Shown here: positions 1 through 64,000 of the stretch, one piece after another | Position numbering within the stretch: the stretch's first letter is position 1 | How the letters are laid out: every line of letters begins with the position of its first letter | Assembly (NCBI RefSeq): GCF_005930495.1 | Contig: NZ_SJEX01000015.1 | Coordinates: 1-64,000 of the forward strand | Reading direction: 5' to 3' | From: Modestobacter excelsi | GTDB lineage: Bacteria; Actinomycetota; Actinomycetes; Mycobacteriales; Geodermatophilaceae | DNA: 64,000 nt | The notes under the pieces: model-generated | What the model was told of the DNA's origin: nothing | The model's input: the letters and a program-made list of their open reading frames with translations, nothing else | Database searches by the model: none | Program-made: the position numbers and the translations under genes

Positions 1-19
1 GGGTGTCATCTTCACAGTG

Positions 20-137
20 TTACGGCGGTCATGGCGAAAGGGAAACGCCCGGTCTCATTCCGAACCCGGAAGCTAAGCCTTTCAGCGCCGATGGTACTGC
101 CCGGGGGACCGGGTGGGAGAGTAGGACGCCGCCGGAC
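20..137 (+). rRNA. rrf: 5S ribosomal RNA
   Basis: The sequence has the expected 5S layout: a 5' strand (CGGCGG) that pairs with the 3' strand (CCGCCG), the conserved internal CCGAACCCGGAAG block, and the GATGGTACTGC and GGGAGAGTAGG elements. The length of about 118 nt is normal. It is followed after about 10 nt by a strong hairpin terminator, so it is the last gene of an rRNA operon whose 16S and 23S genes lie before the window. The ends are accurate to a few bases. Confidence 0.95.
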
Positions 138-146
138 ATAACTCCC

Positions 147-185
147 AGGAACGGGGTCACAGCAATCTGCTGTGACCCCGTTCCT
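147..185 (+). terminator. rRNA operon terminator hairpin
   Basis: A perfect 18-bp stem (147-164 with 168-185) closes a 3-nt loop directly after the 5S gene. There is no clear U-tract, which is common in high-GC actinobacteria. It ends the rRNA operon. Confidence 0.88.
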
Positions 186-190
186 GCATT

Positions 191-220
191 CCCGGGCATG
201 TCCCGGGCATTGCCCGGGCT
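191..220. repeat. short tandem CCCGGGCAT repeat in the 3' spacer
   Basis: CCCGGGCAT occurs at 191-199 and 202-210, with a partial third copy at 213-220 and a period of 11 nt. It lies in the 186-393 spacer between the rRNA terminator and the convergent DUF2461 gene. Nothing else convincing was seen in that spacer. Confidence 0.5.
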
Positions 221-393
221 GCGGGATGGGAGCTCGCTTTCCGCGCCGAAAGCAACCTCACCACCTCACCGGCACCCGGTCCCGCGCTCCCACGCGCGCA
301 AACACCCCTACTCACGCGCGAAAGCGTGCTCAGGTCGGTGGGGCCGATCCCGGTGGGGGTCGTCGGCATACGTCAGGACGGAACTGCGGCTGG

Positions 394-1059
394 TCAGCGG
401 CGGCGGTCGGGTGGCGCGGTCGTCGCTCCGACGTTGTCGGCGAGCCACTGGTTGAGGCCGGCGCAACAACGCCAGGCATCCCGGACGTGCTCGAGCGCGG
501 CTCGCGACTGCAGCCAGTCGGCCGGCTCCCAGGACCGGGAGGCGTGCAGCGACTTGTGCCGCAACAGGTCCAGTCGCGGATGGTCCGCGGGGTGGCCGCG
601 GGGCGTCCGCACGAGCCTGTCGCCGTCGATGGCGAAGTCCCGGCCGCGCAGGGACGCGACCTCTGCCTCGAGCCGGGGGCCCTGGACGTCGTCCGCCACC
701 GCGCGCCGGTAGCGCCCGACCTGGTCGGGCTGCAGCCGCCAGCACCCGCCGGACACCCGCAGCCCGTCGGCGGAGATCTGCACGTACACCGAACCCGCGC
801 CGCGGCCCTCCAGGTGGAGCACTGCTCCCTGGTGCGTCTTGTACGGCGTCTTGTCGTGGCTGGAGCGGACGTCGCGGTAGGGGCGGAACAGCTTGGGCGT
901 ACCGAACTCCGGTGCCAGCTCGTCGACGAGCTCCTGCAGAGGCCGCCGGACGTGCTCGTCATAGGCGTCCCGGTGCAGTGCCCAGTAGGCCTTGCTGTTG
1001 TCCGCATCCAGGCCCTCGTAGAACACGAGCCCCTCGTCGGGGAAACCGGAGAACGTCAC
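394..1059 (-). CDS. DUF2461 (TIGR02453) family protein
   Basis: This 221-residue protein matches the DUF2461 family as a whole: it begins with TFSGFPDEGLVFYEGLDADNS and contains the family blocks around FRPYRDVRSSHDKTPYKTH and VYVQISADGLRVSGG. The biochemical function of the family is unknown. The GTG start at 1059 lies in a 4-bp GTGA overlap with the stop of the upstream acetyltransferase gene, so the two are translationally coupled in one operon. The frame stays open far upstream, but that extension is only the shadow of the acetyltransferase gene. Confidence 0.85.
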   Translation of the reverse strand: MTFSGFPDEGLVFYEGLDADNSKAYWALHRDAYDEHVRRPLQELVDELAPEFGTPKLFRPYRDVRSSHDKTPYKTHQGAVLHLEGRGAGSVYVQISADGLRVSGGCWRLQPDQVGRYRRAVADDVQGPRLEAEVASLRGRDFAIDGDRLVRTPRGHPADHPRLDLLRHKSLHASRSWEPADWLQSRAALEHVRDAWRCCAGLNQWLADNVGATTAPPDRRR

Positions 1060-1667
1060 TGCACTCCTCGCTGGTCGATCTCGTCGGGCTGCACGTCGTC
1101 CAGCAGGGTGTGCCAGCGGAGCTGCCGCAGCGTCGAGCTCCCGGTGTCCAGGGTGCGCACCCATCCGTCGGTCGCCCAGCCGGCCCCGGTCAGGAAACGC
1201 CCCGTGACGTCGTCCTCCTCGGGCAGCCACAGCTGCAGGCGCCGGACCTCCGCCGCGACGGACAGGTCGGTGACGGCGGCGAGCAGTCGGCTGCCGTGAC
1301 CACGCCGGCCCCAGCGCGGTTCCACCAGCAGCGCGGTGACCTCGTTGGTCGGACCGTCGGGCAGGGGCTGCTCCCCGGGGGAGAGCTCCGCCGGACCGAA
1401 GGCGGCGAAGCCGGTCAGCTCCGGGCCGTCCAGGGCGACCAGCACGCCGTGTCCCGGAGTGGGGGGCGTGACCACGGCAGCCCGCCACGCGGCCACGGCA
1501 GCGGACTCGTCCCAGTCGTCGAGGACCGCGGGCGGCAGCAGCGCGCGGTACGCCGCCCGCCAGGTCACCACCTGGACCCGCGCGATCGCCTCGGCGTCCT
1601 CGGGTCGGGCGAGCCGCACCGACACCTCGGCCCGGCCGGGCAGACCGGGGCGGGGTGAGGACGTCAC
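1056..1667 (-). CDS. GNAT-family N-acetyltransferase
   Basis: A 203-residue GNAT acetyltransferase that would transfer an acetyl group from acetyl-CoA to an unknown amine. The central segment TNEVTALLVEPRWGRRGHGSRLLAAV is the acetyl-CoA-binding motif A (pattern R/QxxGxG/A), near residues 108-133. The GTG start at 1667 is supported by a -10-like TACGCT ending 6 nt upstream, which suggests a leaderless mRNA. It overlaps the downstream DUF2461 gene by 4 bp. Its promoter is divergent from the YcaQ-like gene. The substrate cannot be named. Confidence 0.85.
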   Translation of the reverse strand: MTSSPRPGLPGRAEVSVRLARPEDAEAIARVQVVTWRAAYRALLPPAVLDDWDESAAVAAWRAAVVTPPTPGHGVLVALDGPELTGFAAFGPAELSPGEQPLPDGPTNEVTALLVEPRWGRRGHGSRLLAAVTDLSVAAEVRRLQLWLPEEDDVTGRFLTGAGWATDGWVRTLDTGSSTLRQLRWHTLLDDVQPDEIDQRGVQ

Positions 1668-1673
1668 CGGGGC

Positions 1674-1679
1674 AGCGTA
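1674..1679 (-). promoter_or_regulatory. -10 element (TACGCT) of the GNAT/DUF2461 operon
   Basis: TACGCT on the minus strand ends 6 nt before the GTG at 1667. This fits a leaderless transcript starting at the GTG. Confidence 0.55.
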
Positions 1680-1719
1680 GGTGTCGGGGTCCGGTGGCGG
1701 GACGGTCGTACCCCCACGG

Positions 1720-1725
1720 CAGGAT
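1720..1725 (+). promoter_or_regulatory. -10-like element (CAGGAT) of the YcaQ-like gene
   Basis: CAGGAT lies 7 nt before the GTG at 1733, with A and T at the two most conserved -10 positions. No Shine-Dalgarno sequence is present. Confidence 0.45.
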
Positions 1726-1732
1726 CGCGACC

Positions 1733-3004
1733 GTGACGTCGTCCGGAGAGCGCCTGTCCGCGGGGCTGGCCCGACGCATCGCCCTGGCCGCGCAGGGCTT
1801 CGCCGACCCTCGCCCCGACGGCGACGTCGGCACCCGCCTGCTCCGCCGGACCGTCGAGCGGCTGGGCGTGGTGCAGATCGACTCGGTCAACGTGCTGTCC
1901 CGCTCGCACTACCTGCCGTTCTTCAGTCGGCTCGGCCCGTACCCGCGGACGGCGCTGGACGCGCTGTCCAACCGGCGGCACGACCTGTTCGAGTACTGGG
2001 CGCACGAGGCGTCGTTCCTGCCGGTCCGGCTCCAGCCGCAGCTGCGCTGGCGGATGGCCGCGGCCGAGGAGCACGCCTGGGGCAACATGGTGCGGCTGCA
2101 GCGGGAGCGCCCCGGGTACGTGCGCGAGGTTCACGACCGGGTGCGGGAGGGCGGGCCGCTGCGGGCCAGCCAGCTGCTCGAGCCGCGCCCCGACCGGCCG
2201 GGGTCGATGTGGAACTGGCACGCCGGCAAGGTGGCGCTCGAGTGGCTGTTCTTCACCGGGGCCCTCACCGCGCGGGCGCGCACCGCCGGGTTCGAGCGGG
2301 TCTACGACCTCACCGAGCGCGTCCTCCCGCGCGAGGTGGTGCAGGCGCCGACCCCCGACCGCGCCGACGCCGTCCGCGCGCTGGTGGGCACCGCCGTCCG
2401 CGCGCTGGGCGTGGCGACCGAGACCGACCTGCGGGACTACTTCCGGCTGCCCGTGGTCGATGCCCGGACGGCGATCGCCGAGCTCGTCGAGGGCGGCGCG
2501 CTCCAGCCGGTGCAGGTCGATGGCTGGGACCGGCCGGCCTGGCTGGACCCGGGAGCCCGCCGACCCCGGTGGGTCCGTGCCCGAGCGCTGCTCAGCCCGT
2601 TCGACTCCCTGGTCTGGGAGCGGCCCCGGGTCGAGCGGATCTTCGGCTTCCGCTACCGGCTGGAGATCTACACCCCGGCCGCGAAGCGGGTGCACGGTTA
2701 CTACGTGCTGCCCTTCCTGCTCGGGGACCGCCTGGTCGGCCGGGTGGACCTGAAGGCCGACCGGCAGGCCGGCGTGCTGCGGGTGCAGTCCGCCCACGCC
2801 GAGCCGGGGTTCGACGCAGCGGAGGTGGCGTGGGCATTGGCTGCCGAGCTCCGGCTGATGGCCGACTGGCTGGAGTTGGAGCAGGTGGCCGTCGCCGGGG
2901 TCGGGGACCTCGCGCCGGCGCTCACCGGTGCCGTCACCGCGGCCGGCTCACCGCTGACCGGGGTTGGTCAGCCGGCGGACGGGGGCGCGGTCGCCGGCGG
3001 CTGA
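1733..3004 (+). CDS. YcaQ/AlkX-type winged-helix DNA glycosylase-like protein
   Basis: A 423-residue member of the YcaQ (HTH_42, formerly DUF1006) family. In characterised members these tandem winged-helix proteins excise bulky or crosslinked purines. The N-terminal block [23 protein letters not shown] (around residues 42-64) carries the family's catalytic Q-x-D motif, and the blocks [12 protein letters not shown] and WGNMVRLQ follow. The length agrees with the family (about 400). The GTG start at 1733 was chosen because a -10-like CAGGAT precedes it by 7 nt and homology begins near there. The gene is divergent from the GNAT/DUF2461 pair. Glycosylase activity is inferred from the family. Confidence 0.82.
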
Positions 3005-3120
3005 CCGGCAGCCCGGCGCAACCGCAGGTCGCCGGAGACCGTGGCGAGCCGGACCGTGCGGCTGGCTGCCGAGCCGATCCGCACGTCGGCGGAGGCGGTG
3101 CGCGCAGTGGTGGCACCACG
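2968..3120 (-). pseudogene. possible relic of a DUF4097-type protein gene
   Basis: The minus strand encodes about 50 residues including [20 protein letters not shown] and [13 protein letters not shown]. This alternation of TASADV and TVSGDL strands resembles the beta-strand repeats of DUF4097 adhesin-like proteins. No start codon or N-terminal region is present, and the end overlaps the 3' end of the YcaQ-like gene. It looks like the eroded remainder of a gene, but a chance reading frame is possible at this GC content. Confidence 0.35.
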
Positions 3121-3164
3121 GGCACGACACGGGTGAGCCGCGTCGGCCGGCCGGCCCCTCGACG

Positions 3165-3170
3165 TAGGCT
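3165..3170 (+). promoter_or_regulatory. -10 element (TAGGCT) of thyX
   Basis: TAGGCT ends 7 nt before the thyX GTG. No Shine-Dalgarno sequence lies between them, so a leaderless transcript is likely. Confidence 0.55.
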
Positions 3171-3177
3171 CGTCGCC

Positions 3178-3930
3178 GTGCCCACCATCGCCCCGCTGAA
3201 GGTGCAGGTCGTCGCGCAGACCCACTTCACGCCGCCGGCCGACGTCCCGTGGGAGACCGACGCGGACGGGGGGCAGGCGCTGGCGGAGTTCGCCGGGCGT
3301 GCCTGCTACCAGTCCTGGGACAAGCCGAACCCGACGACGGCGACCAACGAGGGCTACCTGCGGCACGTCCTCGAGGTCGGCCACCTCTCGGTGCTCGAGC
3401 ACGGCACGGTGAGCATGTACCTCTCCGGCGTCTCCCGGTCGCTGACGCACGAGCTGATCAGGCACCGGCACTTCTCCTACAGCCAGCTGTCCCAACGCTA
3501 CGTGCCCGAGCGGGACGCCGCCGTGGTCGAGCCGGCGGTCATCGCCGAGGACCCGGAGCTGCACGAGCGGTTCCTCGCCGCGACCGACGCGGCGATCGCG
3601 GCCTACGAGGAGCTGCTCGAGGGACTGGAGAAGCGGTTCGCCGACGTCCCCAACGCCACGCTCCGGCGCAAGCAGGCCCGGCAGGCGGCCCGTTCGGTGC
3701 TGCCGAACGCGACCGAGACCCGCATCGTCGTGACCGGCAACTACCGGGCCTGGCGGCACTTCGTGGCCATGCGCGCCAGCGAGCACGCCGACGTGGAGAT
3801 CCGCGAGCTCGCCGTCGCCTGCCTGCGCGAGCTGCAGCGGGTCGCCCCGCACGTGTTCGACGACTTCCGGATCAGCGACCTGGCCGACGGGACCGCGGTC
3901 GCCGCGAGCCCGCTCGTCGCCGAGGGCTGA
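3178..3930 (+). CDS. thyX: flavin-dependent thymidylate synthase ThyX
   Basis: ThyX methylates dUMP to dTMP using methylenetetrahydrofolate, NADPH and FAD. The diagnostic ThyX signature [13 protein letters not shown] begins at Arg95, and the conserved [27 protein letters not shown] region precedes it. The length of 250 residues is normal. The GTG start is placed 7 nt after a -10-like TAGGCT. Only 44 bp separate it from thyA, which encodes an unrelated enzyme for the same reaction. The downstream order toward dapA and rnj resembles mycobacteria. Confidence 0.95.
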
Positions 3931-3974
3931 CCGCTCCCGACCTGCTCCACCCACCGCCGCGACGAGGAGTCGAC

Positions 3975-4817
3975 ATGGCCGAGCTCGCCGTCCACCCGGG
4001 GACGCCGGAGTCCAGCACCGCCGTGGACACGCAGTACGAGGACCTGCTGCGCCGGGTGCTCGAGACCGGCAGCCCGAAGTCCGACCGCACCGGCACCGGC
4101 ACCGTCAGCCTGTTCGGTGAGCGCCTGCGCTACGACCTGTCGACGGCCTTCCCGCTGGTGACGACGAAGTCGGTGCACTTCCGGTCGATCGCCTACGAGC
4201 TGCTGTGGTTCCTCCGCGGCGAGGGCGACGTCGGCTGGCTCAAGGAGCACGGCGTCTCGATCTGGGACGAGTGGGCGGCCGAGGACGGCAGCCTGGGGCC
4301 GGTCTACGGCGTCCAGTGGCGGTCCTGGCCCACGCCGGACGGCGGGTCGATCGACCAGATCACGCAGGTGCTGGACACGCTGCGCGCGGACCCCGACTCG
4401 CGCCGGATGCTGGTCTCGGCCTGGAACGTGGCCGCGCTGCCGGAGATGGCGCTGGCGCCCTGCCACGCGCTGTTCCAGTTCCACGTGGCCGACGGCAAGC
4501 TGTCCTGCCAGCTCTACCAGCGCAGCGCCGACCTCTTCCTCGGCGTGCCCTTCAACATCGCCAGCTACGCCCTGCTGACCCGGATGGTGGCCCAGCAGGT
4601 CGGGCTGGAGCCGGGTGACCTCATCTGGGTGGGCGGGGACTGCCACATCTACACCAACCACCTGCCCCAGGTGCGCGAGCAGCTCTCCCGCGAGGTCCTG
4701 CCCTTCCCGCAGCTGACCATCGACCCGGCCCCGTCGCTGTTCGACCACGACTACGCCGACTTCCACCTGCTCGACTACCGGCACCACCCCGCGATCCGGG
4801 GTGCGGTGGCCGTCTGA
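3975..4817 (+). CDS. thyA: thymidylate synthase ThyA
   Basis: Classical thymidylate synthase: dUMP plus methylenetetrahydrofolate gives dTMP plus dihydrofolate. The catalytic Cys163 lies in [12 protein letters not shown]. The dUMP-binding segment [25 protein letters not shown] and the C-terminal [10 protein letters not shown] are intact. At 280 residues it carries a short N-terminal extension relative to the usual 264. The ATG is preceded by GAGGAG (3964-3969). Its stop overlaps the dfrA start by 1 bp (TGATG), a coupling that makes sense because ThyA produces the dihydrofolate that DfrA recycles. Confidence 0.97.
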
Positions 4818-5392
4818 TGCTCCGGATGGTCTGGGCGCAGGCCGCCGGCGGCGTCATCGGCGCGGACGGCGCACTGCCCTGGCACCTGCCCGAGGACCTG
4901 CGGCTGTTCCGGGCGCTGACCGTCGGCTCGACGGTGGTGATGGGCCGGCGCACGTGGGAGTCGCTGCCGCCGCGGGTCCGGCCGCTGCCCGGGCGGCGCA
5001 ACGTCGTCCTCAGCTCGACGCTGGACGCCGACGAGGGCGTCGAGGTCGCCCGGTCGGTGGACGACGTCCTGGCGCTGGAGGGTGACGTGTGGGTCATCGG
5101 CGGCGGAGCGGTCTACGCGGCGCTCCTCCCGCACGCCGACGAGGTCGTCGTCACGGAGGTCGACGTGCGGCTGCCGGGGGACACCTGGGCACCGTCGCTC
5201 GGCCCGGAGTGGCATCCCGGCGCGCGGGTCCCCGCGGCCGGCTGGGCCGGGTCCGGAGCCGGGCTCCGGTTCCGGGTGACGCACCGGCACCGCGGGACGA
5301 CGGCGTCCGGTCCGGTGCCCCGCGTCCTCGCCGACCAACTGGCGGCGTGGAGCGGCGCCGGGCAGTCCGGTGGCGTCGGTGCGGGCCGGTAG
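4817..5392 (+). CDS. dfrA: dihydrofolate reductase
   Basis: Reduces dihydrofolate to tetrahydrofolate with NADPH. The N-terminal block VWAQAAGGVIGADGALPWHL, the acidic substrate-binding residue in LPEDLRLFRALT, the NADPH segment VVMGRRTWESLP and the later VWVIGGGAVY are all present. It has 191 residues, longer than the usual 160, because of a C-terminal tail of about 25 Gly/Ala/Arg-rich residues. It is translationally coupled to thyA. dapA follows after 9 bp but has its own -10 element. Confidence 0.95.
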   Translation: MLRMVWAQAAGGVIGADGALPWHLPEDLRLFRALTVGSTVVMGRRTWESLPPRVRPLPGRRNVVLSSTLDADEGVEVARSVDDVLALEGDVWVIGGGAVYAALLPHADEVVVTEVDVRLPGDTWAPSLGPEWHPGARVPAAGWAGSGAGLRFRVTHRHRGTTASGPVPRVLADQLAAWSGAGQSGGVGAGR

Positions 5393-5395
5393 ATT
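5390..5395 (+). promoter_or_regulatory. -10 element (TAGATT) of dapA
   Basis: TAGATT overlaps the dfrA stop region and ends 6 nt before the dapA ATG. This is consistent with a leaderless dapA-rnj transcript starting inside the cluster. Confidence 0.6.
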
Positions 5396-5401
5396 CCTGG
5401 C

Positions 5402-6298
5402 ATGACCACCGACCCCACCCGGCCGTTCGGGCGCGTCCTCACGGCGATGGTCACCCCGCTCGCCGAGGACGGCACGATCGACCTGGCCGGCGCGCAGGAG
5501 CTCGCCGCGCACCTGGTCGACCGCCGGGCGCACGACGGCCTGGTCGTCTTCGGGACGACGGGGGAGTCGCCGACCATCAGCGACAGCGAGCAGCACGCGG
5601 TGCTGGAGGCGGTGCTCGACGCCGTCGGTGACCGGGCCACGGTGGTCGCCGGCGTCGGCACCAACGACACCGCCCACTCGATCGAGAAGGCCCAGGCCGC
5701 CGCCCGCCTCGGGGTGCACGGCCTGATGGTCGTCACGCCCTACTACAACAAGCCCCCGCAGGCCGGCCTGCTCCGGCACTTCACCGCGGTCGCGGACTCC
5801 ACCGACCTGCCGGTGATGCTCTACGACATCCCGCCGCGCTCCGTCGTCCCGATCGAGGTCGAGACGCTGGTCCGCGCCGCGGAGCACCCGAACATCGTCG
5901 CGGTCAAGGACGCCAAGGGCGACCTCGGCGCCGTGGCCTGGACCAAGGCGCGCACCGATCTGGCGTACTACTCCGGTGAGGACATGCTGAACCTGCCGCT
6001 GCTCGCGCTCGGCGCGGTCGGCGTGGTCAGCGTCGTCGGCCACCTCGTCGGGCCGCGGCTGGCCGAGCTGGTCGCCGCGGTGGAGTCCGGCGACCTGGTC
6101 AAGGCACGCGCCGTGAACGAGGCACTCCTCCCGGTCTACACCGGGATCTTCCGCACCCAGGGCGTCATCCTGGTCAAGGCGGCGCTGCGTGCACTGGGGC
6201 TGCCTGCCGGCCCGGTCCGCCCGCCGCTCGTCGACGCCACCCCCGAACAGCTGGAGCAACTGCGCATGGACCTCGCCGCGGGAGGCGTCACCCTGTGA
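5402..6298 (+). CDS. dapA: 4-hydroxy-tetrahydrodipicolinate synthase
   Basis: Condenses pyruvate with aspartate semialdehyde, the first committed step to diaminopimelate and lysine. The Schiff-base lysine is Lys169 in VAVKDAKG. The signature GTTGESPTI and the catalytic tyrosine pair in TPYYNKPPQ (Tyr114-Tyr115) are intact. The length of 298 residues is typical. The ATG lies 6 nt after a TAGATT -10 element and has no Shine-Dalgarno. The stop overlaps the rnj start by 4 bp. dapF of the same pathway lies at the far end of the window. Confidence 0.97.
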   Translation: MTTDPTRPFGRVLTAMVTPLAEDGTIDLAGAQELAAHLVDRRAHDGLVVFGTTGESPTISDSEQHAVLEAVLDAVGDRATVVAGVGTNDTAHSIEKAQAAARLGVHGLMVVTPYYNKPPQAGLLRHFTAVADSTDLPVMLYDIPPRSVVPIEVETLVRAAEHPNIVAVKDAKGDLGAVAWTKARTDLAYYSGEDMLNLPLLALGAVGVVSVVGHLVGPRLAELVAAVESGDLVKARAVNEALLPVYTGIFRTQGVILVKAALRALGLPAGPVRPPLVDATPEQLEQLRMDLAAGGVTL

Positions 6299-8001
6299 CC
6301 GCCTCGAACCTCACGTCACAGCCGCACCTGGACCTCAAGGCGCCGCCCCCGCTGCCGAAGGGCGCGCTGCGGGTCATGGCGCTCGGCGGGCTCGGGGAGA
6401 TCGGCCGCAACATGGCCGTCCTGGAGTTCGACGGCCAGTTGATGGTCGTCGACTGCGGGGTGCTCTTCCCCGAGGCCGAGCAGCCCGGCGTCGACCTGAT
6501 CCTGCCCGACTTCGGGGTCATCGAGCACCGGCTCGACGACATCACCGCCGTCGTCCTCACCCACGGGCACGAGGACCACATCGGGGCGGTGCCCTACCTG
6601 CTGCGGCTGCGCGCCGACATCCCGCTCGTCGGGTCCCGGTTCACCCTGGCGCTGGTCAAGGCCAAGCTGCGCGAGCACCGGATCGACCCGGTGCTGGTCG
6701 AGGTGGCCGCCGGTGACGACCACCTGGCCGGGCCGTTCCACTGCGAGTTCATCAGCGTCAACCACTCGATCCCCGACGCCCTGGCCGTGGCCGTGCACAC
6801 CCCGGCGGGGACCCTCGTCCACACCGGCGACTTCAAGATGGACCAGCTCCCGCTGGACGGCGTGCTCACCGACCTCGGCGCGTTCGCCCGGCTCGGCGTC
6901 GAGGGCATCGACCTGCTGCTGGCCGACTCGACCAACGCCGAGGTGCCCGGCTTCGTCACCTCCGAGCGCAACATCGGCCCGGTGCTGGACTCGGTCTTCG
7001 AGCGGGCCAGCCAGCGGCTGATCGTCTCCAGCTTCGCCAGCCACGTGCACCGGATCCAGCAGGTGCTCGACTGCGCGGTCAGGCACAAGCGCAAGGTGGC
7101 CCTGGTCGGCCGCTCGATGGTCCGCAACATGGGCGTCGCCCAGGACCTCGGCCTGCTCCGGGTCGCACCCGGGCTGATGGTCAAGCTGGACGAGGCGACC
7201 GCGATGCCGCCGGAGCAGGTGGTGCTGATCAGCACCGGCTCGCAGGGTGAGCCGCTGTCCGCGCTGGGCCGGATGGCCCGCGGCGACCACCACCAGGTGA
7301 CCATCGAGGCCGGCGACACGATCATCCTGGCGTCCTCGCTGGTGCCCGGGAACGAGACCGCGGTCTACAAGGTGATCAACGGGCTGGCCCGGCTGGGCGC
7401 CACGGTGATCCACAAGGAGACGGCGATGGTGCACGTCTCCGGTCACGCTCCCGCCGGTGAGCTGCGGACCCTCATCAACGTGGCCAAGCCCCGCTACCTG
7501 ATGCCGGTGCACGGGGAGTGGCGGCACCTGCGGGCGCACGCCGCGCTGGCCGAGCAGACCGGGATGACCGCCGACCGGATCCTGCTCGCCGAGGACGGCG
7601 TCGTCGTCGACCTGGTCGACGGCAAGGCCTCCATCGTGGGCAGCGTCCCGATCGGCAACGTCTACGTCGACGGGCTCAACGTCGGCGACGTCGGCGAGGA
7701 GTCGCTGCAGGCCCGGCGGATCCTCGGCGACGAGGGGTTCGTCGCGCTGACCGTCGTCATCGAGCCCTCCACGCGCACCATCGTGCGGCCGGTGCACCTG
7801 TCCACCCGCGGCTTCTCCGACGACCCGAGCGCCTTCACCGAGGTCCTCGCACTCGTGGAGAAGGAGCTCAAGCGGGCGATGGAGGACGAGCAGGTGGACG
7901 CCCACCGGCTCTCCCAGGTGATCCGCCGGACGGTCGGCAAGTGGGTGTCGGACAAGTACCGCCGCCGCCCGATGATCATCCCCACCGTCCTCGAGGTGTG
8001 A
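6295..8001 (+). CDS. rnj: ribonuclease J
   Basis: A metallo-beta-lactamase/beta-CASP ribonuclease with endo- and 5'-3' exonuclease activity in mRNA turnover and rRNA maturation. The metal-binding motif HGHEDH (residues 90-95, in LTHGHEDHIGAVPY), VNHSIPDALAVAV, HTGDFKMD and the C-terminal HVSGHAPAGELRTLI block are present. The 568 residues match the actinobacterial family. The GTG start overlaps the dapA stop (GTGA), so translation is coupled. Pairing of dapA with rnj is conserved in mycobacteria. Confidence 0.95.
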   Translation: MTASNLTSQPHLDLKAPPPLPKGALRVMALGGLGEIGRNMAVLEFDGQLMVVDCGVLFPEAEQPGVDLILPDFGVIEHRLDDITAVVLTHGHEDHIGAVPYLLRLRADIPLVGSRFTLALVKAKLREHRIDPVLVEVAAGDDHLAGPFHCEFISVNHSIPDALAVAVHTPAGTLVHTGDFKMDQLPLDGVLTDLGAFARLGVEGIDLLLADSTNAEVPGFVTSERNIGPVLDSVFERASQRLIVSSFASHVHRIQQVLDCAVRHKRKVALVGRSMVRNMGVAQDLGLLRVAPGLMVKLDEATAMPPEQVVLISTGSQGEPLSALGRMARGDHHQVTIEAGDTIILASSLVPGNETAVYKVINGLARLGATVIHKETAMVHVSGHAPAGELRTLINVAKPRYLMPVHGEWRHLRAHAALAEQTGMTADRILLAEDGVVVDLVDGKASIVGSVPIGNVYVDGLNVGDVGEESLQARRILGDEGFVALTVVIEPSTRTIVRPVHLSTRGFSDDPSAFTEVLALVEKELKRAMEDEQVDAHRLSQVIRRTVGKWVSDKYRRRPMIIPTVLEV

Positions 8002-8002
8002 G

Positions 8003-8037
8003 CGGCCCGGGCCGTTGATCACCGCACCACGGTGATC
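8003..8037. terminator. possible bidirectional terminator between rnj and the S9 peptidase
   Basis: The 17-bp convergent gap holds the 12-bp palindrome CGGCCCGGGCCG (8003-8014). It is followed by a hairpin with an 8-bp stem (8017-8024 with 8030-8037) and 5-nt loop that includes the stop codon of the minus-strand gene. Confidence 0.35.
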
Positions 8038-9962
8038 GGCTCGATCCCCTCCCCGGCGGGGAGCTCGAAGCCGAGCACCTGGGCGTGGAAGGACAGCTCG
8101 CCGTCCAGGGCGGCCCGGATGTTCTCCGCCTTCCGGAAGCCGTGCTGCTCGCCGGCGAAGAGCACGTAGGCGTGCGGGACGCCCTTCGCCCGCAGCGCGG
8201 CGACCATCATCTCGGCCTGCTCGGGCGGCACCACCCGGTCCTCGTCGCCCTGGAAGACCGCCAGCGGGGTGTCGAGGGCGTCGGTGTGGTGGACGGGAGA
8301 GCGGGCGGCGTAGACGTCGGCGCCGGACGGCCACGGCGCGATCAGCCCGTCGAGGTACCGCGACTCGAACGAGTGCGTGTCCGCGGCCAGCGCCGCCAGG
8401 TCCGCGACGCCGTAGTGGCTGGCACCGGCGGCGAAGACGCCCGGGCGGAAGGTGAGCGCGGCCAGCGTCGTGTAGCCACCGGCCGAGCCGCCCCGGATCG
8501 CCAGCTTGGCGGGGTCGACGCGGCCCTGCTCCGCCAGCCACTGCGCGCAGGCGACGACGTCGTCGAGGTCGGTGATGCCCCAGCGGCCCTGCAGCGCGTC
8601 CCGGAAGCGCCGGCCGTAGCCGGTGGAGCCGCGGTAGTCGACGTCGGCGACGGTGAAACCGCGCGAGGTCCAGTACTGGATGCCGAGGTCCAGCACCGAC
8701 CGGGCGGCGGAGGTCGGACCACCGTGCACCAGCACGAGCAGCGGGGGCCGCGCGTCGTCCGGTCCGGTCACCTGCGGGTTGGTCGGCGGGTAGACCAGCG
8801 CGTGCGCCTCGCCGACCCCGGAGTCCCGCGGGTCGGTGGGGAAGGTGACGTGCTCGGGGCGGGAGAACCAGGCCGGGTCCAGCCCCAGCTCCCGGGCCGG
8901 GCGGAGCACCTCGGCCGTGCCGTCCAGCGCGACCCGCAGCACCACCGGCTCGGAGGCCGGACCGCCCGCGACGCAGACCACGGCGTCCCCGGCCGCCCGC
9001 ACCTGGCCGAAGCTGGCGTGCTCCGAGGGCAGCTCGCGGACCTCCCCGTCGGGGGTCAGGACGGCGAGCCGGTCGGCGCCGTCCCGGCCGTAGGCGACCA
9101 CCACCCGGCCGTCGGGCAGCAGGGTGAAGCGGCTCTGCCCGAACACCCACTGCGGACCGGCGATGTCGCTGCCCACGTCGAGGACGAGCTCCACCTCCCC
9201 GTGCGGCCGCCGGCGGTACAGCGACCACACGTCCGTGCGGTCGTCGAGCCACCACAGCGACAGGTCCGCGCCCCACACCGGCTGGACCACCGACTCGGCG
9301 GGGCCGCCGGCCAGCACGTGGTCGGTGCCGTCGGCGGCCCGGACCACGAGCTGGGCGGTGTCCCACGGCATGTTCGGGTGGTCCCACTGCAGCCAGGCCA
9401 GCGTCACGCCGTCGGGCGCGCGCCGGGGGTCGGAGACGAAGTCCGGCCCGCTCACCAGGACGTCGACGGCGCCGTCGGCGGCGATCCGCACCACCTCGTG
9501 GACGACCTCGGCCGACGACCCCGAGGCGGTGTGCGTCTCGCGGACGGCCAGGACGCCGTCGCCGTCGGCGGACAGGTCGGCGAACCGGACACCGGCGGGG
9601 ACGGTGGGCTCCGGGGTCACCGCGACCGGCTCGCTGCTGCCCGGGTCGACCCGGTACAGCCGCTGGTCGGCGTGGTCGGTGAACCAGACGGTGCCCCCGG
9701 CCACCGTCCACGCGGCACCGCCGTACTCGTGCACCCGGGTGCGGGCGTTCCACGGCGGGGGGAGGAGGTCGGTGGTCGTCCCGTCCGGGCTGCGCCGCAC
9801 CAGCACCGTGCGACCGCCCTCGCTCGGCCGGCCCTCGGCCCACCAGACGTCGTCCCCGTCGACGACCACCTCGCCGAGCCGGGCCGCGGCGCGCACGACC
9901 AGCTCGGAGGTGATCCGGGTCGGCCAGCTGCCGTAGGGGAGGGTCTGCGTCGTCGGCGTCAC
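8019..9962 (-). CDS. S9-family prolyl oligopeptidase-like serine peptidase
   Basis: A 647-residue protein with an N-terminal beta-propeller-like region (residues about 30-370) and a C-terminal alpha/beta hydrolase domain. The nucleophile is Ser493 in RGGSAGGYTT. The acid is in FQGDEDRVVPPEQ and the histidine in FAGEQHGFRKAEN. No signal peptide is seen, so it is probably cytoplasmic and cuts short peptides. The GTG at 9962 lies 7 nt after a minus-strand TACGGT, which fixes the start. A second S9 peptidase lies at 37240-39183; the two share the fold but not close sequence. Confidence 0.9.
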   Translation of the reverse strand: MTPTTQTLPYGSWPTRITSELVVRAAARLGEVVVDGDDVWWAEGRPSEGGRTVLVRRSPDGTTTDLLPPPWNARTRVHEYGGAAWTVAGGTVWFTDHADQRLYRVDPGSSEPVAVTPEPTVPAGVRFADLSADGDGVLAVRETHTASGSSAEVVHEVVRIAADGAVDVLVSGPDFVSDPRRAPDGVTLAWLQWDHPNMPWDTAQLVVRAADGTDHVLAGGPAESVVQPVWGADLSLWWLDDRTDVWSLYRRRPHGEVELVLDVGSDIAGPQWVFGQSRFTLLPDGRVVVAYGRDGADRLAVLTPDGEVRELPSEHASFGQVRAAGDAVVCVAGGPASEPVVLRVALDGTAEVLRPARELGLDPAWFSRPEHVTFPTDPRDSGVGEAHALVYPPTNPQVTGPDDARPPLLVLVHGGPTSAARSVLDLGIQYWTSRGFTVADVDYRGSTGYGRRFRDALQGRWGITDLDDVVACAQWLAEQGRVDPAKLAIRGGSAGGYTTLAALTFRPGVFAAGASHYGVADLAALAADTHSFESRYLDGLIAPWPSGADVYAARSPVHHTDALDTPLAVFQGDEDRVVPPEQAEMMVAALRAKGVPHAYVLFAGEQHGFRKAENIRAALDGELSFHAQVLGFELPAGEGIEPITVVR

Positions 9963-9969
9963 GGCAGCG

Positions 9970-9975
9970 ACCGTA
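9970..9975 (-). promoter_or_regulatory. -10 element (TACGGT) of the first S9 peptidase
   Basis: TACGGT on the minus strand ends 7 nt before the GTG start. No Shine-Dalgarno is present. Confidence 0.55.
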
Positions 9976-10002
9976 GCCGGGGAGGCGCCGACCCGGTCCA
10001 GG

Positions 10003-10500
10003 TCAGCGGCGGACCTCGACCAGCAGGACCCAGGCGGTCGCGAGCCCGCCGAGGAACGCGACGAGGACGACGGGCACCACCCAGTACAGCCCGCCCCCCG
10101 CGCCGGCGGACAGGGTCACCCCCGCGGCCAGCAGCCCCGCACCGATCGTCGCGCTGGGCAGCAGCCGGATGAGCACCCAGCTGAGCAGCGGCTCCAGGCT
10201 GCCGCGGTTGCTGGGCCGGTTCATCCGCAGCAGCAAGCCGCCCGCGGCCGCGCCGGTGAGCACGAGCTCGCTGCCCAACGCCGCCCGTGGCTGGGCCGGC
10301 ACCAGGACCAGGGTGCCCACCACCAGGGGGACGAGGAACAGCAGCAGCGCGTTCAGGCTGCGGGCGGTGAGCGCGTCGCCGGCCAGGATCTGCTCGACGT
10401 TGATCGACACGGCGACGAAGAGCAGCCCGGTGAGGGCGGCCGAGGCGCCCACGACCGCCACCGAGAAGTCCGCCCAGGGCTCGGTCTGGTAGCCGCTCAT
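10003..10500 (-). CDS. small polytopic membrane protein of unknown function
   Basis: A 165-residue hydrophobic protein with about five predicted membrane segments. The N-terminal WADFSVAVVGASAALTGLLF resembles a family of uncharacterised actinobacterial membrane proteins. ATG 10500 was preferred over an upstream in-frame start because the recognisable sequence begins there and a -10-like CAGGAT lies 8 nt upstream. It sits divergent to ftsK. I do not recognise a function. Confidence 0.65.
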   Translation of the reverse strand: MSGYQTEPWADFSVAVVGASAALTGLLFVAVSINVEQILAGDALTARSLNALLLFLVPLVVGTLVLVPAQPRAALGSELVLTGAAAGGLLLRMNRPSNRGSLEPLLSWVLIRLLPSATIGAGLLAAGVTLSAGAGGGLYWVVPVVLVAFLGGLATAWVLLVEVRR

Positions 10501-10636
10501 GCGGGCGCATCCTGCCGCAGCCATGGGGCCGGCGGCGGCAATCAGGACCGCCCGGTGCCCCTCCGCCGGCTGTGCACCGGCTGGGTCCGCGCCGGACACG
10601 CTGCGCGAGATGGGCCGCTGGAGCCGTCGACCGGAT

Positions 10637-10642
10637 TACCGT
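10637..10642 (+). promoter_or_regulatory. -10 element (TACCGT) of ftsK
   Basis: TACCGT ends 7 nt before the ftsK ATG, in the leaderless-type arrangement. Confidence 0.5.
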
Positions 10643-10649
10643 CTGACGC

Positions 10650-13184
10650 ATGCCTGCTCGCGCGTCGACGTCGAACCGGGCGCCGGCGCGTGGGAGCGGC
10701 ACCACCCGCCCGCGCTCCGGCAGCACCGCAGCCAAGAAGCGCCCCCCGGCCAAGCGCGGCTCCACCGCCGCCCGGCGGCCGGCCCCGAAGCGGAACCAGA
10801 GCACCCTCGCCGGCAGCCTGTGGCGCGGCGCCTCCGGCACGTGGGGTCTGCTGGCCCGCGGCGCCGGCGCCGTCGCGCGGTCGGTCGCCCGGCCGGAGGA
10901 GGCCGAGCCGCTCGCCGCCGAGCACCGTCGGGACGGGGTCGGTCTCGCCGTCCTCGGCCTGGCCATCGTGCTCGGCGCGGCGACCTGGACCGACGGGATC
11001 GGCCCGGTCGGCGCGGGCCTCGCCGACGCCGTCCGCTGGGCGATCGGCGGGCTCACCGCGGCGCTGCCCGTGGTCCTGTTCCTGGTCGCGCTGCGGCTGC
11101 TCCGGCACCCGCCGCACCCGGAGGCCCGCGGCCGGCTCGTCATCGGCTGGGTCAGCGTGGTCGCCGCGGTCGTCGGCATCGCCCACGTCACCGGCCCCGA
11201 CGTCGACACCGACGACCGGTCCGGCGCCGGCGGCCTGCTCGGCTGGGCGGTCGGCAGCCCGCTGAGCGCGGGCCTGGGCAGCGTCGTCACGGTGCTGCTG
11301 CTGGTCCTGCTCGCCTTCTTCGGTCTGCTCGTCGTCACCGCCACACCGGTGCACCAGGTGCCCGAACGGCTGCGCGAGTGGGCCGACCGGCAGCTCGGCC
11401 GGGACGACGAGGACGGCGACGACCTCGAGTTCTACGACGACGAGGACGAGGACGAGGAGCCCGCGCCGAAGGCCCGGCGCGGCCGGAAGTCCGCCGCCTC
11501 GCAGGTGCAGGACACCCTGGACACCGGCGTCATCGACCACGCGGCGTACGCCGAGGCGCCGCAGGCGGTCGCGCAGGAGCCGGCCGCCGAGGCCGTCCCG
11601 GTGGCCTCGGCGCCGGCCCGCCGGGCGCCGATGCCGGTCGACCGGACCGCCCCGCCGGAGGACCTGCCGCCGATCGAGGAGCCCGAGCAGCTCCGCATCG
11701 AGCCGGTCGAGGGCACCTACACGCTGCCCTCGGTGAGCGTGCTGCGCCCGGGCACCCCGCCGCGCGCCAAGTCCAAGGCCAACGACGTCGCCATCGAGGC
11801 GATCACCGGCGTCCTCGAGCAGTTCAACATCGACGCCGCCGTCACCAGCTACACCCGTGGTCCGACCGTCACCCGCTACGAGATCGAGCTCGGCAACGCG
11901 GTCAAGGTCGAGAAGATCACCGCGCTGACCAAGAACCTCGCCTACGCCGTCGCCAACGACAACATCCGCATCCTGGCCCCGATCCCGGGCAAGTCGGCGG
12001 TCGGTGTCGAGGTGCCCAACACCGACCGGGAGACGGTCAGCCTCGGCGACGTCATGCGCTCGCAGGTGGCCAAGCAGGACCCGCACCCCATGCTGGTCGG
12101 GCTGGGCAAGGACATCGAGGGCGGCTTCGTCTGCGCCAACCTGGCGAAGATGCCGCACCTGCTGGTCGCCGGCGCCACCGGTGCCGGCAAGTCCAGCTGC
12201 ATCAACTCGCTGCTCACGTCGCTGCTGCTGCGCGCCACCCCGGACCAGCTGCGGATGATCCTGGTCGACCCGAAGATGGTCGAGCTGACGCCCTACGACG
12301 GCATCCCGCACCTGATCACGCCGATCATCACCGATCCCAAGAAGGCCGCCACCGCGCTGGCCTGGCTGGTCGAGGAGATGGAGCAGCGCTACCAGGACAT
12401 GCGGGCCACCGGTGTGCGGCACATCGACGACTTCAACAAGAAGGTCGAGCGCGGCGAGATCACCGCCCCGCCCGGCAGTGAGCGCATCTACCAGCCCTAC
12501 CCGTACATCCTGACGATCGTCGACGAGCTCGCCGACCTGATGATGGTCGCCCCGCGGGACGTCGAGGAGTCGATCGTCCGGATCACCCAGAAGGCCCGCG
12601 CGGCCGGCATCCACCTGGTGCTCGCCACCCAGCGCCCGTCGGTCGACGTCGTCACCGGCCTGATCAAGGCCAACGTGCCCTCGCGGCTGGCGTTCTCCAC
12701 CTCCAGCCTCACCGACAGCCGGGTCATCCTCGACCAGCCGGGCGCGGAGAAGCTGATCGGCATGGGCGACGCCCTGTTCCTCCCCATCGGGGCGGGCAAG
12801 CCGATCCGGGTGCAGGGTGCCTACGTGTCCGACGCCGAGATCGAGGCGGTCGTCGAGTTCACCAAGCGGCAGGCCGAGCCCGAGTACCGGGAAGAGGTCT
12901 TCACCGCCGCAGCCGGTGAGAAGAAGGAGATCGACGAGGACATCGGCAGCGACCTGGAGCTGCTCGTCCAGGCCGTCGAGCTCGTCGTCACCAGCCAGTT
13001 CGGGTCCACCTCGATGCTGCAGCGCAAGCTGCGGGTCGGCTTCGCCAAGGCCGGCCGGCTGATGGACCTGATGGAGAGCCGCGGCATCGTCGGGCCGTCG
13101 GAGGGCTCCAAGGCCCGCGACGTGCTGATCAAGCCCGACGAGCTGGAGTCGGTCCTGTTCACGCTGCGTGGTGGACAGCTGTGA
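10650..13184 (+). CDS. ftsK: DNA translocase FtsK/SpoIIIE
   Basis: An ATP-driven septal DNA pump that clears chromosomes during division. The Lys/Arg-rich N-terminus is followed by about four membrane segments (residues 90-235), an acidic linker, and the RecA-like motor with Walker A GATGAGKSS (Lys514) and Walker B MILVDPK. The winged-helix gamma domain (from about residue 770, SMLQRKLRVGFAKAGRLMDLME) reads KOPS sites. The 844 residues match actinobacterial FtsK. The ATG is at 10650, 7 nt after TACCGT. rimO follows after 59 bp. Confidence 0.96.
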   Translation: MPARASTSNRAPARGSGTTRPRSGSTAAKKRPPAKRGSTAARRPAPKRNQSTLAGSLWRGASGTWGLLARGAGAVARSVARPEEAEPLAAEHRRDGVGLAVLGLAIVLGAATWTDGIGPVGAGLADAVRWAIGGLTAALPVVLFLVALRLLRHPPHPEARGRLVIGWVSVVAAVVGIAHVTGPDVDTDDRSGAGGLLGWAVGSPLSAGLGSVVTVLLLVLLAFFGLLVVTATPVHQVPERLREWADRQLGRDDEDGDDLEFYDDEDEDEEPAPKARRGRKSAASQVQDTLDTGVIDHAAYAEAPQAVAQEPAAEAVPVASAPARRAPMPVDRTAPPEDLPPIEEPEQLRIEPVEGTYTLPSVSVLRPGTPPRAKSKANDVAIEAITGVLEQFNIDAAVTSYTRGPTVTRYEIELGNAVKVEKITALTKNLAYAVANDNIRILAPIPGKSAVGVEVPNTDRETVSLGDVMRSQVAKQDPHPMLVGLGKDIEGGFVCANLAKMPHLLVAGATGAGKSSCINSLLTSLLLRATPDQLRMILVDPKMVELTPYDGIPHLITPIITDPKKAATALAWLVEEMEQRYQDMRATGVRHIDDFNKKVERGEITAPPGSERIYQPYPYILTIVDELADLMMVAPRDVEESIVRITQKARAAGIHLVLATQRPSVDVVTGLIKANVPSRLAFSTSSLTDSRVILDQPGAEKLIGMGDALFLPIGAGKPIRVQGAYVSDAEIEAVVEFTKRQAEPEYREEVFTAAAGEKKEIDEDIGSDLELLVQAVELVVTSQFGSTSMLQRKLRVGFAKAGRLMDLMESRGIVGPSEGSKARDVLIKPDELESVLFTLRGGQL

Positions 13185-13231
13185 GGGAGGACCCCGCTGG
13201 TGCGCCACCCGGCCGGGAGCCGGACGACGCC

Positions 13232-13237
13232 TAGGAT
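13232..13237 (+). promoter_or_regulatory. -10 element (TAGGAT) of rimO
   Basis: TAGGAT ends 6 nt before the rimO GTG. Confidence 0.5.
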
Positions 13238-13243
13238 GAGGCA

Positions 13244-14716
13244 GTGCCAGCTCTGCCCAGCCCCCTGACGTCCCCCGAAGGGCAGCCCCCTGTCGCCACG
13301 CCCCGCCGCGTGGCGGTGGTGACCCTCGGCTGCGCCCGCAACGAGGTCGACTCCGAGGAGCTCGCCGGCCGGCTGGCCAGAGACGGCTACGAGCTGGTCG
13401 AGGACGCCGACGACGCCGACGCGGTCCTGGTCAACACCTGCGGCTTCATCGAGACCGCGAAGAAGGACTCCGTCGACGCGATCCTCGCCGCGACCGACTC
13501 CGGTGCCGAGGTCATCGCCGTGGGTTGCATGGCCGAGCGCTACGGCGCCGAGCTCGCCGGCGCGCTGCCCGAGGCGACGGTGCTCGGCTTCGACGACTAC
13601 ACCGCCATCGGGGACCGGCTCGACGACGTCCTCACCGGCCGCCCGCTCGTGCCGCACACCCCGCGCGACCGGCGGACCCTGCTGCCGATCAGCCCGGTGG
13701 AGCGCACCGCGGCGGCCGCGACCGCGGACGCCCCCGCGATTCCCGGTCACGACTGGCTGAAGCGCCGGCGGCTGGCCGGCGGGCCGTCCGCAGCGCTGAA
13801 GATCGCCTCGGGCTGCGACCGCCGGTGCTCGTTCTGCGCCATCCCCGCCTTCCGCGGCGCCTTCGTCTCCCGGCCGGCGGGCGAGGTGCTCGGCGAGGCC
13901 CACTGGCTCGCCGGCCAGGGCGTCACCGAGATCGTGCTGGTGAGCGAGAACTCGACCTCCTACGGCAAGGACGCCGGCGACCTGCGCTCGCTGGAGAAGC
14001 TGCTGCCCCAGCTCGCCGCGGTGCCGGGCATCGCCCGGGTCCGGGTGGCCTACCTGCAGCCGGCGGAGCTCCGGCCCGGGCTGCTGGAGGTCATCGCCGC
14101 GACGCCGGGCATCGCGCCCTACTTCGACCTGTCCTTCCAGCACTCCTCGCCCGGGCTGCTGCGCCGGATGCGCCGCTTCGGCGGCACGGACGACTTCCTC
14201 GGGATCATCGAGCGGGCCCGCGCGCTCGCGCCCGGGGCGGGCTTCCGCACCAACGTCATCCTCGGGTTCCCGGGGGAGACCGAGGACGACGTCGCCGAGC
14301 TCGAGCGCTTCCTCGTCGAGGGCCGGCTGGACGCCGTCGGGGTCTTCGGCTACTCCGACGAGGAGGGCACCGAGGCCCTCGGACTGCCCGGCAAGCTCGA
14401 CCAGCACGAGATCGACGCCCGGGTGCGGCGGATCACCGACCTGGTCGAGGAGCTCACCGCCCAGCGTGCGGAGGCCCGCATCGGCACCACCGTCGAGGTG
14501 CTGCTCACCGAGGACCTCGCCGGGTCCGAGGGTGCCGGCACGTGGGCCGGCCACGCCGCCCACCAGGACCCGGACGCCGACGGGACGACGACGGTCGCCG
14601 GGGTGCCCGCCGATGCGGTGCCCGGGCAGCTGGTGACCGCGACGGTGGTGGACACCGAGGGCGTCGACCTGCTGGCCCGGGCCGTCGTCCCGGCGCTCGC
14701 CGCGGCTGGGGTCTGA
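13244..14716 (+). CDS. rimO: ribosomal protein S12 methylthiotransferase RimO
   Basis: A radical-SAM enzyme that adds a methylthio group to an aspartate of ribosomal protein S12. The N-terminal domain binds the auxiliary cluster through cysteines in [23 protein letters not shown] and [10 protein letters not shown]. The radical-SAM motif CxxxCxxC is [12 protein letters not shown], and a TRAM domain ends the protein. It differs from MiaB (54966-56405) by the FIETA motif and the overall RimO pattern. It has 490 residues and a GTG start. pgsA begins 41 bp downstream. Confidence 0.93.
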
Positions 14717-14757
14717 CGGACGTGGGCGAGCCGGCGAGCCGACCGGAGAGGGACCGC

Positions 14758-15447
14758 GTGAGCGCCGTGGTGCCCGACGGCTCGGCGGACCCGGCGGCGA
14801 CGCCCCCGCAGTCCGTGCGGCTGCTCAACCTGCCCAACGCGCTGACCCTCCTCCGGCTCGCGGTCGTACCGCTGTTCGCCCTGCTGCTGCTCTCCGACGG
14901 CGGCATGGACGACGGCCGGCGCGTCTGGGCCACGCTCTTCTTCGCCGGCGCCATCATCACCGACCGCTACGACGGCATGATCGCCCGCCGGACCAACCAG
15001 GTGACCGAGTTCGGCAAGCTCGCCGACCCGATCGCCGACAAGGCGCTCACCGGCACGGCGCTGCTCGGGCTGTCGATCCTCGGGCTGCTGCCCTGGTGGG
15101 TGACCGTGGTGATCCTGGTCCGCGAGGTCGGGGTCACCCTGCTGCGGTTCTGGGTCATCCGGCACGGGGTCATCGCCGCCAGCCGCGGGGGCAAGGCCAA
15201 GACCGTGCTGCAGGCGCTGGCGATCGGGCTCTACATCCTGCCGCTCACCGGCGTGCTGGCCTCGGCCCGCTGGTGGGTGATGGCGGCCGCCCTGGTGCTC
15301 ACGGTCGTCACCGGCATCGACTACGTCTACCGGGCACTCACCCTGCGGCGCACCAGCGCGCGGGCGCTGCGCGCCGCTGAGGCCCGCCGAGCGGCTGCCG
15401 GTGGTGACAGCACACCCGGGAGCACCCGCCGGGACGACGCCGCGTGA
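14758..15447 (+). CDS. pgsA: CDP-alcohol phosphatidyltransferase (PgsA type)
   Basis: An integral membrane enzyme, probably CDP-diacylglycerol-glycerol-3-phosphate 3-phosphatidyltransferase. The family motif D-x2-DG-x2-AR-x8-G-x3-D-x3-D is complete in DRYDGMIARRTNQVTEFGKL followed by ADPIAD. Several membrane segments follow. GTG 14758 was chosen because GGAGAGG (14745-14751) lies 6 nt upstream; an earlier in-frame GTG at 14722 has no such site. It has 229 residues and a basic C-terminal tail. The order pgsA-cinA-clgR is typical of actinobacteria. Confidence 0.92.
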   Translation: MSAVVPDGSADPAATPPQSVRLLNLPNALTLLRLAVVPLFALLLLSDGGMDDGRRVWATLFFAGAIITDRYDGMIARRTNQVTEFGKLADPIADKALTGTALLGLSILGLLPWWVTVVILVREVGVTLLRFWVIRHGVIAASRGGKAKTVLQALAIGLYILPLTGVLASARWWVMAAALVLTVVTGIDYVYRALTLRRTSARALRAAEARRAAAGGDSTPGSTRRDDAA

Positions 15448-15980
15448 GCCGGCCGCCGGCCGAGCCGTCGACCGCGGCACGGGTGCACGCCGGGCTGCTG
15501 GCCCGGGGCGAGACCGTCGCGGCGGCCGAGTCGCTGACCGCCGGGCTCCTCTGCGCGACCCTGGCGTCCGTGCCCGGCGCCAGCGGCACGTTGCGCGGGG
15601 GAGCGGTCGTCTACGCCACCGACCTGAAGATCGCGCTGGCCGGTGTCCCGGCCGACCTGCTGGCCGAGCACGGACCGGTCAGCGAGCGCACGGCCGCGGC
15701 CCTCGCCGAGGGCATCCGCGTCCGCTGCACGGCGACCTGGGGCGTCGGGTTGACCGGCGTCGCCGGCCCCGACCCCGTGGACGGGCACGCCCCCGGGCGG
15801 GTCTACCTCGGGCTCAGCGACGGGCTGCTCACCGTCGTCCACGAGCTCGACCTGCCCGGGGACCGCGCCGAGGTGCGTGCCGGCGCGGTGGAGGCCGCGC
15901 TGCTGCGGCTGCTCGACCGGCTGGAGGAGCACCCCGTGCCGGCCGGGAACCACTCCGGGTCCGGCGGTGTTACGCCATGA
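15444..15980 (+). CDS. cinA: CinA C-terminal-domain protein (nicotinamide-nucleotide amidohydrolase type)
   Basis: A stand-alone CinA C-terminal domain (PncC type), which in characterised members deamidates nicotinamide mononucleotide to recycle pyridine nucleotides. The motifs ETVAAAESLTAGLL, VPGASGTLRGGAVVYATDLK and GLTGVAGPDPVDGHAPGRVYLG are all present. It has 178 residues. The GTG start overlaps the pgsA stop (GTGA), so translation is coupled. A transcription link to clgR downstream is plausible but there is a 142-bp gap. Confidence 0.9.
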   Translation: MSRPPAEPSTAARVHAGLLARGETVAAAESLTAGLLCATLASVPGASGTLRGGAVVYATDLKIALAGVPADLLAEHGPVSERTAAALAEGIRVRCTATWGVGLTGVAGPDPVDGHAPGRVYLGLSDGLLTVVHELDLPGDRAEVRAGAVEAALLRLLDRLEEHPVPAGNHSGSGGVTP

Positions 15981-16024
15981 GCGGACGTGCCCCCACCGGG
16001 ACGGTGACCAGGGTCATGGCCGCG

Positions 16025-16030
16025 TACGGT
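16025..16030 (+). promoter_or_regulatory. possible -10 element (TACGGT) upstream of clgR
   Basis: TACGGT lies about 92 nt before the clgR ATG and would give a leader of roughly 85 nt. Only an imperfect match to the published ClgR-binding motif was seen nearby, with the wrong spacing. Confidence 0.3.
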
Positions 16031-16122
16031 GACCACACGGGGTCCTCCGGTCCGTCCGGTCGGTGCCCGTGCACACGACACCACGTGTCGGAACTGCTCG
16101 TCGGAGTGGACAGGAGACGGCC

Positions 16123-16575
16123 ATGACGCTGCTGCGCACACAGCTCGGGAACACCCTGCGGGGTCACCGGCTGCGGCAGCGGCGGACGCTGCGGGACGTC
16201 TCGGGCGCGGCCCGGGTCAGCCTCGGCTACCTGTCGGAGGTGGAGCGGGGGCAGAAGGAGGCGTCCTCCGAGCTGCTCGCCTCGATCTGCGACGCCCTGG
16301 ACGTGGAACTGGCCGACCTGCTGGCCGAGGTCAGCCTGGAGATGCGGCTGGCCGAGCCGGCCCGCCGCCCCGTGCGCCCGGTCGCGCTCGCCGGGGTCGG
16401 CGCCGGTCGTCCCGGCACCCCCGAGGACGACCCGGCCGCGGCCGCCGCGGCCGAGACCGCTGAGCAGGGTGCCACCGAGACACCCGTCCCCGAGCCCGCC
16501 CTCGCGCTGGTGGGGGGCGCCCAGCCGGCCCGCTCGGGCGCCCGCGCGACCGGGGCCGTCTGCCTCGCCGCCTGA
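16123..16575 (+). CDS. clgR: ClgR/PopR-type XRE-family transcriptional regulator
   Basis: A helix-turn-helix activator that in related actinobacteria controls Clp protease genes and the response to envelope and proteolytic stress. The HTH_3 domain covers about residues 8-65 (GNTLRGHRLRQRRTLRDVSG followed by ARVSLGYLSEVERGQKEASS). The rest is Ala/Pro/Glu-rich; the terminal VCLAA resembles the unstable C-terminal tag seen on ClgR proteins, which makes them Clp substrates. Strong AGGAG at 16112-16116. It has 150 residues. The pgsA-cinA-clgR neighbourhood supports the name. Confidence 0.87.
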   Translation: MTLLRTQLGNTLRGHRLRQRRTLRDVSGAARVSLGYLSEVERGQKEASSELLASICDALDVELADLLAEVSLEMRLAEPARRPVRPVALAGVGAGRPGTPEDDPAAAAAAETAEQGATETPVPEPALALVGGAQPARSGARATGAVCLAA

Positions 16576-16582
16576 AGAAGGA

Positions 16583-16633
16583 CCCCCTCGCCCCCCACCG
16601 CTCGCACGCTCGCGGCGGGACCCTGCGAGGGGG
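16583..16633 (+). terminator. clgR terminator, first hairpin
   Basis: CCCCCTCGC (16583-16591) pairs with GCGAGGGGG (16625-16633). The intervening 33 nt hold additional GC-rich pairing. It lies just after the clgR stop. Confidence 0.6.
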
Positions 16634-16652
16634 CCGTTCCAGTACGTCGCCA

Positions 16653-16669
16653 GGCCCCTGCGAGGGGCC
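16653..16669 (+). terminator. clgR terminator, second hairpin
   Basis: A 7-bp stem GGCCCCT/AGGGGCC with a 3-nt loop. It shares the sequence CCCTGCGAGGGG plus CCGTTCCA with the first hairpin, so it looks like a duplicated terminator arm. Confidence 0.5.
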
Positions 16670-16775
16670 GTTCCACACGCCACCTCATGGGACGGGTGCT
16701 GCTCGCGAGGCGACACGAACATCCCTCGGTGTCCACCTGCTTGACCCAGTGCGACCATCAGGGCACAAAGTGTCC

Positions 16776-17567
16776 ATGTCTTCCCCCGGATCCCGCACCC
16801 AGCTGACGCCGCAGTCCTCCGCGCCGGCGGCTCCCGCCGGTCGTCCGGGGGGCACCGTCCTGGACGCCGACGCGGCGGAGGCGGCCGCGGCCGAGGCGGC
16901 CGCCACCGCCGGGCACCACCTCACGACGCCGGTCCCGGTCGGGGCCTTCCTCCAGCCGCCCGCCCCGGGTCTGCAGCTCACCGCGCCGGTGCCGTCGCTG
17001 CCGGTCGCCGTCCCGGCCCCGCGCCCCACGGCCGCGGCACCGCGCGACCCCCGCCGTCCGCTGACCCGGCCCGGCGTGGCGATGAGCCGCACCCGCCGCG
17101 GCCTGCTCACCGGGGCCCGCAGCGCCTTCGCCGAGCGCGGCCTGAAGAAGACGACGATGCAGCACGTCGCCGCCGCCGCCGGCGTCGCCAAGGCCACGCT
17201 GTACAACCACTTCCGGACCAAGGACGACGTCGCGCAGGCGCTGGTCGCCTTCGAGCTCGACCGGCTGGCCGCGCTCGCCGCCGAGCTCCCGCTCACCGTC
17301 GCGGTGCCCGCGCTGGCCGAGGAGGTCGGCGCCCACCCGGTGCTCCGCCGGCTCGCCGACACCGAGCCCGAGACGCTGGTGCAGATGATGGGGCTGGACT
17401 CCGAGCGGTGGGGCGACGTCGTCCTGACCCTCGCCTCCGCACTGCGGATCAGCCGCCCTGAGGCCGAGCTCGTGTGCCGGTGGCTGCTGGGCCTGGTGCT
17501 GCAGCCGGGCACGGCGCCGGAGCGGGCCGCGCAGGCCGCCGTCGTCACCGGGCAGCTCGTCGGCTGA
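16776..17567 (+). CDS. TetR/AcrR-family regulator with a long N-terminal extension
   Basis: A 263-residue protein whose DNA-binding domain starts only near residue 103 (SRTRRGLLTGARSAFAERGL, then TTMQHVAAAAGVAKATLYNHF). The first 100 residues are Ala/Pro-rich with an AEAAAAEAAA stretch and are probably disordered. Ordinary TetR proteins put the HTH near residue 10, so this extension is unusual unless the true start is further in (no internal start before the HTH has a clear ribosome site). A TTGACC box lies at 16741-16746. The ligand is unknown. The DUF4032 gene follows. Confidence 0.8.
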   Translation: MSSPGSRTQLTPQSSAPAAPAGRPGGTVLDADAAEAAAAEAAATAGHHLTTPVPVGAFLQPPAPGLQLTAPVPSLPVAVPAPRPTAAAPRDPRRPLTRPGVAMSRTRRGLLTGARSAFAERGLKKTTMQHVAAAAGVAKATLYNHFRTKDDVAQALVAFELDRLAALAAELPLTVAVPALAEEVGAHPVLRRLADTEPETLVQMMGLDSERWGDVVLTLASALRISRPEAELVCRWLLGLVLQPGTAPERAAQAAVVTGQLVG

Positions 17568-17737
17568 CAGCGAGGATGTAGGCGAGCCCCGGCGGCCGCC
17601 CGTGCCCACCTTCGGGGGGCCGGGTGGCCGCATCGTGTCCGGGGTCACACCGACCGGCCGGACGTGACATCGTGGCGCCACGCCGCGAGCAGTGCCGGCG
17701 CCGACGGGCCCCGGCCGACCGACTCACGGAGGGCGTG

Positions 17738-18991
17738 ATGCGGTACCTGTTCCGGCCCCCGGCCGCGGAGGCTGCCGGGTTGCTGGCCCTCCCGTGGCAC
17801 CAGCCGCTGGAGGACTGGGACCCGGACCTGCTGCTCGAGGTGCCGCAGCGCGGCATCTCCCGGCACATCGTGCGCTTCACCGTCTCCGAGGGCCGGGTGT
17901 ACGCCCTCAAGGAGATCAACGAGTCGCTGGCCCGGCACGAGTACGCGCTGCTGGCGGAGTTCGAGGCGGAGGGGCTGCCCTCGGTCTCGGTGCTCGGCAT
18001 CTGCGTCGACCGGCCGGGCGAGCAGGACGCCGTCCTGGTGACCCGCTACCTCGAGTACTCGATGTCCTACCGGTACGTGTTCAGCGGACCGCGGGCGGCG
18101 CACTCCCCGGACCGGCTGCTGGACACCCTGGCGCAGCTGCTCGTGCGGCTGCACCTGGCCGGCGTGTACTGGGGCGACTGCTCGCTGTCCAACACCCTCT
18201 TCCGCCTCGACGCCGGCGCGTTCACCGCCTACCTGGTCGACGCCGAGACCGTCGAGCGCCGCCCGAGCCTGTCCGCCGGGATGCGCGCCTACGACGTCGA
18301 ACTGGCCCGCGAGCGGGTCGGGGCCGAGCTGATGGACCTGCAGGCGGGTGAGCTGCTGCCACCGGACATCGACCCCGTCGACGTCGCCGACAGCCTGGCC
18401 GGCCGCTACACCGCGCTGTGGGACGAGGTGACCCGTGAGGAGGTCTTCCGGCTCGACGAGCAGGCCTACCGCGTGGCCGAGCGCCTGCAGCGGATCAACG
18501 ACCTCGGCTTCGACGTCGGTGAGGTGGAGCTGGTGACCTCCCCGGAGGGCGCCCGGCTCCGGGTGGAGACCCGGGTGTCCGAGCCGGGGCAGCAGCGCCA
18601 CGAGCTGTTCCGGCTCACCGGACTGGAGGTGCAGGAGAACCAGGCCCGGCGGCTGCTCAACGACCTGTGGTCCTACCGGGCCTACCTCGAGCAGCGGGCC
18701 GGCACGCCGGTGCCCGAGGCGGTGGCCGGACGACGCTGGCTCGCCGAGGTCTACCAGCCCGTGCTCGGCATCGTCCCGGACGAGCTCGCCGGCCGGCTGG
18801 AGCCCGCGGAGGTCTTCCACGAGGTGCTCGAGCACCGGTGGTTCCTGTCCGAGCAGGCGGGCTTCGACGTGGGCACCTGGGCGGCCGCGCGCTCCTACGT
18901 CCAGCACGAACTGCCCCGCACCCCGGCGGTGATGACCACCCCGTCGGTCATCGCAGATCGCGAACAGGCCTCAGTCTCCGCTCTGGATTGA
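17738..18991 (+). CDS. DUF4032 domain protein with kinase-like motifs
   Basis: A 417-residue protein of the DUF4032 family. The stretch YALKEINESLARHEYALLAEF resembles a kinase ATP-binding lysine and helix. LHLAGVYWGDCSLSNTLFRLD with YLVDAET resembles the catalytic and metal loops of the lipopolysaccharide/aminoglycoside kinase fold. A phosphotransferase role is therefore possible but unproven. The ATG at 17738 is preceded by GGAGGG; GTG at 17735 is an alternative. The -35 box of the downstream sugar-transport promoter overlaps its stop codon. Confidence 0.85.
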   Translation: MRYLFRPPAAEAAGLLALPWHQPLEDWDPDLLLEVPQRGISRHIVRFTVSEGRVYALKEINESLARHEYALLAEFEAEGLPSVSVLGICVDRPGEQDAVLVTRYLEYSMSYRYVFSGPRAAHSPDRLLDTLAQLLVRLHLAGVYWGDCSLSNTLFRLDAGAFTAYLVDAETVERRPSLSAGMRAYDVELARERVGAELMDLQAGELLPPDIDPVDVADSLAGRYTALWDEVTREEVFRLDEQAYRVAERLQRINDLGFDVGEVELVTSPEGARLRVETRVSEPGQQRHELFRLTGLEVQENQARRLLNDLWSYRAYLEQRAGTPVPEAVAGRRWLAEVYQPVLGIVPDELAGRLEPAEVFHEVLEHRWFLSEQAGFDVGTWAAARSYVQHELPRTPAVMTTPSVIADREQASVSALD

Positions 18992-19016
18992 CACAGCATG
19001 TGAGCCGGGCCACTCT
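18988..19016 (+). promoter_or_regulatory. sigma70-type promoter of the sugar ABC operon
   Basis: TTGACA (18988-18993), a 17-nt spacer, then CACTCT (19011-19016). The -35 is a perfect consensus and overlaps the stop of the DUF4032 gene. Transcription would start near 19023 and give a leader of about 45 nt before the TTG start. Confidence 0.65.
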
Positions 19017-19068
19017 CCGAGTCCGATGGTGACTGCAGGTCGCCCTCGCCGAACGGAGGCGGATCACG

Positions 19069-20400
19069 TTGCACACCTCGCGCATCGCCCGACCAGCCAG
19101 GGGGGGCAGGAGGACACGGCGCGGGCTCATCGCCGCATCCGCTGCCGCCGTCCTGGCCTCCTCGCTGGCCGCCTGTGGTGGTGGTGACGGCGGCAGCACG
19201 CCGACGCTGACCTGGTACATCAACCCCGACTCGGGCGGCCAGGCGGAGATCGCCTCGCGGTGCAGCGAGGCGTCCGACGGGCGCTACAACATCGAGGTCG
19301 CCCAGCTGCCCCGCACTCCGGAAGGGCAGCGTGAGCAGTTGGTGCGGCGCCTCGCGGCTCAGGACGAGTCGATCGACCTCATGAGCCTCGACGTCGTGTT
19401 CGCGCCCGAGCTCGCCCAAGCGGGCTTCCTCGCGCCGGTGCCCGCCGACCTCGCAGACCGGGTGAGCGAGGGGACCTTCCCTGGCTCCGTCGAGTCGGCG
19501 ACCTGGGACGACGAGCTGGTGGTGATCCCCTTCTGGGCGAACACGCAGCTGCTCTGGTACCGGAAGTCCGTCGCCGAGGCCGCTGGGCTGGACATGACCC
19601 AGCCGGTCACCTGGGACCAGCTGGTCGCGGCGGCGCAGGACCAGCAGAAGATCCTCAGCGCACAGGGCCGGCGCTCGGAGTCGTTGACGGTGTGGCTCAC
19701 CGCGCTCATCGAGTCGGCCGGCGGGAGCATCATCGAGGAGAACTCCACCAACCCGGAGGACATCAAGCTCGGACTGGCCTCGCCGGCCGGGCAGCGGGCC
19801 GCCGAGGTCATGCACGACGTCGCCGTGTCCGGCGTCGTCGGGCCGGCCTTCACGACGGCCAGCGAGGACATCAGCGCCTCGCAGTTCGAGAGCGCCGACG
19901 CCGGGTTCATGGTCAACTGGCCGTACGTCTGGGCCCAGGCGCAGACGAAGGTCGAGGCGGGCACGCTGGACCAGTCGGTCCCCGAGGACTACGGCTGGAC
20001 GCTGTACCCGCGGGTCGACGCGGACACGCCGTCCGCACCGCCACTGGGGGGCATCAACCTCGGCGTCTCGGCGTACAGCCGCTACGCGGACTTCGGCTAC
20101 GAGGCCACCGAGTGCATCACCAGCGACGAGAACCAGGCCTACTACATGAACACCAACGGGAACCCGGCGTCGTCCGCCGCGGTGTACGACGACCCGGAGG
20201 TGCAGGAGGTCTACCCGATGGCCAACACCATCCGGGAGTCGCTGGCCGCTGCGAAGCCCCGTCCGCTGACCCCCTACTACAGCGAGGTGACCGGGGGCAT
20301 CCAGCGCGAGTACCACCCGCCGGCGTCGGTGTCGGACTCGACCGGACAGCAGGCGGACGACCTGATCAGCGCCGTGCTGTCAGGGGACCAGCTGCTGTGA
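19069..20400 (+). CDS. sugar ABC transporter substrate-binding lipoprotein
   Basis: Extracellular solute-binding protein of the maltose/trehalose type. A twin-arginine-containing signal (RRTRRGLIAASAAAVLASSL) ends in lipobox LAAC with Cys36, so it is a lipoprotein. The binding-protein core has WDQLVAAAQDQQKI and LLWYRKSVAEAAGL. It has 443 residues. The start is TTG, supported by GGAGG (19055-19059) about 9 nt upstream and by the position of the signal peptide. It heads an operon with two permeases, an ATPase and a glucosidase, so alpha-glucosides such as trehalose or maltose are likely. Confidence 0.9.
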   Translation: MHTSRIARPARGGRRTRRGLIAASAAAVLASSLAACGGGDGGSTPTLTWYINPDSGGQAEIASRCSEASDGRYNIEVAQLPRTPEGQREQLVRRLAAQDESIDLMSLDVVFAPELAQAGFLAPVPADLADRVSEGTFPGSVESATWDDELVVIPFWANTQLLWYRKSVAEAAGLDMTQPVTWDQLVAAAQDQQKILSAQGRRSESLTVWLTALIESAGGSIIEENSTNPEDIKLGLASPAGQRAAEVMHDVAVSGVVGPAFTTASEDISASQFESADAGFMVNWPYVWAQAQTKVEAGTLDQSVPEDYGWTLYPRVDADTPSAPPLGGINLGVSAYSRYADFGYEATECITSDENQAYYMNTNGNPASSAAVYDDPEVQEVYPMANTIRESLAAAKPRPLTPYYSEVTGGIQREYHPPASVSDSTGQQADDLISAVLSGDQLL

Positions 20401-20428
20401 CGAGCACAGAGAACGCGGAGGCGGACCG

Positions 20429-21391
20429 ATGACGCAGACCACCCTCCCGCCGATCAAGAAGAACGAACCGGTCTCCGCACCGAGGGGCGGGATCAGCGAC
20501 AGGTCGCGCGCCGAACGTCGCCTGGGCTGGAGGCTGGCCGGGCCCGCCTTCGCGGTGATGCTGCTTGTCACCGCCTATCCGATCCTGCAGGCGGTCTACT
20601 ACTCGCTGTTCAACTACCGGCTGACCGACCCGGAGAACCGGTCGTTCGTCGGGCTGGGGAACTACTTCGTCATCCTGAGCGATTCGCTCTGGTGGCAGGC
20701 GGTCGCCGTGACGGTGCTGATCACGGTCGTGACCGTCGTGGTCGAGCTCGTCCTCGGCTTCGCCCTGGCGCTGGTGATGTCCAAGGCGCTGAGCACGCTC
20801 CGCCCTGTCCTGCGGGCGGCGATCCTCATCCCCTATGCCGTGATCACGGTCGTGTCGGCGTTCTCCTGGCGGTTCGCCTTCAACATCACGACCGGCTTCG
20901 TCAACAGCTGGCTCTCCTGGCTGCCCGGCATCGGCGCGGACACCGACTGGTTCGGTGGCAAGTGGACCTCGCTGCTGGTCATCTGCCTCTCCGAGATCTG
21001 GAAGACCACGCCGTTCATCTCCCTGCTGCTGCTCGCCGGCCTCGCGCAGGTGCCGGACGTCCTGCAGGAGGCGGCCCAGGTCGATGGTGCGACGTGGTGG
21101 CAGCGGTTGTGGAAGGTCACGATCCCGAACATGAAGGCCGCGATCATGGTGGCGCTGCTGTTCCGCACCCTGGACGCGTTCCGCATCTTCGACAGCATCT
21201 TCGTGATGACCGCGGGAGCCAACGGCACCGAGTCGGTGTCGTTCCTCGCCTACCGGCAGACGATCTCACGCGTGGAGATCGGCCTGGGGTCGGCCGTGTC
21301 GGTGCTCCTCTTCCTCTGCGTGGTGCTCATCGCCTTCGCCTTCATCAGGGGCTTCAAGATCGACCTGGCGCAGACCAGAGGGGAGAAGTAG
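20429..21391 (+). CDS. sugar ABC transporter permease, first subunit
   Basis: A membrane subunit of the carbohydrate importer (MalF/SugA type) with six membrane segments after a 30-residue cytoplasmic tail. The EAA loop that docks the ATPase is EAAQVDGATWWQRLWKVTIP. It has 320 residues. A GGAGG box precedes the ATG. The second permease starts at the base directly after its stop codon. Confidence 0.93.
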   Translation: MTQTTLPPIKKNEPVSAPRGGISDRSRAERRLGWRLAGPAFAVMLLVTAYPILQAVYYSLFNYRLTDPENRSFVGLGNYFVILSDSLWWQAVAVTVLITVVTVVVELVLGFALALVMSKALSTLRPVLRAAILIPYAVITVVSAFSWRFAFNITTGFVNSWLSWLPGIGADTDWFGGKWTSLLVICLSEIWKTTPFISLLLLAGLAQVPDVLQEAAQVDGATWWQRLWKVTIPNMKAAIMVALLFRTLDAFRIFDSIFVMTAGANGTESVSFLAYRQTISRVEIGLGSAVSVLLFLCVVLIAFAFIRGFKIDLAQTRGEK

Positions 21392-22225
21392 ATGTCCCGG
21401 CGTGAGAAGACCTGGTGGTGGATCGCCGGCGTGGTGATCCTCCTCTACTGCCTGTTCCCGATCGCCTGGATCGCCTCGCTGTCGTTCAAGGGGCCGGCGG
21501 ACATCGCCAACCAGCAGTTCCTCCCCTCCACGACGACGACGGAGAACTACTCCACCATCCTCACCGGCACCGCCAGCGACCTGTTCCTCCCGGCGCTGCG
21601 CAACTCCTTCGGGATCTGCCTCATCGCGACCTTCATCTCGTGCATCCTGTCGATGTTCGCCGCCTACGCCATCGCTCGGCTCGACTTCCCCGGGAAGAAG
21701 TTGATCCTCTCCACGGCGTTGGCAGTGGCGATCTTCCCGGTGATCTCGATCGTCACGCCGCTGTTCAACCTGTGGCGGCAGATCGGTCTCTACGACACCT
21801 GGCTCGGGCTGATCATCCCGTACCTGTCGTTGACCCTGCCGCTCTCCATCTGGACGATGTCGGCGTTCTTCCGGGAGATCCCCTGGGAGATGGAGCAGGC
21901 CGCCCAGGTGGACGGCGCGACCACCTGGCAGGCCTTCCGCAAGGTGATCGTCCCGTTGGCGGCGCCCGGCGTGTTCACCACGGCGATCATCGCCTTCTTC
22001 ATCGCCTGGAACGACTTCGCCTACGGGATCTCGCTGACGTCGACGAGCAGGGCCCGGCCCGTCCCGGCGGCCCTGGGCCTGTTCTCCGGTGCTTCCCAGT
22101 TCGAAGACCCGACCGGCGCGATCGCCGCCGCCGCGGTCATCGTGACCATCCCCGTCGTCGTCCTCGTGCTGATCTTCCAGCGGCGCATCGTCGCCGGGCT
22201 CACCAACGGCGCCGTGAAGGGCTGA
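21392..22225 (+). CDS. sugar ABC transporter permease, second subunit
   Basis: MalG/SugB-type permease with six membrane segments and an EAA loop EQAAQVDGATTWQAFRKVIV. The 277 residues are normal for the family. The ATG follows the stop of the first permease with no gap, and GGGGAGAAG supplies the ribosome site. It forms the import channel together with the gene before it. Confidence 0.93.
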   Translation: MSRREKTWWWIAGVVILLYCLFPIAWIASLSFKGPADIANQQFLPSTTTTENYSTILTGTASDLFLPALRNSFGICLIATFISCILSMFAAYAIARLDFPGKKLILSTALAVAIFPVISIVTPLFNLWRQIGLYDTWLGLIIPYLSLTLPLSIWTMSAFFREIPWEMEQAAQVDGATTWQAFRKVIVPLAAPGVFTTAIIAFFIAWNDFAYGISLTSTSRARPVPAALGLFSGASQFEDPTGAIAAAAVIVTIPVVVLVLIFQRRIVAGLTNGAVKG

Positions 22226-22267
22226 CCCCGTGCGCACCCGAACCAACCTCCCGGAGGGCGAGAACTG

Positions 22268-23550
<1,283 letters not shown>

Positions 23551-23554
<4 letters not shown>

Positions 23555-25212
23555 GCACCGGTCTCGGGACGATCGACGGCCCGCCGTGGTGGCGGCGGGC
23601 CGTCGTCTACGAGGTCTACCTGCGGAGCTTCGCCGACTCGAACGGTGACGGGCTGGGCGACGTCGGTGGTCTCCGGGCACGGTTGCCCCACCTCGCCGAG
23701 CTCGGGGTCGACGCGCTGTGGGTGACCCCCTGGTACCCGTCGCCGATGGCCGACGGCGGGTACGACATCACCGACCACCGGGACGTCGACCCGCGGTTCG
23801 GGACGTTGGCCGACGTCGATGCGCTGCTCGAGGAGGCACACGGGCTCGGCGTGCGGGTGGTGGTCGACCTGGTCGCCAACCACACCTCCGAACAGCACCC
23901 GTGGTTCGTCGCTGCCCTCGCCGCAGGCCCCGGCTCCGCCGAGCGGGGCCGCTACTTCTTCCGGGACGGCCGTGCGGGGGGAGACCAGCCGCCCAACGAC
24001 TGGATCAGCGCGTTCGGCGGTCCCGCGTGGACACGGGTCACCAGCCCCGGCGGAGCCCCGGAGCAGTGGTACCTGCACACGTTCGCGCCGGAGCAGCCGG
24101 ACGTCGACTGGTCCGATCCGCAGGTGCAGCAGGGCTACGACGACGTCGTCCGGTTCTGGCTCGACCGCGGGGTCGACGGCATCCGGGTCGACGCCGCACC
24201 GGCGATGGCGAAGGCGCCCGGCCTGCCGGACGCCGGTCACGCCCCCGGCGCCCGCTTCGACTCCCACCTGTGGCAGGACAGCCCGCACTGGGACGTCGAC
24301 GAGGTGCACGCGATCCTGCGCCGGTGGCGCGCCATCTCCGACGGCTACCCCGGTGACCGGGCGTTCGTCACCGAGGCCGTCGTGCACAGCGCCGAGCGGC
24401 TCAGCCGGTACGTCCGGCCGGACGAGATGCACACGACCTTCAACTTCGACTTCCTGCACGCCCCCTGGCGGGCCGAACGGCTCAGGCAGGTCATCGACGC
24501 GACGCTGGCCGCGCTGAGACCGGTCGGAGCGCCACCGACCTGGGTGCTGAGCAGCCACGACGACCCCCGGCACGTGACCCGTTACAGCCGGGAGCAGCCC
24601 GCGGAGCGGGGCGGGCCGGTGTCCGGGCCGGCCGACCTCGCGGTCGGGCTGCGGCGTGCTCGTGCGGCGACGCTGCTCCTGCTGGCACTGCCCGGTGGGG
24701 CCTACCTCTACCAAGGGGAGGAGCTCGGGCTGCCCGAGGTCGAGGACCTGCCCGTCGATGCGCTGCAGGACCCGACCTGGGAGCGCTCCGGCCACACCGT
24801 CCGGGGTCGTGACGGCTGCCGCGTCCCCCTGCCGTGGTCCGGCGAGGCCCCGCCGTTCGGGTTCACGGCCACCGACGTCCGTCCGTGGTTGCCGCAGCCG
24901 CCCGAGTGGGCAGCCCTGACGGTGGAACGGCAGTCGGCCGACCCGGAGTCGACGCTGTCGCTGTACCGCGCGGCGCTCCGACTGCGCCGGGAGCTGCCGG
25001 GCCTGGCCGGGGAGCGGTTCCGCTGGGACGACGACGGGGACGGGTCCGTCCTGGCGTTCACCCGCGGCGCCGGCTTCGGCTGCCTGGTGAACCTCGGCGA
25101 GCGGCCGCTGCCCCTGGCCGGGCGGGGCGTCGCGCTGCTCAGCAGCTCCCCGGTCACCGACGAGCTGCCTCCCGACACCGCTGTCTGGCTCGAGCGGGAC
25201 CCGGCGACCTGA
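23551..25212 (+). CDS. GH13-family alpha-glucosidase with an apparent non-standard start
   Basis: A (beta/alpha)8 alpha-glucosidase that would hydrolyse the imported glucoside in the cytoplasm. Counting from CTG 23551, the nucleophile is Asp214 (GIRVDAAPA), the acid/base Glu275 (VTEAVVH), and the third acid lies in SSHDD (336-338). DLVANHTS is also intact. Family homology ([24 protein letters not shown]) begins upstream of the first ATG/GTG/TTG, a TTG at 23683 that would remove the first barrel strand. The best candidate is CTG 23551, which overlaps the ATPase stop as CTGA. Exact substrate not determined. Confidence 0.85.
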
Positions 25213-25345
25213 GCCGGGCGATCCCGGGCCGGGCTGTCCGGCAGGGGACGGGCATGATCACCCCAGGGGTTTGTGTCGCGGTCGAGCTGCGCACCTGTCC
25301 CCGTGGAGCCACCCGTGGACAGCGGAGCCCGACCCTGGAGGCAGC

Positions 25346-26974
25346 ATGGACATCACCGCGACCGACGAGTGGGCCGCACTGGTCGACCACCACCGCGAGA
25401 TCAGCGCCCGGACCCTGCGCGAGCTGTTCGCCGAGGACCCGGCGCGCGCCCAGCGGCTGACCGGGACCGCCGGGGACCTCTACCTGGACTACTCGAAGCA
25501 CCGGGTCACCGACGAGACGCTGCAGCTGCTCCTCGCGCTGGCCGAGAAGGCCGGCGTGCCCGGGCGGATCGAGGCGATGTTCCGCGGCGAGCACATCAAC
25601 GTCACCGAGGACCGGGCCGTGCTGCACGTCGCGCTGCGGGCGCCGGAGTCGGCGCCGCTGACCGTCGACGGCCAGGACGTCACCGCCGACGTGCACGCGG
25701 TGCTGGCCAAGATGCGCGGCTTCGCCGACCGGGTGCGGTCGGGGGAGTGGAAGGGGCACACCGGCGAGCGCATCACCGCGGTGGTCAACATCGGCATCGG
25801 TGGCTCCGACCTCGGCCCGGCGATGGCGTACACGGCGCTGGCCGACTACAGCGACCGCGGCATCACCGCCCGCTTCGTGTCCAACATCGACCCGACCGAC
25901 TTCTTCGAGAAGACCCGGGACCTGGACCCGGCGACGACGCTGTTCGTCGTCTGCTCCAAGACCTTCACCACGCTGGAGACGCTGACCAACGCCACCGTCG
26001 CGCGCGACTGGCTGCTCGCGGCGCTGGGCGACGACTCGGCCGTGGCCAAGCACTTCGTCGCCGTGTCCACAAACACCGACGCGGTCGCCGAGTTCGGCAT
26101 CGACCCGGAGAACATGTTCGAGTTCTGGGACTGGGTGGGTGGCCGGTACTCCTTCACCTCGGCGGTCGGCCTGTCGCTGATGGTGGCGATCGGACCCGCC
26201 GGCTACGACGAGATGCTGGCCGGCTTCTCCACCGTCGACGAGCACTTCCGGACCGCGCCGCCGGCGGAGAACCTGCCGCTGCTGCAGGGCCTGCTCAACG
26301 TCTGGTACACGAACTTCTTCGGCTCGCAGACCCACGCCGTCCTGCCCTACAGCCAGTACCTGTCCCGGCTGCCGGCCTACCTGCAGCAGCTGACCATGGA
26401 GAGCAACGGCAAGTCCGTCCGCTGGGACGGGGAGCCGGTGACGACGTCGACCGGCGAGGTCTACTGGGGCGAGCCGGGCACCAACGGCCAGCACGCCTTC
26501 CACCAGCTGCTGCACCAGGGGACGTCGCTCATCCCGGCGGACTTCATCGGGTTCGGCGAGCCCAACCACGACATCGGCGAGATGCACGACCTGCTGATGG
26601 CCAACCTGTTCGCGCAGAGCGCGGTGCTGGCGTTCGGCCGGACGGCGGAGGAGGTGGCCGCCGAGGGGACCGCCGCCGACGTCGTCCCGCACAAGGTGAT
26701 GCCGGGGAACCGGCCCTCGACGACCGTCCTGGCGCCCGAGCTCACCCCCGGCACGCTGGGCCAGCTGATCGCCTTCTACGAGCACACGGTCTTCACGGAG
26801 GGGGCGATCTGGCAGATCGACTCCTTCGACCAGTGGGGTGTCGAGCTCGGCAAGGTGATGGCCCGCCAGCTCGGCCCCGCGCTGACCAGTGACGAAGCCC
26901 CGGAGATGGACCAGGACGCCTCCACGGTGGAGCTGGTCCGGCACTACCGGCAGCTGCGCGGCCGCAAGGTCTAG
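25346..26974 (+). CDS. pgi: glucose-6-phosphate isomerase
   Basis: Interconverts glucose-6-phosphate and fructose-6-phosphate. The signature [15 protein letters not shown], the segment [19 protein letters not shown] and the C-terminal [10 protein letters not shown] block are intact. The length of 542 residues is typical. The ATG has GGAGG 5 nt upstream. It follows the glucosidase after 133 bp, so glucose released from imported glucosides could feed straight into this step after phosphorylation; that link is inferred from context. Confidence 0.97.
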
Positions 26975-27154
26975 CAGGAAGGGCCCAGCACGTCACCGCG
27001 CTCGACAGCGGCACCCGGCACGAGGGCAATCGTCCCGGGACCGTCCGCTGTGGCTGGCCGCAGTGCGGGCCTGGGACGATGATCGGGACAAGCGTCGCCC
27101 GTGTCGCCCCCACCCACCGCCCCGGTGGCCGGGAGCGCCGGACCAGGAGGAGCC

Positions 27155-27997
27155 ATGCCGAACCCGTTCGTGAAGCTGTGGAAGTACCTGACGGCCTCGG
27201 CCAACCAGCAGATCGACCAGCGGGCCGACCCGAAGATCCAGATCGCCCAGGCGATCGAGGCGGAGCAGAACCGGCACCAGTCGCTGGCCAACCAGGCCGC
27301 GGCGGTCCTGGGCAACCAGCGGCAGCTGGAGATGCGGCTCAACCGCCAGCTCGGTGAGGTGGAGAAGCTGCAGTCCTCGGCGCGCCAGGCGCTCGCCCTC
27401 GCCGACCAGACCCGGGCCAAGGGCGACGAGGCAAAGGCCTCGGAGTACGAGCAGGCCGCGCAGGCCTTCGCCACCCAGCTGGTCAGCGCCGAGCAGGCGA
27501 TGGAGGACCTCAAGCGCAGCCACGACGAGGCGCTGCAGGCCGCCGAGCAGGCCAAGGGGGCCGTCGAGACCAGCCGGATGCGGCTGCAGTCGACCCTGGC
27601 GGAGCGGACCAAGCTGCTCTCCCAGCTGGAGCAGGCGAAGATGCAGGAGCAGGTCTCCTCCTCGCTGCGGCAGGTCAACGAGCTCTCCGCGCCGGGCAAC
27701 ACCCCGTCGCTGGGCGAGGTCCGCGACAAGATCGAAGCGCGCTACGCCAACGCGCTGGGCCAGGCGGAGCTGGCGCAGAACTCGGTGGAGGGCCGCATGC
27801 TCGAGGTGCAGAAGGCGACCATCGACGTGCAGGGCGCCTCCCGGCTCGCCGAGATCCGTGCGGCCATGAGCGGCGGCACCCCGGCGATCAGCGGCAACCA
27901 GGCGGCCGGCGCCCTCGAGCAGGGCACCCCGCCGGTGACCGGCCTCGGCGCCGAGACCCCGGCCGCCCAGCCGGCGGAGCGGCCCGACCCCGCCTGA
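27155..27997 (+). CDS. pspA: PspA/IM30-family envelope-stress protein
   Basis: A 280-residue coiled-coil protein of the phage-shock family that binds and stabilises the inner membrane. The N-terminal amphipathic segment ([14 protein letters not shown]) is followed by a long alpha-helical domain (residues about 25-220) and a disordered Gly/Pro/Ala tail. The ATG has AGGAGG 4 nt upstream. In mycobacteria pspA directly follows clgR; here about 10 kb of sugar genes and pgi lie between them. A convergent hairpin separates it from the nei gene. Confidence 0.92.
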
Positions 27998-28005
27998 CGT
28001 CGAGG

Positions 28006-28056
28006 CCCCGGTGCAGGGTCCTGCCGCGGGATCGCGAGTGGCGGGGGGCACCGGGG
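28006..28056. terminator. bidirectional terminator between pspA and nei
   Basis: CCCCGGTGC (28006-28014) pairs perfectly with GCACCGGGG (28048-28056), and further pairing flanks it. It sits between convergent genes. Confidence 0.5.
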
Positions 28057-28063
28057 TCCTTCA

Positions 28064-28915
28064 TCAGGTGGCGGCGAGCGACGCCGGGTGGCCGGGCTCC
28101 CCGGTGCGGGCCAGCGGGTCGATCGGGCTGCGCGCGGCCTGGCACGTCGGGCACCAGTAGGTCACCCGTTCCTGGGTGTCCGGACCCTGGTCGCCCAGCA
28201 GGATCGGAGTGCGGCAGCGGCGGCACGGCCGGCCCTTCCGGCCGAACACCCAGTGGTCCTCCCCGCGCCGGGTGGAGCCGGTCGTGCTCTGCTCGGGGTG
28301 GTCGCGGTTGGCCTGCATCAGCGTGCGGGCCCGGGTGACCAGACCCGGCAGGTCCGGGACGTCGGCCACCCGGGTCCAGGGGTGGGTGCGCGTCAGGAAC
28401 AGCGTCTCGACCTTGTACAGGTTGCCGATGCCGGCCAGGTTGCGCTGGTCGAGGACAGCGACGCCGATCTGCTCGTCGGGGTGCGCGCGGAGCCGGCGCA
28501 GCGCCTCGTCGAGGTCCCAGTCCGGTCCCAGCACGTCGGGACCGAGGTGGCCGACCAGCTCGTCCTCGGCGCTGGTCGGGACGATCCGCATGTCGTGCAG
28601 CCGGTAGCCGACGCACTCCCACTCGTCGGAGGCCAGGACGGCCCGGATGCTGTGCCCGGGACCGCCCTTCCACGGGGTGCCCGTGCGGTAGATGTGCCAG
28701 CTGCCGTCCATCCGGAAGTGCGTGCGCAGCGTGCGGCCGTCGGCGAAGCGGGTGAGCATGTGCTTGCCGCGGGGCACGACCTCGGTGACGGTCGCGCCGG
28801 CGAGGTCGACGGTGGCCAGCTGCGGCACGCGCAGCTCGCCCTTGGTGAGCGTGGCGCCGGCCAGCGCGGTGTTCATGCGTCTGGCGGCCAGCCAGACCGT
28901 GTCTCCCTCGGGCAT
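28064..28915 (-). CDS. Nei/Fpg-family DNA glycosylase, copy A
   Basis: A formamidopyrimidine/endonuclease VIII-type bifunctional glycosylase/AP lyase for oxidised bases. It has the catalytic N-terminus MPEGDT (Pro2, Glu3), Lys51 in RGKHML, the helix-two-turn-helix DQRNLAGIGNLYKVE and a C-terminal zinc finger with CRRC and CPTC pairs. All key residues are intact over 283 residues. It is followed 64 bp upstream by a close paralogue in tandem. A -10-like GATCAT ends 6 nt before the ATG. Closest to actinobacterial Nei2 by overall appearance. Confidence 0.93.
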   Translation of the reverse strand: MPEGDTVWLAARRMNTALAGATLTKGELRVPQLATVDLAGATVTEVVPRGKHMLTRFADGRTLRTHFRMDGSWHIYRTGTPWKGGPGHSIRAVLASDEWECVGYRLHDMRIVPTSAEDELVGHLGPDVLGPDWDLDEALRRLRAHPDEQIGVAVLDQRNLAGIGNLYKVETLFLTRTHPWTRVADVPDLPGLVTRARTLMQANRDHPEQSTTGSTRRGEDHWVFGRKGRPCRRCRTPILLGDQGPDTQERVTYWCPTCQAARSPIDPLARTGEPGHPASLAAT

Positions 28916-28979
28916 CTGGCCATGATCCCCGTCCACGTCCGCTCGTGCCGACCTGGTGCCGCGGGAGCGGGCCCGGTCG

Positions 28980-29834
28980 TCACGGGTGGCGGGCGCGGCG
29001 CGCCTCGGTGCCGGGCTCACCGGTGCGTGCCCGCGGATCCACCGGTGCAGGGGTGGCCTGGCAGGAGGGGCACCACCAGGTGATCCGCTCCTGCAGGTCG
29101 GGGCCCTGGTCGCCGAGCAGGATCGGCGTCCGGCAGCGGCGGCACGGCCGGCCCTTCCGACCGGCGACCCAGTGGTCCTGACCGTGGCGGGTCTCGCCGG
29201 TGGTGCTCTGCGCGGGGTGGTCGCGGTTGGCCAGCATCAAGGTGCGGGCCCGGGTGACCAGCCCGCCGAGGTCCGGCACGTCGGCGACCCGGGCCCACGG
29301 GTTCACGCCGGTCAGGAACAGGGCCTCGACCTTGTACAGGTTGCCGATGCCGGCCAGGTTGCGCTGGTCGAGGACAGCGACGCCGATCTGCTCGTCGGGG
29401 TGCGCGCGGAGCCGGCGCAGCGCCTCGTCGAGGTCCCAGTCCGGTCCCAGCACGTCGGGACCGAGGTGGCCGACCAGCTCGTCCTCGGCGCTGGTCGGGA
29501 CGATCCGCATGTCGTGCAGGCGGTAGCCGACGCACTCCCACTCGTCGGAGGCCAGGACGGCCCGGATGCTGTGCCCGGGACCGCCCTTCCACGGTCTGCC
29601 CGGGCGGTAGATGTGCCAGCTGCCGTCCATCCGGAAGTGCGTCCGCAGGGTCCGGCCGTCGGCGAGGCGGGTGAGCATGTGCTTGCCGCGGGGCACGACC
29701 TCGGTGACCGTCGCGCCGGTGAGGTCGACGGCGGCCAGCTGCGGCACCCGCAGCTCACCCCGGCGCAGCGTGGCGCCGGCCAGCGCGGTGTTCATCCGCC
29801 GGGCGGCCAGCCAGACGGTGTCTCCCTCGGGCAC
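28980..29834 (-). CDS. Nei/Fpg-family DNA glycosylase, copy B
   Basis: Tandem paralogue of copy A with the same architecture: catalytic Pro2 and Glu3, RGKHML, an identical DQRNLAGIGNLYKVE helix-two-turn-helix, and CRRC/CPSC zinc pairs. The start must be GTG 29834, because the enzyme needs proline directly after the initiator; an ATG 9 bp upstream would block it. A -10-like GACCAT lies 7 nt before that GTG. The core of the gene is almost base-for-base identical to copy A while both ends differ. It has 284 residues. Confidence 0.93.
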   Translation of the reverse strand: MPEGDTVWLAARRMNTALAGATLRRGELRVPQLAAVDLTGATVTEVVPRGKHMLTRLADGRTLRTHFRMDGSWHIYRPGRPWKGGPGHSIRAVLASDEWECVGYRLHDMRIVPTSAEDELVGHLGPDVLGPDWDLDEALRRLRAHPDEQIGVAVLDQRNLAGIGNLYKVEALFLTGVNPWARVADVPDLGGLVTRARTLMLANRDHPAQSTTGETRHGQDHWVAGRKGRPCRRCRTPILLGDQGPDLQERITWWCPSCQATPAPVDPRARTGEPGTEARRARHP

Positions 29835-29971
29835 GACGACCATGGTCCCCGGCGGAGCCGCTCAGCGCCCGGACCCTCCCGGTGACCGGTCCCCGGAGGG
29901 GCGGCCCCGCTGTGAGCGGGGAGACAACCGGGAACAGCTCGAGGTCCGCCGGTGCTCACGTGCCCGTGACC

Positions 29972-30550
29972 ATGTCGACGCGTCTGCGCAGCCTCACCAG
30001 CGCCCCGGCCCCGCAGCCGGTCGCGGAGCCCGTGACGGTGACCGTCGCCAGGGTGGTGCACCCGCCTCAGCAGGCGGCCTTCGAGCGCTGGGCGGCCGAG
30101 ATCCAGGAGCTCCTGGCCAGCTTCCCGGGCAACCTCGGTTCCTCGCTGCTCCGCCCCGGTCCGGGCAGCGACGAGTTCCACCTGGTCTTCCGCTTCACCG
30201 ACGACGAGGCGCTCAGCGCTTGGGAGCGGTCGCCGGAGCGGGCCGAGGCCCTCGCCCGGGTGCACCAGCTGGTCGAGGACTCGCGCACCGCCCGTGCGGT
30301 CGGCCTGGAGAGCTTCTTCGCGGTCCCGCCCGAGCCCGGTCCGGCCTGGCGCAGCTGGGTCCTCACCGTCGCCGTCGTCCTGGCGATGACCACGACGTTC
30401 CAGCTGGTCGCGGTGCCGTTCGTGGGCAGCTGGCCCTGGGGCCTGCGGCTGCTGCTGTCGGCGGTCTACGTGGTCACCGCGCTGCGCCTGCTCATGCCGC
30501 GGCTCAGCCGCCGGTTCGGACCCTGGCTGCAGGGCTCCCGCCGCCGCTGA
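29972..30550 (+). CDS. ABM-like (antibiotic biosynthesis monooxygenase-type) membrane protein
   Basis: The N-terminal half (residues about 17-115) resembles a ferredoxin-like ABM dimer domain: VTVTVARVVHPPQQAAFERW, then FHLVFRFTDDEALSAWERSP. The C-terminal half has two membrane segments (WVLTVAVVLAMTTTFQLVAV and LRLLLSAVYVVTALRLLM). Fusions of this kind occur among predicted heme- or quinone-related proteins, but I do not assign a reaction. The start is uncertain between ATG 29972 and GTG 29966. It ends 15 bp from the convergent lhr gene. Confidence 0.75.
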   Translation: MSTRLRSLTSAPAPQPVAEPVTVTVARVVHPPQQAAFERWAAEIQELLASFPGNLGSSLLRPGPGSDEFHLVFRFTDDEALSAWERSPERAEALARVHQLVEDSRTARAVGLESFFAVPPEPGPAWRSWVLTVAVVLAMTTTFQLVAVPFVGSWPWGLRLLLSAVYVVTALRLLMPRLSRRFGPWLQGSRRR

Positions 30551-30565
30551 TCCCGGCGCCGCCGG

Positions 30566-35200
<4,635 letters not shown>

Positions 35201-35207
35201 GTCCCCC

Positions 35208-35213
35208 AGTGTC
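35208..35213 (-). promoter_or_regulatory. -10-like element (GACACT) of lhr
   Basis: GACACT on the minus strand ends 7 nt before GTG 35200, followed by a run of five G residues. Confidence 0.4.
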
Positions 35214-35290
35214 CACGCGGGTACGACAGTCTGCCGGTGCCCGCGCAGGTCAGCTGGACGAACCGACACGTCGACATCTCGCTCGCGACG

Positions 35291-35308
35291 AATGACACTG
35301 GTGTCGTT
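35291..35308. promoter_or_regulatory. imperfect inverted repeat upstream of the KTSC gene
   Basis: AATGACAC-TG-GTGTCGTT, 7 of 8 arm positions symmetric, about 25 bp before the KTSC start. A possible operator; low certainty. Confidence 0.3.
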
Positions 35309-35332
35309 CTGCGTCGTCCGCAGGAGGTGCCC

Positions 35333-35557
35333 GTGCTCCGGTCACGAGTCGAGTCCTCGACCATCGCCATGGTCGGTTACGACGAGGAGGAGCAGGTCCT
35401 CGAGATCACGTTCCGCGACGGTCGCGTCTACCACTTCCTCGAGGTGCCGCCCGAACGGGTGCTGTCGCTGCTGCGGGCGGAGAGCAAGGGCCGGTTCTTC
35501 AACCGCGAGATCAAGCCGGACTTCGAGTACCGGGCGGTCGGCCGCCGCTGGGGTTGA
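35333..35557 (+). CDS. KTSC-domain protein
   Basis: A 74-residue KTSC-domain protein. The domain (residues about 6-65) reads SSTIAMVGYDEEEQVLEITF then FRDGRVYHFLEVPPE and ends near GRFFNREI, which is the usual family pattern. KTSC domains are found alone or attached to RNA-related proteins and their role is unclear. A strong AGGAGG (35322-35327) with 5-nt spacing fixes GTG 35333. A second in-frame GTG at 35327 lies inside that site. It is divergent from lhr. Confidence 0.85.
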   Translation: MLRSRVESSTIAMVGYDEEEQVLEITFRDGRVYHFLEVPPERVLSLLRAESKGRFFNREIKPDFEYRAVGRRWG

Positions 35558-35571
35558 GGCAGGTCACACGG

Positions 35572-35577
35572 CAGGAT
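35572..35577 (+). promoter_or_regulatory. -10-like element (CAGGAT) before the DUF885 leader
   Basis: CAGGAT lies 7 nt before a GTG at 35585 that opens a 9-codon reading frame, not directly before the DUF885 ATG. Confidence 0.45.
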
Positions 35578-35584
35578 GACGCCC

Positions 35585-35614
35585 GTGACGCTGACCCGGC
35601 CCGCGGATGACTGA
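35585..35614 (+). CDS. putative 9-codon leader ORF overlapping the DUF885 start
   Basis: GTG 35585 opens nine codons (MTLTRPADD) and stops at TGA 35612-35614, 8 nt past the first base of the DUF885 ATG at 35607. The GTG sits exactly 7 nt after a -10-like CAGGAT, the spacing seen at leaderless starts throughout this window. It could be a leaderless leader peptide that couples translation to the main gene. It may also be chance. Confidence 0.4.
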   Translation: MTLTRPADD

Positions 35615-37250
35615 CCTCGAGGTCCTCGCCGCGCAGTTCTGGGAGTGGCGCGCCGCCCAGCAGCCGCGCTCCCGCGACGACATCCCGCGGATCGACCGGC
35701 CGGCCGGCTGGCTGCCGGACTTCTCGGCCGCTGCCGTCGCCCGGTACCGCCGGGAGCGGGACGCGTTCGCCGACCGGCTGGCGCGGATCGACCCCGGCGC
35801 GGACCGGGCCGCCGCGGTCGACGCCCGGCTGCTGCGGTCGGCGCTGGCCCGCGTGCGGTGGGAGCTGGACGTCCTGCGCAGCTGGCAGCGCGACCCCGGC
35901 TTCTACGTCGACCAGACCCTCGGCTGCGTCTTCGACCTGCTCACCCCGCTGGAGGTCGACGCCGCGCGGCTGGCTGACGTCCGCCGGGTGCTCGCGGCCA
36001 CCCCGGCCCTGCTCGACGTCGGCCGGGAGAACCTCGCCGGCGAGGCGGTGCGGGAGTTCGCCGGGCTGGCGGTCACCGCCCTGGCCTCGGTGGAGGACGA
36101 CGTCGCCGCGACCGTCGCGGCGCTGACCTCCCTGCACCCGGTCGGGTGGGGCGCCGCCGACGATCGCGCGCTGGCTGCCGCCGGCGGGGAGGCGGGGCGC
36201 GCACTGGCCGCCTTCCGGGACTCCACGGCCCAGCAGCTGCCGGGGATGGCGAGCGCGGAGCCGGTGGGACCCGAGGACTTCGGCTGGTTCCTCCGTGAGG
36301 TCGCCGTCCTGCCGTACTCGCCGCAGGAGCTGCTCGACACCGGCCGCCGGGAGGCCGACCGGGCAGCGGTCCTCGAGCTCCTGGAGCGGCACCGCAACGG
36401 CAGCGCCCCGGGCGCGCGGCCCGCGCCGCGGTTCACCACCGGTGCCGAGCAGGCCGCCGCCGAGGCCGACGCCGAGCTCGCCGTCCGCACGTTCTACGAG
36501 GACCGCGGGCTGCTCACCCAGCCGGACACCCTGCGGCACTACCGCACCTCCCCGATGCCGGCGTACCTGGCCCCGATCGCGTGGTGCGGCGTCGCCGACG
36601 ACCTCACCGGGCCCGACCGGCTCGACCAGGACGGTTCCGCGTTCTTCCCGCCGCCGGGCCCCGACCTGCCCTACTTCTACGCGGCCAACGCCGCCGACCC
36701 GCGGGCCGGGATCATCCACGAGGGCGCCCACTACCAGCAGCTGGCGCTGTCCTGGCGGCACCCGCGCGCGGTCCGCCGGCACTACTACGACTCCACGGCC
36801 AACGAGGGCATCGCCTTCTACAACGAGGAGCTCGTGCTCGCCTCGGGGTTGTTCGACGACGCGCCCGCCACCCGCGAGATCGTCTGCAACTTCATGCGGC
36901 TGCGGGCGCTGCGCGTGGTGGTCGACGTGCAGCTGGCGCTCGGCGAGCTCGACATCCCTGCGGCGGCGGCCCTGCTGGAGACGGCGGTGCCGATGGACCG
37001 GCAGACGGCGCTGGAGGAGGCCGCCTTCTTCGCCGCCACCCCCGGGCAGGCCATGACCTACCAGGTCGGCAAGACCCAGGTCCTCGCCCTGCTCGCCGAC
37101 GCCTCCCGGACCGACGGGTTCTCACTGCGCGCCTTCCACGACCGGCTGTGGCGTGAGGGCAACGTGCCGCTCTCGCTGCAGCGCTGGGAGCTCCTCGACG
37201 ACCGCGGCGACCTCGACCGGATCGAGCAGCTCGCGCGCGTCAGGGCGTGA
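35607..37250 (+). CDS. DUF885-family metallopeptidase-like protein
   Basis: A 547-residue protein of the DUF885 family, which resembles M1/M3-type zinc peptidases. The metal motif is HEGAH (His371, Glu372, His375) in IIHEGAHYQQLALS, with a downstream NEGIAFYNEELVL segment supplying a likely third ligand. No signal peptide, so probably cytoplasmic. Its substrate is unknown. The ATG overlaps a short leader frame. The 3' end overlaps the convergent S9 peptidase by 11 bp. Confidence 0.85.
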   Translation: MTDLEVLAAQFWEWRAAQQPRSRDDIPRIDRPAGWLPDFSAAAVARYRRERDAFADRLARIDPGADRAAAVDARLLRSALARVRWELDVLRSWQRDPGFYVDQTLGCVFDLLTPLEVDAARLADVRRVLAATPALLDVGRENLAGEAVREFAGLAVTALASVEDDVAATVAALTSLHPVGWGAADDRALAAAGGEAGRALAAFRDSTAQQLPGMASAEPVGPEDFGWFLREVAVLPYSPQELLDTGRREADRAAVLELLERHRNGSAPGARPAPRFTTGAEQAAAEADAELAVRTFYEDRGLLTQPDTLRHYRTSPMPAYLAPIAWCGVADDLTGPDRLDQDGSAFFPPPGPDLPYFYAANAADPRAGIIHEGAHYQQLALSWRHPRAVRRHYYDSTANEGIAFYNEELVLASGLFDDAPATREIVCNFMRLRALRVVVDVQLALGELDIPAAAALLETAVPMDRQTALEEAAFFAATPGQAMTYQVGKTQVLALLADASRTDGFSLRAFHDRLWREGNVPLSLQRWELLDDRGDLDRIEQLARVRA

Positions 37251-39183
37251 GCCAGCGGCCGAACCACTCGAGGAGGATCTCCAGCCGCTGCAGGCGGTGC
37301 ACCGGGCTGCCGCTGCGGGTGAGCTCGTGGCCCTCGCCCGGGAACCGGATGAGCTCCACGTCCCGGTCGAGCAGCTTGCATGCCATGAACAGCTCCTCGG
37401 CCTGCCCGATCGAGCAGCGCCGGTCCTCCTCGGAGTGCACGATCGCCAGCGGCGCGGTGATCTGCTGCACCAGCCGCAGCGGCGAGGCCTGCCAGTAGGA
37501 CGCGGCGTCGTCCAGGTGCGAGCCGCCCAGGTAGGCCTGGAAGAACCACGGCGCCTCGTCCTTGGTCCCGGCGTCGCTGTACAGGTCGTACGGGCCGCGC
37601 TCGGCCCACCCGGCCCGGAACAGGTCGGTCTGCGCGAGCAGGTGCGCGGTCAGCAGGCCGCCGTAGGACCCGCCCATGACGCCGACCCGGTCCGGGTCCA
37701 GGTCGGGGGAGGAGTCCAGCGTGGCGCGGAGGACGGCCGCGACGTCGGCCACGTCGGAGCCGCCCCACCCGCTGCCCGGCACCGCCGCCCGCGGTCCGGC
37801 CACCGTGCGCATCCACGCCGTGCCGTGGCCCGCGGAGCCGCGGGGGTTGAGGTAGAGCACCGCGTACCCGGCGGAGACCAGCAGCTGCAGCTCGTGGGAG
37901 AACTGCCAGCCGTACTGGGTGCCGCCGCCCTGCAGCCACACCACCACCGGGTGCGGCCCGGCGCCCTCGGGCCGCACGAGCCAGGAGCCGACCGTCACGC
38001 CGGGGGCGACCGGCACGCCCGTGTGCCGGGGCGCGACCAGCCGGCGCTGGGCCGCGACGGTCGCGCTGGGGGCGTGCCGCACCCGCTCGGAGCCGTCCGG
38101 CGCCACCACGGCCAGCGCGGGTGGGTCCACCGGCCCGGAGGTGACGACGACGGTCCGCCCGGCGCGGGCGTCGAACGCGGTGATCCGCCGCTCCCCGCCG
38201 ACCAGCACGCGGTGCGACCCGGGCGAGGCGACGGGGAAGGCGTGCACCGTCATGGCGCCGGCGTCCTCGACCACCACCGCGACGGTCGTCTCGTCGGTCC
38301 AGACGATCGAGGCGCAGTCGCGGTCCAAGTCCGCCGCGAGGTCGGTCAGCGCGCCGGTGCCCGGGTCGAGCACCGCCAGGTGCGCCGCCGCGGGGAAGCC
38401 GGCGACGTCGGTGACGGTCAGCGCCAGCAGCGAGCCGTCGGGCGAGGGCACGGGGTCGCTGTGCAGCAGGTCGCTGCCGGTGAGCCGGCGCGGCGCCCCG
38501 TCCAGCGGCTGGACGAAGACGTCGTTGACGATGCTGCGGTCCGCGCCGGGGTGCCGCTTGCTGACGAACCAGACCGACCGGCCGTCGGGGTGCCAGGCGA
38601 ACCCGGCGTCGTCGAACCCGCCGGTGGACAGCCGGGTGGGCGCCCCGCGACCGCCGGCGTCGACCAGGTACGCCTGACGCGGGCGGTCCACCGTCCAGCC
38701 GACGCCGTCCTCCCGGTAGCCCAGCGTGGTCAGCCGCCGCGGCGGGCGGCGGTCCTCCGGGAGCTCGTACCAGCCCCGGTCGACCGGCTCCCGGACGACG
38801 AACAGCAGGCGCCGTCCGTCGGGGGACCAGGCGAGCTCCTCGACCGGGTCCGGCCACCCGGCGACAGCGGAGGTGACCGTCCCGTCCGGCGCGACCAGCC
38901 GCACCTCGCACCCCTCCGGCCGGTCCACCACGACGGCCAGCCGGTCGTCGGCCGGTGACCAGCGGGGCAGCCGCACGGAACCCTGCGGGTCCAGCGGGAG
39001 CAAGGGGTCGGTGCCGTCGACCGGGCCGGCGAGCACGTCACGGCGGTACCGGTTCGCCACGACGTCGGGCTGCGACACGGCCACGGCGACCCGCGCGCCG
39101 TCCCGGGACAGCACGACCTCCCCGATGTCGGCGAACCGGCCGACGTCGTCGGGGAGCACGGGCTGGGGGTCCGTCGTCGTCAC
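37240..39183 (-). CDS. S9-family prolyl oligopeptidase-like serine peptidase, second copy
   Basis: A 647-residue S9 peptidase with an N-terminal beta-propeller (repeats such as WSPADDRLAVV, WSPDGRRLLFV, WHPDGRSVWFV) and an alpha/beta hydrolase end. The triad is Ser506 (MGGSYGGLLTA), the Asp in VHSEEDRRCSIGQ and the His in FPGEGHELTRSG. The GTG 39183 lies 6 nt after minus-strand GAGGAT. The gene is divergent from the acyl-CoA dehydrogenase by 62 bp. Together with the DUF885 gene it suggests a peptide-degradation neighbourhood. Confidence 0.9.
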   Translation of the reverse strand: MTTTDPQPVLPDDVGRFADIGEVVLSRDGARVAVAVSQPDVVANRYRRDVLAGPVDGTDPLLPLDPQGSVRLPRWSPADDRLAVVVDRPEGCEVRLVAPDGTVTSAVAGWPDPVEELAWSPDGRRLLFVVREPVDRGWYELPEDRRPPRRLTTLGYREDGVGWTVDRPRQAYLVDAGGRGAPTRLSTGGFDDAGFAWHPDGRSVWFVSKRHPGADRSIVNDVFVQPLDGAPRRLTGSDLLHSDPVPSPDGSLLALTVTDVAGFPAAAHLAVLDPGTGALTDLAADLDRDCASIVWTDETTVAVVVEDAGAMTVHAFPVASPGSHRVLVGGERRITAFDARAGRTVVVTSGPVDPPALAVVAPDGSERVRHAPSATVAAQRRLVAPRHTGVPVAPGVTVGSWLVRPEGAGPHPVVVWLQGGGTQYGWQFSHELQLLVSAGYAVLYLNPRGSAGHGTAWMRTVAGPRAAVPGSGWGGSDVADVAAVLRATLDSSPDLDPDRVGVMGGSYGGLLTAHLLAQTDLFRAGWAERGPYDLYSDAGTKDEAPWFFQAYLGGSHLDDAASYWQASPLRLVQQITAPLAIVHSEEDRRCSIGQAEELFMACKLLDRDVELIRFPGEGHELTRSGSPVHRLQRLEILLEWFGRWLTP

Positions 39184-39189
39184 CGGGGG

Positions 39190-39195
39190 ATCCTC
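39190..39195 (-). promoter_or_regulatory. -10-like element (GAGGAT) of the second S9 peptidase
   Basis: GAGGAT ends 6 nt before GTG 39183 on the minus strand. Confidence 0.4.
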
Positions 39196-39232
39196 GCAGC
39201 ACGCCGTCCTGTACCCGCGGGACGGCGTCGGC

Positions 39233-39238
39233 CACACT
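39233..39238 (+). promoter_or_regulatory. -10-like element (CACACT) of the acyl-CoA dehydrogenase
   Basis: CACACT ends 7 nt before ATG 39246. No Shine-Dalgarno is present. Confidence 0.45.
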
Positions 39239-39245
39239 GCGGGGC

Positions 39246-40391
39246 ATGCGTTCCCGCCTGTACGAGGCCGAGCACGAGGACTTCCGGGGGAGCGTCCGCG
39301 CCTTCCTGGACAAGCACGTGGCGCCGTTCCACGACGACTGGGAGCGCGCCGGGATCGTGCCCCGGGAGCTGTGGACGGCCGCCGGTGAGCAGGGACTGCT
39401 CGGCATCGGCATGGAGGAGCGCTTCGGCGGGGGCGGGGTCCGCGACTTCCGCTGGTCGTGCGTGCTCATCGAGGAGCTGGCCCGGATCGGCGCGAGCGGG
39501 GTCGGCTTCGGGCTGCACGACGACGTCGTCGGCCCGTACCTGCGCGACCTCGCCACCGAGGTGCAGAAGCAGCGCTGGCTGCCCGGGTTCTGCTCGGGCG
39601 AGCTGATCACCGCGATCGCGATGACCGAGCCGGCCGCGGGCAGCGACCTGCAGGGCATCCAGACCACCGCCCGCCGGGACGGGGACGGCTGGGTGCTCAA
39701 CGGCTCGAAGACGTTCATCACCAACGGCATCAACGCCGACCTGGTGATCGTGGTGGCCCGGACGGCGACCGACGTCCCGGCGTCCCGCGGGCTGAGCCTC
39801 CTGGTCGTCGAGCGCGGCATGGCCGGCTTCACCCGCGGTCGGAACCTGGACAAGGTCGGGCTCAAGGCGCAGGACACCGCCGAGCTGTTCTTCGACGACG
39901 TCCGGGTGCCCGACGCGAACCTGCTCGGCGTCCGGGACCAGGGCTTCTCGCACCTGATGCAGAACCTGCCGCAGGAGCGGCTGCACATCGCCGTCTCCGC
40001 CGTCGCCTCTGCGGAGACCGTGCTCGCGCTGACCGTCGAGTACGTGACCACCCGGACCGCGTTCGGCCGCCCGATCGGGCAGTTCCAGCACTCCCGGTTC
40101 GTGCTGGCCGAGCTGCAGAGCGAGGTGACCATCGCCCGCACCTTCGTCGACGAGTGCGTCCGGCAGCTGGACTCCGGCGACCTGACGGCCACCGACGCCG
40201 CCATGGCCAAGTGGTGGACGACGGAGCTGCAGAACAAGGTCGCCGACCGGTGCCTGCAGCTGCACGGCGGCTACGGCTACATGAGCGAGTACCGGGTGTC
40301 GAAGGCCTGGCGGGACGCGCGGGTGCAGTCCATCTACGGCGGCACCAACGAGATCATGAAGGAGATCGTCGGCCGCTCGATGGGCCTCTAG
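39246..40391 (+). CDS. acyl-CoA dehydrogenase
   Basis: An FAD enzyme that oxidises an acyl-CoA to the 2-enoyl-CoA. It has 381 residues with the FAD/substrate segment AIAMTEPAAGSDLQGIQTTA, the signature region RTAFGRPIGQFQ, the dimer block LQLHGGYGYMSEY, and the catalytic base Glu369 in YGGTNEIMKEIVGR. The fully conserved family layout makes it certain as a family member, but chain-length preference cannot be read. Its stop and that of the convergent GH3 gene share the palindrome CTAG (40388-40391). Confidence 0.94.
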   Translation: MRSRLYEAEHEDFRGSVRAFLDKHVAPFHDDWERAGIVPRELWTAAGEQGLLGIGMEERFGGGGVRDFRWSCVLIEELARIGASGVGFGLHDDVVGPYLRDLATEVQKQRWLPGFCSGELITAIAMTEPAAGSDLQGIQTTARRDGDGWVLNGSKTFITNGINADLVIVVARTATDVPASRGLSLLVVERGMAGFTRGRNLDKVGLKAQDTAELFFDDVRVPDANLLGVRDQGFSHLMQNLPQERLHIAVSAVASAETVLALTVEYVTTRTAFGRPIGQFQHSRFVLAELQSEVTIARTFVDECVRQLDSGDLTATDAAMAKWWTTELQNKVADRCLQLHGGYGYMSEYRVSKAWRDARVQSIYGGTNEIMKEIVGRSMGL

Positions 40392-41560
40392 CAGGTCAGC
40401 AGGCCGAACCGCTCCTTGAGGGCCAGCACCCGGCCGGCGGACTCGGTCACCCGGGCCGCGAACGCCTCGTCGCCGGCCGCCCGGTCGGCGAGGGCCTGCG
40501 CCATCGGCGCGGCGTCGTCGGGGCTGATGGTCAGGACGACGTCGACCCCGGCGGCCACCGAATCCACCGCCCGCTGGGCGACCGGGGTCTGGGACACCGC
40601 CTCGGCGTCCCCGACGTCGTCGCTCATCACCACGCCCGAGAAGCCCAGCTGCCCGCGGAGCAGGTCCAGGACGGCGGGGGAGAACAGCGCCGGGGAGTCG
40701 GGGTCCAACCGGGGGTAGGTGGCCGAGCTGACCATCACCGCACCGACCCCGGCGTCCACGGCCGCGGCGAACGGCGCCAGGAACGGGTCCGCGGGGCTGG
40801 TCTCGGGGTCGGTGGCCCCCAGGTCGGTGTCGGTGTTGACGCGCACCCGGCCCAGCCCGGGGAAGTGCTTGGCGGTGGCCACCACGCCGGCGTCCTGCAG
40901 CGCCTCCACCACCGTGGTCACCGACGCCGCGACCGCCTGCGGGTCGCTGCCGAACTGGCGGTCGAACGCGCCGATCGGTGGGTTGTCGGCCTCGGTGCCG
41001 GCCGGCACGGTGTCGGCGACGGGCCCCAGGTCCATGGTGATCCCCGCACGGTGCAGCTGACCGGCCCAGCCGGCCGTCGCCGAGCGCAGCGCGGCCGGGT
41101 CCTGACGGCCCTGCTCCAGCGCGGTCGGCACCCGGTCGAACCCCGCGCCCTTCAGCGTCTGGACCAGCCCGCCCTCCTGGTCGACGGCGATCTGCAGCGG
41201 GATGGCCGCCCCCTCCTGGAGCTGCGCGACGGCCGCGCCCACCGACGCGGCGTCGGCCGAGCTGCGGCCCTGCAGGAACAACCCCCCGACGGGGACGCCG
41301 GACAGCGCCGCGGTGCCGGACGCCGGATCGGCCGCGGGCACCCCCACCATCAGCAACTGCCCCACCTGCTCCTCGACGGGGAGGCCGGCCAGCGTCCGGT
41401 CGGCGCAGGAGGTGACAGGCGCCGACGACGCCGGTGCGGAGGTCGGCGAGGACGACGGCTCCGCGGGCGTCTCGTCCGGCGCCGCACCACCGCACGCCGT
41501 CAGGGCCAGGAGGGCGGCCCCGAGGAGCACGCCGGTCCGGGCGGAAGCCGGTCGTCCCAT
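40388..41560 (-). CDS. GH3-family beta-N-acetylhexosaminidase-like lipoprotein (LpqI/NagZ type)
   Basis: A 390-residue secreted lipoprotein: signal peptide with lipobox LTAC (Cys23) and a Ser/Thr/Pro linker, then a GH3 domain. AVDQEGGLVQ, AKHFPGLGRV and the nucleophile region VVMSDDVGD match cell-wall-recycling NagZ/LpqI enzymes. The loop histidine of the classical NagZ acid/base dyad (DSH after KHFPGHG) is not visible; here the loop reads VRVNTDTDLGATD. AGGAG precedes the ATG by 10 nt. Probable role in muropeptide turnover at the cell surface. Confidence 0.87.
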   Translation of the reverse strand: MGRPASARTGVLLGAALLALTACGGAAPDETPAEPSSSPTSAPASSAPVTSCADRTLAGLPVEEQVGQLLMVGVPAADPASGTAALSGVPVGGLFLQGRSSADAASVGAAVAQLQEGAAIPLQIAVDQEGGLVQTLKGAGFDRVPTALEQGRQDPAALRSATAGWAGQLHRAGITMDLGPVADTVPAGTEADNPPIGAFDRQFGSDPQAVAASVTTVVEALQDAGVVATAKHFPGLGRVRVNTDTDLGATDPETSPADPFLAPFAAAVDAGVGAVMVSSATYPRLDPDSPALFSPAVLDLLRGQLGFSGVVMSDDVGDAEAVSQTPVAQRAVDSVAAGVDVVLTISPDDAAPMAQALADRAAGDEAFAARVTESAGRVLALKERFGLLTC

Positions 41561-41611
41561 CTCCGATCTGCTCCTGTCGCTCGTACCGCTCTGCCAGGGG
41601 GCGCTGTCCGG

Positions 41612-41617
41612 CACACT
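41612..41617 (+). promoter_or_regulatory. -10-like element (CACACT) of the MFS transporter
   Basis: CACACT ends 6 nt before GTG 41624. Confidence 0.45.
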
Positions 41618-41623
41618 GCCCGG

Positions 41624-42913
41624 GTGACCGGAGCACCGCCGACGACCGCCGACCGTGCGGCCGTCCAGCGCCGCACCGTGGCGGTCCTCTCGGCCGGGGT
41701 GGCGCTCGGTGGCCTCGGCGTGACCGTCGGGATCACCGTAGGCGGGCTCCTCGCGCGCGACGTCGCCGGCAGCGACGCGGCGGCCGGCCTGGGGCAGACC
41801 GCCAGCGTGCTCGGTGCCGCGCTGCTCGCCGTCCCGCTGGCCCGGATCAGCGACCGGCGGGGACGGCGGGTGGGCCTGGCCAGCGGCTACGGCGTCGCCG
41901 TCCTGGGGGCCGTCGTCGTCGTCGGTGCTGCCGCGCTGTCCTCGTTGCCGCTGCTGCTGGCCGGGCTGTTCCTGTTCGGGGCGTCGACCAGCAGCGGTCT
42001 GCAGGCCCGCTACGCCGCGGCGGACCTCGCCGAGCCCGAGCACCGCGGCCGGGCGCTGTCCCTGGTCGTCTGGGCGACCACGATCGGCTCGGTGCTCGGC
42101 CCGAACCTCGCCGAGCCGGGCAACGACCTCGGCGCGGCACTGGCCCTGCCGGACCTCGGCGGGGCGTTCGTGCTGTCGATCGCGGCGTTCGCGCTCGTCG
42201 TCCTGGGTGCGCTGGTGCTGCTCCGCCCGGACCCCCTGCTGCTGGCCCGCCGGCTGGCCGTCGGGGCCGACCCGGCCGGGCCGCCGCCGCGCACCGGGGC
42301 CGCCGCGGCGCTGCGCGCCGTCTGGGCCGTGCCCGGCGGCCGGCTCGGGCTCACCGCCGTGGTGGTCTCGCACGCGGTGATGGTCGGGCTGATGGTCATG
42401 ACCCCGGTGCACATGGGCGCCGGTCACGAGGGCGCGGAGGGGACGACGCTCCGGGTCATCGGCCTGGTGATCAGCGTCCACGTGGCCGGGATGTACCTGT
42501 TCTCCCCGGTGGTCGGCTGGCTGGCCGACCGGGCCGGGCGCTCCGCGACGGTGGCGCTGGGCGGGGTGCTGCTCCTGCTCGCCGCCGTGGTCGCCGGCAC
42601 CGCGCCACCCGGCGCGGCGGTCCAGCTCGGCATCGGGCTGTTCCTGCTCGGGCTGGGCTGGTCGTGCGGTCTGGTCGCGGGGTCGACCATGGTGACCGAG
42701 TCGGTGTCCGCAGGACTGCGGCCGACCGCGCAGGGCGCCACGGACCTGCTCATGGGGCTGGGTGCGGCGGTGGCCGGCGCCGTGGGTGGACCGCTGCTGG
42801 CCGTGGGCGGCTTCGACCTGGTCGCCGTGGTCTCCGCGGTGCTGGTGGTCCCGCTGGCGGTGGTGTGGACCGCGGCGCGGCTCGCGCCCGCCGGTCAGCG
42901 CCGGTTGCGGTAG
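41624..42913 (+). CDS. MFS transporter
   Basis: A 429-residue major facilitator with about 12 membrane segments. The loop-2/3 motif ARISDRRGRRVGL and the second-half counterpart GWLADRAGRSATVAL are clear. It is probably a proton-driven exporter, but the substrate is unknown and no specific regulator is adjacent. GTG 41624 lies 6 nt after CACACT. The last 19 bp overlap, on the opposite strand, a 37-residue membrane-protein gene. Confidence 0.88.
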   Translation: MTGAPPTTADRAAVQRRTVAVLSAGVALGGLGVTVGITVGGLLARDVAGSDAAAGLGQTASVLGAALLAVPLARISDRRGRRVGLASGYGVAVLGAVVVVGAAALSSLPLLLAGLFLFGASTSSGLQARYAAADLAEPEHRGRALSLVVWATTIGSVLGPNLAEPGNDLGAALALPDLGGAFVLSIAAFALVVLGALVLLRPDPLLLARRLAVGADPAGPPPRTGAAAALRAVWAVPGGRLGLTAVVVSHAVMVGLMVMTPVHMGAGHEGAEGTTLRVIGLVISVHVAGMYLFSPVVGWLADRAGRSATVALGGVLLLLAAVVAGTAPPGAAVQLGIGLFLLGLGWSCGLVAGSTMVTESVSAGLRPTAQGATDLLMGLGAAVAGAVGGPLLAVGGFDLVAVVSAVLVVPLAVVWTAARLAPAGQRRLR

Positions 42914-43008
42914 TCGCGCACGAGCAGCACCAGCGTGACCAGCAGGACCCCGGCGATCCCGATCTGCAGGACCGCGTCCCAGGTCGGCGATCCGGTGCTC
43001 AGGCCCAT
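42895..43008 (-). CDS. 37-residue single-pass membrane protein
   Basis: A very short gene on the minus strand: M-GLSTGSPTWDAVLQIGIAG, then VLLVTLVLLV as one membrane helix and a basic tail RDYRNRR. The positive tail predicts that the C-terminus stays in the cytoplasm. A -10 element TACGCT ends exactly 6 nt before the ATG, the same arrangement as other genes in the window, which supports it as real. It is divergent from DUF3046 (62 bp) and overlaps the MFS 3' end. Function unknown. Confidence 0.65.
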   Translation of the reverse strand: MGLSTGSPTWDAVLQIGIAGVLLVTLVLLVRDYRNRR

Positions 43009-43014
43009 GACCCC

Positions 43015-43020
43015 AGCGTA
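43015..43020 (-). promoter_or_regulatory. -10 element (TACGCT) of the 37-residue protein gene
   Basis: TACGCT on the minus strand ends 6 nt before ATG 43008. Confidence 0.55.
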
Positions 43021-43057
43021 GGACCGGAGGGCTGCGGCGGGGCGGCTGCGCACTGGG

Positions 43058-43063
43058 TACGGT
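43058..43063 (+). promoter_or_regulatory. -10 element (TACGGT) of the DUF3046 gene
   Basis: TACGGT ends 7 nt before GTG 43071, divergent from the -10 at 43015-43020. Confidence 0.55.
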
Positions 43064-43070
43064 CGTCGCC

Positions 43071-43265
43071 GTGCGGCTGCAGGAGTTCTGGTCCCGGATG
43101 GAGCAGTTCTTCGGCTCGATGAGGGCGCGGACCGTGGCCGGTGACCACGTGTTCAGCACCCTCGGCGGGCGGACGGCGGTGGAGGCGATCGACGCCGGTG
43201 TGCCGATCCGCACCGTGTGGCTGGAGATCTGCAAGGAGTACGACGTCCCCCCGAAGGACCGCTGA
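43071..43265 (+). CDS. DUF3046 domain protein
   Basis: A 64-residue protein of the DUF3046 family, which sits just upstream of recA in many actinobacteria. It reads RLQEFWSRMEQFFGSMRART, then VAGDHVFSTLGGRTAVEAID and ends with WLEICKEYDVPPKDR. The length and sequence agree with the family, whose function is unknown. GTG 43071 follows TACGGT by 7 nt. Here it is separated from recA by about 550 bp that contain gene remnants. Confidence 0.88.
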   Translation: MRLQEFWSRMEQFFGSMRARTVAGDHVFSTLGGRTAVEAIDAGVPIRTVWLEICKEYDVPPKDR

Positions 43266-43287
43266 GGCCCTCCGGCGGGACGACGGG

Positions 43288-43455
43288 TCAGCGGCCGAGG
43301 ACGGTCCGCACGTGCTCGGCGAGCGTCGTGGTCGGCCGGCCGGTCAGCTCCGACAGCGTCCGGCTGCCGGTCTCCAGCGCACCCTGCGCGATCGCCTGGT
43401 CCAGCCCGACGACGAACTCCGCCGCCCCCTCCGGGAGCCCGGCGCCGAGCAGGGC
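43288..43455 (-). pseudogene. C-terminal remnant of an NmrA/SDR-type NAD(P)-binding oxidoreductase
   Basis: The minus strand encodes about 54 residues ending FVVGLDQAIAQGALETGSRT and LSELTGRPTTTLAEHVRTVLGR, typical of the C-terminus of NmrA-like NAD(P)-binding proteins (GRPTTPLA motif). The N-terminal Rossmann domain is absent. At about 43455 the sequence switches to an HxlR regulator on the other strand. The join suggests a deletion that removed the start of both divergent genes. Confidence 0.7.
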
Positions 43456-43653
43456 CTGCAGACCCTGGAGCGGGACGGCTGGGTGCACCGCGAGGTCCGC
43501 TCGACCATCCCGCCGCACGTCGAGTACCGGCTCACCGAGGCCGGCGCCGAGCTGGTGCCCCACCTGCTCGGCCTCATCGACTTCGTCGAGGGGCGGATGC
43601 CCGCCGTGCGGGCCGCGCGGGCCGCTGCCGACCTGGTGCGCCCGCCCCGCTGA
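43456..43653 (+). pseudogene. C-terminal remnant of an HxlR-family regulator
   Basis: The plus strand encodes LQTLERDGWVHREVRSTIPP then HVEYRLTEAGAELVPHLLGL and about 30 more residues to a stop at 43653. This is the second half of an HxlR winged helix (pattern LERDGLVxR.. PPxVEYxLT). The first helices and start codon are missing. The open frame continues leftward only through unrelated sequence. It is fused to the oxidoreductase remnant. Confidence 0.75.
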
Positions 43654-43687
43654 GGTGCTGCACGACCGTCCCGGCGTGTCGCTGGAG

Positions 43688-43703
43688 TCGAACAGGTGTT
43701 CGG
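43688..43703 (+). promoter_or_regulatory. LexA/SOS box upstream of recA
   Basis: TCGAAC-AGGT-GTTCGG matches the actinobacterial SOS box TCGAAC-N4-GTTCGA at 11 of 12 arm positions. It lies about 120 bp before the recA ATG. Confidence 0.85.
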
Positions 43704-43758
43704 CCTACGGTGTCCACAGGTCCGGTCTGCGTCCACAGATGCGCCCGGTCCGCCGAAA

Positions 43759-43781
43759 CTGTCAGACCCCCGTCCTAGCGT
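43759..43781 (+). promoter_or_regulatory. RecA-NDp (PafBC-dependent) type promoter of recA
   Basis: CTGTCAG (43759-43765) and TAGCGT (43776-43781) are separated by 10 nt. This matches the spacing of the LexA-independent recA promoter of mycobacteria (TTGTCAGTGGC-N6-TAGGGT). The transcript would start near 43788 with a leader of about 35 nt. Confidence 0.75.
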
Positions 43782-43821
43782 CGTCGACGACCCGCTACAG
43801 CGACATCCGAAGGTGGCCATC

Positions 43822-44862
43822 ATGGCAACGCTCGACCGCGACAAGGCCCTCGACATGGCCCTCGCCCAGATCGACAAGCAGTTCGGCAAGGGCTCCGTCA
43901 TGCGCCTGGGCGACTCGCCCGAGGTCGCCATGAAGGTGATCCCGACCGGCTCGATCGCCCTCGACATCGCCCTCGGCGTCGGCGGCCTGCCGCGCGGCCG
44001 GGTGATCGAGGTGTACGGCCCGGAGGCGTCGGGCAAGACGACGGTCGCCCTGCACGCGGTGGCCAACGCCCAGGCGTCCGGCGGCATCGTCGCCTTCATC
44101 GATGCCGAGCACGCGCTCGACCCCGACTACGCCCGGGCGATCGGCGTCGACACCGACGCCCTGCTGATCAGCCAGCCCGACACCGGTGAGCAGGCGCTGG
44201 AGATCGCGGACATGCTGATCCGCTCCGGCGCGCTCGACCTGATCGTCATCGACTCGGTGGCCGCCCTGGTGCCCCGCGCCGAGATCGAGGGCGAGATGGG
44301 CGACAGCCACGTCGGTCTGCAGGCCCGGCTGATGAGCCAGGCGCTCCGCAAGATCACCGGTGCGCTGAGCAACTCCGGCACCGCGGCGATCTTCATCAAC
44401 CAGCTGCGCGAGAAGGTGGGCGTCGTCTACGGCTCGCCCGAGGTCACCACCGGTGGTCGCGCGCTGAAGTTCTACTCGTCGATCCGTCTCGACGTGCGCC
44501 GCATCGAGACCCTCAAGCAGGGCACCGACGCGGTCGGCAGCCGGGTGCGGGTCAAGGTCGTCAAGAACAAGGTCGCCGCACCGTTCAAGCAGGCCGAGCT
44601 CGACCTCATCTGGGGCACCGGCTTCAGCCGTGAGGGTGGCCTCATCGACATCGGCGTCGAGCAGGGCTTCGTCCGCAAGTCCGGCGCTTGGTACACCTAC
44701 GACGGCGACCAGCTCGGCCAGGGCAAGGAGAACGCCCGCAACTTCCTGCGGGACAACCCCGACCTTGCCGACGAGATCGAGAAGAAGATCAAGGAGAAGC
44801 TGGGCATCGGCGTCGCCAAGGTCGACGCGGCCGACGTGGCTGCTGAGCCGGCCGACTTCTGA
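43822..44862 (+). CDS. recA: recombinase RecA
   Basis: The strand-exchange and SOS coprotease protein. Walker [10 protein letters not shown] with Lys72, the segments EHALDPDYA and [22 protein letters not shown], and [11 protein letters not shown] are intact, with no intein. The 346 residues are normal. ATG 43822 was chosen over an upstream in-frame start because AAGGTGG lies 5 nt before it and the family N-terminus [17 protein letters not shown] begins there. recX follows after 8 bp. Two DNA-damage promoters precede it. Confidence 0.98.
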
Positions 44863-44870
44863 TCTCGCCG

Positions 44871-45866
44871 GTGTCCGACACGCTGTTCGGCGGCGGCCCG
44901 GGCGGGGGCTCCGAGGAGGACGCGGCGCCGGCCGACGACGCAGGTCGTCGGTCCGGCGGCCGCGGCCGCCGGGGCGGTGCCCGCGGCGGCTCCCGTGCCG
45001 GTGACGGCGGACCCGGGGACGGCGCGGGGCGTCGTCGCGGCGGCCGGTCCAGCGGCCCCCAGTGGAGCTCGCGGTCCGCGGACTCCGAGGCCGCGCCGGC
45101 CGAGATGGAGGACCCGGAGACCGTCGCCCGGGGCATCTGCCTGCGCGCGCTGACCGGCACGGCCAAGACCCGCAAGCAGCTGGCCGAGCTGCTAACCAAG
45201 AAGGACGTCCCGGTCGAGGCGGCCAACGCCGTGCTCGACCGGTTCACCGAGGTCGGCCTGATCGACGACGCCGCCTTCGCCGCTGCCTGGGTCACCTCTC
45301 GGCAGTCCGGCCGCGGGCTGGCCAGGCGGGCTCTCGCCTCCGAGCTGCGTGCCAAGGGCGTCGACGGCGAGGTCGCGGCTGCCGCCGTGGCCGAGGTCGA
45401 CCCGCAGGACGAGTGGGACTCCGCCCGCCGGCTGGTGGAGCGGAAGGTCCCGTCCATGCGCCGGCTGGACCGCGTCACCGCTGAACGGCGGCTGATGGGC
45501 ATGCTCGCCCGCAAGGGCTACGGCGGCGGGCTGGCCGGCTACGTCGTACGGGAGGCGCTCGACGCCGACGGCGCCGCCGAGGACGCCGCTGCCGAGGCCG
45601 AGCCCTTCGAGGCGAGGTCTGGGCAGGGTGACCCCGGACCGTCCGGCTCGCTCGGAGCGGCGTCGCACGGCGAGGCGACCGAGCCTGGGGCCGAGCCGCC
45701 GGTCTGGACCGCTGCCCGCTCCGCCGCCCGCAAGGCCCGGGCGGCGGCGACCGAGCTGCCCGACCAGGTCGCGGCGAGCCCCGAGGTGGGGGAGGGCTGG
45801 GCGCGGCCGATCAGCCGTGGCCGGCAGCTCCCGGGCCACCTCCTGCGCGGCGAGGACCTGCCCTGA
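44871..45866 (+). CDS. recX: regulatory protein RecX with long extensions
   Basis: RecX binds RecA filaments and limits their activity. The RecX core covers about residues 83-230: CLRALTGTAKTRKQLAELL, VLDRFTEVGLIDDAAFAAAW and a third repeat WDSARRLVERKVPS. The N-terminal 80 residues are Gly/Arg-rich (GRGRRGGARGG) and a C-terminal tail of about 95 residues is added, so the 331 residues are twice the usual RecX. The GTG lies 8 bp after recA, one transcript with it. Four hairpins follow. Confidence 0.9.
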   Translation: MSDTLFGGGPGGGSEEDAAPADDAGRRSGGRGRRGGARGGSRAGDGGPGDGAGRRRGGRSSGPQWSSRSADSEAAPAEMEDPETVARGICLRALTGTAKTRKQLAELLTKKDVPVEAANAVLDRFTEVGLIDDAAFAAAWVTSRQSGRGLARRALASELRAKGVDGEVAAAAVAEVDPQDEWDSARRLVERKVPSMRRLDRVTAERRLMGMLARKGYGGGLAGYVVREALDADGAAEDAAAEAEPFEARSGQGDPGPSGSLGAASHGEATEPGAEPPVWTAARSAARKARAAATELPDQVAASPEVGEGWARPISRGRQLPGHLLRGEDLP

Positions 45867-45906
45867 CGGCTGCGGGGCGTCGGTCCCGGTCGGACCTCTG
45901 ACGACA

Positions 45907-45942
45907 GATCAGCCGGTGCGACAGGTGTCGCATCGGCTGATC
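45907..45942 (+). terminator. recA-recX terminator
   Basis: A 16-bp stem (45907-45922 with 45927-45942) and a 4-nt loop. The only irregularity is one G-U pair. It lies 40 bp after recX. Confidence 0.8.
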
Positions 45943-45991
45943 GTCCTGCTGCGTGGTCTCCGTCGTCACCCCGGTGGGGTGGCCGGTGCCG

Positions 45992-46015
45992 GCTGCCCGA
46001 TCGCGGTCGGGCAGC
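45992..46015. terminator. second hairpin between recX and the hypothetical gene
   Basis: GCTGCCCGA (45992-46000) pairs perfectly with TCGGGCAGC (46007-46015), 6-nt loop. A smaller hairpin CACCCC-GGT-GGGGTG lies at 45967-45981. Confidence 0.5.
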
Positions 46016-46019
46016 AGGC

Positions 46020-46062
46020 CCCGCCGCTCACCGGTCCTCTCGGGTTCCCGGTGAGCGGCGGG
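46020..46062 (-). terminator. terminator of the minus-strand hypothetical gene
   Basis: A perfect 15-bp stem (46020-46034 with 46048-46062) and 13-nt loop, 21 bp after the stop of the minus-strand gene. Confidence 0.72.
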
Positions 46063-46082
46063 TGGTCTGCGTCAGGCGGTGG

Positions 46083-46499
46083 TCAGGCGCCCAGCTGGTC
46101 GAGCCAGGCGGTGACGTCGATGGCCACGCCACCGACGGCCTCCTCGTCCGGCACGAGCCAACGGCGGCTGCGCTCCTGACCGGCGCTCAGCCACTGCTCG
46201 ATGGCGGAGTCGAACTGGGACATGGTGATCTCCTTGCCGGCGATCGTGCTGGCCGGGCCGAGGAAGGTCACGTCGGACTCCTGGCCGGCGGGGTAGAGCA
46301 GCACGACGCGGCAGCGGGCGCGGCGGTGCCGGGCCGGCGGGACCGCTTCCCGCACGATCGCCGAGTCGGCACCGGCGGCGGCGGCAAAACGGCGGGCGCT
46401 GGCCCGCAGCTTGCCGACGAAGATCTGGGTCGTGGTCTCCAGGTCGTCGTCGTCGAGGTCCCGGTGCGTGTGGCGTGATGCGGTGGCGGTGGAGGTCAC
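46083..46499 (-). CDS. conserved-looking hypothetical protein
   Basis: A 138-residue protein with an acidic patch (DLDDDDLE, residues 14-21), an alpha-helical middle and a C-terminal WLVPDEEAVGGVAIDVTAWL. No domain is recognised and no signal peptide or membrane segment is seen. The GTG 46499 is preceded by GAGGGAGAG. It is flanked by strong terminators on both sides, so it forms a single-gene unit. GC content and codon use match the neighbours, which supports it as real. Confidence 0.6.
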   Translation of the reverse strand: MTSTATASRHTHRDLDDDDLETTTQIFVGKLRASARRFAAAAGADSAIVREAVPPARHRRARCRVVLLYPAGQESDVTFLGPASTIAGKEITMSQFDSAIEQWLSAGQERSRRWLVPDEEAVGGVAIDVTAWLDQLGA

Positions 46500-46644
46500 G
46501 CTCTCCCTCTCGGCAGACGATCCTCCCGAGGTCACCGGCGACATGTGCCAAGTCCAGCGCGCAACTCCGGCACAACCCCGTCCGCCCGTCCGCCCGGGAG
46601 CGCCGCAGCGCTGCCGGACGGAGGGAGTTGGGGGTCCCAGCGGT

Positions 46645-46675
46645 CACCCGGGTCCGGCACTGCCGGACCCGGGTG
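46645..46675 (-). terminator. terminator of the aldolase/DAK/GlcG operon
   Basis: A perfect 15-bp inverted repeat (46645-46659 with 46661-46675), 14 bp after the stop of the GlcG-like gene. Confidence 0.82.
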
Positions 46676-46689
46676 TTCCCATCGGCGGC

Positions 46690-47112
46690 TCAGGCGGCTC
46701 GGGTGGCGTAGGCCTGGCGCCCGGCGTCGGCGACCTGGTGGTCCTCCTCGACCGTGCCTGCGCTGACCCCGACACCTCCGGTGATGGCACCGTCAGGATC
46801 GGTCAGCAGGACCCCGCCGCCGAAGACGACCAGGCGCCCACCGGTGGTGGACTCGATGCCGAAGAGGGGCTGCCCTGGCTGGACGAGTCCGGCGAGATCC
46901 CGGGTGTCGGTCTGGAAGTAGACGGCAGTCAGCGCCTTCTTCTGCGAGATGTCGACGCCGATGAGCTTGGTGCCGTCCATCGACGCGAACGCCACCAGGT
47001 TGCCGCCGTCGTCCACCACGGCGATGTTCATCGGCTGCCCGACGGCCGCCGCCTCCGTCTTGCACGCGTCGATGATCGTCTCGGCCTGCTCCAGGGTGAT
47101 CTGTCTGCTCAT
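46690..47112 (-). CDS. GlcG/HbpS-family (DUF336) protein
   Basis: A 140-residue GlcG/HbpS fold protein. The pattern AETIIDACKTEAAAVGQPMN, IAVVDDGGNLVAFASMDGT and the C-terminal GGVGVSAGTVEEDHQVA is diagnostic. Family members bind heme or cobalamin, or accompany glycolate and diol metabolism; the exact role is unknown. AGGAGAGG precedes the ATG. It is the last gene of the operon, 61 bp after dhaK, ahead of a strong terminator. Confidence 0.88.
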   Translation of the reverse strand: MSRQITLEQAETIIDACKTEAAAVGQPMNIAVVDDGGNLVAFASMDGTKLIGVDISQKKALTAVYFQTDTRDLAGLVQPGQPLFGIESTTGGRLVVFGGGVLLTDPDGAITGGVGVSAGTVEEDHQVADAGRQAYATRAA

Positions 47113-47173
47113 GTGCCTCTCCTAGCGTCCGGTGGGGTGGATCGGTTGGTCCGTGCCGCGGCTCGCCGGGCCG

Positions 47174-48169
47174 TCAGAACACCCGGACCGGTACCTCCGC
47201 CGGCGCATCGAGCAGGGCGTCGATCTCGTCGTCCAGCTTGACCAGGGTCAGGGATGCGCCGGCCATGTCCAGGGAGGTGCAGTACTCGTTGACGTAGCTG
47301 CGCGTCACCGTGATGCCGCGTTCGGCGAGCTGCTGGTGCGCGCGGCGGTAGAGGATGTAGAGCTCGCTGATGGGCGTGCCCCCGAGCCCGTTGATCATCA
47401 GGGCCACGCTGTCGCCGGAGGCGTACGGCAGGTCGGTGACGACCGCCTCGAGGAGTTCGTCGACGATGGCGTCCGCCGTCGTCATCTTCTTCCGCTCGCG
47501 GCCGGGCTCGCCGTGGATGCCGACACCCATCTCGATCTCGTCCGGGCCGAGCTCGAAGAGCGGTGAGCCCTTGGCCGGCGGGGTGCAGGCGGTGAGCGCC
47601 ACGCCCATCGTCCGGGTGACGTCGTTGACCTTCTTGCCGACCCGGATCACCTCGTCGAGGTCGTCGCCGCGCCCGGCGGCCGCGCCCACCGCCTTGATCA
47701 CGAAGAAGTTGCCGGCGACGCCACGCCGGCCCACCGTGTAGGTCGAGTCCTTGACAGCCACGTCGTCGTTGATCGTCAGGATCTCGACCTTGAGCCCCTC
47801 CGACTCGGCCATCTCCTTGCCCATGTCGAAGGCCATCCGGTCGCCGGTGTAGTTGTTGACCAGCAGCAGCACGCCTTTCGGCGAGGCCAGCAGCTTCGCC
47901 GTCTCGTAGACGTAGTTCATGGGTGGGGCGGCGAAGACGTCACCCGGGCAGGCGGCGTCCAGCATCCCCCTGCCGACGATCATGACGTGGGCCGGCTCGT
48001 GCCCGGACCCGGAGCCCTGCACGATGGAGACCCGGTCCTCGCTGGGAGCGTCAGCCCGCATGATCAGGTTGTGCTCGGGCACGTACTTCAGGCGGTGCGG
48101 GTTGGCCAACGCCAAGCCCTCGAGCATCTCCGGGACGAACTGCTTGGGGTCGTTGACGAACTTCTTCAT
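47174..48169 (-). CDS. dhaK: DhaK-type dihydroxyacetone kinase subunit
   Basis: Substrate-binding subunit of a two-protein ketose kinase. The substrate is held as a hemiaminal on His219 (GIHGEPGRE), and the GSGSGHEPAH loop is intact. The length of 331 residues fits. The ATG overlaps the dhaL stop (ATGA), so the two subunits are made together. No DhaM phosphocarrier gene is in the window, so the kinase may use ATP through DhaL or a DhaM encoded elsewhere. DAK homologues also act on erythrulose-like ketoses. Confidence 0.9.
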   Translation of the reverse strand: MKKFVNDPKQFVPEMLEGLALANPHRLKYVPEHNLIMRADAPSEDRVSIVQGSGSGHEPAHVMIVGRGMLDAACPGDVFAAPPMNYVYETAKLLASPKGVLLLVNNYTGDRMAFDMGKEMAESEGLKVEILTINDDVAVKDSTYTVGRRGVAGNFFVIKAVGAAAGRGDDLDEVIRVGKKVNDVTRTMGVALTACTPPAKGSPLFELGPDEIEMGVGIHGEPGRERKKMTTADAIVDELLEAVVTDLPYASGDSVALMINGLGGTPISELYILYRRAHQQLAERGITVTRSYVNEYCTSLDMAGASLTLVKLDDEIDALLDAPAEVPVRVF

Positions 48170-48813
48170 GACGCTCCCTCTGTCTGCCAGGCCTCGTTGA
48201 TCCGTCCGATGATCACGGCCACGCCCATGGCGCCGGCGTCGACCGAACCCCTGCTGCGCTCCCCCGTGTACGACGCGCGACCGCGCTTGGCGACCATGTC
48301 CGCGGTGGCCTCCGCGGCCTCCCTGGCGGTCTCGGCCAGCGCGGCGAGCACGTGCGCTGGGTCGATGCCCGCGGTCACCTCTGCCTCCAGTCGATCGGTG
48401 ACGGGCACCAGGACGTCGAGCAGGGTCTTGTCGCCGACGTCGGACTGGCCCCGCGCCTTGATCCCCTCGATGGCCGCGCGGAGCATGGCCACGACCTGGT
48501 CACCGGTCAGGCTGTCCGTCGCCCCGGCGGTCATCCCGGCGCGCATGAACGCGGTGCCCCAGATCGGCCCCGAGGTGCCCCCGATCCGAGCCGTGATCAC
48601 CATGCCGATCTTCTTCAGGAAGGTGCCGATGTCGCTGCGGTCGACGTCGTCCCAGCCCTCGAGGACGTTCTCGAAGCCGCGGGCCAGCGAGTAGCCGAAA
48701 TCGCCGTCGCCGACCACCGCGTCGAGATCTCCGAAGTACTTCTCGTTGTCCACGGCCGTCTGGGCGATCGTGCGGACGACCAGGTCGACCTGCTGCTGTG
48801 CCGTGCTGCTCAC
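48166..48813 (-). CDS. dhaL: DhaL-type dihydroxyacetone kinase subunit
   Basis: Nucleotide-binding subunit of the kinase, 215 residues. The metal/ADP-binding aspartates lie in GDLDAVVGDGDFGYSLARG, followed by IGGTSGPIWGTAFMRAG and the VGDKTLLDVLVPV block of the family. GTG 48813 has GAGAGGAA upstream. It overlaps both neighbours by 4 bp, the HAD gene before it and dhaK after it. The set indicates phosphorylation of a short-chain ketose before or after the aldolase step. Confidence 0.9.
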   Translation of the reverse strand: MSSTAQQQVDLVVRTIAQTAVDNEKYFGDLDAVVGDGDFGYSLARGFENVLEGWDDVDRSDIGTFLKKIGMVITARIGGTSGPIWGTAFMRAGMTAGATDSLTGDQVVAMLRAAIEGIKARGQSDVGDKTLLDVLVPVTDRLEAEVTAGIDPAHVLAALAETAREAAEATADMVAKRGRASYTGERSRGSVDAGAMGVAVIIGRINEAWQTEGAS

Positions 48814-49628
48814 GCCGTTCCTCTCTCGGGCCGGTCGGTGGACGGGGTGCGGTCCGGTCGGCCCAGACATGCCCGGGCGTCGCTCAGCACGATGTGGTGA
48901 CCGGGCTGCGCCTCGCCCCGGTTGGCCAGGACCTCGATCGGCGGGCGGTCGGGGTCGCCCAGTTCGGACACCACGAGCACCGCCTCGTCGAAGGGCTCGT
49001 GCCGGGTGTAGCCGTTGACCGTGACCAGGCAGGGGAGCCCGGCACCGGTCGCGGCGAGCAGGCCGTTCCGCGAGTCCTCGACGACCAGCGTGTCGGCCTG
49101 GTCGAGGCCCAGGGTCTGCAGGACGAGGGCGTAGATCGCCGGGTTCGGCTTCTTCGCCGGGACGACGTCCCCGGCGAAGACCGGTATCCGCTCCGCGGTG
49201 TCCGCTCCGACGGCGTGCTGCAGCACGGCGCGCACGGATTCCTCGGCCGACGTGGAGGCGACCGCGACAGTCCACCCCTCGTCCAGCGCCTCGGTGATCA
49301 GCCGGGCGACGCCGGGCCGGGCCGGGATCTCCCCGGCCGCTACCAGCGCGCGGAACCTCGCCGTCTTCGTGCGGTGCCACTGCGCGAGGAGCTCCGCGCG
49401 GCCGCCGTCGTCGTCCGGGATGCCGGCGGCGCGGACGAACTCCGGGTCGCGGAAGAGGCTGGCCATCCGCTCCTTGCCGCCGCCGATGGCGAGCTTCTCG
49501 CCGTAGTCGTCCTCGCTCCACCGCACCGGCAACCCGTGCTCGGCGAAGGTGGCGTTGAAGGCGGGGAGGTGGCCGTACCGCTCGGTGTCGGCGAGCACCC
49601 CGTCGCAGTCGAAGACCAGTGCGCTCAC
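48810..49628 (-). CDS. HAD-family hydrolase, beta-phosphoglucomutase-like
   Basis: A 272-residue haloacid-dehalogenase phosphatase or mutase. The four HAD motifs are visible: FDCDGVLADTE, VASTSAEESV, KKPNPAIYALVL and VVEDSRNGLLAA. The cap resembles CbbY/beta-phosphoglucomutase proteins. GTG 49628 overlaps the aldolase stop (GTGA) and its own stop overlaps dhaL. It probably removes or moves phosphate on an intermediate of the operon's sugar pathway; the substrate is unknown. Confidence 0.88.
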   Translation of the reverse strand: MSALVFDCDGVLADTERYGHLPAFNATFAEHGLPVRWSEDDYGEKLAIGGGKERMASLFRDPEFVRAAGIPDDDGGRAELLAQWHRTKTARFRALVAAGEIPARPGVARLITEALDEGWTVAVASTSAEESVRAVLQHAVGADTAERIPVFAGDVVPAKKPNPAIYALVLQTLGLDQADTLVVEDSRNGLLAATGAGLPCLVTVNGYTRHEPFDEAVLVVSELGDPDRPPIEVLANRGEAQPGHHIVLSDARACLGRPDRTPSTDRPERGTA

Positions 49629-50485
49629 CAGGCACGTCCGGAGCTGCCGAAGGTGCGCATGTGCTCCTGGGCCATGCTCATCACGGCGGTCCGCTGGTGG
49701 GTGAAGAGGGACGGCGGGTCCCACTTCCCCTGCGCCTCGGCGCCACGGAGGAACTCCAGGCTCGACTGCATGTAGACCTGCTTGAGTGCCGTGGAGATGT
49801 TCACCTTCGCGCAGCCCCGCGCGATCAGGTCCTGGAACTGCTCCGCGGACAGTCCCGTGCCGCCGTGCAGCGCCATCGGCACGCCGGTCGCCTGCACGAG
49901 GTCGCTGACCCGCTGGTGGTCCAGCACGGGGGCCGCCGTGTACTGACCGTGCGCGTTCCCGATCGCGGGGGCGAAGCAGTCGACACCGGTGCGCCGGATG
50001 AAGTCGACGGCCACCTCCAGCGTCTGGACGACGGAGGCGTCGTCCGAGCCTAGGCCGTCCTCGACCCCTTGGATGCCCTCGATCTCGCCCTCGACGTGCG
50101 CGCCGCGTGACCGGGCCTCGGCGACCACCTCGGTGGTCTGCCGGAGGTTCTCCGCGACGTCGAGCTCGTGGGCGTCGAAGAGGACCGAGTTCCAGCCGCC
50201 CTCGAGGCAGTCGCTGATGACCGAGCGGTCGGGGCAGTGGTCCAGGTGCAGCGTCACCGGCACCGCGACGTCCTCCACCAGGGTGCGGAAGATGTCGGCC
50301 AGCTGCCGACGGCCGTACATCCGCACCGTCTTGACCGAGGTCTGCAGGATGACCGGGGATCGCTCCTCGACCGCGGCAGCGAGGACGGCCTCGATGCTCA
50401 GGTCGTTGACGATGTTGAACGCCGGCACGCCGTACCGGTCGGCCAGTGCACGGTCGAGCAGCTCTTTCATGGGGACGACAGGCAC
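49625..50485 (-). CDS. class II fructose-bisphosphate-type aldolase
   Basis: A zinc-dependent ketose-bisphosphate aldolase, 286 residues. Zinc/substrate histidines occur in TLHLDHCPDR, AIGNAHGQY and ALHGGTGLS, and the catalytic acidic segment is HVEGEIEGIQG. Members split fructose-, tagatose- or related phosphates to DHAP plus an aldehyde. GTG 50485 has AGGAG 5 nt upstream. It is the first gene of a tightly overlapped operon with HAD, DhaL, DhaK and GlcG. A 13-bp palindrome lies 80 bp upstream. Confidence 0.9.
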   Translation of the reverse strand: MPVVPMKELLDRALADRYGVPAFNIVNDLSIEAVLAAAVEERSPVILQTSVKTVRMYGRRQLADIFRTLVEDVAVPVTLHLDHCPDRSVISDCLEGGWNSVLFDAHELDVAENLRQTTEVVAEARSRGAHVEGEIEGIQGVEDGLGSDDASVVQTLEVAVDFIRRTGVDCFAPAIGNAHGQYTAAPVLDHQRVSDLVQATGVPMALHGGTGLSAEQFQDLIARGCAKVNISTALKQVYMQSSLEFLRGAEAQGKWDPPSLFTHQRTAVMSMAQEHMRTFGSSGRAW

Positions 50486-50564
50486 CGACGCTCCTGTGCT
50501 CTCGGTCGGATCGGCTCTCCGAGCTGTTCCAGGAGTAAAGCGTGGTGCGCGTCACAGGTGTATG

Positions 50565-50577
50565 GGGTGAATCACCC
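50565..50577. promoter_or_regulatory. 13-bp palindrome upstream of the aldolase operon
   Basis: GGGTGA-A-TCACCC is a perfect inverted repeat between the regulator stop and the aldolase start. A likely operator, possibly for the adjacent GAF-LuxR protein. Confidence 0.45.
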
Positions 50578-50580
50578 AGT

Positions 50581-51375
50581 TCAGTCGACGGTCGGTCGGC
50601 CACCGGGCCGCGGCAGCCAGCCCCGGTCCAGCGCGGTCATCACCGCGGCGGTGCGGCTGCTCGTCCCGGTCTTGTGCAGCACGGCAGCCACGTGCTTCTC
50701 GACGGTCTTGGGCGACAGCACCAGCGCAGCGGACATCTGCCGGTTGCTCATCCCACGGGCGAGCAGGGCGACGGTCTCGTGTTCCCGCCGGGTGAGTGGT
50801 GAGCGCCGGCCAGGAGTGCACGACCCGGCCGGCGCAGCAGTGCCCGGGCGGGGCCCGAGCACCCCGCCGTCCTCACCCCGGCGGCGGAGGAGGTGGCTGA
50901 GGGAGGGGTCGTCGACCCCGGCGCGGACGATGTCGGGGACCGCGGTCTGGGTGAGCAGTTCGAGCTCGTCGACCTCGGCCACGGTGAACCTGCGGGGGCG
51001 GCAGGCGAACACGACGTTGGCACCCACCACGTCACCGCGCCACCAGATCGGGACCGCGGCGACAGCGCCGGAGTGCGCTGCCTCGCCGGCTGCCAGGTGA
51101 CCGGCACGGATCTCGCCGTAGGTCGCCAGGACGACCGGCCGTCGTCGCGCCACCACCTGTCCGGTGACGCCCTCGTCGAGGGGGAAGCTGCCGCCGAGCT
51201 GGCAGGACGTCCCGCGCTCGGCCAGCTTGGCGTAGCGGTCACCCGAGCCGTCGACCAGGGAGATGCTGCCCGCCGCAGCCTCCACCAGGCTGCCGCTGGT
51301 CGCGATCAGCCGATGCAGCAGGTCTGCGACCGGGTCCTCTGCAGGCGGAGCCACCGCCCACGCGCCCTCTGCCAT
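50581..51375 (-). CDS. GAF-domain LuxR-family transcriptional regulator
   Basis: A 264-residue regulator with an N-terminal GAF domain (residues about 15-160: SLVDGSGDRYAKLAERG, FPLDEGVTGQVVARRRP) and a C-terminal LuxR helix-turn-helix (LTRREHETVALLARGMSNRQ, then MSAALVLSPKTVEKHV). It lacks a phosphoreceiver domain, so it is presumably controlled by a ligand or redox signal. GAGGAG precedes ATG 51375. It is 95 bp upstream of the aldolase operon on the same strand, which suggests it controls that operon. Confidence 0.88.
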   Translation of the reverse strand: MAEGAWAVAPPAEDPVADLLHRLIATSGSLVEAAAGSISLVDGSGDRYAKLAERGTSCQLGGSFPLDEGVTGQVVARRRPVVLATYGEIRAGHLAAGEAAHSGAVAAVPIWWRGDVVGANVVFACRPRRFTVAEVDELELLTQTAVPDIVRAGVDDPSLSHLLRRRGEDGGVLGPRPGTAAPAGSCTPGRRSPLTRREHETVALLARGMSNRQMSAALVLSPKTVEKHVAAVLHKTGTSSRTAAVMTALDRGWLPRPGGRPTVD

Positions 51376-51473
51376 GCGACTCCTCGTCGAGCCGGCGGGA
51401 ACAGCCTGGCGCCACACCGTACGGGGGTCGAGGGCGCCGCGCAGCGCAAGGCTGCTCGTCGTCGGGCAGCGCA

Positions 51474-51510
51474 CAGGCCCCGGCGTCCAGGTGCGGACGA
51501 CGGGGGCCTG
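51474..51510 (-). terminator. gluABCD terminator
   Basis: CAGGCCCC (51474-51481) pairs with GGGGCCTG (51503-51510), with extra pairing GTCC/GGAC inside, 11 bp after the gluD stop. Confidence 0.5.
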
Positions 51511-51521
51511 GCGGAGTGCGC

Positions 51522-52412
51522 TCAGATCGAGGTCTGGCCGGTGACCGAGGGGGTGTCGGGCAGGACGACGGCGTGCGTCGCGGCCGCCTTGGGGCTGCGA
51601 CGCGACCGGTGTTCGATGTACTTGGCCAGCTGGGACAGCAGCACGTTGACGATGATGTAGATCAGGCCGGCGGCCACGTACAGCTGGAAGGTGTACTGGT
51701 TGCCGAAGCGCGGGGTGAAGAACTCCACCAGGCTGCGCGCCTGCCGGAGCAGCTCGAAGTAGCCGATGATGAAGCCCAGCGAGCTGTCCTTGAGCAGCAC
51801 GACCAGCTGGGCCACCAGCACCGGCAGCATCCGGCGGACCGCCTGGGGCAGCAGCACCAACCGCATGACCTGCGACTTGCGCAGCCCGATGCCGTAGGCC
51901 GCCTCGGACTGACCGCGGTCGACCGACAGGATGCCGGCCCGGAAGATCTCCGCCAGCACGGCCATGTTGTAGAGGACGAGGCCGCCGGTGAGGGCCGCGT
52001 AGGCGCTGAGCCGGATGCCCAAGCCCGGCAGCACGAAGTACAGCGCGAAGATCACCACCAGCAGCGGGATCGCCCGGAAGAACTCGATGACCGCGGTGAC
52101 GGCGATCCGCACCGGCCGGTGGTCGGAGAGCCGGCCCACCGCCAGCAGCAGCCCCAACAGGGTGGCGAAGACCATGCCGACGGCGGCGACCCGCAGGGTG
52201 CGCAGCAGGGCCTCCCACAGCGCCTGGGGCACCCCGCTGTTCGGGTCGAAGAGCACCGACCAGCGCTGCGGGTCGAGTTGGCCGTTGCGGCCCAGGCGGA
52301 CCAGCACGAAGGCGATGACCGCCAGCACCAGCAGTGAGCCGATGACCGTGGCGATCCGGATCCGGGCACGCGCCTTGGGGCCCGGGAGGTCGAAGAGGAC
52401 CGGGGCGCTCAT
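51522..52412 (-). CDS. gluD: amino-acid ABC transporter permease (GluD type)
   Basis: The second permease of a glutamate-type importer, 296 residues with an N-terminal membrane anchor and a five-segment core. The docking loop is SEAAYGIGLRKSQVMRLVLLPQAVR. ATG 52412 overlaps the gluC stop (ATGA). It is the last gene of the gluABCD order known from Corynebacterium, which also lies beside recA-recX. Substrate specificity for glutamate is inferred from this order. Confidence 0.88.
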   Translation of the reverse strand: MSAPVLFDLPGPKARARIRIATVIGSLLVLAVIAFVLVRLGRNGQLDPQRWSVLFDPNSGVPQALWEALLRTLRVAAVGMVFATLLGLLLAVGRLSDHRPVRIAVTAVIEFFRAIPLLVVIFALYFVLPGLGIRLSAYAALTGGLVLYNMAVLAEIFRAGILSVDRGQSEAAYGIGLRKSQVMRLVLLPQAVRRMLPVLVAQLVVLLKDSSLGFIIGYFELLRQARSLVEFFTPRFGNQYTFQLYVAAGLIYIIVNVLLSQLAKYIEHRSRRSPKAAATHAVVLPDTPSVTGQTSI

Positions 52413-53059
52413 CGGAGGATCGCCACCCGTCGCTCGACCCGGCTGACGACGTACGCCGCCGGCAGGGTGATCAGCATGTAGCCGGCGACGACCGCCAGCA
52501 GGACCAGCAGGATCTCCCCGCCGTTCGCATTCGACAGCCGCTGCAGCGACGCGGTCAGCTCGGTGACCGCGAAGCCGGCGGCGATCGAGGTGTTCTTGAC
52601 CATCGCGATGAGGACGTTGCCCAGCGGGGGGATCACCGTGCGGAACGCCTGGGGGAGCACCACCTCACGCAGCGACTGGCCGAAGGTCAGGCCGAGAGCA
52701 CGGGCAGCCTCCGCCTGCCCCGGGGGGACGGCGTTGATCCCGGACCGCACCGCCTCGCAGACGAACGCGGCGGTGTACAGGCCCACCGCGAGGACGGCGC
52801 CGGTGAAGAAGCCGACCGCGAAGTCGATCTGCGGCAGGCCGAAGATGATGAAGAAGAAGACCACCGTCAGCGGGGTGTTCCGGAAGGTCTCCACGTAGAA
52901 GGTCGCCAGGCCCCGCAGCGGGAGGATCGGACTGACCCGGAACGCGGCCAGCAGGGTCCCGAGGACCAGGGCCAGCAGCCCGGCCAGCACGGACAGTTCC
53001 AAGGTCTTCAGGAAGGCGTCCCGCAGCAGCGGGAAGTTGTCGATGAAGAACTGCACCAC
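52409..53059 (-). CDS. gluC: amino-acid ABC transporter permease (GluC type)
   Basis: The first permease of the importer, 216 residues with five membrane segments. The docking loop reads AEAARALGLTFGQSLREVVLPQAFR. GTG 53059 has a strong GGAGGGAGG site. The next GTG, one codon on, could also serve. It overlaps gluD by 4 bp and lies 68 bp after gluB. Confidence 0.9.
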   Translation of the reverse strand: MVQFFIDNFPLLRDAFLKTLELSVLAGLLALVLGTLLAAFRVSPILPLRGLATFYVETFRNTPLTVVFFFIIFGLPQIDFAVGFFTGAVLAVGLYTAAFVCEAVRSGINAVPPGQAEAARALGLTFGQSLREVVLPQAFRTVIPPLGNVLIAMVKNTSIAAGFAVTELTASLQRLSNANGGEILLVLLAVVAGYMLITLPAAYVVSRVERRVAILR

Positions 53060-53127
53060 GCCTCCCTCCGAGGCTCAGGCAGTGCGCTGCCGGGCGGGGG
53101 ACCCCGCCCGGCAGCAGCACGGGTCGG

Positions 53128-54033
53128 TCAGTAGCGGTCGATGGTCGGCGGCTCGGGGGCCTCCTGGCCGCTGATGGCGCCGGCGGTGGCGTCCCAGGCG
53201 TCGGCCCACGAGCCGTCGTCGAAGGACTCCTCGAGCGTGTCGTTGACGAAGTCGCGGAACGGCTGGTCGCCCTTGGCCAGCCCGATGCCGTAGGGCTCCT
53301 CGGTGAACGGGTTGCCCACCAGCTCGAAGCCCTCCTTGTTGCCGGCGACCAGGCCGGTCAGGATGACGTTGTCGGTCGTGACTGCGTCGACCTGGCCGTT
53401 GGTCAGGGCGTCGGCGCACTTGGAGTAGACGTCGAACAGCGTCAGCGTCGCCTCGGGGTAGTTGGTGCGGATGTTCTCCGCCGGCGTGGAGCCCTCGACC
53501 GAGCAGACGTTCTTGCCGGCCAGGTCGTCGGGGCCCTCGATGCCCAGCGGGTTGCCCTTGGCGACCATGATGTCCTGGCCCGCCTCGTAGTACGGCCCGG
53601 CGAAGTCCACGACCTCCTTGCGCTTGTCGTTGATCGTGTACGTCGCGATCACCAGGTCGACCTGACCGTTCTGGATGAACGACTCGCGGTTGGCGGACAC
53701 CGTCTCGGTCCAGGTGATCTTGTCCTCGGGGATCCCGAGCTTGCCCGCGATCAGCTTGCCCATCTCGACGTCGAAGCCCTCGGGCGCCTTGGTGGTCGGG
53801 TTGAGCAGGCCGAACCCGGGCTGGTCGTACTTCGTGCCGATGGTGATCGCGCCGGCCTCGTTGAGGTCGGCCATCGTCGTCCCGGCCTCGAACGAGGCGT
53901 CGGTGGCGACGGCGGCGGCGCCGTCGTCGGCGGCGTCCTCGGCCTGGTTCCCGGCGTCGCTGGAACAGCCGGCCAGCACGGCGCCGGCCGTGGCCATCGC
54001 CGCCAGGGCCGCGAAGGGGCGGGTGATGCGCAT
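53128..54033 (-). CDS. gluB: glutamate-type ABC transporter substrate-binding lipoprotein
   Basis: A 301-residue family 3 solute-binding protein. The signal peptide ends in lipobox LAGC with Cys23, then an acidic linker. The family motif GFDVEMGKLIAGKLGI and the binding segment VSANRESFIQNGQVDLVIAT are present, as is NVCSVEGSTPAENI. ATG 54033 has GAGAGG upstream. It delivers an acidic amino acid to GluCD. It lies 29 bp after gluA in the same operon. Confidence 0.92.
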   Translation of the reverse strand: MRITRPFAALAAMATAGAVLAGCSSDAGNQAEDAADDGAAAVATDASFEAGTTMADLNEAGAITIGTKYDQPGFGLLNPTTKAPEGFDVEMGKLIAGKLGIPEDKITWTETVSANRESFIQNGQVDLVIATYTINDKRKEVVDFAGPYYEAGQDIMVAKGNPLGIEGPDDLAGKNVCSVEGSTPAENIRTNYPEATLTLFDVYSKCADALTNGQVDAVTTDNVILTGLVAGNKEGFELVGNPFTEEPYGIGLAKGDQPFRDFVNDTLEESFDDGSWADAWDATAGAISGQEAPEPPTIDRY

Positions 54034-54062
54034 GAGGGGTCCTCTCGTGGGGGTGCGGTCGG

Positions 54063-54818
<756 letters not shown>

Positions 54819-54953
54819 AGCCGAGCACCCTAAGCGCGTCCGCAGACCGTGACGTCGCCGGGCGATCACGAAGCCGTAACGAACGTGTCCGCGGCTGGGA
54901 GTTCCTGGGGCGGGTCTCGATCGGGTCACGACCTGTGCCGGCGGCCGGGTCTC

Positions 54954-54959
54954 TACGAT
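54954..54959 (+). promoter_or_regulatory. -10 element (TACGAT) of miaB
   Basis: TACGAT ends 6 nt before GTG 54966 (3 nt before an alternative GTG at 54963). This spacing favours 54966 as the start. Confidence 0.55.
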
Positions 54960-54965
54960 GCGGTG

Positions 54966-56405
54966 GTGAACGGCAAGACCTACCTCGTGCGCACGTACGG
55001 CTGTCAGATGAACGTCCACGACTCCGAGCGGCTGTCCGGACTGCTCGAGCAGGCCGGCTACACCGCCGCCGCCGAGGGCGCCGACGCCGACGTCGTCGTG
55101 CTGAACACCTGCGCGGTCCGCGAGAACGCCGACAACCGGCTGTACGGCAACCTCGGGCACCTGCGCCCGGTCAAGGACGCCCACCCCGGCATGCAGATCG
55201 CCGTCGGCGGCTGCCTGGCGCAGAAGGACCGCGGCGAGATCGTCCGCCGGGCCCCGTGGGTGGACGTCGTCTTCGGCACCCACAACGTCGCCTCGCTGCC
55301 GGTGCTGCTCGAGCGCGCCCGGCACAACGCCGAGGCGCAGGTGGAGATCGTCGAGTCCCTCGAGGTCTTCCCCTCCACGCTGCCGGCCAGGCGGGACTCC
55401 GCCTACTCCGGCTGGGTGTCGATCAGCGTCGGCTGCAACAACACCTGCACGTTCTGCATCGTCCCCGCGCTGCGCGGCAAGGAGAAGGACCGCCGTCCGG
55501 GCGAGGTGCTGGCCGAGGTGCAGGCGCTGGTCGACCAGGGCGTGCTCGAGGTGACCCTGCTCGGGCAGAACGTGAATGCCTACGGTGTGGAGTTCCGCGA
55601 GCGCGGCGCCTTCGCCGACCTGCTCCGCGCGGCGGGCACCATCGAGGGCCTGGAGCGGATCCGGTTCACCAGCCCGCACCCGCGCGAGTTCACCGACGAC
55701 GTGGTGGAGGCGATGGCCGAGACGCCGGCGGTCTGCCACCAGCTGCACATGCCGCTGCAGTCCGGCTCGGACGACGTGCTGCGCCGGATGCGCCGCGGCT
55801 ACCGGCGGGACCGCTACTTGGGGATCATCGACCGGGTGCGGGCCGCGATGCCCGACGCCGCGATCACCACCGACATCATCGTGGGCTTCCCCGGCGAGAC
55901 CGACCAGGACTTCACCGACACCCTCGACGTCGTCCGGCAGGCCCGCTTCGCCAGCGCCTTCACCTTCCAGTACTCCAAGCGCCCGGGCACGCCGGCGGCC
56001 GAGATGGCCGGGCAGTTGCCCAAGGAGGTGGTGCAGGAGCGCTATCTGCGGCTGACGGCCCTGCAGGACGAGATCAGCTGGGCGGAGAACACCGCGCTCA
56101 TCGGCCGGCGGGTCGAGCTGCTGGTCGCGTCGGGGGAGGGCAGCAAGGACGCCGCCCGCGGCCGCCTCTCCGGCCGGGCCCGGGACGGCCGGCTGGTGCA
56201 CTTCACGGCGACCGACGGCGTCCGCGCCGGGGACGTCGTGGAGACGGTCGTGACCGCCGCGAAGCCGCACTTCCTGGTCGCCGACGGCGAGCTGGTCTCC
56301 CACCGCCGCACCCGGGCCGGAGACGCCAGCGAGGCCGGCACCCGCCCGAGCACGCCCGGCGTGCTGCTCGGGATGCCGCGCATCGGGGCTCCTGCCCCCG
56401 CCTGA
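54966..56405 (+). CDS. miaB: tRNA-2-methylthio-N6-dimethylallyladenosine synthase MiaB
   Basis: A radical-SAM methylthiotransferase acting on i6A37 of tRNA, which MiaA (59181-60107) makes first. The auxiliary cluster cysteines lie in [25 protein letters not shown] and [11 protein letters not shown]. The radical-SAM motif is [12 protein letters not shown] and a TRAM domain ends the protein. The 479 residues are normal. The GTG start follows TACGAT. Upstream in-frame codons lack homology. Confidence 0.96.
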
Positions 56406-56590
56406 CCGCACTGCTGGGGAGTGCACCGCAGACCGCCCCGGCGCTGGTCCCGGCGGTCGCTCCTGCCCGCCGCGGGCCGCGGTGCCGGCCCCCGCGGGTG
56501 GTCCGGTGGCTGACTCCGAGCCCCAGGAGAGTGCCACCTGGACATGGAGACCGCGAGCTACCGCGCGCTTCGCGGCTGGCGCCCGGGACG

Positions 56591-56629
56591 CACGAAGGGC
56601 CCCGTCCGGACCGGACGGGGCCCTTCGTG
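56591..56629. terminator. bidirectional terminator between miaB and the DUF349 gene
   Basis: A perfect 19-bp inverted repeat (56591-56609 with 56611-56629) with one central base, between convergent genes. The rest of 56406-56590 shows no gene. Confidence 0.85.
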
Positions 56630-56636
56630 GACCAGG

Positions 56637-58451
56637 TCAGCGGCGGGAGGAGGACTTCTCCGCCTCGGCCAGCCACTCGCGCCGGGTGGTCAGGTTGGCC
56701 TCGGCCTCGCTGATCCGCTTCGCGTTGCCGGCCGCCTGCGCCTTGGCCAGCTGGTCCTCGGCCTTGCTGACGGCTGCCCGCATCGAGGTGAGCAGCGGGT
56801 TCTCCGGCTGGACCCGCGGCCGGGCCGAGTCCGCGACGCCGCGGAACTTCTCCTCGACGGCACGCATCCGGTCCTCGAGGGGACGCATGGCGTTGCGCGG
56901 CACGTGCCCGATGGCGTCGTAGCGCTCCTGGATCTTGCGCAGCGAGCTCTGCGCCGCCCGGTTGCCGGGGTCCAGCGCCTCGGCCTCGGCCAGCAGCTCC
57001 TCCTTCTGCTTCTGGTTGGCCAGCTCGTCGGAGCTGCGGGCCTGGTCGGAGGCGGTGCGGGCGGCGAAGAAGACGTCCTGCGCGGCGCGGAACTTCTTCC
57101 ACAGGTCGTCGTCGGTGTCCCGGCCGACCCGCGGCACCGCCTTCCAGCGGTCCATCAGCGAGCGCATCGCGGCGCTGGTCGGGCCCCACTCGGTGGAGGT
57201 GGACAGCCGCTCGGCCTCGGCGATGAGCTCGCTCTTGGCGGCGCGGGCCTCCGCACGCTGGGTGTCCAGCTGGGCGAAGTGGGCGCCCCGGCGGCGTCCG
57301 AAGGCGTCCCGGGCGGCCGCGAAGCGGTGCCACAGCGCCTCGTCGGTCTTCCGGTCGATGCCCTTGATCGTCTTCCACTCCTCGACGATCGCCTTCAGCC
57401 GGTCGCCGGCGGCCTTCCACTGCGTGGACTCGGCGGCGATCTGCTCGGCCTCGGCGGCGAGTGCCTCCTTGCGGGCGATCTGCGCGGCCCGCGCCTTCGC
57501 CTTCTCCGCCCGGTTCGCCGCGACGGCCGTCTCGGCCATGCTCGAGATCGCCCGCGCCCGCAGCGCCAGGTGGTCGAGGTCGCCGACGGCCGCGGAGGTC
57601 AGGATCTGGTCCGCCAGCTCCTCGGCCTTGGCCTTGATCTCGCCCGGGTTGCCCGTGTGCGCGGCCAGCCGCGCCTCCAGCAGGGACACCTCGGTGGCCA
57701 GGTCGTCGAACCGGCGGCCGTAGTGCGCGAGCCCTGCCGCCGGGTCACCGGCCTGCCAGGAACCGACGGCGCGCTCCCCGGCCGCGGTCGTCACGAAGAC
57801 GGTGCCCTCGTCGTCGACCCGGCCCCACGCGGTGGGGTCCGACGCCGGGACGGCCGGGACGATGATCGGCGTCTCCGCCGGACCCGAGGGGCCGGCGGCG
57901 TGCCGGCCACCGGGGGACGGCACCGGCGCGGCGGCCGGGGTCTCGCTGGGCGGCGCCGGGACGGGGGACGCGGCGGTGGGCGCGTCGGGAGTGGGCACGT
58001 CGGTCGTGGGCGCGTCGGTCGTGCTCGTGGGGGTGGGGTCTGCCGTCGGGTCGGTGAGCGTGGCGTCGCCCGGCGACCCGGCCGCGGGGGTGCCCGCCTC
58101 GGGGGTGACCGCCTGCGTCCCGGGGACCTCGTCGCCGGTCCCGACCTCCGCGGGCTCGGGGACGACGGCGTCCGGCGTCGCCGCCAGCGGACCCTCGTCG
58201 ACCGGCGCGGTCCCGGTCACCGACGGGACGACCTCGGCACTCGGCTCTACGGGCGCCGCGTCGACCGCGGTCACGCGGTGGGCGGGTTCGTCGACGCCTG
58301 GTTCCACCACCTCCGGGACGACCGCGTCGGGGGTCGCCGCCAGGGGCGTGGAATCGACCGGGGCGACCTCGGCGAGCGCATCCTCGGGGCGCTCGTCGGG
58401 GGCGGGGGCGGCCTGCTGCGTCCGGTCTCCGGTGTTCTCCGTGCTCGACAC
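56637..58451 (-). CDS. DUF349-domain protein with long disordered N-terminus
   Basis: A 604-residue protein. Residues 1-230 are Ala/Pro/Thr-rich and contain a repeated PLAATPDAVVPE motif. The C-terminal 370 residues are alpha-helical with DUF349 repeats (WGPTSAAMRSLMDRWKAVPR, VGRDTDDDLWKKFRAAQDVF, and a related WKAAGDRLKAIVEEWKTIKG). DUF349 proteins occur near miaB/miaA in actinobacteria; function unknown. GTG 58451 lies 6 nt after minus-strand GAGACT. It is divergent from the LigB-like gene. Confidence 0.85.
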   Translation of the reverse strand: MSSTENTGDRTQQAAPAPDERPEDALAEVAPVDSTPLAATPDAVVPEVVEPGVDEPAHRVTAVDAAPVEPSAEVVPSVTGTAPVDEGPLAATPDAVVPEPAEVGTGDEVPGTQAVTPEAGTPAAGSPGDATLTDPTADPTPTSTTDAPTTDVPTPDAPTAASPVPAPPSETPAAAPVPSPGGRHAAGPSGPAETPIIVPAVPASDPTAWGRVDDEGTVFVTTAAGERAVGSWQAGDPAAGLAHYGRRFDDLATEVSLLEARLAAHTGNPGEIKAKAEELADQILTSAAVGDLDHLALRARAISSMAETAVAANRAEKAKARAAQIARKEALAAEAEQIAAESTQWKAAGDRLKAIVEEWKTIKGIDRKTDEALWHRFAAARDAFGRRRGAHFAQLDTQRAEARAAKSELIAEAERLSTSTEWGPTSAAMRSLMDRWKAVPRVGRDTDDDLWKKFRAAQDVFFAARTASDQARSSDELANQKQKEELLAEAEALDPGNRAAQSSLRKIQERYDAIGHVPRNAMRPLEDRMRAVEEKFRGVADSARPRVQPENPLLTSMRAAVSKAEDQLAKAQAAGNAKRISEAEANLTTRREWLAEAEKSSSRR

Positions 58452-58457
58452 GCCAGC

Positions 58458-58463
58458 AGTCTC
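58458..58463 (-). promoter_or_regulatory. -10-like element (GAGACT) of the DUF349 gene
   Basis: GAGACT ends 6 nt before GTG 58451. Confidence 0.4.
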
Positions 58464-58478
58464 CCACGCCCCATCGGC

Positions 58479-58484
58479 AAGACT
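58479..58484 (+). promoter_or_regulatory. -10-like element (AAGACT) of the LigB-like gene
   Basis: AAGACT ends 7 nt before GTG 58492. Confidence 0.35.
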
Positions 58485-58491
58485 GCCCCGC

Positions 58492-59184
58492 GTGAGACCT
58501 CTCCGTCCGGTCACGGTGGCCTTCTGCCCGCAGCCGCCGCTGCTGCTGCCCGCGGTCGCCGGCGTGCACAGCGCCGACCTGGGCGCGCTGCGGGCCGCGG
58601 TGTCGGCCGCCGTGCAGGTGGTCCTGCAGGACGGACCCGACGTCGTCGTCGTGCTCGGGACGGGTGCCGACGGGGTGCGGTTCGGCCCCGGCGACGTCGG
58701 TGACCTGCGCGGATTCGGGATCGACCTCGAGCTGCCCTTCTCCGGGTGGGCGCGGCCGGGCGGCCGGCGGCTGCCGCTGCCGCACCTGGTGGGCGCCTGG
58801 CTGCTGGACCAGGCCGGCCACACCGGCGTGCGGCTGGGCGTCGGTCCCGGCGACCTCGGGACGGCGCTGTCGGACCTGCCGGGCCCGGTCGGCATCCTCG
58901 CCATGGGTGACGGCTCGGCCCGGCGCAGCGAGAAGGCCCCCGGCCACCTGGACCCTGCCGCCGCCCCCTTCGACGCGGCCGTCGCCCGGGCGCTGGCCGC
59001 CGGGGACGCCGGCGCGCTGGCCACCCTGGACCCGGTGGAGGGGGCGCGGCTGCTCGCCGCCGGGGTGCCGGTGTGGCGGGCGGTCGGTGCCGCGCTCGAC
59101 GGGCTGGACATCGACGGGCAGCTGCTCACCGACGAGGCGCCGTTCGGGGTCGGCTACCCGGTGGCGACCTGGCGGACCCGGTGA
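58492..59184 (+). CDS. LigB-like class III extradiol dioxygenase-superfamily protein
   Basis: A 230-residue protein whose fold pattern resembles the class III extradiol dioxygenase B domain: CPQPPLLLPAVAGVHSADLG, DGPDVVVVLGTGAD, LAMGDGSARRSEKAPGHLDP. The actinobacterial version always lies before miaA; no enzymatic activity has been established to my knowledge and its metal ligands are not all obvious here. GTG 58492 follows AAGACT by 7 nt. Its stop overlaps the miaA start by 4 bp, so translation is coupled. Confidence 0.75.
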   Translation: MRPLRPVTVAFCPQPPLLLPAVAGVHSADLGALRAAVSAAVQVVLQDGPDVVVVLGTGADGVRFGPGDVGDLRGFGIDLELPFSGWARPGGRRLPLPHLVGAWLLDQAGHTGVRLGVGPGDLGTALSDLPGPVGILAMGDGSARRSEKAPGHLDPAAAPFDAAVARALAAGDAGALATLDPVEGARLLAAGVPVWRAVGAALDGLDIDGQLLTDEAPFGVGYPVATWRTR

Positions 59185-60107
59185 CCGCGGACCTGCCGCC
59201 GGTGGTCGCCGTCGTCGGGCCGACCGCCACCGGGAAGACCGCGCTCGCGGTCGTCCTGGCCCACCGCCTCGGGGGAGAGGTGGTGAACGCCGACTCGATG
59301 CAGCTCTACCGCGGCATGGACATCGGCACGGCCAAGCCCACGCCGGCGGAGCGGGACGGCGTGCCGCACCACCTGCTCGACCTGTGGCACGTCCGGGAGC
59401 CGGCCTCGGTCGCGGAGTACCGCCGGCGCGCCCGGGCGGAGGTGGACCGGCTGCGTGCCGCGGGCGTCGTCCCGCTGCTGGTGGGCGGGTCCGGGCTGTA
59501 CGTGCGGGCCGTCCTCGACGAGCTGGACTTCCCCGGCACCGACCCGGCGGTGCGGGCCCGGCTGACCGAGGAGCTCACCGCAGCCGGGACGGCGGCGCTG
59601 CACGCCCGGCTGGCCGCCCTCGACCCGGCGGCCGCCGCCGCGATCCTGCCCAGCAACGGCCGGCGGGTGGTCCGCGCGCTGGAGGTCATCGAGCTGACCG
59701 GGCAGCCGTTCACCGCCCGGCTGCCCGAGCCGACGGCGCACTACCCGGCGGTGACCGTCGGGCTGGACCGGGCGGCCGACGACCTCGACGAGCGGGTCGC
59801 CCGGCGGGTGGACCTCATGTGGGCCGCCGGCTTCGTCGACGAGGTGGCGGCCCTGGCCGCCGACGGGCTGCGCGACGGGCCGACCGCCTCCCGGGCGCTC
59901 GGCTACGCCCAGGTCCTGCAGCAGTTCGACGGCGCGCTGACCGCCGAGGAGGCGAAGGCGCGCACGGTGAGCACGACCCGCCGGTTCGTCCGCCGGCAGC
60001 GCTCCTGGTTCCGTCGCGACCCCGCCACCACCTGGTTCGACGCCGGGCGGGCCGACCTGGCCGACGTCGTGGTCGAGCTGATCGGCGACCGTACGATCGG
60101 GCGGTGA
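59181..60107 (+). CDS. miaA: tRNA dimethylallyltransferase MiaA
   Basis: Transfers a dimethylallyl group to A37 of tRNAs, the substrate later used by MiaB. The P-loop GPTATGKTALAVVL, the segment GGEVVNADSMQLYRGMDIGT with AKPT and the tRNA-binding RRFVRRQRSWFRRD tail are intact. The 308 residues are normal. GTG 59181 overlaps the preceding stop (GTGA). Its own stop overlaps dapF by 4 bp, and a -10 element for dapF lies inside its last codons. Confidence 0.96.
   Translation: MTADLPPVVAVVGPTATGKTALAVVLAHRLGGEVVNADSMQLYRGMDIGTAKPTPAERDGVPHHLLDLWHVREPASVAEYRRRARAEVDRLRAAGVVPLLVGGSGLYVRAVLDELDFPGTDPAVRARLTEELTAAGTAALHARLAALDPAAAAAILPSNGRRVVRALEVIELTGQPFTARLPEPTAHYPAVTVGLDRAADDLDERVARRVDLMWAAGFVDEVAALAADGLRDGPTASRALGYAQVLQQFDGALTAEEAKARTVSTTRRFVRRQRSWFRRDPATTWFDAGRADLADVVVELIGDRTIGR
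60092..60097 (+). promoter_or_regulatory. internal -10 element (TACGAT) of dapF
   Basis: TACGAT within the end of miaA finishes 6 nt before the dapF GTG, allowing separate leaderless transcription of dapF. Confidence 0.5.
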
Positions 60108-61003
60108 TCGACAGCGCGAGCCCGCGGGTGCTCCTGGGCCACGGCACGGAGAACGACTTCGTCGTCCTGCCCGACCCCGACGGCGACGTCTGGCCGGAGT
60201 CCCGGCTCGACGCCGACCTGGTCCGCCGGCTCTGCGACCGCCGGGCCGGGCTGGGCGGCGACGGTGTGCTGCGCGTCGTCCGCAGCCGGCACGTCCCCGA
60301 CGCCTCCGCCGTCCTCGGGGACGCCCTCGCCGACTGCGAGTGGTTCATGGACCACCGCAACGCCGACGGGTCGCACGCGGAGATGTGCGGCAACGGCATC
60401 CGGCTGTACCTGCACGTGCTGCTCGCCGAGGGCCTGCTGGACCGGGCGGCCGCCGGGGCCGGCGTGCTGGTCGGCACCCGCGGGGGGCCACGGCGGGTCG
60501 GTGCACGCCCGGACGGCGGCTACTGGGTGGACATGGGCCCGGCGGTGCCGCTGGGGCGCGGCGAGGCCCGGATCGCCGGTGTCGCGTTCCCGGGGCTCGG
60601 GGTGTCGATGGGCAACCCGCACCTGGTCACCCTGACCGACGTCGAGGTCGACACCCTGGACCTGTCGGTGCTCCCGGGCGTCGACCCGGGGATGTTCCCC
60701 GAGGGCGTCAACGTCGAGGTCGTCAACGTGCTCGCCGCGGAGGACGCCCCGGCCGGTGCCTGCGCGCACGTCCGGCTGCGGGTGTACGAGCGCGGCGTGG
60801 GGGAGACCCGGTCCTGCGGCACCGGCGCGTGCGCCGCGGCCTACGCGGCCCTGGAGGCCGGGGGCCGGACCGCCGGGACGGTCGCGGTGGACGTCCCGGG
60901 CGGCCGGTTGTCGGTGGACTTCGACGGGACGACGACGGTGCTGTCCGGTCCGGCCGTCGTCGTCGCCTCCGGCGTCCTCACCCCGGAGTGGCTCGGGGTC
61001 TGA
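60104..61003 (+). CDS. dapF: diaminopimelate epimerase
   Basis: Converts LL- to meso-diaminopimelate for peptidoglycan and lysine. The two catalytic cysteines are Cys95 (EMCGNGIRLY) and Cys238 (RSCGTGACAAAYAA). The N-terminal GHGTENDFVVLPD block is intact. It has 299 residues. GTG 60104 overlaps the miaA stop (GTGA) and also has a -10 element 6 nt upstream. It ends 15 bp from the convergent small acidic protein gene. Confidence 0.97.
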   Translation: MIDSASPRVLLGHGTENDFVVLPDPDGDVWPESRLDADLVRRLCDRRAGLGGDGVLRVVRSRHVPDASAVLGDALADCEWFMDHRNADGSHAEMCGNGIRLYLHVLLAEGLLDRAAAGAGVLVGTRGGPRRVGARPDGGYWVDMGPAVPLGRGEARIAGVAFPGLGVSMGNPHLVTLTDVEVDTLDLSVLPGVDPGMFPEGVNVEVVNVLAAEDAPAGACAHVRLRVYERGVGETRSCGTGACAAAYAALEAGGRTAGTVAVDVPGGRLSVDFDGTTTVLSGPAVVVASGVLTPEWLGV

Positions 61004-61018
61004 CCGGTTCCCCGGCGG

Positions 61019-61204
61019 TCAGGGGTGGTCCGGCTCGCCGGCTCCCACGTCGTCGCCCGCGGCCTCGTCGTCGTTGCCGCGCGGGGTGCCGCGGCCGGTG
61101 TCCTGGTCGGCGCCGCCGAAGAGGTTGCGGGGCGGGTCGAGGCCGGCCGGGTCGCGGCCCGGGTCGTCGAGCTCGCCGTCGGAGTTGGTGGTCGGCTGGG
61201 TCAT
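61019..61204 (-). CDS. small acidic, probably disordered protein
   Basis: A 61-residue protein rich in Asp, Gly and Pro (TQPTTNSDGELDDPGRDPAG, then LDPPRNLFGGADQDTGRGTP, ending GAGEPDHP). No domain is recognised. ATG 61204 has GGGAGGA with 6-nt spacing, which supports it as real. It lies 37 bp downstream of the MFS gene end, on the same strand. Confidence 0.6.
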   Translation of the reverse strand: MTQPTTNSDGELDDPGRDPAGLDPPRNLFGGADQDTGRGTPRGNDDEAAGDDVGAGEPDHP

Positions 61205-61241
61205 CGTCGTCCTCCCTCGCAGGGCCTGGGTCCCGGTCGCC

Positions 61242-62528
61242 CTACCCGCTGTTCCCAGGCGCAACCGGCTCGGCGTCGCGCACCCGGCCGCCGTCCTCCT
61301 CGTCGGGCAGGTCGCCCATGGTCAGCAGCGGGCTGAGCAGCACGGGCAGGCAGGCGAGGAAGCCGCCGCCGACAGCGACCCAGAGCGCCGGCACCACGCC
61401 GAGCCACTCGCCGAGGACGCCGCCGAGCAGGCCGCCGACCGGCATCGTCCCGAAGACGATGAACCGCACCGAGGCGTTCATCCGGCCCAGCAGCCGGGGT
61501 GGGCACAGCCGCTGCCGGAAGCTGACCTGGACGACGTTGTAGACCACCACCGCCCAGCTCAGCACGAACCAGCCGGCCGTCAGGACGACGGCCGGGGCGC
61601 CGACCACGGCCAGCGGCACGAAGACCCCGGCCGCGGCGAAGACGACCGCCGAGAGCGGGATCGCCCGCCCCTCACCGACCCGCCGGGCGAAGCGGGCCGC
61701 CGTCGCGGCGCCGAGCAGGCCGCCGACGGCGCCGACCGAGAACACCAGTCCCAACGTGCTCTCCGGGAGTCCCAGGACGCGGATCACGAAGAGCACCAGC
61801 AGGGCGCTGGTCATCGAGCCGAACAGGTTCGAGGTGCCGGTGCAGGCGACGATCCGGCGCAGCAGCGGGTGCTGGACGACGAAGGACAGGCCTTCGGCGA
61901 TCTCGGCGCGCAGCGGCCGCCGACCGGCCCGGTCGGGCACCGTGTCCGGGCGCCGGATGCTGCCGAGGAACAGCGCGGACAGCAAGAAGGAGGCCGCGTC
62001 ACCGGCGATGAGCAGGGGCGCCCCGAGCACCCGCAGCAGCAGGCCGGTCAGCCCCGGGCCGGCGACCTGGGCGACCGCGCGGCTCGCCTCGAGCTTGCCG
62101 TTGCCGTCCACCAGCTGGTCGCGCTCGACCAGGGTGGGCAGGTAGCTCTGGTAGGCGACGTCGAAGAACACCGTGGCCGTGCCGGTGACCGCGGCGACGA
62201 CGAAGAGCTGGCCCAGGGTGAGCACGTCGAGCAGGTAGGCCACCGGCAGCGTCGCCAGCACCAGGGCGCGGACCAGGTCGGCGGTGACCAGCACCCGCTT
62301 GCGGCGCCAGCGGTCCACCCACGCGCCGGCCGGCAGACCGATGAGCAGGAAGGCGGCGGTCTCCAGCGCGGTCAGGACGCCCATCTGCAGCGGCGTCGCG
62401 TCCAGCACGGTCACCGCGACGACCGGGAGCGCCAGCAGCGTCACCTGGGTGCCGACCTGGCTGACCGTCTCGGCCGCCCACAGGTGCCGGAAGTCGCGGT
62501 GCCGGAGCAGGCGCCGATCGGAGGTCAC
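61242..62528 (-). CDS. MFS transporter (MFS_3/enterobactin-exporter type)
   Basis: A 428-residue transporter with 12 membrane segments, beginning DRRLLRHRDFRHLWAAETVSQVG. The segment ALPVVAVTVLDATPLQMGVL followed by LPAGAWVDRWRRKRVLV is typical of MFS_3 exporters. GTG 62528 was chosen because CAGGCT lies 6 nt upstream; a TTG 36 bp further out is less likely. It is divergent from an ArsR-type regulator and a candidate operator lies between them, so the pair is probably an inducible efflux system. Substrate unknown. Confidence 0.88.
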   Translation of the reverse strand: MTSDRRLLRHRDFRHLWAAETVSQVGTQVTLLALPVVAVTVLDATPLQMGVLTALETAAFLLIGLPAGAWVDRWRRKRVLVTADLVRALVLATLPVAYLLDVLTLGQLFVVAAVTGTATVFFDVAYQSYLPTLVERDQLVDGNGKLEASRAVAQVAGPGLTGLLLRVLGAPLLIAGDAASFLLSALFLGSIRRPDTVPDRAGRRPLRAEIAEGLSFVVQHPLLRRIVACTGTSNLFGSMTSALLVLFVIRVLGLPESTLGLVFSVGAVGGLLGAATAARFARRVGEGRAIPLSAVVFAAAGVFVPLAVVGAPAVVLTAGWFVLSWAVVVYNVVQVSFRQRLCPPRLLGRMNASVRFIVFGTMPVGGLLGGVLGEWLGVVPALWVAVGGGFLACLPVLLSPLLTMGDLPDEEDGGRVRDAEPVAPGNSG

Positions 62529-62534
62529 CCGGGC

Positions 62535-62540
62535 AGCCTG
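62535..62540 (-). promoter_or_regulatory. -10-like element (CAGGCT) of the MFS gene
   Basis: CAGGCT ends 6 nt before GTG 62528, next to the inverted repeat at 62547-62568. Confidence 0.4.
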
Positions 62541-62546
62541 AGCTGA

Positions 62547-62568
62547 GTGATCGAGGGATGTCAATCAC
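62547..62568. promoter_or_regulatory. candidate operator of the MFS/ArsR divergent pair
   Basis: GTGAT (62547-62551) and ATCAC (62564-62568) form an inverted repeat with a 12-nt spacer, between the two divergent -10 elements. Confidence 0.4.
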
Positions 62569-62585
62569 CTTGTCGCGGCTCGGCC

Positions 62586-62591
62586 TACGCT
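62586..62591 (+). promoter_or_regulatory. -10 element (TACGCT) of the ArsR-type regulator
   Basis: TACGCT ends 6 nt before GTG 62598. Confidence 0.55.
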
Positions 62592-62597
62592 GCTGCC

Positions 62598-63128
62598 GTG
62601 GCCGAGCCGGAGGGTCCCCCGCGCCTGGCCGGCGAGCGTCGCCCGGCGACCGACGCCGAGGCCCGCGCGCTGGCCTCCGCCGTCCGGCTCCGGATCCTGC
62701 GGCTCTGCCTGGACGAGCCACGGACCAACAAGGAGATCGCCGTCCGGCTGGACCGGCACCCGGCAACGGTGCTGCACCACGTGCGCACGCTCGTGGACAC
62801 CGGGTTCCTGGTCGCCGGACCGGTGCGGCGCGGGACGCGTGGCGCCCGGGAGGTGCCCTACCGGGCGACCGGCAAGAGCTGGCTGATGGACGGCGCCGGC
62901 GGCGCATCCCCCGGGCAGGACCCGGCGCTGGGCGCCTTCCTGGAGGAGGTGGCGGCCGTGGGGGAGGAGCACCTCGAGAGCACCCGGCTGGGGTTGCGGC
63001 TCTCGGCCGCCGACCGCGAGGACCTGGCCCGGCGGCTGCACGACCTGCTCGACTCCTACGCCCGCCGACCCCCCGACCCGGACGGCGAGAAGTGGTCGCT
63101 CTACATCGGGATGCACCCGGAGCCCTGA
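62598..63128 (+). CDS. ArsR-like winged-helix transcriptional regulator
   Basis: A 176-residue regulator with an HTH_20/ArsR-type DNA-binding domain near residues 20-90: SAVRLRILRLCLDEPRTNKE, IAVRLDRHPATVLHHVRTLVDTG, then EVPYRATGKSW. No metal-binding cysteines are present, so it probably senses an organic ligand. The C-terminal half is helical. GTG 62598 follows TACGCT by 6 nt. It is divergent from the MFS exporter and is its likely regulator. Confidence 0.88.
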   Translation: MAEPEGPPRLAGERRPATDAEARALASAVRLRILRLCLDEPRTNKEIAVRLDRHPATVLHHVRTLVDTGFLVAGPVRRGTRGAREVPYRATGKSWLMDGAGGASPGQDPALGAFLEEVAAVGEEHLESTRLGLRLSAADREDLARRLHDLLDSYARRPPDPDGEKWSLYIGMHPEP

Positions 63129-63130
63129 GG

Positions 63131-63153
63131 TGTTGTACCGGGCGATGACAACA
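63131..63153. promoter_or_regulatory. inverted repeat upstream of hflX
   Basis: TGTTGT and ACAACA are perfect inverted arms with an 11-nt spacer, 55 bp before the hflX start. Function unknown. Confidence 0.3.
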
Positions 63154-63194
63154 GCTCGCACCACAAGTCAGTCGCCCTCCCCGCGAGGGCATGC

Positions 63195-63200
63195 CACGCT
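63195..63200 (+). promoter_or_regulatory. -10-like element (CACGCT) of hflX
   Basis: CACGCT ends 7 nt before ATG 63208. Confidence 0.45.
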
Positions 63201-63207
63201 GGACACG

Positions 63208-64000
63208 ATGACGACAGCCCAGAACCGCGCGATCCTCGACGAGGCCGAGGCCCGGGTCGAGAAGGCCGCGCGCGCCCGCGCCCAGGACCCGACTCCCGCA
63301 CCCACCACCCCGTGGGACGCCCCGGACGACTCGACCGGCTCCTACGTCAGGGAGGAGCGCGGCGCGCTCCGCCGGGTCGCCGGCCTCTCCACCGAGCTCA
63401 CCGACGTCACCGAGGTCGAGTACCGCCAGCTCCGTCTGGAGCGGGTCGTCCTGGTCGGCGTCTGGACCGAGGGGACGTCGGCGGACGCGCACCGCTCGCT
63501 CGCCGAGCTCGCCGCACTCGCCGAGACCGCCGGCTCCCAGGTGCTCGACGCGCTCGTGCAGCGTCGCGACAAGCCCGACCCGGCCACCTACGTGGGCTCG
63601 GGCAAGGCCGCCGAGCTCCGCGACGTGGTCGCCGCCACCGGCGCCGACACCGTCATCTGCGACGGCGAGCTGGCCCCGGGCCAGCTCAACCAGCTGGAGA
63701 AGATCCTCAAGGTCAAGGTGGTCGACCGGACCGCGCTGATCCTGGACATCTTCGCCCAGCACGCCACCAGCCGGGAGGGCAAGGCGCAGGTCGAGCTCGC
63801 CCAGATGCAGTACATGCTGCCCCGGTTGCGCGGCTGGGGTGAGTCGCTGAGCCGGCAGGCCGGTGGCCGTGTCGCCGGCGGTGGCGGCATCGGTACCCGT
63901 GGCCCCGGTGAGACCAAGATCGAGACCGACCGTCGCCGGATCCGGGCCCGGGTCAGCAAGCTGCGCAAGGAGATCGCCGGCATGGCGACCGCCCGCACCA
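63208..64000 (+). CDS. hflX: ribosome-associated GTPase HflX (partial, cut by the window end)
   Basis: The first 264 residues of HflX, a GTPase that splits or rescues stalled ribosomes. The N-terminal HflX domain is visible: VVLVGVWTEGTSADAHRSLA, VLDALVQRRDKPDPATYVGSGKA, DGELAPGQLNQLEK, DRTALILDIFAQHATSREGK, and GIGTRGPGETKIETDRRRI. The GTP-binding domain lies beyond the window. The miaB-miaA-dapF-hflX order agrees with mycobacteria. ATG 63208 has no Shine-Dalgarno but a -10-like CACGCT lies 7 nt upstream. Confidence 0.95.
   Translation, partial: MTTAQNRAILDEAEARVEKAARARAQDPTPAPTTPWDAPDDSTGSYVREERGALRRVAGLSTELTDVTEVEYRQLRLERVVLVGVWTEGTSADAHRSLAELAALAETAGSQVLDALVQRRDKPDPATYVGSGKAAELRDVVAATGADTVICDGELAPGQLNQLEKILKVKVVDRTALILDIFAQHATSREGKAQVELAQMQYMLPRLRGWGESLSRQAGGRVAGGGGIGTRGPGETKIETDRRRIRARVSKLRKEIAGMATART

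Follow-up and report, generated by a model that had tools for sequence, protein, structure and literature searches.

The window, a 64,000-nt stretch of a Modestobacter excelsi contig (NZ_SJEX01000015.1) from a draft genome (G000; 5.26 Mb, 178 contigs), carries two complete Nei/Fpg-type genes that lie head to tail on the minus strand, with copy B upstream of copy A (Table 1). A head-to-tail pair of such genes had been given in a preliminary description of the DNA. The Pfam domains Fapy_DNA_glyco and H2TH score above the curated cut-off in both copies. The neighbouring helicase gene was named lhr from its own sequence and from the lhr-nei2 arrangement described for mycobacteria in PMC11323726. 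The neighbourhood was surveyed in 30 loci picked by us. An lhr match was found on the same strand upstream of nei2 in 29 of them (exception L059), and a pspA match downstream of nei2 also in 29 (exception L118). In 22 of the loci, an ABM match stands in the gap from lhr to nei2. The remaining loci of the 30 examined, L056 (M. lapidis), L052, L081, L065, L070, L090, L113 and L118, have no ABM match in the lhr-nei2 gap. Where present, the ABM ORF separates nei2 from lhr. The spacer between the stop codon of copy B and the start of copy A ranges from 33 to 166 nt across the 15 tandem pairs described below.

Copy B has two candidate starts, as a longer frame opening with an ATG nine bases upstream of the GTG reaches 29843. 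The GTG is favoured because the matching ATG of copy B in the relative G005 lies eight bases upstream and is out of frame, and because the GTG start places a Pro at position 2, a residue reported in PMC11323726 to be required for the AP lyase activity of Nei2. Upstream of copy B, positions 29910-29939 resemble CTGTTCCCGGCTGTCGCCCCACTCACA on the minus strand, and similar stretches occur in many pair genomes. This stretch could serve either nei2 or the divergent ABM ORF; the alignment of the relatives' upstream regions yielded no assignable promoter.

Table 1. Features of the nei2 locus, with positions counted from the first base of the window.
Feature	Position	Strand	Description
PspA/IM30-family gene	27101..27997	+	Pfam PF04012; conserved neighbour on the other side
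nei2-like copy A	28064..28915	-	Downstream copy, 283 aa, ATG start; open frame
Copy A, codon 174 to stop	28064..28396	-	C-terminal part differing between A and B; fixed differences, 3' trees
Copy A, codon 224 (Phe)	28244..28246	-	Aligned to Phe230 of E. coli Endo VIII
Converted tract, copy A	28406..28675	-	Codons 81-170 (codon alignment 241-510); 269/270 bases as in copy B
Spacer	28916..28979	-	64 nt, copy B stop to copy A start
nei2-like copy B	28980..29834	-	Upstream copy, 284 aa, GTG start; open frame
Copy B, codon 174 to stop	28980..29315	-	C-terminal part; clusters with Klenkia
Copy B, codon 224 (Ala)	29163..29165	-	Aligned to Phe230 of E. coli Endo VIII
Converted tract, copy B	29325..29594	-	Identity to copy A; tree and AU tests
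ABM-domain ORF	29882..30550	+	Pfam PF03992; between lhr and nei2, opposite strand
lhr-type helicase gene	30566..35269	-	Open frame; conserved neighbour

Seven NCBIfam models were matched, and the best for both copies was Nei2 (NF040775), with 271 bits for copy A and 263.7 bits for copy B, neither reaching the curated cut-off of 400 bits. Both proteins have Pro2, Glu3 and Lys51 as well as CxxC motifs at 231 and 255, in line with the preliminary statement that the catalytic and zinc residues are kept, and both copies thus have the N-terminal Pro-Glu, the catalytic Lys and the four-cysteine zinc site of the Fpg/Nei superfamily. Judged by their sequences, the two are lhr-linked and Nei2-like, not certified Nei2 proteins. 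A structure was predicted for copy A only (mean pLDDT 80.3). The model is weak at residues 210-221, which adjoin residue 224 (pLDDT below 50), and the local geometry there was not used.

At an E-value of 1e-60, two matches to these genes were obtained in 15 of 23 Modestobacter genomes, one in seven and none in one; the 15 with two matches all belong to the 18 genomes with a completeness of 90% or more. All 15 pairs are adjacent and head to tail. The family set comprised 112 genomes, and in the 89 that lie outside the genus no close pair was found at this threshold. Five of these, all from other genera (G034, G039, G048, G088, and G110), have a distant second Nei2-like gene of 50-51% identity at another place, and three have no match. 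The record L087, labelled Bacillus sp. AZ43 (UNVERIFIED_ORG), contains a nei2 of the Geodermatophilaceae kind with 77% identity, and the label looks wrong. In a tree of lhr and pspA, the 15 pair genomes form one clade of 17 genomes (100/99) together with two single-copy ones, G014 and the uncultured Modestobacter 2B2-61. Five other single-copy Modestobacter stand beside the pair clade with weaker support (83/81), and Klenkia and the genus g5 fall outside. The pair is thus widespread in the genus, neither absent nor single in all relatives. Given this distribution and the 17-genome clade, the tandem pair is older than the identical tract that its two copies share in the window.

This tract had been described as 195 bp of identity between 28406-28600 and 29325-29519, followed after one mismatch by another 74 bp. 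Both runs are exact at an offset of 919, the second covering 28602-28675, and the sole mismatch within 28406-28675, at 28601, is silent, as it falls on the third position of a codon for Arg. The core had also been called sharply bounded. This is correct for the border at the 3' side of the gene, where divergence climbs to 12-35% per 60 nt, while the border at the 5' side is softer (3-15% per 60 nt). The window copies differ by 0-2% per 60 nt in four windows of codons 81-160, and their divergence along the genes is uneven, not uniform. For the pair of M. altitudinis the same codons differ by 0-3% per 60 nt. There was no sign of GC-biased conversion in the window pair, GC3 being 0.956 in the tract of both copies and 0.936-0.975 in the flanks.

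A tract of this kind could be held alike without recombination by strong constraint, acting on the protein or through an overlapping signal. In support of this, codons 121-173 have the fewest amino-acid differences in all of the 11 group comparisons apart from those of A with A and of B with B, in which they rank among the lowest. However, the 13 remaining pairs differ by 2-35% per 60 nt in codons 81-160, and at fourfold-degenerate sites of codons 121-173 the difference is 0 in the window pair and 0.32 between A and B copies of different genomes, making constraint on its own a highly improbable cause. The core of one or both copies might instead have come from another species, as related tracts exist in relatives, the best of which matches at 95.2%. 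Against this source, which we consider improbable, the closest of the 60 sequences in the comparison is the sister copy (99.6%).

Trees were inferred for the core (codons 85-174) and for the flanks, the 5' flank being represented by codons 1-83, and groupings were evaluated with AU tests. The core tree joins the two window copies, WIN_A and WIN_B (100/97). It also joins the two copies of M. altitudinis, with lower support (85/88), and a single A clade is rejected (p 0.006). Both flanks, on the other hand, reject the grouping of WIN_A with WIN_B, with an AU p of 0.003 in the 3' flank and 0.029 in codons 1-83. The A copies form a clade with 2B2-61 and G014 in the 3' flank tree (99/98) and with 2B2-61 in the tree of codons 1-83 (99/90). 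If the whole gene had been duplicated in tandem recently and its ends had then diverged fast, one would expect adjacent copies with a protein identity such as the 88-89% seen here. This explanation would not agree with the presence of the pair in 15 of the 23 genomes of the genus or with the separation of the window copies in both flank trees, and we give it hardly any credence, as had been argued in the preliminary description. On the basis of the flank trees, the silent sites and the match to the sister copy, respectively, we set aside recent duplication, constraint alone and an outside origin of the core.

In a GENECONV-like permutation test (30 sequences, 435 pairs, 2000 global permutations), the run of 84 polymorphic sites in the window pair was reached in 0 of 2000 permutations (global p 0.0005). 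The pairs of M. altitudinis and G005 were also globally significant (p 0.0005 and 0.02, respectively), and that of G003, a one-contig genome, had a pairwise p of 0.0015 and a global p of 0.25. When only silent sites were used, of which there are just 120, the window pair had a pairwise p of 0.006 (global 0.92) and M. altitudinis of 0.001 (global 0.60), and none was globally significant. The identity could also be an assembly or consensus artefact, in which short reads of one copy were written into the other; the window genome is a draft in 178 contigs, and 195 bp may exceed the length of short reads. Yet a similar tract with different borders is present in the separate assembly of M. altitudinis, and the same-genome signal is seen at the pairwise level in the single contig of G003, leaving an artefact quite unlikely. 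Taken together, gene conversion between the two window copies, as originally proposed, is well supported by the trees and the permutation test.

Conversion does not seem to be restricted to the window. M. altitudinis has its own 174-nt identical run, the borders of which are unlike those of the window. The cores of the two genomes differ by about 5% and the two copies within each genome are nearly alike, from which we infer that homogenisation continued in both lines after their split. Recurrence among the 15 pairs was assessed by shuffling the A-B partners and comparing same-genome with other-genome A-B distances. Copies from the same genome were closer to each other in codons 1-60 (p 0.0024), 61-120 (p <0.0001), 121-173 (p <0.0001), and 174-230 (p 0.0016), and no such closeness was found in codons 231-284 (p 0.99). 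Codons 1-173 taken whole gave p <0.0001, both with and without the window and M. altitudinis, and codons 174-284 pooled gave p 0.09. After removal of the window and M. altitudinis the p values of the five blocks were 0.02, 0.0003, <0.0001, 0.007, and 0.92, and after removal of three further near relatives 0.042, 0.020, 0.0008, 0.037, and 0.92. Conversion thus looks general in the clade, with only the tail of about 54 codons clearly free of it. The same-genome excess in codons 174-230 indicates, however, that the C-terminal third has not escaped conversion entirely.

The direction of exchange was considered at eight diagnostic sites of the tract that distinguish A from B in ten farther genomes. 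In the window, the two copies alike show the A state at seven of the eight sites, and copy B of URHA31 has it at all eight; one of the sites, nt 408, is in the A state in 14 of the 14 sequences shown. As the B copy of URHA31 is of A state at all eight sites, A-type sequence had probably passed into B before the origin of the window line. For the same reason, the reading of the latest window event as a transfer from A to B was dropped.

Two genomes of the pair clade have a single nei2 gene. In 2B2-61, an intact A-type copy is accompanied by an upstream remnant of a second nei2 (L088 3539-3928, query residues 144-285, 59% identity). The genome of G014 is 80% complete. In its nei2 gene (L060 2851-3702, on the same contig as L132), 15 of the 21 diagnostic sites as far as nt 530 are of B type, and of the 37 sites from nt 531 onwards 27 are of A type, eight of B type and two of neither. 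The gene resembles a hybrid with a B start and an A end, which could be left by a deletion through recombination between the copies. The mosaic is not clean, and the tree does not place its 5' part with B; the gene may also be an early-branching single gene or the contig may be chimeric. No second copy could be recognised in the 842 nt that separate nei2 from pspA in G014; the matches obtained there were short and weak (E at least 0.01), and tblastn with copy B gave none.

In the tree of the 3' part, B clusters with Klenkia and g5 (100/99) and A, more weakly, with the single-copy Modestobacter (73/93). AU tests of this part gave p values of 0.48-0.55 for the monophyly of B, for that of Klenkia, and for that of Klenkia with g5. 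Uniting A, B, G014, and 2B2-61 in a single clade gave p 0.067 and a lnL lower by 40 in the 3' part, and p 0.44 in codons 1-83. These trees are consistent with either of two origins of the pair: a duplication that predates the genus, followed by reciprocal loss, or a B tail from a Klenkia-like source. Given the clustering of its C-terminal part, the B half may even stem from such a source.

The differences between A and B are concentrated in the C-terminal part. Defining fixed or near-fixed differences by a frequency overlap of at most 0.1, 21 residues distinguish A from B, two of them in codons 1-173 and 19 in codons 174-283. Between A and the five single-copy Modestobacter, 8 of 17 such differences lie in codons 1-173 (Fisher p 0.023 against 2 of 21). 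However, Klenkia and the single-copy Modestobacter also differ mostly in the tail, with 5 of 18 differences in codons 1-173 and 13 in 174-283, so that generally faster change of the tail, not protection alone, may account for part of the pattern. At residues 176-177, each of the 15 pairs has Arg-Thr in copy A and Gly-Val in copy B, and residue 176 is Gly in 70 of 72 single-copy loci.

In all 15 pairs, copy A has Phe and copy B has Ala at residue 224, which aligns with Phe230 in the damaged-base pocket of E. coli Endo VIII. The states of residue 224 were counted in 87 of 87 loci, the four distant outgroup loci L118-L121 having been excluded beforehand; the 72 single-copy loci have Tyr in 37, Ala in 20, and Phe in 15, and a quick tree indicated at least eight changes between Ala and an aromatic residue. 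Together with residue 253, the combinations in the single-copy loci, counted without regard to kinship, are Tyr-Tyr (36), Ala-Trp (20), Phe-Trp (14), Phe-Tyr (1), and Tyr-Phe (1). Among the pairs, B is Ala-Trp in 15 of 15, and A is Phe-Tyr in 14 and Phe-Trp in one. Since the pairs have a single common ancestor, the residues fixed in all 15 count as one event that was kept, not as 15.

We consider it very probable that the locus is an old lhr-linked, Nei2-like tandem pair in which the middle of the genes has been converted recurrently and two C-terminal types have been retained. Homologous recombination between copies 919 bases apart equalises the middle part, which in the window spans codons 81-170, and would act along most of the gene. 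The C-terminal third, which runs from just behind the H2TH motif through the loop before residue 224 and the zinc finger to the end of the tail, stays different. In this scheme, selection would remove those conversions that overwrite the C-terminal differences. The shared N-terminal and core part would be interchangeable between the copies. Conversion itself is demonstrated by the tests above; from the fixed C-terminal residues we infer that A and B may differ in lesion preference, binding different lesions or DNA contexts, hence the selection for both types. A bolder version, 'one engine, two heads', appears to us possible but rather doubtful. According to it, conversion equalises the N-terminal and core part and selection separates the pocket and zinc-finger halves for different lesions beside Lhr, for example crosslink adducts and oxidised pyrimidines, the heads being Phe224 with Tyr253 (14 of 15) in A and Ala224 with Trp253 in B.

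Compared with the preliminary description, the present analysis adds that conversion appears recurrent in the clade, that the genes are lhr-linked and Nei2-like, and that the C-terminal difference is tied to fixed residues. The pair points at residues that may set lesion choice, and the 15 genomes offer a natural series of core exchanges. Members of the Geodermatophilaceae tolerate drying and radiation. Both kinds of tolerance are reported for one Geodermatophilus in PMC4119925. Among the Modestobacter and Geodermatophilaceae papers listed by searches of the open-licence part of PubMed Central, no title or abstract start dealt with this nei2 pair.

Among solved structures, the closest relative is Nei2 of the M. 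smegmatis lhr-nei2 operon (PDB 8tjg). It is the top match by sequence (E 6e-57) and also comes first when the copy A model is compared by structure (Z 26.3, rmsd 2.5, 244 residues aligned, 40% identity). It shares with A and B Pro2, Glu3, Lys51, the tetracysteine site and an adjoining lhr gene. According to PMC11323726, it has AP lyase and 5-hydroxyuracil glycosylase activity and a role in the repair of psoralen crosslinks, and lhr-nei2 was described there, only recently, as a unit of crosslink repair in bacteria. The Modestobacter locus differs in having two copies, an opposite-strand ABM ORF between lhr and nei2, and a tail of about 23 residues past the last aligned residue, and its genes score under the curated NCBIfam cut-off for Nei2. 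E. coli endonuclease VIII (Nei) has the same fold as the copy A model (2oq4, Z 23.3) with 29% identity over the model, and has the N-terminal Pro-Glu, the Lys and the zinc finger in common with both copies. At the place of its Phe230, copy A is alike (Phe) and copy B unlike (Ala). As described in PMC5448014, Phe230 is part of the damaged-base pocket and contacts the 5' phosphate, and its change to Trp slowed only the final, delta-elimination step.

For the process itself, two precedents can be compared. Long-lasting concerted evolution of prokaryote paralogues, with recurrent homogenisation in many species, is described in PMC6053082 for tuf, ammonia-oxidation, and methylamine and methyl-transfer genes. 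These are unlike the repair glycosylases studied here, and the words 'glycosylase' and 'repair' are absent from the main text of that paper. The closer parallel is provided by the release factors. Conversion between the RF1 and RF2 genes, as presented in PMC4530459, took in nearly all of domain 3, the function of which is common to both, in two cases of opposite direction, and the parts that govern stop-codon choice remain distinct. As in the nei2 pair, conversion is limited to part of the gene and another part stays different; unlike in the nei2 pair, the proteins belong to another family and the functions of both copies are known. The nei2 copies are adjacent in all 15 pairs. The genes for RF1 and RF2 are not known to form a tandem pair. 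The process was thus known already, and the nei2 pair is a tidy, fresh case of it that comes with a testable idea at the level of single residues.
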